From positions 1-28,855 of IMG/VR virus record IMGVR_UViG_3300025769_014524: DNA of 28,855 bases. One strand, given 5' to 3'. A model generated the notes under the pieces. That model was not told the DNA's origin. It saw nothing but the letters and a program-made list of their open reading frames with translations, and did not search any database. Both the position numbers and the translations under genes were made by a program. This document shows positions 1 through 28,855 of the stretch, one piece after another (the first letter of the stretch is position 1; every line of letters begins with the position of its first letter). The DNA comes from a virus.

Positions 1-2
1 CA

Positions 3-1376
3 AATTTGCCGTCTGTCGGTGTTAATGAAGGTTCTCTAGCACTAGTGAAATCTAATAATTCCTTTTACATTTTTATAGATACTAGTTGGCAGAGCATCCA
101 ATTAGATCATGACTGGTCTTTAAATGTTGATGAGCTTAAGATAACTGCATCAGATCTACTAGCAAGTGATTATTTTGGTTGGGCAGCAGCAATAAGTTCC
201 GATGGAAATTATGTTATTGTTGGTGCACATTACGAAGATGGCGGAGCAGGTGACCCACTTTCGGCTTCTGGTGCTGCATATGTCTTTACGAGATCTGGAT
301 CTACTTGGACAGAACAGGCAATATTAAGGGCATCTGATGCACTTGCAGATGATTGGTTTGGTTATAGCGTATCAATAAATTCTGACGGAACCTATGCTAT
401 TGTTGGTGCTATGAAAGAAGATGGTGGTTCAGGCGGTCCGACAACAGATGCTGGTTCTGCATATGTCTTTACGAGATCTGGATCTACTTGGACAGAACAA
501 GCAATATTAAGGGCATCTGATGCAGCAACATATGATTATTTTGGTTGTGATGTTGCAATTAATTCTGACGGAACCTATGCTATTGTTGGCGCATATTTGG
601 ATGGCGGATCGGCCGATCCGAAACCAGATGGTGGTGCTGCATATGTCTTTACGAGATCTGGATCTACTTGGACAGAACAGGCTAAGCTAACTTCATCTGA
701 TCTGGAACCATTCGGTTGGTTTGGTTTTTCAGTATCAATGAACAATGATGGTTCCTATGTTGTAATTGGTGCTAGTCAAGCCAATACTTATACAGGAGCA
801 GCATATATCTTTACGAGATCTGGATCTACTTGGACAGAACAACAAATACTACGCCCTCTTGAAACTGTCACGCGCGACGACAAATTCGGCGCATCGGTAG
901 CAATCAATGGCTCTGGTGATGTTGTTGTTGTGGGATCTGATCAAGCGGAAGATGATGATGGCACTTATAGTTTGTCAGGCACCGGTTTTGTATATATCTT
1001 TACACGATCTGGTTCTACGTGGAAACAGGAAGATAGACTAGAATCTCCAGCTGGAGGAAATAGCGGCGGCGACTCTTTTGGAACTAGTGTAGCTATTAAT
1101 AATACCGGTAATGTTATTGCTGTTGGCGCGAATTTTGCAGATACAGGCGCTTCAAATGCTGGTGCAATATATGCATTCAACAGATCTCCTTCAAATACTT
1201 GGACATATTCTAGGGAATTGACTGCATCAGATGCTGCAACAAATGATTATTTGTCCGGCACCGAGCGCGCAGTTGCTATATCTGGCGATGGTAAATATAT
1301 CATTGGTGGCGCACGGGTTGACGATCATAATGGCATACTTAACACTGGTTCTGCATATATCTTTAATGTAGTATAA
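3..1376 (+). CDS. FG-GAP repeat structural protein, C-terminal part (5' end outside window)
   Basis: The reading frame is open to the left edge, so this is the C-terminal part of a longer protein. The N-terminal visible stretch (PSVGVNEGSLALVKSNN, then YIFIDTSWQSI) resembles the short linker modules of marine phage structural proteins. After it come about seven repeats of roughly 55-63 residues built on an F-G core followed by NSDGTYAIVGA and AAYVFTRSGSTWTEQ. This is the FG-GAP (integrin-alpha type beta-propeller blade) pattern; several repeats have D/N/G-rich loops that could bind calcium. The number of blades suits one seven-bladed propeller. A role as a tail or head fibre that contacts the host surface is inferred from family and position. 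No transmembrane segment or protease motif is visible. It ends 15 bp before the next gene. Confidence 0.75.
   Translation, partial: NLPSVGVNEGSLALVKSNNSFYIFIDTSWQSIQLDHDWSLNVDELKITASDLLASDYFGWAAAISSDGNYVIVGAHYEDGGAGDPLSASGAAYVFTRSGSTWTEQAILRASDALADDWFGYSVSINSDGTYAIVGAMKEDGGSGGPTTDAGSAYVFTRSGSTWTEQAILRASDAATYDYFGCDVAINSDGTYAIVGAYLDGGSADPKPDGGAAYVFTRSGSTWTEQAKLTSSDLEPFGWFGFSVSMNNDGSYVVIGASQANTYTGAAYIFTRSGSTWTEQQILRPLETVTRDDKFGASVAINGSGDVVVVGSDQAEDDDGTYSLSGTGFVYIFTRSGSTWKQEDRLESPAGGNSGGDSFGTSVAINNTGNVIAVGANFADTGASNAGAIYAFNRSPSNTWTYSRELTASDAATNDYLSGTERAVAISGDGKYIIGGARVDDHNGILNTGSAYIFNVV
276..1018 (+). repeat. Near-identical DNA repeats within the FG-GAP gene
   Basis: A segment beginning GCATATGTCTTTACGAGATC recurs at about 276, 459 and 639, with closely related copies at 801 (GCATATATC) and a more diverged one near 990. 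Spacings are 183, 180, 162 and 189 bp, all multiples of three. The first two copies stay almost identical for about 65 bp. Identity at the DNA level, not only the protein level, indicates recent duplication or gene conversion between blades. Confidence 0.85.
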
Positions 1377-1391
1377 TTTATAGGAAAAAAA

Positions 1392-1742
1392 ATGTTGAAT
1401 ATGAAATTTGGAATAGGTGTTGTTATTGCTATTGTTATGCAAGTAAGTGCATTTGTGTGGTGGACAGCACAACAGGCACAAACAATAAATACACTAAAAG
1501 AAGAGATGGCTCAACTTACAGCAAAATCTGCTGTAGCTGATGAAGTTAATATTAAACGTGATGTCGCTGAAATTAAAGATCTACTTAAAACTCACGCTAA
1601 GTGGATGGATGAATACGATAAAGATCTCGAAGATTTAATTAAATTCGCAGAGTTTACCGAGAACAAGTGGGCATCTGCATATGATGAGGACCCGGGCTAT
1701 ACTCGAATTTTTGGAACAAAACCAGCGCCAAAGGCAAATTAA
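1392..1742 (+). CDS. Small membrane-anchored coiled-coil protein, unknown function
   Basis: Encodes 116 aa. One hydrophobic helix lies at residues 5-25 (FGIGVVIAIVMQVSAFVWW), followed by a charged, helical, probably coiled-coil region at about 27-75 and an acidic/aromatic C-terminus ending KPAPKAN. An AGGA ribosome binding site precedes the ATG. The layout of an N-terminal anchor plus periplasmic coiled coil is like inner-membrane spanins, but there is no outer-membrane lipoprotein partner nearby and the endolysin candidate is 21 kb away, so that role is only a possibility. It sits between the FG-GAP gene and another small gene, probably co-transcribed. Confidence 0.7.
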   Translation: MLNMKFGIGVVIAIVMQVSAFVWWTAQQAQTINTLKEEMAQLTAKSAVADEVNIKRDVAEIKDLLKTHAKWMDEYDKDLEDLIKFAEFTENKWASAYDEDPGYTRIFGTKPAPKAN

Positions 1743-1754
1743 AGGAATTATAAA

Positions 1755-1967
1755 ATGCAAGACTTAAGAGATGATATTCTAGCTGCCGTTGAATCGCATG
1801 CTAAAGGGCATATTCATAAACATAAAATGAATGTTGAAGTATATCTTTCACACCCGGTTGGTGTAGGTGAGCATCCCGATATTATGGAAGCAATTGAACA
1901 GGAATTAGAACAAATTGCTAAGTACGATGATATGTTAGAAATGATTAACAAATATTTTGCTGAATAG
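1755..1967 (+). CDS. Conserved small phage protein, unknown function
   Basis: Encodes 70 aa with a good AAAGGA ribosome binding site 7 nt before the ATG. The sequence is helical and charged with a His-rich patch (HAKGHIHKHK, residues 15-24), then VEVYLSHPVGVGEHPDI and a C-terminal amphipathic helix. I recognise the pattern from T4-like marine phages but know of no function. It ends 45 bp before the nrd promoter and is the last gene of the preceding unit. Confidence 0.7.
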   Translation: MQDLRDDILAAVESHAKGHIHKHKMNVEVYLSHPVGVGEHPDIMEAIEQELEQIAKYDDMLEMINKYFAE

Positions 1968-2011
1968 AAAAAGTATTCTATAATTATTTACCCGTGATGG
2001 CACTTTAAGGG

Positions 2012-2040
2012 TTTACAAACCCAGCGTTTTAATATATAAT
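2012..2040 (+). promoter_or_regulatory. Sigma-70-type promoter of the nrd operon, with dyads
   Basis: TTTACA (2012-2017), 17-bp spacer, TATAAT (2035-2040). The -35 box lies inside an inverted repeat GGGTTT-AC-AAACCC (2009-2022). A perfect 10-bp palindrome, ATAGTACTAT (2039-2048), overlaps the end of the -10 box near the expected start of transcription. Either dyad could be an operator. Confidence 0.85.
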
Positions 2041-2085
2041 AGTACTATCAAAATAAAAAAACTCACACCCAATTCAGGGGCAGCA

Positions 2086-4071
2086 ATGGCTATTACACTC
2101 AATTTTAAGAAAGACAACATTTTAACAGATTACTCTGTTGGAATGTTGAAAGATTTCTATTTACGTGGTGATGAAAAATCACCGCAAGAAGGATACGCAC
2201 GTGCTGCAGAAGCATGGGCAACGTACAAAGGCAAGACAGATTGGGATCTTGCTCAACGTCTATATGATTACGTGTCAAACAAATGGTTTATGTTTGCATC
2301 ACCAGTACTTTCAAATGCACCAATTAAAAATCAACCAGACAAAGGATTGCCTATTTCTTGTTTTTTGACATACGTCCCAGATACACTCGAAGGCCTTATA
2401 TCGCATTCATCTGAGCTCCGCTGGCTCTCTGTTTTTGGAGGTGGTGTAGGAGGACACTGGTCAAGTGTAAGAAGTGTCTCTGACAAAGCACCCGGGCCTA
2501 TTCCTTTCCTTCATACTGTCGACGCTGATATGATTGCTTATCGTCAAGGTAAGACTCGTAAAGGTTCTTATGCTGCGTATATGGATATATCACATCCAGA
2601 CATCATAGAGTTTTTAAATATTCGTATTCCAACTGGAGATGTACAAAGAAAAGCACTTAATATTCATAATGCTTTAAATATTACCGATGACTTTATGACT
2701 GCTGTTATAGAGAATAAAGATTGGGATCTCAAAGATCCAGCGAGTGGTGAAGTATCTGACACACTTAACGCTCGTAAACTATGGGAGAGAATTATCGAAG
2801 TTCGTTTCCGTACTGGTGAACCATATCTTAATTTTATTGACACTGCAAACAAATATCTCCCTCAATCGTTAAAAGATAAGGGACTAAAAATTCACGGATC
2901 TAATCTTTGTAATGAAATACACTTGCCTACGTCAGATGATCGCACTGCCGTATGTTGTCTTTCTTCTTTGAATCTTGAGCTCTACGAGCTGTGGAAAGAT
3001 AGTAATATTGTCGAAGATATTATTACTATGCTAGATAACGTTATCGAGTATTTCATTGAGCATGCACCCGATGCTATATCACGAGCTCGCTATTCTGCCG
3101 AAAGAGAGCGTTCTTTGGGACTTGGCGCAATGGGATTCCATTCACTCCTTCAATCACAGGGTGTAGCATGGGAATCAGATTTAGCTCGCGAAATCAATAA
3201 TGTTGTTTTTAATAATATTCAGATGAGAGCAACTAATCAGTCACGCAAACTTGCAAAAGAAAGAGGAGAATATCCCGACGGTGAAGGCACCGGAATGAGA
3301 AATGCTCATCTCTTAGCAATTGCACCAAATGCTTCATCTGGTATTATTCTATCGACAAGTCCTTCGATCGAACCAATGAAAGCAAATGCATATACACACC
3401 GCACTCGTGCTGGTTCTTTTCTTGTTAAAAACAAATATCTCGAAGATGTTTTAGAAAAATACAGTATTAATAATGAGTCGACTTGGACTTCAATTATTAC
3501 AAAGAAAGGTTCTGTTCAGCATTTACCAGAATTAAATGAACAAGAAAAAGCTGTATTTAAAACAGCTCAAGAACTTGATCAATTATGGGTTATTCAACAC
3601 GCTGCAGATAGACAACCTTATATTTGTCAAGGACAATCTGTAAATGTTTTCTTTCCTTCGGGTGCAGAAAAATCATATGTCAATAAAGTTCATTTAAAAG
3701 CGTGGAAAGATGGATTAAAGGGTTTGTACTATCTTAGAACAGAAGCAAAACAAAGAGCAGAGACGGTGTCAGATAAAGTAGAACGTCATGCACTACAAGA
3801 AGATACTCGTTCTATTGTTTATGGTAGAAATACATGTCCGTACTGTGCAAAAGCAAAAGAAGAATTAGATCTTCGTGGTATTCAATTTGATTTTATCAAT
3901 CTCGATGATATTGGTAAAACTGCTGCCGAAGTTACAGGTAGAAAAGTCAAGACAGTACCACAAATCTACATCGAAGGAAAATACGTCGGTGGCTATGATG
4001 AGCTTATGGCTTATCTTAATTCACCATTAACAATTCAAGAAGGCGATGAATGCCGAGCATGCGAGGGATAA
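2086..4071 (+). CDS. nrdA: Ribonucleoside-diphosphate reductase large subunit with in-line glutaredoxin
   Basis: Class I ribonucleotide reductase alpha subunit, 661 aa; it reduces ribonucleotides to deoxyribonucleotides for phage DNA synthesis together with NrdB. Visible catalytic features: Cys92 (SCF), the radical-site motif NLCNE (Asn273, Cys275, Glu277), Cys290/291, and the Tyr548-Tyr549 radical-transfer pair (GLYYLR). There is no N-terminal ATP cone: the protein starts directly with the reductase core, so dATP overall-activity inhibition is probably absent. Residues about 575-648 form a glutaredoxin domain with CPYC at 584-587 and the TVP cis-proline motif. The redox tail CRAC (656-659) follows the glutaredoxin, so this domain sits in the flexible linker between core and tail. 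AGGGG precedes the ATG. nrdB starts 1 bp after the stop codon. Confidence 0.96.
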   Translation: MAITLNFKKDNILTDYSVGMLKDFYLRGDEKSPQEGYARAAEAWATYKGKTDWDLAQRLYDYVSNKWFMFASPVLSNAPIKNQPDKGLPISCFLTYVPDTLEGLISHSSELRWLSVFGGGVGGHWSSVRSVSDKAPGPIPFLHTVDADMIAYRQGKTRKGSYAAYMDISHPDIIEFLNIRIPTGDVQRKALNIHNALNITDDFMTAVIENKDWDLKDPASGEVSDTLNARKLWERIIEVRFRTGEPYLNFIDTANKYLPQSLKDKGLKIHGSNLCNEIHLPTSDDRTAVCCLSSLNLELYELWKDSNIVEDIITMLDNVIEYFIEHAPDAISRARYSAERERSLGLGAMGFHSLLQSQGVAWESDLAREINNVVFNNIQMRATNQSRKLAKERGEYPDGEGTGMRNAHLLAIAPNASSGIILSTSPSIEPMKANAYTHRTRAGSFLVKNKYLEDVLEKYSINNESTWTSIITKKGSVQHLPELNEQEKAVFKTAQELDQLWVIQHAADRQPYICQGQSVNVFFPSGAEKSYVNKVHLKAWKDGLKGLYYLRTEAKQRAETVSDKVERHALQEDTRSIVYGRNTCPYCAKAKEELDLRGIQFDFINLDDIGKTAAEVTGRKVKTVPQIYIEGKYVGGYDELMAYLNSPLTIQEGDECRACEG

Positions 4072-4072
4072 C

Positions 4073-5035
4073 ATGGGATTACTAGAAGCATCAAAAACAT
4101 ATAAACCTTTTCTCTATCCATGGGCGGTAGAGTTAACAAAGAAACACGAAGAAATCCACTGGGTAGAAGACGAAGCTGAGCTATCAGAAGATATTCAAGA
4201 TTGGAGAACAAAGCTGAATGAAGAAGAAAAAGAATTCATCACTCAGGTTCTTCGATTGTTTACACAGTCAGATGTTCAAGTCGGAGAAAACTATTACGAA
4301 TTGCTGATTCCTAAGTTTAAGAACAATGAAGTTCGTAATATGCTTGGTTCATTTGCAAACAGAGAAGCAATCCATCAGAGAGCGTACGCTCTGTTGAACG
4401 ACACACTTGGCTTGCCAGATGAAGAGTTTCATGCATTTCTCGAGTACTCAGAGATGGCAGATAAGATCGAGTTTATGTCCGAAGGCAATCCAAATACTCT
4501 ACAAGGATTGGCATTGATTATGGCTCAGTCAGTCTTTAACGAAGGAATGTCACTCTTTTCATCATTCGTAATGCTTCTCAACTTCCAGCGGTTTGGTAAG
4601 ATGAAAGGTATGGGTACAATCGTAGAATGGTCAATCCGCGATGAGTCAATGCATGTACAAGGTATTGCTAAACTCTTCCGTGAATTTTGCGATGAGCATC
4701 CACGCATTGTTAACGACGAGCTCAAGTCTAAGCTCTACGAGATGGCTAAAAACGCAGTGAAACTTGAAGATGCATTTATAAAACTTGCTTATAACGGCAG
4801 CGAAGAAATGCAGGGTTTAGCAAAGCAAGAAGTTCGTGACTATATTCGGCATATCGCTGATCGTAGGTTACTACAACTTGGAATGAAGCCTATTTTTAAG
4901 CAAAAAGATAATCCTTTGCCTTGGCTAGATTGGGTATTGAATGGAGCATCACATGATAACTTCTTCGAGAAGCGAGTAACAGAATATTCAGTTAATGGCA
5001 TGGAAGGTGACTGGGGCTGGGAAAAAGTTGCATGA
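4073..5035 (+). CDS. nrdB: Ribonucleoside-diphosphate reductase small subunit (R2)
   Basis: 320 aa. The class Ia di-iron and tyrosyl-radical residues all appear in order: Asp67, Glu98 and His101 (REAIH), Tyr105 as radical site, Glu157 (NEG), Glu191 and His194 (RDESMH). The ATG at 4073 is chosen over an upstream in-frame ATG at 4046 inside nrdA, because GAGG at 4064-4067 gives a proper ribosome binding site and homologues begin close to this point. The C-terminus (DWGWEKVA) would be the peptide that docks on NrdA. The stop overlaps the start of the next micro-gene (ATGA). Confidence 0.96.
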   Translation: MGLLEASKTYKPFLYPWAVELTKKHEEIHWVEDEAELSEDIQDWRTKLNEEEKEFITQVLRLFTQSDVQVGENYYELLIPKFKNNEVRNMLGSFANREAIHQRAYALLNDTLGLPDEEFHAFLEYSEMADKIEFMSEGNPNTLQGLALIMAQSVFNEGMSLFSSFVMLLNFQRFGKMKGMGTIVEWSIRDESMHVQGIAKLFREFCDEHPRIVNDELKSKLYEMAKNAVKLEDAFIKLAYNGSEEMQGLAKQEVRDYIRHIADRRLLQLGMKPIFKQKDNPLPWLDWVLNGASHDNFFEKRVTEYSVNGMEGDWGWEKVA

Positions 5036-5181
5036 TAGAATTTAGAATCGAATGTGAAGAGTGCGAAGAAGTAACTCACATCATTGCAAATGATTCACCT
5101 GAATTCTGTCCGATGTGTGGAAGACGAGCTATAGCCGAAGCTAATCACGAAGAAATAAGTTTTATAGAAGAGGATGAATAG
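5032..5181 (+). CDS. Zinc-ribbon micro-protein
   Basis: 49 aa, starting in an ATGA overlap with the nrdB stop, so translation is likely coupled. It has two CxxC knuckles, CEEC (residues 8-11) and CPMC (27-30), with a GRR after the second one, a typical single zinc ribbon. The C-terminal third is acidic (ISFIEEDE). The position directly after nrdB suggests co-expression with nucleotide metabolism; the function is unknown. Confidence 0.75.
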   Translation: MIEFRIECEECEEVTHIIANDSPEFCPMCGRRAIAEANHEEISFIEEDE

Positions 5182-5182
5182 C

Positions 5183-5278
5183 ATGGAGTTTATTACTAAA
5201 TTTTTTGTTAAGCTTTTTCGTATTAAACATAAAAAGGTTCCAGGGTATTTGGGAAGAAACGCTTCGAAGAAGGTTTAA
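5183..5278 (+). CDS. Basic 31-aa peptide, hypothetical
   Basis: 31 codons starting 1 nt after the zinc-ribbon gene, with GAGG about 9 nt ahead of the ATG. The N-terminus is amphipathic (FITKFFVKLFRI) and the remainder lysine-rich, ending NASKKV. The tight spacing and ribosome binding site favour a real gene, but its short length keeps confidence moderate. Nothing about its role can be read from the sequence. Confidence 0.5.
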   Translation: MEFITKFFVKLFRIKHKKVPGYLGRNASKKV

Positions 5279-5297
5279 CATATATAATATATAATAC

Positions 5298-5726
5298 ATG
5301 TGGTATTATAAAGATAAAGAATATGATGAAACACCCGAAGAATATCAGGGATTTGTTTATGAAATTACTGAACTCGACACTGGTAAAAAATATATTGGTA
5401 AAAAGAACTTCTGGAAACCAAAGATACTTCCCAAGAATTCAAAGAGATCTCGCCGCGTACGGACTCGTGTTGAGTCCGACTGGCGCACTTACTTTGGTAG
5501 TAGCGAAGAAGTCAAACTCCTCATCGAAAAAAAAGGTGAAGAGAACTATAAGAGAGAGATTCTTCGCCTTTGTCAAACAAAGGGTGAGATGTCGTATTAT
5601 GAAGCAAAACTCCAATTTGAAAAGGACGTACTGCTCAGCGATGAGTACTACAATAATTTTATCGGATGCAAGATACACTCGAGACATTTACCCAAAAACT
5701 TATCAGATACTACGGCGATCGACTAG
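5298..5726 (+). CDS. GIY-YIG-like endonuclease domain protein
   Basis: 142 aa. GFVYEITELDTGKKYIGKK (residues 18-36) matches the GIY...YIG core in the form VY...YIG. A basic stretch (KNSKRSRRVRTRVESDW, 46-62) follows and a conserved-type Glu lies in SYYEAKLQFE near residue 105. The size fits a free-standing GIY-YIG nuclease of the kind common in T4-like phages, either a homing (Seg-like) or host-DNA-degrading (endonuclease II-like) enzyme; the sequence does not decide between them. It overlaps the next small ORF by 61 bp. Confidence 0.7.
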   Translation: MWYYKDKEYDETPEEYQGFVYEITELDTGKKYIGKKNFWKPKILPKNSKRSRRVRTRVESDWRTYFGSSEEVKLLIEKKGEENYKREILRLCQTKGEMSYYEAKLQFEKDVLLSDEYYNNFIGCKIHSRHLPKNLSDTTAID

Positions 5727-5821
5727 TTGATCCAGACATGTATCCGCATACTTTTAATCACCAAGTGAAAGTATATGCTTATATAAATAAAAATAGAGGT
5801 GAAGATGAAATACATATATGA
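5666..5821 (+). CDS. Small overlapping phage protein (51 aa)
   Basis: 51 codons in a different frame, bridging the 3' end of the GIY-YIG gene and the 5' end of the next gene, with overlaps on both sides. The sequence TFTQKLIRYYGDRLVDPD resembles short phage proteins with a FxxKLIRYYGxRLPxP pattern that I have seen beside such nucleases. A later start at 5738 would shorten it greatly. No strong ribosome binding site is present, so it may depend on translational coupling. Confidence 0.55.
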   Translation: MQDTLETFTQKLIRYYGDRLVDPDMYPHTFNHQVKVYAYINKNRGEDEIHI

Positions 5822-6218
5822 AGTCATTGAAGAAGCACAAAAAGCAAAAACAAAGTCTGAAAAAGTTAGTATACTCAAAAAGAATGACACGTGGGCTCTT
5901 AAAGATATTTTGAGAGGCACATATGACTCTACAGTTTCATGGTTACTCCCAAAAGGTGAGCCGCCATATACAGCAAATGATGGCTACAACGCACCATCAA
6001 ATCTTCTTAAAAGAAATAAAGATTTCCAATATTTTGTTAAAGGCGGCCCGGGATCTAAGATGCCGGCGTTTAAACGCGAAAAGATTTTTATCGGTTTGAT
6101 TGAGTCGATTGATCCAAGTGATGCACGACTCGTTATATCTATGATTAATAAGGAAAAGCCAAAAGGTATTACGCGCCCTGTAATAGAGGAGGCCTTTCCC
6201 GGATTGTTAAAAGATTAA
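5805..6218 (+). CDS. Conserved phage protein (DUF6433-like), unknown function
   Basis: 137 aa. ATG 5805 is preferred over an in-frame GTG at 5799 because the GTG lies inside the ribosome binding site AGAGGTGA (5794-5801). Features: helical N-terminus (MKYIYEVIEEAQKAKTKSEK), an ILKKNDTWALKDILRGTYD segment, a Pro/Gly-rich centre (LLPKGEPPYTANDG) and a C-terminus with GITRPVIEEAFPGLL. This matches a family widespread in T4-like aquatic phages that I recall as DUF6433; assignment is from memory. No catalytic motif is recognisable. Confidence 0.75.
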   Translation: MKYIYEVIEEAQKAKTKSEKVSILKKNDTWALKDILRGTYDSTVSWLLPKGEPPYTANDGYNAPSNLLKRNKDFQYFVKGGPGSKMPAFKREKIFIGLIESIDPSDARLVISMINKEKPKGITRPVIEEAFPGLLKD

Positions 6219-6239
6219 CCATTAACCGGAGTATCCAAT

Positions 6240-6392
6240 ATGACAATTACTCAGCTCGAAAGACTCAAGAAAGATTCACACGAACTTCAAGAATATGCTG
6301 AAAAGCTAAAGAAGAAAGGATTATTCAGTAGAATGAAAAAAATCTTAGAAAAACGATCTTTCTTAATTAGGCGAATCGCTGAAGTAACATAA
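6240..6392 (+). CDS. Small Lys/Arg-rich helical protein (50 aa)
   Basis: 50 codons with GGAG (6228-6231) ahead of the ATG. Almost entirely helical and basic (LKKDSHELQEYAEKLKKKG, then a second helix KKILEKRSFLIRRIAEV). It is the last gene before a strong terminator, which fits the end of the nrd unit. Function unknown. Confidence 0.65.
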   Translation: MTITQLERLKKDSHELQEYAEKLKKKGLFSRMKKILEKRSFLIRRIAEVT

Positions 6393-6406
6393 GCATATAA
6401 GTTAAA

Positions 6407-6449
6407 GAAGAGGGGTTCCAGTTTTATAAGCTGGAACCTCTTTTCATTT
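6407..6449 (+). terminator. Rho-independent terminator ending the nrd unit
   Basis: A stem of about 15 bp including three G-U pairs (6407-6421 with 6431-6445; core GGTTCCAG/CTGGAACC) closes a 9-nt loop and runs into a U-containing tail (CATTTTAG). It stands between the last gene of the unit and the next promoter. Confidence 0.88.
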
Positions 6450-6455
6450 TAGGGG

Positions 6456-6484
6456 TTTACATTTCTCTACTTTTATGGTATAAT
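6456..6484 (+). promoter_or_regulatory. Sigma-70-type promoter with extended -10
   Basis: TTTACA (6456-6461), 17-bp spacer, TATAAT (6479-6484), with TGG directly before the -10. An inverted repeat ATAATA-GAG-TATTAT (6483-6497) overlaps the probable start site. It drives the 6523-8149 gene group. Confidence 0.85.
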
Positions 6485-6522
6485 AATAGAGTATTATGTT
6501 GGAGAGCGGAGGTATATCTCTC

Positions 6523-7101
6523 ATGAATATTTTTATACTCGATGAAGATCCTGTAATTGCTGCTCAAATGCAGTGTGATAAACATATCCCTAAAATGGTA
6601 GTAGAATCCGGTCAAATGCTATCGACTGCTCATCGAGTACTTGATGGCCTGTTAACTAAGCGACCATCTAAGTCTGGTAAGACTATGGTAAAATATTGGG
6701 ATCTGTATGAAGGTGCCGATGATCTCGAAGCTGAATTGTTATACTATAAAGCAGTTCATGTTGGTCATCCTTGTACTCAATGGACAATGGAAAGTGATAT
6801 GAACTATCGTTGGCATTACGATCATTTCATTGCTCTGTGTCAAGAATATACATATAGATATGATAAGATTCATAAGACTGCGCGAGATCTAGGAGGTCCA
6901 TTATATTCTGCTCCGCGCAATATACCGAAAGGACCACTAACACCCTTTAGGTTAGCAATGGGTTCTAATCCAGAATGTTTCTTTTACAATGAACCCGTTA
7001 AATCTTATCGAGCTTTTTATAAAACAAAGCAAGCTCGATTTAAAATGGTCTGGACAAAACGTAAAATGCCGGAATGGTTTATGGAGAAATGTGATGGATA
7101 A
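6523..7101 (+). CDS. Conserved phage protein, MNIFILDEDP family, unknown function
   Basis: 192 aa. The start is placed at ATG 6523: an upstream ATG at 6496 lies only 12 nt after the -10 box, while CGGAGG (6507-6512) serves 6523, and homologues begin with MNIF. Conserved-looking blocks are CDKHIPKMVVESGQMLSTAH (residues 18-37), VGHPCTQW, and a C-terminus rich in basic and aromatic residues (RFKMVWTKRKMPEWF). Proteins with this pattern occur in many phages; some are annotated as pyrimidine-dimer glycosylase-like, which I cannot confirm. His, Lys and Glu in the first block are candidate active-site residues. Confidence 0.7.
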   Translation: MNIFILDEDPVIAAQMQCDKHIPKMVVESGQMLSTAHRVLDGLLTKRPSKSGKTMVKYWDLYEGADDLEAELLYYKAVHVGHPCTQWTMESDMNYRWHYDHFIALCQEYTYRYDKIHKTARDLGGPLYSAPRNIPKGPLTPFRLAMGSNPECFFYNEPVKSYRAFYKTKQARFKMVWTKRKMPEWFMEKCDG

Positions 7102-7270
7102 ATTAGATCAAATAGATATTATTGAAAATGAAATTGCATATGCTAAATCGTGTTTGCAACCACAGGATACTGGGCATATTAGCACTGCCATCAGTTGGAT
7201 GACAAAACGTGTTAATACTATAAAGGAAGAAATTCGACAAGATGCCAATCTACACCTTAAAAGATACTAA
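7094..7270 (+). CDS. Small helical phage protein (58 aa)
   Basis: Starts inside the end of the preceding gene (8-nt overlap) with GGAG about 8 nt before ATG 7094. Sequence: two predicted helices around DTGHISTAISWMTKRV, a pattern found in small proteins of T4-like phages. A longer in-frame start at 6989 is rejected because it would lie deep within the upstream gene. Function unknown. Confidence 0.65.
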   Translation: MDKLDQIDIIENEIAYAKSCLQPQDTGHISTAISWMTKRVNTIKEEIRQDANLHLKRY

Positions 7271-7475
7271 AACTCAAGAAGAATGGAATGTAAATTGTTC
7301 ACGTGATGAATTACAAACTATTCTAAATGAAATGGTCGACGTTATTCATGTCATGAAATTTCCTGCGATGATAACTCAGCACGGTAGTACACTTGGAAAA
7401 ACCAGCGGAGATTGGAGAGACTTCATGAAAAAAATCGACAAACAATCTGGAAGAAACAGTAAAGTAAAAACATGA
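7242..7475 (+). CDS. Small phage protein, FmdB-like layout without cysteines
   Basis: 77 aa. It begins MPIYTLKDTKTQEEWNVNC and contains a GSTLGKTSGDWRDFMKKI segment near the C-terminus. This layout (strand, central Met-Lys-Pro-like region, W-x-D-x-x-K-x-I helix) resembles phage proteins sometimes called FmdB-like, but the zinc CxxC pairs of true FmdB are absent. It overlaps its neighbours by 29 and 4 nt, so translation is probably coupled to phoH. Function unknown. Confidence 0.6.
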   Translation: MPIYTLKDTKTQEEWNVNCSRDELQTILNEMVDVIHVMKFPAMITQHGSTLGKTSGDWRDFMKKIDKQSGRNSKVKT

Positions 7476-8149
7476 GTAGTGCAAGAATCAAATACGAAGA
7501 CTTACTCGAATTCGATCCTATTACGGCGAATCAGCAAAAAGCATATAGTTTATGGGATGAAGGTGAAAATCTAGTTCTTGCTGGATCTGCTGGTACCGGT
7601 AAAACTTTTATTGCGCTGTACTTAGCACTCGAAGCATGTCTCGAAAAAAGTTCATCTTATGACAAAGTTATTATTATGAGATCGATTGTTCCAGTCAGAG
7701 AGGTTGGATTTTTACCGGGAAAGCTAGAAGAAAAAATAGAAGTCTATGAATCACCGTATAAAATGATTTGTCAAGAATTAGTAGCAGATAAAACTGCCTA
7801 TAACAAGCTTGTTTCTTCTAATATCATTAAATTCGAAACAACGTCTTTTATTCGTGGTAGAACATTTGATCGCGCAATTATAATTGTCGATGAAATGCAA
7901 AATCTTAATTTCCATGAACTAGATTCTGTCATGACTCGTGCTGGTGAAAATACTCGATTAATTCTTTGTGGTGATTATCTACAATCTGATTTTAACAATG
8001 ACGGTGAAAGAAACGGTTTAGCAAAATTCTTAAATATCATTGAAAGAATGAAAGATTTCTCTATTATTCAATTCGGATGGGATGATATCGTAAGGTCTGG
8101 TATAGTAAGAGACTATATAATGACAAAAGAATTAATGGGACTCAGATAA
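7472..8149 (+). CDS. phoH: PhoH-like ATPase
   Basis: 225 aa, the usual length for phage PhoH. Walker A is GSAGTGKT (residues 38-45), Walker B is IIIVDE (136-141) followed by MQN, and the sensor-like LILCGDYLQSD is at 163-173. The family motif RSIVPVREVGFLPGKLEEK (70-88) is intact. PhoH proteins are P-loop ATPases related to the N-terminal half of RecD-type helicases; in phages the exact role, despite the phosphate-starvation name, is not settled. It starts in an ATGA overlap and is the last gene before a new promoter. Confidence 0.93.
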   Translation: MSSARIKYEDLLEFDPITANQQKAYSLWDEGENLVLAGSAGTGKTFIALYLALEACLEKSSSYDKVIIMRSIVPVREVGFLPGKLEEKIEVYESPYKMICQELVADKTAYNKLVSSNIIKFETTSFIRGRTFDRAIIIVDEMQNLNFHELDSVMTRAGENTRLILCGDYLQSDFNNDGERNGLAKFLNIIERMKDFSIIQFGWDDIVRSGIVRDYIMTKELMGLR

Positions 8150-8164
8150 AAATGAATTATTTTG

Positions 8165-8193
8165 TTTACTTTTGCTGCAAAATGGTTTATAAT
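8165..8193 (+). promoter_or_regulatory. Sigma-70-type promoter
   Basis: TTTACT (8165-8170), 17-bp spacer, TATAAT (8188-8193). A perfect inverted repeat AATAATA-C-TATTATT (8191-8205) overlaps the end of the -10 box. It drives the PD-(D/E)XK nuclease gene. Confidence 0.82.
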
Positions 8194-8231
8194 AATACTA
8201 TTATTAAATAAAACAACGATTGGAAATGATG

Positions 8232-8909
8232 ATGGAGTTTATCCATGAAAAAATTGATATGGGATATGAAAGCTTGGATCGAACAGATAGTCCTGACGGA
8301 AGGAGATATCTTACCCTGGATGGTAATGCCTATCCTAGTGTTACTACTGTTCTTAGTATCTTAAGTGAAGAATCAATTGCAAAATGGCGTAAACGAGTAG
8401 GTGAAGAAGAAGCTAATCGTATCGGCGGCCGCGCTGCTGCTCGTGGTACTGCTGTACATAGCCTTATTGAAAAATATTTAAGGAATGAACCCGATTGCCG
8501 TAATGAATTTCTTCCACATGTTGTTCAATCTCTCGAGAATCTTCGTCCTTTGCTCGATAAGCATGTCACTAAAATCTACGGACAAGAAGTTCCGTTGTAT
8601 TCTGATCATTTGCAGCTAGCCGGTACATGTGATTGTATTTGCGAATGGGATGGTGTACCTACAATCGTTGATTGGAAGACTTCTCGACGTCCTAAGAAAA
8701 AAGCCAATATTGGTAATTACTTTATGCAACTAGCAGCATATGCTGTCATGTGGGAAGAACGTACTGGTATGGCTATTCAACAAACACGAATTGTTATGGA
8801 TGTAGATGACTTTCATCCTGTCATGTACAAGGAAACACGAGATGCTTGGATCGATAAAATGATCGAAACTCGTGATGAATATAATAGGCGTAAAGTGTTT
8901 CACGGATAA
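8232..8909 (+). CDS. PD-(D/E)XK superfamily nuclease (Cas4/RecB-like exonuclease)
   Basis: 225 aa from ATG 8232; in-frame ATGs at 8226 and 8229 and a TTG at 8220 are possible, but GGAA at 8222-8225 best serves 8232. Catalytic pattern: GTAVH (72-76), Asp134 in GTCDCI, and IVDWK (145-149), with a downstream QLAAYA helix (166-171) typical of the fold. No Cys cluster for an Fe-S centre is evident, unlike true Cas4. Phage members of this family are thought to process DNA ends during replication, recombination or host-DNA breakdown. It is transcribed alone between two promoters. Confidence 0.85.
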   Translation: MEFIHEKIDMGYESLDRTDSPDGRRYLTLDGNAYPSVTTVLSILSEESIAKWRKRVGEEEANRIGGRAAARGTAVHSLIEKYLRNEPDCRNEFLPHVVQSLENLRPLLDKHVTKIYGQEVPLYSDHLQLAGTCDCICEWDGVPTIVDWKTSRRPKKKANIGNYFMQLAAYAVMWEERTGMAIQQTRIVMDVDDFHPVMYKETRDAWIDKMIETRDEYNRRKVFHG

Positions 8910-8956
8910 AAAACGTAAGCCTTTATTTTAATTAAATAAAAAAGTGCACTTTTTAG

Positions 8957-8985
8957 TGTACATTTCCTCAAATATAGTGTATAAT
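8957..8985 (+). promoter_or_regulatory. Sigma-70-type promoter with hairpin and dyad
   Basis: TGTACA (8957-8962), 17-bp spacer, TATAAT (8980-8985). The -35 box is in the 3' arm of a short hairpin, GTGCAC (8944-8949) with GTGTAC (8956-8961). The 10-bp palindrome ATAGATCTAT (8984-8993) follows the -10. The segment from the -10 to the leader is nearly identical to that at 21032. Confidence 0.87.
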
Positions 8986-9014
8986 AGATCTATAAAATGG
9001 AAAGAGGAAATAAC

Positions 9015-9239
9015 ATGTCAAAGATGGCTTCAAATGCAAAGTTCAAGCAGTTTGTTACAAACTTAAGTGTAGAGGATCAGCGCACTGTAATCGAGCGCCA
9101 AAGCCGTTTGCTTCCTGCATTTATCATGCAAGAAGTTGCCAGTACTAACAATCCAAAAGTTATTCGCAAGTTAGAGAGCCGCTTAAAGCAGGTTCGCTTG
9201 ATGATGAGTTCATTGATTGCAAACGGAAGTGTAGTATAA
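9015..9239 (+). CDS. Small helical phage protein (74 aa)
   Basis: Start set at ATG 9015, 7 nt after AGAGGA (9003-9008); an in-frame ATG at 8997 is only 11 nt past the -10 box and is likely leader. Highly helical and basic, with NPKVIRKLESRLKQVRLMMSS at the C-terminal half. No domain recognised. The stop overlaps the next start (TAATG), so the two small genes form a coupled pair. Confidence 0.7.
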   Translation: MSKMASNAKFKQFVTNLSVEDQRTVIERQSRLLPAFIMQEVASTNNPKVIRKLESRLKQVRLMMSSLIANGSVV

Positions 9240-9481
9240 TGGCAAGACGTCGGTTCTACAATGATGAACATTTGAAACAAATGGAACAGCTTGACGATCT
9301 GATTATGTTTATTGATCAATGTCGCACAGAAATTGCTCTATGTGTAGAGCCGGCTCTTAATAGTTCTCATACTCCAAAAGGCGCTAGTCGATGGGTTGAC
9401 CCACTCCACGAAGCGCTCGATGAGCTCGAGCAAGAAGCATTTAATATTGATGAAAGAATTAGAGGAGGAATTTTCGGATGA
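9239..9481 (+). CDS. Small phage protein (80 aa), unknown
   Basis: TAATG overlap with the gene before and ATGA overlap with the gene after. The N-terminus is basic (MARRRF), the rest acidic and helical (LHEALDELEQEAFNIDERI). It has two cysteines but no knuckle motif. Co-expression with the HAD phosphatase gene is the only clue to function. Confidence 0.7.
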   Translation: MARRRFYNDEHLKQMEQLDDLIMFIDQCRTEIALCVEPALNSSHTPKGASRWVDPLHEALDELEQEAFNIDERIRGGIFG

Positions 9482-10026
9482 CAGTATATCTTGATATGGA
9501 TGGCGTAATCGCCGACTTTTTTAGTGGTATCGAAGTAAAATATGGTGTTGACCATTGGAAGTCAATTCAGGATCGTGAGATCAAGTTTAAAGAACTTGCT
9601 AACACTGATTTCTTTTACACACTACCAATCTTTAGAGAAGATCGTGGTCCACGTAGATCAGGTCCTAGTCTCTCATGTGAGATCATTAGGTTTGTCAATG
9701 ACATTACTAATGGTGATTGGGGTATCTGTTCTTCTCCACTCAAAGGCGATCATAACAACTCGGCTTATTGGAAGCGTAGATGGCTCGAAGATAAGCACTA
9801 TATGCCACCTTTAGTCGAAAATGTTATCTTTACTAGTAACAAACATAAATACGCAATGAATAGTCTTACTCGTCAGCCAAATATTCTGATTGACGATAAG
9901 CCTGAAAACATCGCACGATGGAAAAAAGCTGGCGGTATTGGTATTCGCTTCCAGTGCAATGAAGATGATCTTGAAGAATACCTATTTGTAGAATTGGAAC
10001 TTGCCCTTGGAACTTATGGAAAATAA
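9478..10026 (+). CDS. HAD-superfamily 5'(3')-deoxyribonucleotidase-like enzyme
   Basis: 182 aa. HAD motif I is DMDGV (Asp6 nucleophile, Asp8 acid/base), motif II a Ser in GICSSPL (83-88), a basic residue follows in the KRRW/NKHKYA region, and motif IV is LIDDKPENI (137-145). This is the arrangement of 5'(3')-deoxyribonucleotidases, which dephosphorylate dNMPs. With nrdA and nrdB in the same window it fits phage control of nucleotide pools. The substrate is inferred from family only. Confidence 0.82.
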   Translation: MTVYLDMDGVIADFFSGIEVKYGVDHWKSIQDREIKFKELANTDFFYTLPIFREDRGPRRSGPSLSCEIIRFVNDITNGDWGICSSPLKGDHNNSAYWKRRWLEDKHYMPPLVENVIFTSNKHKYAMNSLTRQPNILIDDKPENIARWKKAGGIGIRFQCNEDDLEEYLFVELELALGTYGK

Positions 10027-10267
10027 ATTGTTTTTTGACACTTTTAATTTGAGATCAGAATTCGAAGTTATAACTGAAGACTTCAACATGCCTGTGTTTG
10101 CATCTGATATAAATACTTTACAGTGGTTCGTAGAGAATGGCTTTAGGTCCAATCGTCTGCGCAATGGTTATGATCGTGCAATAGAAATTGCTAGCATAAT
10201 TTTAGCGGAGTATAACAATGGCCGAACCCACAAAGGAAGAGATAAAGCAATTACGGAAGACTATTGA
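10016..10267 (+). CDS. Conserved small phage protein (83 aa)
   Basis: Starts at ATG 10016, 11 nt inside the preceding gene, with GGA 5 nt ahead. Characteristic segment EVITEDFNMPVFASDINTLQ followed by WFVENG and a C-terminal AIEIASIILAEY helix, a pattern recurring in T4-like phages. It overlaps the following gene by 50 nt, which is long for this window. No known function. Confidence 0.65.
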   Translation: MENKLFFDTFNLRSEFEVITEDFNMPVFASDINTLQWFVENGFRSNRLRNGYDRAIEIASIILAEYNNGRTHKGRDKAITEDY

Positions 10268-10583
10268 AGGCTTAGATGAAGCTGATACTAATGGCGATGG
10301 TCATATTTCAGCCGAAGAATTGGAAATGCATATGGAGTTTAAACGCAAAGAACTCGAAGATGCCGATGCACAAAGAGATGCTATGAGAAAAATGACTTGG
10401 TTTGCATTGTTTGGCATGCTGCTGTATCCAGCAATTATTTTGATTACTACAATTATGGGTCAAGACAAAGCGGCACAGTTGATTAGTGATATTGCTCCAA
10501 CTTATTTTGTTTCTATCTCGGTGTTAGTTGCTGCGTTCTTTGGTGCTGACGCGGTAAAGGGAAAATCTGCTCCGAAAAAATAA
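10218..10583 (+). CDS. EF-hand membrane protein
   Basis: 121 aa, with GGAG about 8 nt before the ATG. A canonical EF-hand loop DTNGDGHISAEE occupies residues 23-34, with Asp23, Asn25, Asp27, Ser31 and Glu34 as calcium ligands. A charged helix follows (FKRKELEDADAQRDAMRK), then two membrane helices at about 60-82 and 92-113 and a basic tail. Similar EF-hand plus two-helix proteins are found in marine phages; a holin or ion-sensing role is conceivable but unproven. It is the last gene before the glycan cassette. Confidence 0.8.
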   Translation: MAEPTKEEIKQLRKTIEGLDEADTNGDGHISAEELEMHMEFKRKELEDADAQRDAMRKMTWFALFGMLLYPAIILITTIMGQDKAAQLISDIAPTYFVSISVLVAAFFGADAVKGKSAPKK

Positions 10584-10599
10584 GAATATATAATTTGTA

Positions 10600-11391
10600 A
10601 TGAAAAACTTAATATTCCAATACTACATTCCGTATGAATCATTTGACGCTGACTTAGGCGGTGTTGAAATGCCAGATTGGGCAAAGGCGGGGTCCGAGAA
10701 CGCTCAAAAGTATGCTAAGCATTGTGGTGCAGAATATATTTTAAGCCATGATAGGTACTTCGATCATCTAGATCCTCGCCTTGATTCTCTACGACTTTTC
10801 TATGATCAACAATTCGAGCAATATGACAATATCCTTACATTGGATCTTGACATGTTAGTTGCCACTCCTTTTAATATTTTCGAAAGCTTTGAACAAGATG
10901 CTGATGTAGCAATGGTGCATGAGCTCGGTGTTCATACTGGCCCACCGGCTGGATGGATGCGCAATGTAATGGACAAACAAATTTATCAACGTGGTATCAT
11001 CGCGTATGGTAAACATTTATTCGGTAAAGACTGGATGTTTCCTAAGTCAAAGCTTTATCCAGAAGAAAGATTCAGATATCTCAATGGTGGCCTTCAATTG
11101 TGGACTAAACACGGCCGAAAAAAAGCTCGTGAAATGTTTACATCGGTTGATAATTATGTAATGCATACACGATATACTGAACAAATGTATATTAATCTCC
11201 AGTTAAGTCAGCCAGAATTTAAAGTTTTTGAGTTTGATACGCATTGGAATAGAATGCCGTACCAATGGGGAAGTGGCAATTTACCCGATGGTAGAATCAA
11301 TCATTATCTTGCAAGAGATAAATTTAATATGCCTACAATATGGAAGGGAATGAAAAATGGCAAAATATCTCGAAATTGCAGCTGGATTTAA
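10600..11391 (+). CDS. DxD glycosyltransferase, paralogue 1
   Basis: 263 aa. Begins MKNLIFQYYIP and has the metal/nucleotide-sugar binding DLD motif (residues 82-84, in TLDLDMLV) after an N-terminal Rossmann-like half, then NGGLQLW (an acceptor-region motif also seen as NSGMILW in the 14163 paralogue). This is a GT-A fold, GT8-like transferase. It is the first of four genes starting MKN(L/I)I(F/Y/L)Q. It ends with a 35-nt overlap with the methyltransferase gene. Sugar and acceptor are unknown. Confidence 0.8.
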   Translation: MKNLIFQYYIPYESFDADLGGVEMPDWAKAGSENAQKYAKHCGAEYILSHDRYFDHLDPRLDSLRLFYDQQFEQYDNILTLDLDMLVATPFNIFESFEQDADVAMVHELGVHTGPPAGWMRNVMDKQIYQRGIIAYGKHLFGKDWMFPKSKLYPEERFRYLNGGLQLWTKHGRKKAREMFTSVDNYVMHTRYTEQMYINLQLSQPEFKVFEFDTHWNRMPYQWGSGNLPDGRINHYLARDKFNMPTIWKGMKNGKISRNCSWI

Positions 11392-11971
11392 AAGAGGCCT
11401 CAACTGGGATGCTGTGCGTGATGTTGCAGATCCTGAAAAAGGCGTAGAAAAATACGATATGCGCAACCTTCCTATGAAGGGTATTTCAGATAATACTTAT
11501 GATGGTGTTTATTCGGAGCACTTCATTGAGCATCTTCACAAGAGTGAAGGAATTGATTTTCTTAAAGAAATGTATAGAGTACTTAAGCCGGGTGGTACAA
11601 TCCGCACGATTTGGCCTCCGCGAGAATTTATTGATAAACTTTTATCTGATGAGCAGCTAACCGCAGATGAGGAATATTTCTGTGCTCATTACCATAATTT
11701 TTATGTTTTAAAGCATAAGTTTTGTCCGCCGGGTTACGAAGACGAGCCAATTCGAATACAATGCGCGCAAGGGCTTCTATATCAAAATGGTGAACATCTC
11801 TATGTTTGGGGAAAGAAAGAACTTATAGGTACTCTCAAAGAGCTTGGTTTTATTATGGTTAGAGATCACGTATATCAACAAAGCCGAGTCGCAGATTTTA
11901 GAGGTATAGATAGTCAGGGTAAAATCAGAGCATTGCATAGCGCAGTAGTAGAGGCACAAAAACCGTGGTAA
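11357..11971 (+). CDS. Class I SAM-dependent methyltransferase
   Basis: 204 aa, Methyltransf_11-type. The N-terminal LEIAAGFKRG stands in for the SAM-binding glycine-rich loop; YDGVYSEHFIEHL (48-60) and EMYRVLKPGGTIRTIWP (71-87) are the usual motifs after strands 4 and 5. The position among glycosyltransferases suggests a sugar or nucleotide-sugar acceptor. ATG 11357 lies inside the preceding gene, implying coupled translation. Confidence 0.82.
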   Translation: MAKYLEIAAGFKRGLNWDAVRDVADPEKGVEKYDMRNLPMKGISDNTYDGVYSEHFIEHLHKSEGIDFLKEMYRVLKPGGTIRTIWPPREFIDKLLSDEQLTADEEYFCAHYHNFYVLKHKFCPPGYEDEPIRIQCAQGLLYQNGEHLYVWGKKELIGTLKELGFIMVRDHVYQQSRVADFRGIDSQGKIRALHSAVVEAQKPW

Positions 11972-12270
11972 TAACATTGAAATATAATGGAGACCAAAAA
12001 CGATTTCACCATTATTGGTTACCGCTCGTATATAAACATGGCGAATGCACTTTTGTTGTACACGATGAAAGTAACAAACTCATATACCCAAAAGATGCAA
12101 AAAATTTAAAGATTAATCAAAATCATGACAAAGGTCCGATAATGCACTGCGTTGCTGAAAAAATTCCTACGTATAGAGCTATGGTTGTTTTTCAAAAAAA
12201 GCCGAAAAATTGGAAAGGCGATTGGTCAGAGTTGGGTGAGATGTTTTATGATATAGAGACTTTAGGATAA
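11965..12270 (+). CDS. Hypothetical protein in glycan cassette (101 aa)
   Basis: Probably starts at GTG 11965, which overlaps the previous stop; the next ATG in frame is about 60 codons in. Basic N-terminal half (YNGDQKRFHHYWLPLVYKHG) and KKPKNWKGDWSELGEMFYDI near the end. No family recognised. The tight spacing on both sides supports a real gene. Confidence 0.55.
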   Translation: MVITLKYNGDQKRFHHYWLPLVYKHGECTFVVHDESNKLIYPKDAKNLKINQNHDKGPIMHCVAEKIPTYRAMVVFQKKPKNWKGDWSELGEMFYDIETLG

Positions 12271-12273
12271 AAA

Positions 12274-12387
12274 ATGAGCAAAAAGGAACAAGAAGAACAT
12301 AATCATGATGTTGAAGTCGATGAAAAAGACATTCAAGAAGTCTTTGACTACGATACTTATGGCGGTGGAGTGGAATATTTTAAATGA
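12274..12387 (+). CDS. Acidic 37-aa peptide
   Basis: 37 codons between the 101-aa gene and the sulfoquinovose synthase-like gene, ending in an ATGA overlap with the latter. Rich in Glu, Asp and His (EQEEHNHDVEVDEKD) with a GGG near the C-terminus. Its likely purpose is unclear; it may only couple translation to the next gene. Confidence 0.5.
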   Translation: MSKKEQEEHNHDVEVDEKDIQEVFDYDTYGGGVEYFK

Positions 12388-13526
12388 GAATTTTTGTATT
12401 AGGTGGTGATGGCTTTTGTGGTTGGCCAACATCTTTAAAGCTTGCTAAAGAAGGCCATGAAGTCTATATCATTGATAATCAATCTCGTAGACAAATCGAT
12501 AAAGAATTGAATAGCAATTCACTGACAGATATTAGTTCTGTTGATGAAAGAATGCACGCCGCTCATGATCAGGGTTGGAATATTAGTTATAGGCATGTTG
12601 ATATAGCAAAAGACTTTTATCATTTTGCTAAAATTGTTCAAGATTTGCGACCAGATGCTATTGTACACTTTGCTGAACAGAGAGCTGCTCCGTATTCTAT
12701 GATTAGTCAGCATGAACGTAGATATACAGTTGACAATAATATTACAGCAACACACAATGTTCTTAACGCAATTGTTGATCTATGCCCAGATTGTCACCTA
12801 ATCCATCTTGGTACAATGGGTGTGTATGGATATTCAAAAGATTTTGGTGATATTCCCGAAGGATATCTTAACGTAAAAATTAATTCTACCAAGAAGGATG
12901 TAGATATTCTCTATCCAACTAATCCCGGTAGTGTTTATCATATGACAAAATCAATTGATCAATTACTATTCCAGTTCTATAAGAAAAACTGGGGTTTGAA
13001 AATTACTGATTTGCATCAAGGGATTGTTTGGGGAATAGAAACCGAAGAAACTAAGCTGGATCCAAGACTCGTAAATCGATTTGATTACGATGGAATTTAT
13101 GGAACGGTATTAAATCGATTTATTTCTCAAGCAGCAACGAATAATGATATTACGGTATATGGAACTGGTGGCCAGAAAAGAGCATTCATTCATATCCAAG
13201 ATACTGCTCGCTGCGTTCAACTGGCCTGTGAAAATCCACCGGAAACCGAAAGAGTTAGAATCTTCAACCAAGTAACCGAAGTTATGTCTGTAAAAGATTT
13301 AGCCGAGCTATGTGCTAAATCATATGACGGTGTTATCAAATACATTGATAATCCTCGAAAAGAATTGGCAGAAAATGATTTAGCAGTAAGCAATAAAGGA
13401 CTTAGGTCTTTAGGGTTTGAACCAATCAAACTCAACGTTGGTTTAGTTAATGATGTACACTTTATTGCTAATACGTATTCCCATAATTTAAAATCTGAGA
13501 ATATTTTAACTTCTCCGAAGTGGTAA
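12384..13526 (+). CDS. sqdB: UDP-sulfoquinovose synthase-like (SQD1/SqdB) SDR enzyme
   Basis: 380 aa, extended short-chain dehydrogenase. The N-terminal NAD motif is GGDGFCGW (7-14), with Asp31 for the NAD ribose. EQRAAPYSMI (98-107), LGTMGVYG (142-149), the catalytic YHMTK (Tyr185, Lys189), DLHQGIVWG (209-217), NRFDYDGIYGTVLNRF (231-246), TVYGTGGQKR (257-266) and a final SPKW follow plant SQD1 block by block, as I recall that sequence. SQD1 converts UDP-glucose and sulfite into UDP-sulfoquinovose. One difference: position 147 is Val where plant SQD1 has Glu (TMGEYG). If functional, the phage would make a sulfonated sugar donor for the glycosyltransferases around it. Confidence 0.82.
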   Translation: MRIFVLGGDGFCGWPTSLKLAKEGHEVYIIDNQSRRQIDKELNSNSLTDISSVDERMHAAHDQGWNISYRHVDIAKDFYHFAKIVQDLRPDAIVHFAEQRAAPYSMISQHERRYTVDNNITATHNVLNAIVDLCPDCHLIHLGTMGVYGYSKDFGDIPEGYLNVKINSTKKDVDILYPTNPGSVYHMTKSIDQLLFQFYKKNWGLKITDLHQGIVWGIETEETKLDPRLVNRFDYDGIYGTVLNRFISQAATNNDITVYGTGGQKRAFIHIQDTARCVQLACENPPETERVRIFNQVTEVMSVKDLAELCAKSYDGVIKYIDNPRKELAENDLAVSNKGLRSLGFEPIKLNVGLVNDVHFIANTYSHNLKSENILTSPKW

Positions 13527-13530
13527 AATA

Positions 13531-14166
13531 ATGAAACTTCCTTCGCATAACCAATATCGTAAAGAATGGGCCGAGAGTAAAGGTGTAAAAGAGCTAAAAA
13601 TAATAACACCGCATTTGACAGATACTCGAGTATGTTTAGATATTGGAGCTCATATAGGAGCAACAGCAATTAAATATTCTAAAATATTTGATACAGTATA
13701 CTCCTTTGAACCAATTTCATACCTATATGATCTATTAGAAGAAAACACAAAGGATTTTAAAAATATTATTCCATTGAATGTAGCAGTATCAAATACAGAT
13801 GGTAAAGTAAAAATATACGAAAATAGTAAAAATTCAGAATCTAATGTAGTTGTTCATGATGATACATTGTCTTTAATCAAAAGTAGGTGGGGCGAAGGTA
13901 AGAGATTTGGAGTAGTAGAACCTAAAGAAGTTATTAGCAAAGCTATAGATAGCTATGAATTCAGTGATGTAGATTTTATTAAAATTGATGTTGAAAGATA
14001 CACTGCTCCAGTTTTAGAAGGTATGATAGAAACATTAAAGAATAATTCTCCGATATTGCAAATTGAAGCAGATAATGTAATAGATTCGAAAATAACAAAT
14101 ATCTTATCTCGGCTGGGCTTTAAGAAATTTGAAAAAACAAATATAGATTGGTTTTATAAAAAATGA
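13531..14166 (+). CDS. FkbM-family methyltransferase 1
   Basis: 211 aa. SAM loop LDIGAHIGATA (36-46), acidic FEP (59-61), and the family motif DFIKIDVE (148-155). The usual Gly after IDVE is replaced (ERYTAPVLEGM), which is atypical but the rest is intact. FkbM enzymes O-methylate hydroxyls, often on sugars. It follows the SqdB-like gene by 4 bp and overlaps the next glycosyltransferase start (ATGA). Confidence 0.85.
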   Translation: MKLPSHNQYRKEWAESKGVKELKIITPHLTDTRVCLDIGAHIGATAIKYSKIFDTVYSFEPISYLYDLLEENTKDFKNIIPLNVAVSNTDGKVKIYENSKNSESNVVVHDDTLSLIKSRWGEGKRFGVVEPKEVISKAIDSYEFSDVDFIKIDVERYTAPVLEGMIETLKNNSPILQIEADNVIDSKITNILSRLGFKKFEKTNIDWFYKK

Positions 14167-14963
14167 AAAATTTAATTTATCAGTGCTGGGATGGCGACGA
14201 AAGATCTGGTAATCTAGCCGGTATCGAAGCTATGGAAAAGTACGCAGATAAGATTGGCGCTGAATATGTATACGAGCATAATCCAAAATGGAGAACTGAT
14301 CTAGGTTCTTATACAGCTAACTACGGAAAGTTTAAGCCAGTATATGCATACGAAGATTATGATAATGTCATGTATGCCGACTGTGATCTAGTTCCTCGAG
14401 ATGATTGCGGAGAAAATATATTTGAAAGCATTAAGGATTATGAAATTGGTATTTGCGAAGAAGTAAACGCACCACTAGCTCGAAAAAGACACACTATCGG
14501 TGGTGGTATCAATAATGCAAATGATGAAAAGTGGGTTGGTCTTGTTGAGAAAAAGTGGCCAGTTACAATGCCTCGCACAACATCTGGACTACCAAGGGTA
14601 TACAATTCTGGCATGATTCTATGGTCAAAGGATGGTATGAAAAAAGCAAGAGAAAAATTCTATCCTTTTGAAAAATATGTCAAATTTACAAAAGCATTCA
14701 ATTTGCCGTCATTTTATACATGTGATCAACCATATATTCATGCAATGCTCGAAGTTTGCGAGTTTGATTGGAAAACTATGCCATACAAATGGAATAGTTC
14801 TGTTCACTACGATCCGGGCGTAAAATCTCAACCCCGGCCAGTCATTGATTTAAGAAAAGAAAATTGTAACTTTGTCCACATACAACTGAATGGTGCTGAC
14901 AATTTTGATAAAGAAAAAATTAATCGAATTGTAAATCTTCCAGTTAATGAGTGGAATTTATGA
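14163..14963 (+). CDS. DxD glycosyltransferase, paralogue 2
   Basis: 266 aa. Starts MKNLIYQCWDGD and has DCD (73-75, in YADCDLVP) and YNSGMILW. The N-terminus and motif order match the other MKN-type transferases here, though sequence divergence is high. A longer central insertion (about residues 100-135, with GGGIN) distinguishes it. GT-A fold by motif; sugar unknown. Confidence 0.78.
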   Translation: MKNLIYQCWDGDERSGNLAGIEAMEKYADKIGAEYVYEHNPKWRTDLGSYTANYGKFKPVYAYEDYDNVMYADCDLVPRDDCGENIFESIKDYEIGICEEVNAPLARKRHTIGGGINNANDEKWVGLVEKKWPVTMPRTTSGLPRVYNSGMILWSKDGMKKAREKFYPFEKYVKFTKAFNLPSFYTCDQPYIHAMLEVCEFDWKTMPYKWNSSVHYDPGVKSQPRPVIDLRKENCNFVHIQLNGADNFDKEKINRIVNLPVNEWNL

Positions 14964-15586
14964 GCAGGAAAGTTTACGTAAGTCTAGGTTCGAACAAAGG
15001 TGGTGAGTTTCTTACTCTTCAGAAATCCAAAATTTATTCTGAAGATTTTGTTATATACGCTTTTGAACCGGAAGAAAGATGCTTTAAACATATCGAAAAA
15101 GTTCAAGAACAAGTTCCAAACATTACTCATATTAAAGCATGTGCAGGAACATATGATGGTATTGTTTCTTTTAATGTTGGAAAAAATACTTTATCTGGTA
15201 GCGTAAGAAAAGATAAAAAAAGAGGCCTCACAAATGATACGATAGACATGGAATCCATTGATATTTGTAAGTGGCTCAATGATAATATCAATGAAGATGA
15301 TTACGTTATCCTAACAATGGATATCGAAGGGAGCGAATATGACATTCTTCCTATTATGCTTAAAAACAAGTGTAGTAACTTAATCAATAAAATATATATT
15401 GAATTTCATGGCGAGAAAATGAAAGAAGATGTGAGTGAACTTGAAAAGAGCTTAAAAGAAAATTTACATGAAAAGTGGGGTACAAATTTTTTCGATAGAT
15501 ATGTTGAAGGAAATATGGGATTGTTCGGTAAAGTATACGAAGATTTAGATCCAAACATGTTTAATAATATCGGCGATTTAAACTAA
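14960..15586 (+). CDS. FkbM-family methyltransferase 2
   Basis: 208 aa from ATG 14960, which overlaps the previous stop (ATGA); an in-frame GTG at 14951 is less likely. Motifs: SLGSNKGGE (8-16), AFEPE (34-38), MDIEGSEYDIL (120-130), and IYIEFHGEKM downstream. The SAM loop begins SLGSNKG, a divergent form. Flanked by glycosyltransferases on both sides. Confidence 0.82.
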   Translation: MSRKVYVSLGSNKGGEFLTLQKSKIYSEDFVIYAFEPEERCFKHIEKVQEQVPNITHIKACAGTYDGIVSFNVGKNTLSGSVRKDKKRGLTNDTIDMESIDICKWLNDNINEDDYVILTMDIEGSEYDILPIMLKNKCSNLINKIYIEFHGEKMKEDVSELEKSLKENLHEKWGTNFFDRYVEGNMGLFGKVYEDLDPNMFNNIGDLN

Positions 15587-16236
15587 TGAAAAATATTATC
15601 TTACAACATTGGAATGGTCGACTTCAACCATGGGCTAAAACATGCAAATATAGCATTGAAGAATATGCTCGAAGAGTTGGAGCAGATTACGAATTGCTTC
15701 AAGGATTTCCTATGGGTGATTGGTTTCCTAATACTAACAGCAAACCCTGGCTTGTAATTCAAAAAATGTTTGTATTGAATGAAAAATATGATGAATATGA
15801 TACAGTCTTAATATTAGATATGGACATGCTTTTTACTGAAAATTTTGATAATATCTTTAATTATGAAGGTGTTGGTAGATTACATAAAGTAGGAATGAAA
15901 GAAGTATCTGGAAGTAAGAATGGTCGTAAATGGCCTAAGCTCTATACTCAAGGTGAGCCAATGTTCTTTGGTAATTGTCTTAAGTTTACTCGAGACGAGC
16001 GTATAGCGCTGCGATCTGCCCTTGATAGCACAGTAATACATAATAGTATGTCAAGTGATGGTTTACCACCAAATGATGAGATCATTATGCACTATTGTAT
16101 TGTAAAAAGTAAAGCTCTAGAAAACAAAAATAAATTACAAATTCCTCACGATAGATTTTGCGATTTACCAGAGGAAGCGCACCCCGAAGCAACGCTTATT
16201 CATTATTGTGGCCGAAGAAAGAATCAAATAAAATGA
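15586..16236 (+). CDS. DxD glycosyltransferase, paralogue 3
   Basis: 216 aa. Starts MKNIILQHWNG; DMD at 78-80 in LILDMDMLF. The start overlaps the preceding stop (TAATG). It shares EEYARRVGADYELL with the equivalent region of paralogue 4 (SRYAESLGAEYKLL), so the two adjacent genes look like a tandem duplication. C-terminal LIHYCG may be the His often found in GT8-type enzymes. Confidence 0.78.
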   Translation: MKNIILQHWNGRLQPWAKTCKYSIEEYARRVGADYELLQGFPMGDWFPNTNSKPWLVIQKMFVLNEKYDEYDTVLILDMDMLFTENFDNIFNYEGVGRLHKVGMKEVSGSKNGRKWPKLYTQGEPMFFGNCLKFTRDERIALRSALDSTVIHNSMSSDGLPPNDEIIMHYCIVKSKALENKNKLQIPHDRFCDLPEEAHPEATLIHYCGRRKNQIK

Positions 16237-16934
16237 AAAATATTATATTGCAGCACTTTCATCCATTTAGACCAACAGTCATTCAAGAAATGAAAGAGCG
16301 TAATGGTTTACCTTTTATCGTAGAAAAAAGTGTAAAGAATATTAGTCGATATGCAGAATCTCTTGGTGCCGAATATAAACTTTTAGACGGTGAACCGTTC
16401 CAAAGAGGTCTACGTGGTCAATGCCAAAAGTGCGCTGGCATTAACGAAGAGTATGATGAATATGATACTGTTGTTGTTCTTGACACAGATAAATTTATTA
16501 CAACTTCTTGTACTGAAAATGTATTTGAAGCAGAAGGAATTGCATCATTTGATGATGTACATCGTTTAACTCAGTTGCCGGCTTTTATTCGTGAATTCCC
16601 GAGACTAGGAAATGAAGATTACCCATTGTGGTCCGGTGCAATTTATGTAATGCCTCGAGAGTTTAGGCAACTAATGCGTAAGCAAATCAATCCAGCTATG
16701 CGTAAAGTCTTTGAGCAGATTAGTCCTAGACCATACGTAGATGAAGGAATGTTTCATGTTATGTGTGTTAAAGCAAAGTTTAAATTGGATACATATCTAG
16801 ACGAAAAATGGGATTATAGCAGTTATCTACCGAATCTCGAAAGCGCTAATATGATTCACATTAGGCATAAACCCAAGTCAAGAGAAGAAACATATGTTGA
16901 TTTGGTAGATGCAGGAATTATAGAAGACGTATAA
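16233..16934 (+). CDS. DxD glycosyltransferase, paralogue 4
   Basis: 233 aa from ATG 16233 (ATGA overlap with paralogue 3); the frame is open further upstream to 16158 but that would lie within the previous gene. Starts MKNIILQHFHP; DTD at 84-86 (VVLDTDKF) and YPLWSGAIYVMP. C-terminal NMIHIRHK supplies the late His. Closest in the window to paralogue 3. Confidence 0.78.
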   Translation: MKNIILQHFHPFRPTVIQEMKERNGLPFIVEKSVKNISRYAESLGAEYKLLDGEPFQRGLRGQCQKCAGINEEYDEYDTVVVLDTDKFITTSCTENVFEAEGIASFDDVHRLTQLPAFIREFPRLGNEDYPLWSGAIYVMPREFRQLMRKQINPAMRKVFEQISPRPYVDEGMFHVMCVKAKFKLDTYLDEKWDYSSYLPNLESANMIHIRHKPKSREETYVDLVDAGIIEDV

Positions 16935-17620
16935 TGGCTGAAAACATGGATCGCAAGCTTGATGTTGTCCTCAAGCAACTGAATAAAAATAATTATGAAA
17001 TAACAAATGTATACGATATCGGTGCTAATGATGGCCGTTGGAAATTCGCGCATTCCAATTTGTTTCCACCTCATTCGCATTTTTATATGTTTGAAGCAAA
17101 TCCTCAAATCCAATTACCAAGTACAGAAAATCAAACATTTTTTAACGCTGTTCTTTCATATGAAGATAACAAAATAGTTACTTACTATACCGCTAATCCC
17201 GGAAAAGAAAATACTGGAAATGGATATTATAAAGAATTAACACCAAACTATAGTCAAGGCAATTCAATTGAACTAAAAACAAAAACACTTGACAGTTTAG
17301 TAAAAGAGAATAATTTACCACTACCACAATTTATCAAGATGGACACGCAAGGATCAGAATTAGATATTCTACGCGGTGGTGAAGAAACATTTAAAAATGC
17401 TTATGGTGTAATATGTGAAGTTGGGATTATGCAATACAATGAAGGTGCACCATTATTCAGTGACTATATTAGCACATTTTATGAATACGGGTTTGTGCCT
17501 ACTGGAATTCACCATATCGCAATGAGAAAGAATATCGTCAACCAAATGGATGTTGTTTTTATGCGGAAAGATATTAGTATGGAAATAAATAAACACCATG
17601 AACGGTACTTAGGATTTTAA
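16934..17620 (+). CDS. FkbM-family methyltransferase 3
   Basis: 228 aa, TAATG-coupled to the gene before. VYDIGANDGRW (26-36), MFEAN (52-56), FIKMDTQGSELDILRGG (133-149). This is the most canonical FkbM of the three: the MDTQGSE form is the common family signature. It ends directly before the first GT25 gene with no spacer. Confidence 0.87.
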   Translation: MAENMDRKLDVVLKQLNKNNYEITNVYDIGANDGRWKFAHSNLFPPHSHFYMFEANPQIQLPSTENQTFFNAVLSYEDNKIVTYYTANPGKENTGNGYYKELTPNYSQGNSIELKTKTLDSLVKENNLPLPQFIKMDTQGSELDILRGGEETFKNAYGVICEVGIMQYNEGAPLFSDYISTFYEYGFVPTGIHHIAMRKNIVNQMDVVFMRKDISMEINKHHERYLGF

Positions 17621-18316
17621 ATGATTAACGCTTATGTTATAAGAATGAAAGATAACCAACAATCTAGTCGTGCTGCTGATCGATTGATTCTTTCGATGCC
17701 ACCGATTATTAAGCCTGTAATATTTGACGCAGTCGTGCCTGATCAAGTAGATCGGTTAATGAAGAAGTATAAATTAAAATGGACTTGGCCGTGGGAAGGA
17801 CAACAATTTGATTTTAAATCTGGCTTAATCATGACTGCATATCCCACAGCAGAGCCCAAAAAGAGAATAGGCTGTTTTCTTTCTCACTATATGCTATGGG
17901 AAAGATGTGTAAAGCACGATGAACACATGATCATTAATGAACATGATGCACTTTATTTTTCAAATGAGAATTTACCTATCGAAAAATTTGAAGAATCTCG
18001 CTACAATATCATAGGCCTAAATACTCCTATACGTGCTACTCGTTTAGCGAGTGGCTACGATAGAGTAGTTCAAGAATCAACAAATGATATAGTGAGAGCA
18101 CCAGAAATTGATAATCATAATATCCCACAAGGTATTGCTGGTAATTCTAGCTATTATATTAAACCAGAAGGTGCACAACATATGATTAATTTGACAAAAG
18201 AACATGGTTGTTGGCCAAATGATGCCTTAATGTGTAGGCAGTTAGTTCCTAAATTAGGACAAACAAAACATTATTACACCGGAATCCAAGGAATAGAAAG
18301 TACTACAACGAGATGA
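17621..18316 (+). CDS. GT25-family glycosyltransferase 1
   Basis: 231 aa. GT25 (LPS-type galactosyl/glucosyltransferase) signatures: GCFLSHYMLWER (84-95) and IINEHDAL (104-111). The C-terminal region SYYIKPEGAQHMI matches the family pattern in which the chain reaches a second Rossmann-like part. Such enzymes add hexoses to lipooligosaccharide or proteins; here the acceptor is unknown. Confidence 0.82.
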   Translation: MINAYVIRMKDNQQSSRAADRLILSMPPIIKPVIFDAVVPDQVDRLMKKYKLKWTWPWEGQQFDFKSGLIMTAYPTAEPKKRIGCFLSHYMLWERCVKHDEHMIINEHDALYFSNENLPIEKFEESRYNIIGLNTPIRATRLASGYDRVVQESTNDIVRAPEIDNHNIPQGIAGNSSYYIKPEGAQHMINLTKEHGCWPNDALMCRQLVPKLGQTKHYYTGIQGIESTTTR

Positions 18317-18963
18317 ATTCAGAAGCTTTTGTAATTACAATTATGGATAACGATAAGTCAGTACAAGCGGCAACGCGGTGCATGAAATCTGCAGAGAAAT
18401 ACGGATTACATGTAGAACATCACGCTGCCACAACTCCAAAGGATAATCCTCATTTAATTTTACATACAAAGGGTATTCAACCTTCTTTCTTTCATGAAAA
18501 GTATTCTCGTCCAGAAAATTGTATGTCAGCATTTTTATCACATCATGCTTTATGGGAAAGATCTGTAAAACTCAATAAAAATATTGTTATCTTTGAACAT
18601 GATGCTATTGTGACTGGTGAAGTTCCAGTGAATTCACCGTTTAAGGGTGTCATGACATTTTCTAAACCTTCATATGGAAAATTTAACACTCCAATGAAAC
18701 TCGGAGTTGATGGACTAATCCAAAAGAAATATTTTGGAGGTGCTCATGGATATATTGTCAATCCATACGGAGCAAAAGAATTAATCAAAAAGGCAAAAAC
18801 TCACGGTGGTCCTACTGATATCTTTATGTGCCTCGACAATTTTCCATGGCTTCAGGAATACTATCCATGGGCATGTGAAGCAAACGATAGTTTTACAACC
18901 ATTCAAAATGAAACGGGATGCTTAGCAAAGCATAATTATAATGAGCAATACAAAATTATTTAA
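18313..18963 (+). CDS. GT25-family glycosyltransferase 2
   Basis: 216 aa, ATGA overlap with GT25-1. SAFLSHHALWERS (72-84), IFEHDAIV (93-100) and GYIVNPYGAKELI correspond to the same blocks in its neighbour, so this pair is probably a tandem duplication. The sequences have diverged enough for different specificities. Confidence 0.8.
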   Translation: MNSEAFVITIMDNDKSVQAATRCMKSAEKYGLHVEHHAATTPKDNPHLILHTKGIQPSFFHEKYSRPENCMSAFLSHHALWERSVKLNKNIVIFEHDAIVTGEVPVNSPFKGVMTFSKPSYGKFNTPMKLGVDGLIQKKYFGGAHGYIVNPYGAKELIKKAKTHGGPTDIFMCLDNFPWLQEYYPWACEANDSFTTIQNETGCLAKHNYNEQYKII

Positions 18964-19597
18964 TAGAGCATTTCTTACTGGTTGTGATCATACTCAAGAG
19001 TGGATGCTCCCTTGGTTTTTCGAAAACTATAAGAAATATAACACCGCGCCTCTTATCTTTGCAGACTTCGGAGTCAATGATCTTGCTAGTGTTAAACCAC
19101 ATGTACATGCAATTATTACTATGACAAAAGTAAAAGAAAAAGGCTGGTTCAAAAAGCCAAAGTCAATGATGCACTGCCCTGCAAAGAAAACTGTTTGGCT
19201 TGACACTGATTGCGAAGTTAAAGGCAATATAGAAGATATATTTGATAAGCTTGTCGAAGGTAGATTAGGCATGGTTGAAGACAGACCGTGGACTCAAAGA
19301 AGAGGCGGTGGAGATATATGGTATAATTCAGGAGTAGTTGGCTTTATTGGCAAGCCTCACATCCTTTACAAATGGGTAAAAGAAATTGAGTCTAATCCAG
19401 ATGTCGGAGATCAAGAAACGCTGCAGAGCATGCTCGATCCTCTCGGAAGATTGACATATATAGAACCATTACCAAATGAGTATAATTGGCTAAGACTTCA
19501 AATTGAGAATGATGATCAGCCAGCAACAAATGCAAAAATTATTCATTGGACAGGAAAAAAAGGAAAAGATCGTATACGGAGCATGATGAATGGCTAG
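18941..19597 (+). CDS. Glycosyltransferase with DTD motif (GT8-like)
   Basis: 218 aa, 23-nt overlap with GT25-2. WLDTDCEV (86-93) is the DxD motif; WYNSGVVGF downstream, and IIHWTG near the C-terminus contains the late metal-binding His usual in GT8 enzymes. It lacks the MKNxI start of the four paralogues, so it is a separate lineage. Acceptor unknown. Confidence 0.78.
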   Translation: MSNTKLFNRAFLTGCDHTQEWMLPWFFENYKKYNTAPLIFADFGVNDLASVKPHVHAIITMTKVKEKGWFKKPKSMMHCPAKKTVWLDTDCEVKGNIEDIFDKLVEGRLGMVEDRPWTQRRGGGDIWYNSGVVGFIGKPHILYKWVKEIESNPDVGDQETLQSMLDPLGRLTYIEPLPNEYNWLRLQIENDDQPATNAKIIHWTGKKGKDRIRSMMNG

Positions 19598-20288
19598 AGT
19601 AACGCATGTTATTGGAAATGGTGATTGGGCCGGTTTGTTTCAAAGAGAACCTCGTAAAGGATTGAAAATTGCTTGTAATCAAACACCGTTTGACATTCCA
19701 GATAAATGGTGTACAGCAATTGTTGATTTTAAATTTATGGCTGCAATGACAAGGAAAGAAATTAGTGTTCCGGGTCAGTGGCTTCTTGGCTTTCGTCCAA
19801 AAAAATGGATGGAAGATCACCCAACGTTTTATATGACGCATGCCCAGCAAGTAAAAGAATTCTATACAGCATTACCGAAATATGCTGTTCCGCCAGATGG
19901 AAATATAGGTTTGGGATACACTAATTTTAATTGCGGCCATATGGCTGTGCATTATTGCGCGAATAAATTAAAAGCCGATGAAGTCCATATGTATGGATTT
20001 GACTCTATTTTTGATTTTAACTTACGTAGTTTTTCAGATCTTGTTCTTACTTCGGATAGAGGAAACACAAACACAAATAGGTTAGCTCATTTCTGGAGAC
20101 CAATATGGACAGAAATGTGGAAAGAATTTCCAAACACTAAGTTTATTTTACACCATATCCATGACGCGTTTAAAGTTGAACACGGTGATAACGTTGAAGC
20201 TCGAGTGTATGAAAAAAAACCAGTAATCAAGCCGAAGCCAATTTTAACACCTGACGGTCGACCGAATATGAATGTCTCGGAAGCATAA
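19590..20288 (+). CDS. GT42/DUF115-like putative transferase
   Basis: 232 aa. The N-terminal HVIGNGDWAG (6-15) with KIACNQ soon after, and the central VHMYGFDSIFD, resemble the GNG and YGFD-type motifs of GT42 sialyltransferases and related DUF115 enzymes. Also notable is NRLAHFWRPIW. The C-terminus is proline/lysine-rich (KKPVIKPKPILTPDGRP). Family placement is tentative. It is the last gene of the cassette; a promoter follows within 25 bp. Confidence 0.55.
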   Translation: MARVTHVIGNGDWAGLFQREPRKGLKIACNQTPFDIPDKWCTAIVDFKFMAAMTRKEISVPGQWLLGFRPKKWMEDHPTFYMTHAQQVKEFYTALPKYAVPPDGNIGLGYTNFNCGHMAVHYCANKLKADEVHMYGFDSIFDFNLRSFSDLVLTSDRGNTNTNRLAHFWRPIWTEMWKEFPNTKFILHHIHDAFKVEHGDNVEARVYEKKPVIKPKPILTPDGRPNMNVSEA

Positions 20289-20310
20289 CTAATATATCAT
20301 TTTTTTTTTG

Positions 20311-20339
20311 TTTACTTTCCGTTAAAACTGTTATATAAT
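20311..20339 (+). promoter_or_regulatory. Sigma-70-type promoter with 18-bp palindrome
   Basis: TTTACT (20311-20316), 17-bp spacer, TATAAT (20334-20339). The -10 box is inside a perfect 18-bp palindrome, TTATATAATATTATATAA (20331-20348). A T-run (20300-20309) precedes the -35. Confidence 0.8.
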
Positions 20340-20376
20340 ATTATATAATGAAAATTCAATAGAAAGTGCTTATCTT

Positions 20377-20454
20377 ATGATTTTCGTAGAAGGTGGAAGC
20401 AAAAGACAAAGAGAAGTAGCATTTGATGTGCTACATTTGTATGGAAATCCTTAA
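20377..20454 (+). CDS. N-terminal fragment of split SprT-like protein
   Basis: 25 codons (MIFVEGGSKRQREVAFDVLH onward) ending TAA in a TAATG overlap with the next ORF. Its sequence looks like the N-terminal helix of phage SprT-like proteins, and reading on with one extra base at the junction gives a smooth join (GNP-LMPRIRKCEVNI). It is therefore either half of a frameshifted gene or a short leader peptide that couples translation. It lies about 37 nt downstream of the promoter. Confidence 0.5.
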   Translation: MIFVEGGSKRQREVAFDVLHLYGNP

Positions 20455-20801
20455 TGCCCAGGATTAGAAAATGCGAAGTAAATATTAGTCTGAAGAAATT
20501 AACTGGTTATCACGGTACTTGTTTAGATGTGGGGATCAGAGAATTTCAAATTGACGTTGATAAAAAATTAGGTCTTGGCGATGATTTTACGACCACTATA
20601 TTCCATGAAATGGTACATGTAAAGCAATTAGTCTATAAGGAATTCTTTACTGAGTGTAATTTCTACAGCAGTCATGAAGAATACGTGAATTTACCGTGGG
20701 AAAAAGAAGCGTATGAACTACAAGAGGTGTTATTAAAACAATGGCAAAATTCCAAGATCATCAGCAATCAGAAACTGAACTTTATCGGCGTGAACTTTTA
20801 A
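20454..20801 (+). CDS. SprT-like zinc metallopeptidase domain protein
   Basis: 115 aa. HEMVH at 51-55 provides the two zinc-binding His and the catalytic Glu; LPWEKEAY downstream is a usual companion with a further acidic ligand. The preceding CLDVGIREFQIDVD strands match SprT-like phage proteins. The start codon overlaps the stop of the 25-aa ORF. The protein is short at its N-terminus unless joined to that ORF by a -1 shift. Function in phages is unknown. Confidence 0.72.
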   Translation: MPRIRKCEVNISLKKLTGYHGTCLDVGIREFQIDVDKKLGLGDDFTTTIFHEMVHVKQLVYKEFFTECNFYSSHEEYVNLPWEKEAYELQEVLLKQWQNSKIISNQKLNFIGVNF

Positions 20802-20956
20802 ACAAAGAAGGCTACATAGAAATACTAGAGAATAACATAAAAGAATTACAAGGACAGTTACAAGAATCATACAAGCGCATTGATCAGTTAAACGAAGAGT
20901 TAGAAAAAGCACCTCGTGTTATTAGTGGAATCGATGGTCTTGGTAATCCCTATTAA
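20741..20956 (+). CDS. Small coiled-coil protein (71 aa)
   Basis: Overlaps the SprT-like gene by 61 nt in another frame, with AAGAGGTG about 13 nt ahead of the ATG. Residues about 12-58 form a heptad-rich coiled coil (NNIKELQGQLQESYKRIDQL). C-terminus VISGIDGLGNPY. Function unknown. A terminator hairpin follows its stop. Confidence 0.65.
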   Translation: MAKFQDHQQSETELYRRELLNKEGYIEILENNIKELQGQLQESYKRIDQLNEELEKAPRVISGIDGLGNPY

Positions 20957-20977
20957 ATAAAAAAACGTAAGTTATTG

Positions 20978-21007
20978 AAAATGCACTATATTTTAGTGCA
21001 TTTTTTT
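20978..21007 (+). terminator. Rho-independent terminator abutting the next promoter
   Basis: Perfect 11-bp stem AAAATGCACTA (20978-20988) with TAGTGCATTTT (20994-21004), 5-nt loop, and T-run TTTTTTT (21001-21007). The next -35 box begins 2 nt later. Confidence 0.85.
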
Positions 21008-21008
21008 G

Positions 21009-21037
21009 TTTACAAATCAAAAGAAATAGTGTATAAT
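21009..21037 (+). promoter_or_regulatory. Sigma-70-type promoter with dyad
   Basis: TTTACA (21009-21014), 17-bp spacer, TATAAT (21032-21037). ATAGATCTAT (21036-21045) overlaps the -10 end. The stretch AGTGTATAATAGATCTATAA continuing into AAATGGAAA is the same as at 8976-9003. Confidence 0.88.
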
Positions 21038-21067
21038 AGATCTATAAAATGGAAAAGGAGCTAAATC

Positions 21068-21361
21068 ATGATTGATCTTATTACACATATTAAAGCCCGT
21101 AACGAAGAGTCTCGCCGTGAAATGGCTGAGAACCCGGGTACATTTATCGGGTTGTTGTCTGAAGACGCCAAGCACTGGAATGACCAGGGCATCTTTACTG
21201 CTGAGCAGTTCGATTTCCAAATGGAATATTATGCTTTGTATGACTACATTGGATGTGTGACGTCTAAGTCATATGCTCGGTTTCTCTTGCAAGATTGCAA
21301 GACTATGGATGACCTCAATATGGTCTACATAAATTTCTCACAACCTTCTGAGGCAGCATAA
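21068..21361 (+). CDS. Hypothetical phage protein (97 aa)
   Basis: AAGGAG (21055-21060) 7 nt before the ATG, directly after a strong promoter, so likely well expressed. Mixed helical sequence with NPGTFIGLLSEDAKHW and many aromatic residues (DFQMEYYALYDYIG). No domain recognised. TAATG overlap with the next gene. Confidence 0.7.
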   Translation: MIDLITHIKARNEESRREMAENPGTFIGLLSEDAKHWNDQGIFTAEQFDFQMEYYALYDYIGCVTSKSYARFLLQDCKTMDDLNMVYINFSQPSEAA

Positions 21362-21582
21362 TGGCTATTGTAACTATTGAATCACCAATTCTTCCTAAAC
21401 ACGGTTCACCTCAAGATCGCGGTTCAGCTGATCGTTATTATGGTCGAGCATTTTGTCCTCATTGGTATCCAGATGGGACTGGTGAAGGTGCTAAAATTAC
21501 AGAAGAATTAATGTCTGACGAGCAGATCGCTGAATACAAATACGGTTATGACAACGAAGAAGATCGTAAAGATTGGGGTTAG
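21361..21582 (+). CDS. Conserved small phage protein, HGSPxDRGSAD family
   Basis: 73 aa. HGSPQDRGSADRYYGRAFCP (14-33) and a C-terminus of GYDNEEDRKDWG. This kind of sequence (SPxDRGSADxYYG ... PDGTG ... EYxxGY ... KDW) occurs in many phage and prophage proteins without known function. Shares a transcript with the preceding gene. Confidence 0.72.
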   Translation: MAIVTIESPILPKHGSPQDRGSADRYYGRAFCPHWYPDGTGEGAKITEELMSDEQIAEYKYGYDNEEDRKDWG

Positions 21583-21636
21583 AGAAAAAAAAACACAAGT
21601 AGTTGTTTTAAAAGGAAAATAAAATGCACTTTTTCC

Positions 21637-21665
21637 TTTACATTGCAGCATTTTTGTGGTAGAAT
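21637..21665 (+). promoter_or_regulatory. Sigma-70-type promoter with extended -10
   Basis: TTTACA (21637-21642), 17-bp spacer, TAGAAT (21660-21665) with TGG ahead. A hairpin AAAGGAAAA (21611-21619) with TTTTCCTTT (21631-21639) runs into the -35. The palindrome TACTAGTA (21667-21674) follows the -10. Confidence 0.82.
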
Positions 21666-21700
21666 ATACTAGTAAAATGAAAAAAGCTGAGGAGCTACAA

Positions 21701-22003
21701 ATGTCAAATTATGTAATTACAAAAAATTCTACTAATGAAGAGCGTATGATTGCTATTCGTGAAGCTTCCGAAAGGTTTGCTAAGATTAAAGCAAGACGCG
21801 CTCGGTTAGCTGCTAGTGCAGCTCGTGTTCGTAAATATGTTGATGAGGTAGATAAGCCTGAGCGTAAAAAGTTCGATGATATGATTGATAAGATGGATGA
21901 AAATCATAATCAATATACCGATGGCGAAAAGTATCTTGCCGAGCATTATGGTGAGCGTTTAGCTGATCAAACTTCTTATGAGTCTGAAGAAGGCTGGAAC
22001 TAA
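21701..22003 (+). CDS. Hypothetical phage protein (100 aa)
   Basis: Start at ATG 21701, 7 nt after GAGGAG (21689-21694); upstream in-frame codons at 21656 and 21677 are at or near the -10 box and start site and are rejected. Strongly helical and basic in the first half (IKARRARLAASAARVRKYV), acidic in the second. No domain recognised. TAATG overlap with the next gene. Confidence 0.68.
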   Translation: MSNYVITKNSTNEERMIAIREASERFAKIKARRARLAASAARVRKYVDEVDKPERKKFDDMIDKMDENHNQYTDGEKYLAEHYGERLADQTSYESEEGWN

Positions 22004-22263
22004 TGGTTGAGTTCTGCAGTGAAACTCGTAATAGGATCAAACTCTCGGTTGCAGCATATGCATACGAGATCAAAGATAATCCTATTATGAGTGATGCTGA
22101 TTTTGATGAGTTGGCTTTACGAATAGATACGTCTTTTAAGACGACTAATCGTAAAATGAACAACTTCTTTAAAAAGCATTTTCAGCCCGACACCGGTTTG
22201 TGGATTCATAAGCATCCCGAATTACCTAAAATCGAGTATCTTTATGAAAGGTATTACAAATGA
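22003..22263 (+). CDS. Small phage protein resembling the DNA ligase N-terminal (Ia) region
   Basis: 86 aa. RIKLSVAAYAYEIKDNPIMS followed by DADFDELALRI resembles the Ia region of NAD-dependent DNA ligases (YxYxxxPxxSDAEYDxL), where it binds the NMN part of NAD. Only that helical region is present: no adenylation lysine. The rest (GLWIHKHPELPKIEYLYERYY) is a conserved phage pattern. It could bind NAD or be a degenerate relic; no function is established. Confidence 0.6.
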   Translation: MVEFCSETRNRIKLSVAAYAYEIKDNPIMSDADFDELALRIDTSFKTTNRKMNNFFKKHFQPDTGLWIHKHPELPKIEYLYERYYK

Positions 22264-22619
22264 CAATGCATCTCGTAAGAGGTCTTTCTTCTATAAATAA
22301 TAGAAAGCGTAAGCAAAGGCGTAAAGCTGGCTGGCAGGAAGTTCAAGCTAAACATGATGCATGGCTTATGAAAAACGGTGTGCATCCATCTCAACTTAAA
22401 AACCAGAAAAAATCAAATGGCAAGAGTATTCCGAACTATTCAACGGCATGTGACAGCGTCCCGACGTCGGACATCATTACACCTATCCAGGGAAAAGCAA
22501 ATGCAAATGAGTATTCGGGAGAATACATCATTGGTCTTGCCACACTCCACAAGTCAAACACAGTGCCGGTTGGTAGAGGAGATAACCCAGAAATATACGC
22601 AAAAATGAGGAGAGGCTAA
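22260..22619 (+). CDS. Conserved phage protein (119 aa), unknown
   Basis: Starts in an ATGA overlap. HLVRGLSSINNRKRKQRRKA (4-23) is a basic, possibly nucleic-acid-binding N-terminus, and VPTSDIITPIQGKANANEYS lies in the centre. A family with HLVRGMSSLNT...KRK is known from many phages without function. The stop overlaps the start of the hydrolase gene (TAATG). Confidence 0.66.
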   Translation: MTMHLVRGLSSINNRKRKQRRKAGWQEVQAKHDAWLMKNGVHPSQLKNQKKSNGKSIPNYSTACDSVPTSDIITPIQGKANANEYSGEYIIGLATLHKSNTVPVGRGDNPEIYAKMRRG

Positions 22620-23056
22620 TGATTGCCGAAGCTATTGTTTGTTTAGCATTGAATGCATACCACGAAGCAAGAGATCAAGATATTCGTGGTATGATAGCGG
22701 TGTCTCAAGTTGTAATGAATAGAGTTGAATCTCCTCACTTTCCAGATAAAGTATGCGATGTTGTTTATCAAGGACACCACCGAAAGTCTTGGGCAGATCC
22801 AAATAAACGCATTCCGATAAAAAATCGATGCCAATTTAGTTGGTATTGTGATGGAAAGTCTGATGAGCCTATCGATAAAATGGCATGGGAAACTTCATTG
22901 CTTATAGCTAGTGGTGTATTAAATAATAGCGTTGATAATTTAGTCGGAGATTCTCTTTGGTATCATGCAGACTATGTTGAACCAGATTGGGCATCAGAAA
23001 AAAGAGAATATGCTGTAATTGGTAATCATATATTCTATGAGAAAAAGGATTCGTAA
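22619..23056 (+). CDS. SleB/CwlJ-type cell wall hydrolase (endolysin candidate)
   Basis: 145 aa. NAYHEARDQ (12-20), with Glu16 as likely catalytic residue, GMIAVSQVVMNRV (24-36), VCDVVYQ (45-51) and CQFSWYCDG (71-79) are the Hydrolase_2 (SleB/CwlJ) signature in order. These enzymes cleave peptidoglycan glycan strands; in T4-like aquatic phages they serve as lysozymes. There is no signal peptide, so export would need a holin. A small two-helix membrane protein is encoded immediately after it. Confidence 0.85.
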   Translation: MIAEAIVCLALNAYHEARDQDIRGMIAVSQVVMNRVESPHFPDKVCDVVYQGHHRKSWADPNKRIPIKNRCQFSWYCDGKSDEPIDKMAWETSLLIASGVLNNSVDNLVGDSLWYHADYVEPDWASEKREYAVIGNHIFYEKKDS

Positions 23057-23194
23057 ATGAAAAAACTTATATTTTGGGCTCCTAGTGTAATTGGAATTGC
23101 TAATCTTATTTTAGCTAATGGTAATTTCTGGATGGTGATCACTGGTCTCCTTTTAATTGGAATGCAAATTTGGGATGTCTACGAAAGTTTATAA
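23057..23194 (+). CDS. Small two-helix membrane protein (holin candidate)
   Basis: 45 aa, starting directly after the hydrolase stop codon. Residues about 4-20 (LIFWAPSVIGIANLILA) and 24-40 (FWMVITGLLLIGMQIWD) form two hydrophobic helices with a short NGN turn; N-terminus KK and C-terminus DVYESL. Size, topology and position after an endolysin fit a small class II-like holin, but no family match is recognised. Confidence 0.65.
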   Translation: MKKLIFWAPSVIGIANLILANGNFWMVITGLLLIGMQIWDVYESL

Positions 23195-23569
23195 TTGTTA
23201 AAATATCTTATAATTATATTCTCATTATTTTCATCAACTGCATATGCCGAAGGTCGTATGTATACTGGTAGTGAAGATAAAACTCATTGTACTCTGTGGA
23301 ATACAAATCCATTACGATGGCCACAAACAATATTAGGCCTAGATCCTATGGAGTGTAGACGTAAGGCAGTCCCACCAACTACTACTAATACAATTAACTG
23401 TAGGTTAAAACGACAGTATGTTGATCCTGAAACAGATGAACGTATGTGTATATATGAAAGAGGAGCAACAGGACAAGGTGATCTTACTGTATCTATGGAT
23501 AAGTATTTCCATTGTCCTAGAACTCAAATGTGTACACAAAGTCCTGGGTCTGATACTACATTAGATTAA
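23195..23569 (+). CDS. Secreted Cys-rich protein
   Basis: 124 aa if the TTG directly after the preceding stop is the start. The N-terminus (LKYLIIIFSLFSSTAYAEG) is a clear signal peptide, with likely cleavage after AYA. The mature part has seven cysteines, suggesting disulfides in the periplasm, and a Thr/Pro linker (VPPTTTNT). No lipobox, so it is not an obvious outer-membrane spanin. Being next to the hydrolase and holin candidates it may help in lysis or surface exclusion. Confidence 0.62.
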   Translation: MLKYLIIIFSLFSSTAYAEGRMYTGSEDKTHCTLWNTNPLRWPQTILGLDPMECRRKAVPPTTTNTINCRLKRQYVDPETDERMCIYERGATGQGDLTVSMDKYFHCPRTQMCTQSPGSDTTLD

Positions 23570-23656
23570 ATTGAGAGATAAACTATACATCACTTATCTA
23601 TGAATGCACACCAGAAGGTGTTAATGAAAAAAAAATGTAAAAAGTGCATTTTATGG

Positions 23657-23685
23657 TGTACATTTGCTGAAAACTATGGTAGAAT
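23657..23685 (+). promoter_or_regulatory. Sigma-70-type promoter with extended -10 and hairpin
   Basis: TGTACA (23657-23662), 17-bp spacer, TAGAAT (23680-23685) with TGG ahead. Hairpin GTGCA (23644-23648) with TGTAC (23657-23661) includes the -35. TAGATCTA (23685-23692) overlaps the -10 end. It precedes an unusually long leader. Confidence 0.82.
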
Positions 23686-23691
23686 AGATCT

Positions 23692-23817
23692 AACAATTGA
23701 GGAACGAGTATAAACGTGGTTAAGCCTGTAACCTCATAAAAATTAAGACGCAGGTGGGAAGAGAGCGCCCTCAAAGAAAGACTCGCTATATTATTTTTAT
23801 TGATGAGGAGAGACATC
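23692..23817 (+). promoter_or_regulatory. Structured 5' leader that can mask the ribosome binding site
   Basis: About 126 nt between the expected start site and ATG 23818. CCTCAT (23732-23737) is fully complementary to ATGAGG (23803-23808), which contains most of the Shine-Dalgarno GAGGAG (23805-23810). Its first five bases can instead pair with TGAGG (23698-23702). TTGAGG (23697-23702) also pairs with CCTCAA (23769-23774), and CGAGT (23705-23709) with ACTCG (23781-23785), which would cross as a pseudoknot. CCTG (23725-23728) pairs with CAGG (23751-23754). No known riboswitch class is recognised. Confidence 0.6.
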
Positions 23818-24948
23818 ATGGCTATACCTAAAAGTACTAAAAAGAAAACTGTACGTGCTACACGCCGCGTTGGTGTAAATGCTGCACCAATTGAAAAAGG
23901 CTTTGATGAAGTACAGTACTATTTTCAAAATCAAGTCGAAAAGAAACAAGCACTTGATCAAATCAAAACTTATGTAAAAAAGAATTTTAGCAAGAAAGAT
24001 TCTCAATTTATTCTTGCTAATTCGGATTGGAAACTTCTATCTAGCTATGCTATAGCAGCTACTTGCTTCTGGTATAATAGCGGATTAGAAGAATCCGATA
24101 AATCAGCGTACTGGAAAAGTGCTGCTGATAAGAGGCTGGCTAATCTTGTTGAAACAGGAAAAGCTTTACATTATGAAAAACTGCAAGCGAAGCATGACAG
24201 CGATAAAGTTGTCACCCTCTCTCCTCAGCAACGCTTGCAGAATAAAATCAGTAACACTATCATGCAAGATCTTTTAGATCTCGAAGATCAGTGGATTGAT
24301 GGTGAAAAAGCCTCTATTGATGTTTATGGATTATTTCGTAAACATGGGTTGAGTGGTTCTGCCACTCTTCCTGTTCGTCAGGTGGTTGAGGGATGGTTGT
24401 TAGATTATGAAGATGCTTACCATAAGCGTTGTGAACAAGCCGTCGAGGGCTATTCTCATTTGAAACGACCTGAACTCAACCGCCGGATTAAAGAATGTCA
24501 AGCTATGCTTGATGATCTAGATCGCATTAAGTCTGTAGCAAAAGCTCAACGGAAAGCAAAAGTCGTAAAAGCTCCGTCTATTGATAAACAGGTTGCAAAG
24601 ATTAAATACAAGAAAGAAGATTCCGACTTTAAAGTTGTATCAATTCAACCCGTACAGATTATTGGTAAGTCTCGACTCTATGTTTTCAACACAAAGTATC
24701 GTAGACTTACCGAATATGTAACGTTTGATCCAAAAGGGTTTATTATTAGTGGCACAACCATTAAGAACTTTGATAAAGAAACATCTCGTACAATCACGTT
24801 ACGGAAACCATTAGATATACTACCAGAAGTTGCTCGATGCACACCGCGACAGCTAACTAAGCTTCTAGATGGTATTAAAACAAAACCAGCTACACCAAAT
24901 GGTCGAATCAATGAAGACACAATCTTATTAAGGGTTATCGATAAATGA
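23818..24948 (+). CDS. Conserved phage protein of unknown function (376 aa)
   Basis: ATG 23818 follows GAGGAG by 7 nt; an in-frame ATG at 23800 lies upstream of that site and is rejected. Lys/Thr-rich N-terminus (MAIPKSTKKKTVRATRRVG), a long helical middle (about 30-245) including LLDLEDQWIDGEKASIDVYG and AVEGYSHLKRPELNRRIKEC, and a beta-rich C-terminal part (SRLYVFNTKYRRLTEYV, FIISGTTIKNF). The layout recurs in T4-like aquatic phages. The basic N-terminus suggests nucleic-acid contact. Position upstream of the gp33-like and gp32 genes suggests a role around replication or transcription. Confidence 0.72.
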   Translation: MAIPKSTKKKTVRATRRVGVNAAPIEKGFDEVQYYFQNQVEKKQALDQIKTYVKKNFSKKDSQFILANSDWKLLSSYAIAATCFWYNSGLEESDKSAYWKSAADKRLANLVETGKALHYEKLQAKHDSDKVVTLSPQQRLQNKISNTIMQDLLDLEDQWIDGEKASIDVYGLFRKHGLSGSATLPVRQVVEGWLLDYEDAYHKRCEQAVEGYSHLKRPELNRRIKECQAMLDDLDRIKSVAKAQRKAKVVKAPSIDKQVAKIKYKKEDSDFKVVSIQPVQIIGKSRLYVFNTKYRRLTEYVTFDPKGFIISGTTIKNFDKETSRTITLRKPLDILPEVARCTPRQLTKLLDGIKTKPATPNGRINEDTILLRVIDK

Positions 24949-25199
24949 AAGTAGAACTGCGTGAATATCATAACGTCACACGTATAATGACTTATAATAT
25001 AGAAGATGAAATCATCAAGCAAGATTGGGAGGGTAGCGTTGAAGAATTTAAAGCTGCTGTTGCTGATGAATCGCATCCTCGACACGATGAAGCAACTGAT
25101 CTAATGTACCAATATGGTCATGATGAAGAAGATGAAGATTGGGTGACAGATCGTAAAGGTGGATATGATATTAAATGGAGCGTTGAAGATGACAATTGA
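24945..25199 (+). CDS. Acidic hypothetical protein (84 aa)
   Basis: ATGA overlap with the 376-aa gene. Acidic throughout, especially HDEEDEDWVTD (residues 59-69). Predicted beta start (MKVELREYHNVTRIMTYNI) then helix. No family recognised. It overlaps the gp33-like gene by 11 nt. Confidence 0.65.
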   Translation: MKVELREYHNVTRIMTYNIEDEIIKQDWEGSVEEFKAAVADESHPRHDEATDLMYQYGHDEEDEDWVTDRKGGYDIKWSVEDDN

Positions 25200-25431
25200 A
25201 AGTCAATTTCTAACTAAAAGTAAATTCGCCAAATTGATTGAAACCACAGTAAGCGAATTAAGAATTTCATATATGGATGCAATATTGCATGTATGTGATA
25301 AAAATGACATTGAACCAGAAGACGTGAAGAAGTTTATATCTCCAGTCATTAAGGACAAGGTCGAGGCAGAGGCAATGGCCTTAAACTTTTTGCCACAGGG
25401 TAATACTTTAGACAGTGCTTTTGCGGATTAA
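25189..25431 (+). CDS. 33: gp33-like late-promoter transcription accessory protein
   Basis: 80 aa from ATG 25189. The pattern KFAKLIETTVSELRISYMDA (11-30), ILHVCDKNDIEPEDVKKFIS and IKDKVEAEAMALNFL is what I recall for the short gp33 proteins of T4-like aquatic phages. In T4, gp33 binds the RNA polymerase flap and links it to the gp45 sliding clamp for late transcription. Its position next to gene 32 agrees with the T4 arrangement, where 33 and 32 are near neighbours. Assignment is by pattern and context. Confidence 0.7.
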   Translation: MTIESQFLTKSKFAKLIETTVSELRISYMDAILHVCDKNDIEPEDVKKFISPVIKDKVEAEAMALNFLPQGNTLDSAFAD

Positions 25432-25455
25432 AAAAGTAATATATAATATTACCTA

Positions 25456-25484
25456 TTTACAAAGCAGTAAAAATATGGTATAAT
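25456..25484 (+). promoter_or_regulatory. Sigma-70-type promoter of gene 32
   Basis: TTTACA (25456-25461), 17-bp spacer, TATAAT (25479-25484), TGG ahead of the -10. A hairpin GTAATAT-ATA-ATATTAC (25436-25452) sits directly upstream. Unlike the other eight, no clear dyad follows the -10. The leader to ATG 25527 is about 35 nt, with AAAGGA 10 nt before the ATG. Confidence 0.85.
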
Positions 25485-25526
25485 AATTCAGTTAATATTT
25501 CAGTACATACAAAGGATACAAAATAT

Positions 25527-26417
25527 ATGTCATTCGAAAATCTAAAACGTAATCGAGATCAAATCTCTAAACTCATTCAGGCTGCCGAAGCTACTGGTGG
25601 AGGAGGCGAAAAAAAGTCTTACACCGATGAGCGCATTTGGAAGCCAACAGTAGATAAGGCAGGAAATGGATATGCAGTACTCAGATTCCTCCCAGCTCCA
25701 GAAGGTTCAGATCTACCATGGGTCAGATACTGGGACCACGGATTCAAAGGACCAACCGGTCTATGGTATATCGAAAACAGCCTTACATCTATTGGTCAAA
25801 ATGATCCAGTTGGAGAACTCAACTCACGGCTGTGGAATTCTGGCATCGAGTCAGACAAAGAAAAAGCTCGAACTCAAAAACGCCGGTTGCACTACGTAAC
25901 GAATATTCTTGTTCTTCAGGATCCATCTGCTCCTCACAATGAAGGAAAAGTATTCCTCTATAAGTTTGGTAAGAAAATCTTTGATAAAATTATGGATGTA
26001 ATGCAACCATCATTCGCTGATGAAAAAGCAATCAATCCATTTGATTTTTGGGAAGGTGCAGATTTCAAACTGAAAATTCGTCAAGTAGAAGGTTATCGTA
26101 ACTATGATAAATCTGAGTTTGACGGTCAATCACCGCTGTATGAACAAGACGAATCAAAGCTCGAGAGTGTATATAATCAAGTACATGATCTCAGTGAGTT
26201 TACTGACCCAAAAAACTACAAGACCTATGATGAGCTCAAAGCAAAGCTAGGTCGTGTTCTTGGTGAAGAAGCAAGTATGGGTGCACCGACTATGAAGCAA
26301 GAAGTTCAAATGAATGAACCCGCAGCTCCAACACCTATGCCGACTGCAGAAACGATTCCTCAAACAGAGGATGACGATACGATGTCTTATTTTGCACGAC
26401 TAGCAAACGAAGACTAA
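25527..26417 (+). CDS. 32: gp32 single-stranded DNA-binding protein, zinc-less
   Basis: 296 aa, similar to T4 gp32 (301). Basic N-terminus (NLKRNRDQIS) for cooperativity, an OB-fold core with WKPTVDKAGNGYAVLRFLP (38-56), WDHGFKGPTGLWYIEN (69-84), TNILVLQDPSAPHNEGKVF (125-143), YKFGKKIFDKI (145-155) and FWEGADFKLKIRQVEGY, and an acidic C-terminal tail (TEDDD...LANED) for partner proteins. It coats single-stranded DNA in replication and recombination. The T4 zinc site (one His, three Cys) is missing: His71 is present but the protein contains no cysteine at all. Confidence 0.94.
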   Translation: MSFENLKRNRDQISKLIQAAEATGGGGEKKSYTDERIWKPTVDKAGNGYAVLRFLPAPEGSDLPWVRYWDHGFKGPTGLWYIENSLTSIGQNDPVGELNSRLWNSGIESDKEKARTQKRRLHYVTNILVLQDPSAPHNEGKVFLYKFGKKIFDKIMDVMQPSFADEKAINPFDFWEGADFKLKIRQVEGYRNYDKSEFDGQSPLYEQDESKLESVYNQVHDLSEFTDPKNYKTYDELKAKLGRVLGEEASMGAPTMKQEVQMNEPAAPTPMPTAETIPQTEDDDTMSYFARLANED

Positions 26418-26422
26418 ACAGC

Positions 26423-26490
26423 TTCCAGTGACGTGATGTAATCGTAGCTCCTCTCTCAACTACTCCGTCACTGGAACCACTAGTGGTTCC
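26423..26490 (+). repeat. Hairpin and 18-bp palindrome overlapping the tRNA 5' end
   Basis: After the gene 32 stop, TTCCAGTGACG (26423-26433) pairs perfectly with CGTCACTGGAA (26466-26476), with an inner GTAG/CTAC stem (26444-26447, 26460-26463). The 3' arm runs into a perfect palindrome GGAACCACTAGTGGTTCC (26473-26490), whose last 6 bases are the first 6 of the tRNA. There is no U-tract, so it is not an ordinary terminator. It may guide tRNA processing or protect the gene 32 mRNA end. Confidence 0.75.
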
Positions 26491-26562
26491 GTAGCTCAGC
26501 TGGATTAGAGCAATTGCCTTCTAAGCAATGGGTCAGGGGTTCGAATCCTCTCGGAATCGCCA
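26485..26562 (+). tRNA. tRNA-Arg (anticodon UCU)
   Basis: Complete cloverleaf: acceptor GGTTCCG (26485-26491) with CGGAATC (26552-26558), D-stem GCTC/GAGC, anticodon stem ATTGC/GCAAT with loop CTTCTAA (anticodon TCT at 26520-26522), T-loop TTCGAAT, discriminator G and an encoded CCA (26560-26562). It reads AGA/AGG, codons frequent in this AT-rich genome. Encoded CCA is usual for phage tRNAs of bacterial hosts that encode it. Confidence 0.96.
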
Positions 26563-26566
26563 AGAT

Positions 26567-26574
26567 TATAAATA
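26567..26574 (+). promoter_or_regulatory. T4 late promoter-like box
   Basis: TATAAATA, the T4 late -10 consensus, 4 nt after the tRNA. With a gp33-like protein encoded nearby, late transcription of T4 type is plausible. Initiation would fall near 26581. The box is short and AT-rich, so chance occurrence cannot be excluded. Confidence 0.45.
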
Positions 26575-26580
26575 ACGGAA

Positions 26581-26709
26581 TGGGTTGGTCCCCTAATAGA
26601 CCCGATAGTCCTTACTGTTAGGGACGAAAACAATAAAGGAGAATGCATCCAGCATTTATAAGTTGGCTCTGCTCAATAAGAAAAGAGATCTGTTATGCAG
26701 GTCTCTTTT
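26581..26709 (+). ncRNA. Candidate structured small RNA
   Basis: About 130 nt without a convincing gene, between the late-type box and a terminator. GTCCC-TAATAG (26588-26599, one bulged C) pairs with CTGTTAGGGAC (26615-26625). GGGT (26582-26585) can also pair with ACCC (26600-26603) in its loop. A further hairpin AATGC-ATCCA-GCATT spans 26643-26657. A 39-codon ORF from 26644 crosses the terminator and is unlikely. No known RNA family is recognised. Confidence 0.45.
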
Positions 26710-26712
26710 CGT
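26681..26712. terminator. Bidirectional terminator between convergent genes
   Basis: AAAAGAGATCT (26681-26691) pairs with AGGTCTCTTTT (26699-26709), with one G-U pair and a 7-nt loop. A-rich on one side and T-rich on the other, it can terminate both the plus-strand gene 32/tRNA/RNA unit and the minus-strand tape-measure gene, whose stop codon is 4 bp away. Confidence 0.88.
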
Positions 26713-28158
26713 TTATGAACCGGATAGCCAAGGATCGCTATAGTCCAAAGCAGAAGGTGTAGCCGAAAGAATTGGTTGTGTGTTTGAAGAACTAGTGCTT
26801 ACGCTCGAAGGAGCGCTGACAATAACATTTGGTGCGCTTTTAGATTGAGATATGGCTGCAGTATCTTCTTTAATTATCGCTGCACGATTTGCAGATTCTC
26901 CACTCTTTGTCATCTTCGCTGTTTTGGCTTCTTTAGTAGCATCAGCTTCGGTCTTCAACTGACCTTCTTCAAATTTAAATGATCGAAGACCGGATGCTAA
27001 CTTTCCGGTGCCAGGGATAATGCTGTCATCAAGGAATGTTGCAATACCTTCGATTAGTGAATTCACTGCTCTCTTCAAGATCTCGAGAGGAGAATAAACA
27101 ATATTTTTGATAATGTCACTGAAGCTAAATGACTGAAGAGCTTCGGCCGACTCATCAAATCCTAGCTTTTTCATTACCCACGCTGCAGCATCTTTTAATA
27201 AGTCAAGAGGTGTACCAACGATAGAATTAAAGAATCCCTCGACTGCTCCTTTTAGACCACCGATAATACCTTCTTCTTCGAATCCAGCAATAGCACCTTT
27301 TACTGTATCAAATGCTGTCATAATGAGAGTAAGAGGGAAGAATAGTCTACCAATTACTTTTCCGATTCCTCCTAGTACTTTCATAAATTTACTACCTTCA
27401 TCAAAGATTGAGAAGGCGGTTTTGATCATGTCTCCGGCTTTACCCGCGAGTTCCATCACTGCAGTAAATGGTTTCGTGATTGCACCGATGATTCTTGACA
27501 TAACACTAGGACCTTCGGTTGCTTGGAATATTCCTTTGAATGGTTTTACGATATCATCGATGACACCTTCAAATGGAAACATAAACGGTTTCATAATTGT
27601 TGAGAAGAGCTTGCCGATTCTTGATTCTGGTCCAGCTTGAAACAAATTTTTGATAGGCTGAATCATATCATCGAGAATCTTAATTGAGTCTTCAATTGCA
27701 GCTGCAGTCTTTGACCTCAATAATCGAAATACATCGATAATCGGATCGATAACGCGGTTGATGATATTAGTGACATTTATAATTAGTCTACCAACTGCAC
27801 CCTTAATAAGATCGAATAAAGCATCAAATTTTAAAAGATTAGCAATCTTTTTAATCGAGTCAAGAATACCACCAATAAATCCTCCGGCAAACGCGGCTAA
27901 TCCTGCAAGCAATAATCCTAGATTACCGGTACCGGCTTTTGTATCTCCTGCTGGTGCAGGAGCCGGTGGAGGCGGAGCGGTGTCTTTCTTTTCACGCATC
28001 ATCTCGAGCAGGTCGAGCCTTTGCATCATAAGAGCATTAGTTAGATCTCCTAACATATTATTCATATTCAGAACAGATGAATTAAGCGAAGTCAACTGTG
28101 CAGTATTCTTTTGCCCATTACTCTTTAACTGTTCTACTACGATTTCTAAACTTGCCAT
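26713..28158 (-). CDS. Tape-measure-like tail protein
   Basis: 481 aa. N-terminal helical/coiled-coil region (1-55), a Pro/Ala-rich linker APPPPAPAP (61-69), a Gly/Ala hydrophobic stretch at 80-99 (LGLLLAGLAAFAGGFIGGIL), then a long series of amphipathic and hydrophobic helices (for example FPLTLIMTAFDTVKGAIAGF), and a low-complexity Ser-rich C-terminus. This composition is typical of tail tape-measure proteins (the T4 counterpart would be gp29). The ATG overlaps the stop of the preceding -1-frame ORF (TAATG). Its position directly after a gp26/chaperone-like pair matches the lambda G-GT-H order. No enzymatic domain is visible. Confidence 0.65.
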   Translation of the reverse strand: MASLEIVVEQLKSNGQKNTAQLTSLNSSVLNMNNMLGDLTNALMMQRLDLLEMMREKKDTAPPPPAPAPAGDTKAGTGNLGLLLAGLAAFAGGFIGGILDSIKKIANLLKFDALFDLIKGAVGRLIINVTNIINRVIDPIIDVFRLLRSKTAAAIEDSIKILDDMIQPIKNLFQAGPESRIGKLFSTIMKPFMFPFEGVIDDIVKPFKGIFQATEGPSVMSRIIGAITKPFTAVMELAGKAGDMIKTAFSIFDEGSKFMKVLGGIGKVIGRLFFPLTLIMTAFDTVKGAIAGFEEEGIIGGLKGAVEGFFNSIVGTPLDLLKDAAAWVMKKLGFDESAEALQSFSFSDIIKNIVYSPLEILKRAVNSLIEGIATFLDDSIIPGTGKLASGLRSFKFEEGQLKTEADATKEAKTAKMTKSGESANRAAIIKEDTAAISQSKSAPNVIVSAPSSVSTSSSNTQPILSATPSALDYSDPWLSGS

Positions 28159-28337
28159 TAGTGTTGCCTTTGTTCTTGACGTACTCTTTCTTCTTTTAAG
28201 TGGTTAATCAATAAAGAGATATAGATCTCTCTTTCCCATGGAATCATTTCCTCTATCTCAGTCAGTCCCCAATGCCAGTGGGTCATTAAATTGAAGTTTG
28301 TTTGGTAATAAGCTTCAAGACTCTCGTGAGATAGAGC
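28158..28337 (-). CDS. -1-frame extension of the gp26-family protein (T-like domain)
   Basis: 59 codons before TAA, in the -1 frame relative to the gp26-family gene and opening just upstream of that gene's last codons. Sequence features: LSHESLEAYYQTNFNLMTHW and then a WGLTEIEEMIPWEREIYISL helix and a charged tail. Helical segments of the type HWxLxEIExMPWER are found at the C-termini of tail assembly chaperone fusions. The only internal ATG (MTHW) has no ribosome binding site. I therefore read it as expressed by -1 frameshifting on T TTT TTA (28349-28343 on this strand), not as a separate gene. Confidence 0.65.
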   Translation of the reverse strand, partial: ALSHESLEAYYQTNFNLMTHWHWGLTEIEEMIPWEREIYISLLINHLKEERVRQEQRQH

Positions 28338-28855
28338 TACGATAAAAAATTTGCCACTCCTTCAATTGTTACATCGTTATCATGTTCACAGCTTTTGCAT
28401 TTAAATTTAACATTATGTGAAAGCTTAGGAATCTTTTCAACAAATTCTCTAATCTTTTGAAACTGAGCTGTACTCATCGAATCGATAAACTCTTGTATTT
28501 CTTCTTTTGACGTTTCCTTTAGTACAATTCTTTCGTCTTCGGTATTGACTGCTTTTAAACAACTTCGAATCAATGAAAATGCTTGTTCTGCGTTTGGTTC
28601 ATCACCGCTGTGTGTACCAGCATCGATGATATCATAGAATGTTGGCCAATCGAGGTCAAGCGAAATTGTGTCGGTCAATTCAACGTTCTTTTTCACCTTT
28701 GGAATATCAATTGCAATCTTATCGAGATTGATTGAGATCTCATTTGCAACCGAACACTCACTACACTTTAATCCTACTTGAGCAGATTCACCTACGCTTT
28801 TTGATCTCAATTGCAAAAACATATATTCAATATCAAAAGATGTTAGGTTATTGAC
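28337..28855 (-). CDS. 26: gp26-family baseplate/tail protein, partial
   Basis: 172 codons visible in zero frame; the start lies beyond the window edge, since LTSFDIEYMFLQLRSKSVGE is a conserved inner part of the gp26 (T4_baseplate) family. Two CxxC knuckles, CSEC and CKSC, form a zinc-ribbon-like unit near the N-terminal third and the C-terminus. The middle is helical and acidic. In T4, gp26 acts in baseplate hub assembly. The frame ends VANFLS then TAG, with the slippery heptamer two codons before the stop. Confidence 0.78.
   Translation of the reverse strand, partial: VNNLTSFDIEYMFLQLRSKSVGESAQVGLKCSECSVANEISINLDKIAIDIPKVKKNVELTDTISLDLDWPTFYDIIDAGTHSGDEPNAEQAFSLIRSCLKAVNTEDERIVLKETSKEEIQEFIDSMSTAQFQKIREFVEKIPKLSHNVKFKCKSCEHDNDVTIEGVANFLS

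Follow-up and report, generated by a model that had tools for sequence, protein, structure and literature searches.

A gp26–gp51 tail assembly chaperone locus with a very probable programmed −1 frameshift in a T4-like myophage

At one end of the viral DNA analyzed here, a gene of the gp26 family stops just after a run of six T residues, and an open reading frame displaced by −1 carries on past its stop codon to the start of a tape-measure-like gene. The question raised by this locus is whether it holds two genes, one gene broken by an error, or one gene read in two frames. The DNA, called the window below, comprises 28,855 nt of IMGVR_UViG_3300025769_014524, and the locus lies on its minus strand (Table 1). 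Frameshifting of the −1 kind in tail assembly chaperones is already known from other phages; in lambda, one gene, flanked by those for the tail tube and the tape measure, gives rise to a short protein (G) and its −1 frameshift-extended form (GT) (PMC5009743). The present locus has the same arrangement of a short frame with a −1 extension and the same gene neighborhood. Judged from its sequence, it can with high confidence be considered the tail assembly chaperone locus of a T4-like myophage, with a programmed −1 frameshift of the G/GT (TAC-N/TAC-NC) type.

The gp26-family ORF matched PF12322 with 151 bits (cut-off 24.5) in a profile search; its 5′ end lies beyond the window, which cuts the gene, and in close relatives the full-length gp26 has 236–238 aa. 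The zero frame ends in GTG GCA AAT TTT TTA TCG TAG (minus strand around the shift site, GAAGGAGTGGCAAATTTTTTATCGTAG), and the phased heptamer and the frames are as given in the preliminary description of this DNA. From 28361 onward, the −1 frame has no stop until its TAA (28160–28158), which overlaps the ATG (28158) of the next ORF, an overlap that had also been noted; the extension had been counted as 59 codons and in fact has 61 past the heptamer (IVALSHESLEAYYQTNFNLMTHWHWGLTEIEEMIPWEREIYISLLINHLKEERVRQEQRQH). The overlapping heptamer A AAT TTT, proposed earlier as a weaker slip site, is present but was rejected in that role, as it is not conserved and many relatives read GAT or AGT there. 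The tape-measure profile match is stronger in the close relative L007 (E=7.3e-11), where the genes run from head closure through DNA end protector, tail tube, gp26 and extension to tape measure. Tail tube genes are found upstream of gp26 in several cultured phages too; the position of this gene is known from relatives, and in the window phage it would fall outside the window. The order of tail tube, gp26/gp51 and tape measure is the canonical one for tail chaperones. In pelagi-, methylo- and rhizobiophages, the gp51 frame is separated from the next large gene by an extra ORF of about 110–142 aa (L059 1119–1448, L060 1090–1509, L066 1614–1946, L069 1586–2014).

Table 1. Features of the candidate frameshift locus, in window coordinates
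Feature	Position	Strand	Evidence or remark
gp26-family gene, zero frame; putative short product TAC-N	28337-28855	-	PF12322 T4_baseplate E=3.7e-44; phrog_150 baseplate hub E=1.7e-42
Shine-Dalgarno-like AAGGAG, 7 nt upstream of heptamer	28357-28362	-	
Slippery heptamer T TTT TTA	28343-28349	-	in phase in 143/144 loci
Zero-frame stop TAG, one codon past heptamer	28337-28339	-	
−1 frame extension, 61 codons + TAA, gp51 C-terminal domain; would give long product TAC-NC	28158-28343	-	phrog_634 'baseplate hub assembly catalyst' E=6.8e-26 (profile search)
Stem 5′ arm CTCTATCTCA, 6 nt after heptamer	28327-28336	-	
Stem 3′ arm TGAGATAGAG	28251-28260	-	
Alternative (class B) 3′ arm position	28230-28240	-	in window, helix broken by A-A mismatch
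Tape-measure-like gene, 481 aa	26713-28158	-	several PHROG tape-measure profiles, best E=1.2e-6

TTTTTTA is not rare in the window (15 copies observed, 21 expected), and hence the case rests on the conservation of the heptamer. A first scan of viral contigs, with gp26 as query, identified 50 loci in which both parts are present; in all 50 the second part was in the −1 frame and a run of T6–T8, in the phase T|TTT|TTN, stood shortly before the gp26 stop, at identities ranging between 21% and 100%. In a second scan the extension served as query, and 80 loci were obtained, all with the −1 frame and 79 with the T run. The same arrangement was found in 13 cultured phages of several families and in one Desulfovibrio phage; the cultured carriers are phages of Prochlorococcus, Synechococcus, Pelagibacter, Methylophilales, Sinorhizobium, Agrobacterium, Rhizobium, Vibrio, Aeromonas and Stenotrophomonas. 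Altogether, the in-phase run and the frame difference are kept in 143 of 144 loci (TTTTTTC in 56, TTTTTTT in 53, TTTTTTA in 32 and TTTTTTG in 2), for which no overall p-value is given because the loci are not independent. The codon holding the first T is GAT, AGT, AAT, TCT, GCT or ACT and ends in T without exception, although T-ending codons make up only 50–76% of the Asn, Asp and Ser codons in these genes; the next codon is TTT in every case, though TTT accounts for 73% of Phe codons. In the sole exception, L095, the run is broken at about 1491–1500 (GTGTTTTC, against GTTTTTTC in its near relative L094; wider surroundings AAAGTGTTTTCGTATCGCC and AAAGTTTTTTCGTATCGCC, respectively), by either a single substitution or a sequencing error. 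Two Ackermannviridae-type phages, phiMAM1 and D506, are left out of this tally; they keep a −1 extension after gp26 (L070 1725–1928 and L071 1710–1910) and have, instead of T6, the shorter runs in CAG GTT TTC ATC TGA and TCA CTT TTC AAG TAA.

The extension itself behaves as a protein-coding domain. Its frame is without stops, while the other frames hold 3–8, and homologs were present in 547 phage records. The comparison of synonymous with non-synonymous change, suggested earlier as a check, gave dN values far below dS in most pairs (0.042 against 0.484 for L007 and 0.007 against 0.166 for L006), the nearest pair being too close to tell; on these rates, the extension is under purifying selection. 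It had been described as a T-like domain; its identity is corrected to the gp51 C-terminal domain (phrog_634), and it also matches phrog_150 (the gp26 family) at that profile's C-terminal end (E=1.5e-6). Its predicted structure consists of three helices, and a fold search of the PDB with this model gave no match; PDB sequence searches with gp26 and with the extension returned only weak chance or coiled-coil matches. The model of gp26 (pLDDT 83.7) resembles gp26-type 'baseplate hub' proteins among viral models, with E-values down to 7e-18. In the PDB, the HK97 tail assembly chaperone 2ob9 ranks first by probability (0.77 and 0.66; E=0.85 for the former and about 0.9 overall, which is not significant), so that an HK97-chaperone-like fold of gp26 is only suggested by the prediction.

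The naming of T4-like tail assembly chaperone genes is reportedly the subject of a 2022 article in Virology by Vladimirov, Gautam and Davidson. T4 gp26 and gp51 appear in PMC3004832 as hub assembly chaperones, and a passage of PMC10885494, citing Vladimirov et al. 2022, states that some T4-like phages have a short gene together with a fused long gene. In T4, gene 26 (208 aa) and gene 51 (249 aa) are separate and lie on opposite strands, and both proteins belong to PF12322. On phrog_150 (282 positions), T4 gp51 aligns over 13–280 and T4 gp26 just over 14–235. On a profile built from 41 fused products (299 positions), T4 gp26 spans 12–238 and ends near the shift point, while T4 gp51 spans 76–282 and crosses it. 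T4 gene 26 ends in GAG TTC TTT GAG TTA CTA TAA, without a slippery run. From these alignment extents and the lack of a slippery run, T4 appears to encode a short and a long product separately, T4 gp26 corresponding to the former and T4 gp51 to the latter, whereas in the window phage and the majority of other relatives both appear to come from one gene with a frameshift site.

Could gp51 nevertheless be a gene of its own in the window phage, started independently by coupled re-initiation after gp26 has stopped? In cyanophage, Stenotrophomonas, Rhizobium and other records, gp51 is annotated as its own CDS, in some of them starting at the gp26 stop, and in cyanophages the gp51 C-terminal domain (phrog_634) already appears as a separate gene. 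At the head of the window's extension, however, there is no ATG, GTG or TTG, in line with the earlier remark that it lacks a start with a ribosome binding site, and the first in-frame ATG comes 53 nt past the gp26 stop, well inside the extension; nor is any start codon conserved across relatives, which elsewhere have TTG, GTG or nothing near. Free gp51 would moreover leave the conserved in-phase T run unexplained, and T4 gp51 corresponds to the fusion and not to the free domain. Two separate genes are therefore considered highly unlikely. It was reported that cyanophage gp51 matches only the C-terminal part of T4 gp51 and is about 20% as long (Sullivan et al. 2010; PMC3037559); a frameshift domain, as opposed to a shortened gene, would explain this observation. 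Hundreds of phage records probably annotate two genes where one frameshifted gene is the likelier reading.

Two candidate RNA signals flank the heptamer. Upstream lies a Shine-Dalgarno (SD)-like element, and among 69 non-redundant loci the mean anti-SD pairing energy in this region was −6.5 kcal/mol, as compared with −3.2 kcal/mol in control windows. The pairing also exceeds that of synonymous recodings (z −0.61 against +0.13 in controls, p=4e-8), which indicates that the element is not only a conserved protein motif. Downstream, the RNA of the window folds more stably than shuffled sequences (z=−3.45; a longer stretch gave z=−2.0 with the same core), the core being a pairing of CUCUAUCUCA with UGAGAUAGAG over 10 bp around a loop of 66 nt. 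Against synonymous recodings, the mean folding z was −1.95, and −0.51 in gp26 control windows (Mann-Whitney p=8e-7, 28 loci less than 80% identical); some loci (L019, L020, L034, L038, L049 and L066) had no folding excess. An Rfam search of the region gave no match. In other lineages, perfect or near-perfect stems of 10–14 bp with loops of 33–35 nt were observed at nearly the same place past the heptamer (L045 3531–3591, L056 about 910–970).

The stem designated class A is common to 18 distinct loci. Possession of the core motifs was the criterion for picking them; part of the constancy of the core pairs stems from that choice, and the outer pairs provide the fair test. Here, six loci carry G14-C99 in place of C14-G99, an exchange that alters the encoded amino acid on either side of the stem (Glu to Asp on the 3′ side), and the 16 cells without pairing are confined to the end columns 13/100 and 23/90. 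Relatives from the first scan, which were not picked by motif, were used for synonymous sites: at the codons wholly within the stem (2, 3, 4, 28, 29 and 30, numbered as in the dN/dS comparison), none of 356 comparisons differed, against 33% outside the stem, and inclusion of the end codons raises the in-stem figure to 8%. The downstream stem is thus frozen at synonymous sites, with compensatory change. Cyanophage and pelagiphage gp26–gp51 loci share the frame relation, T run, gene order and proteins of the window; they differ in that, in many related loci, the partner of the 5′ arm lies about 20 nt further downstream. In 46 other loci (class B), the shared 5′ arm has Pro-Trp-Glu-Arg codons at that distance as its partner, and some of the pairing is forced by protein motifs. 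Two wobble-wobble pairs covary (C-G in 25 and U-A in 15 of 46; U-A in 23 and C-G in 13 of 46), a signal that may partly reflect shared third-position G+C content, since sliding the alignment by −3 columns still left 19 double-change cells against 28. The class B stem was rejected for the window itself on account of the A-A mismatch and of the lack of covariation in class A. Taken together, a three-part control of the chaperone ratio in T4-like phages outside the T4 subgroup is somewhat favored, in which the SD-like element, the T-run heptamer and a long-range stem would act together, the 5′ arm being fixed 6–7 nt downstream and its 3′ partner occupying, depending on lineage, either of two positions that lie about 20 nt from each other; this would represent turnover of RNA structure under a nearly constant protein. 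A long-range stem with two alternative partners seems not to have been described in the literature searched, in which Vladimirov et al. 2022 was represented by its title and two citing papers, and the SD-like AAGGAG likewise seems unreported as part of a frameshift signal.

Another way to the same fusion would be transcriptional slippage, in which RNA polymerase would insert an additional U while copying the T run and ribosomes would then read through in the −1 frame, yielding a product identical to that of frameshifting. T8 runs, a length permitting slippage, occur in roughly one in three relatives from the two scans, but the window and most relatives carry T6 only, and T6 is generally too short for transcriptional slippage. 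Codon phase is irrelevant to slippage, whereas the run keeps the one phase T|TTT|TTN throughout, and slippage leaves the translation-type arrangement of SD, spacer and stem unexplained; this explanation is likewise highly unlikely. A single-base sequencing or assembly error in a continuous gene, named earlier as the main alternative and favored by the homopolymeric nature of the T run, is refuted by the identical frame break in more than 140 loci from many phage groups, cultured phage genomes included.

The programmed −1 frameshift is very probably real and functional, and the earlier proposal of a G/GT-like device ahead of the tape-measure gene is supported by the conserved run, the frame difference, the purifying selection on the extension, the lack of a conserved separate start and the gene order. 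The shift would proceed as follows. Most ribosomes would complete gp26, the short chaperone; at AAU UUU UUA, a minority would slip back by one base, re-pairing on UUU UUU, and read beyond the zero-frame stop to produce a gp26–gp51 fusion of about 297 aa, the long chaperone. The SD-like element and the downstream stem, both above background in the comparisons above, would aid the shift. By analogy with lambda G and GT, the two forms may coat the tape measure protein and bring in subunits of the tail tube. The slip site is GGGAAAG in lambda and T TTT TTA in the window phage, which also differs in having the long-range downstream stem. Another known system is that of the Vandenendeviridae (phage Adele), where the tail assembly chaperone −1 frameshift has a conserved poly-T slip site (PMC12846349) and the extension likewise precedes the tape measure gene, though the motif there is GTTTTT and the phage families are different. 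In a passage citing Vladimirov et al. 2022, the same paper mentions poly-T slip sites as known in T4-like chaperone genes (PMC12846349).

The locus offers a testable candidate for a long-range RNA stimulator. Frameshifting in most relatives and two genes in T4 would also form a natural series in which the replacement of a frameshift by separate genes can be studied. Elsewhere in the window (13531–20288, plus strand) lie ten tandem ORFs of 211–266 aa, comprising three FkbM methyltransferases, two GT25 and two weak GT8 glycosyltransferases and three ORFs without a Pfam match, with two diverged paralog pairs among the ten; from these matches, it looks like a sugar-decorating cassette.
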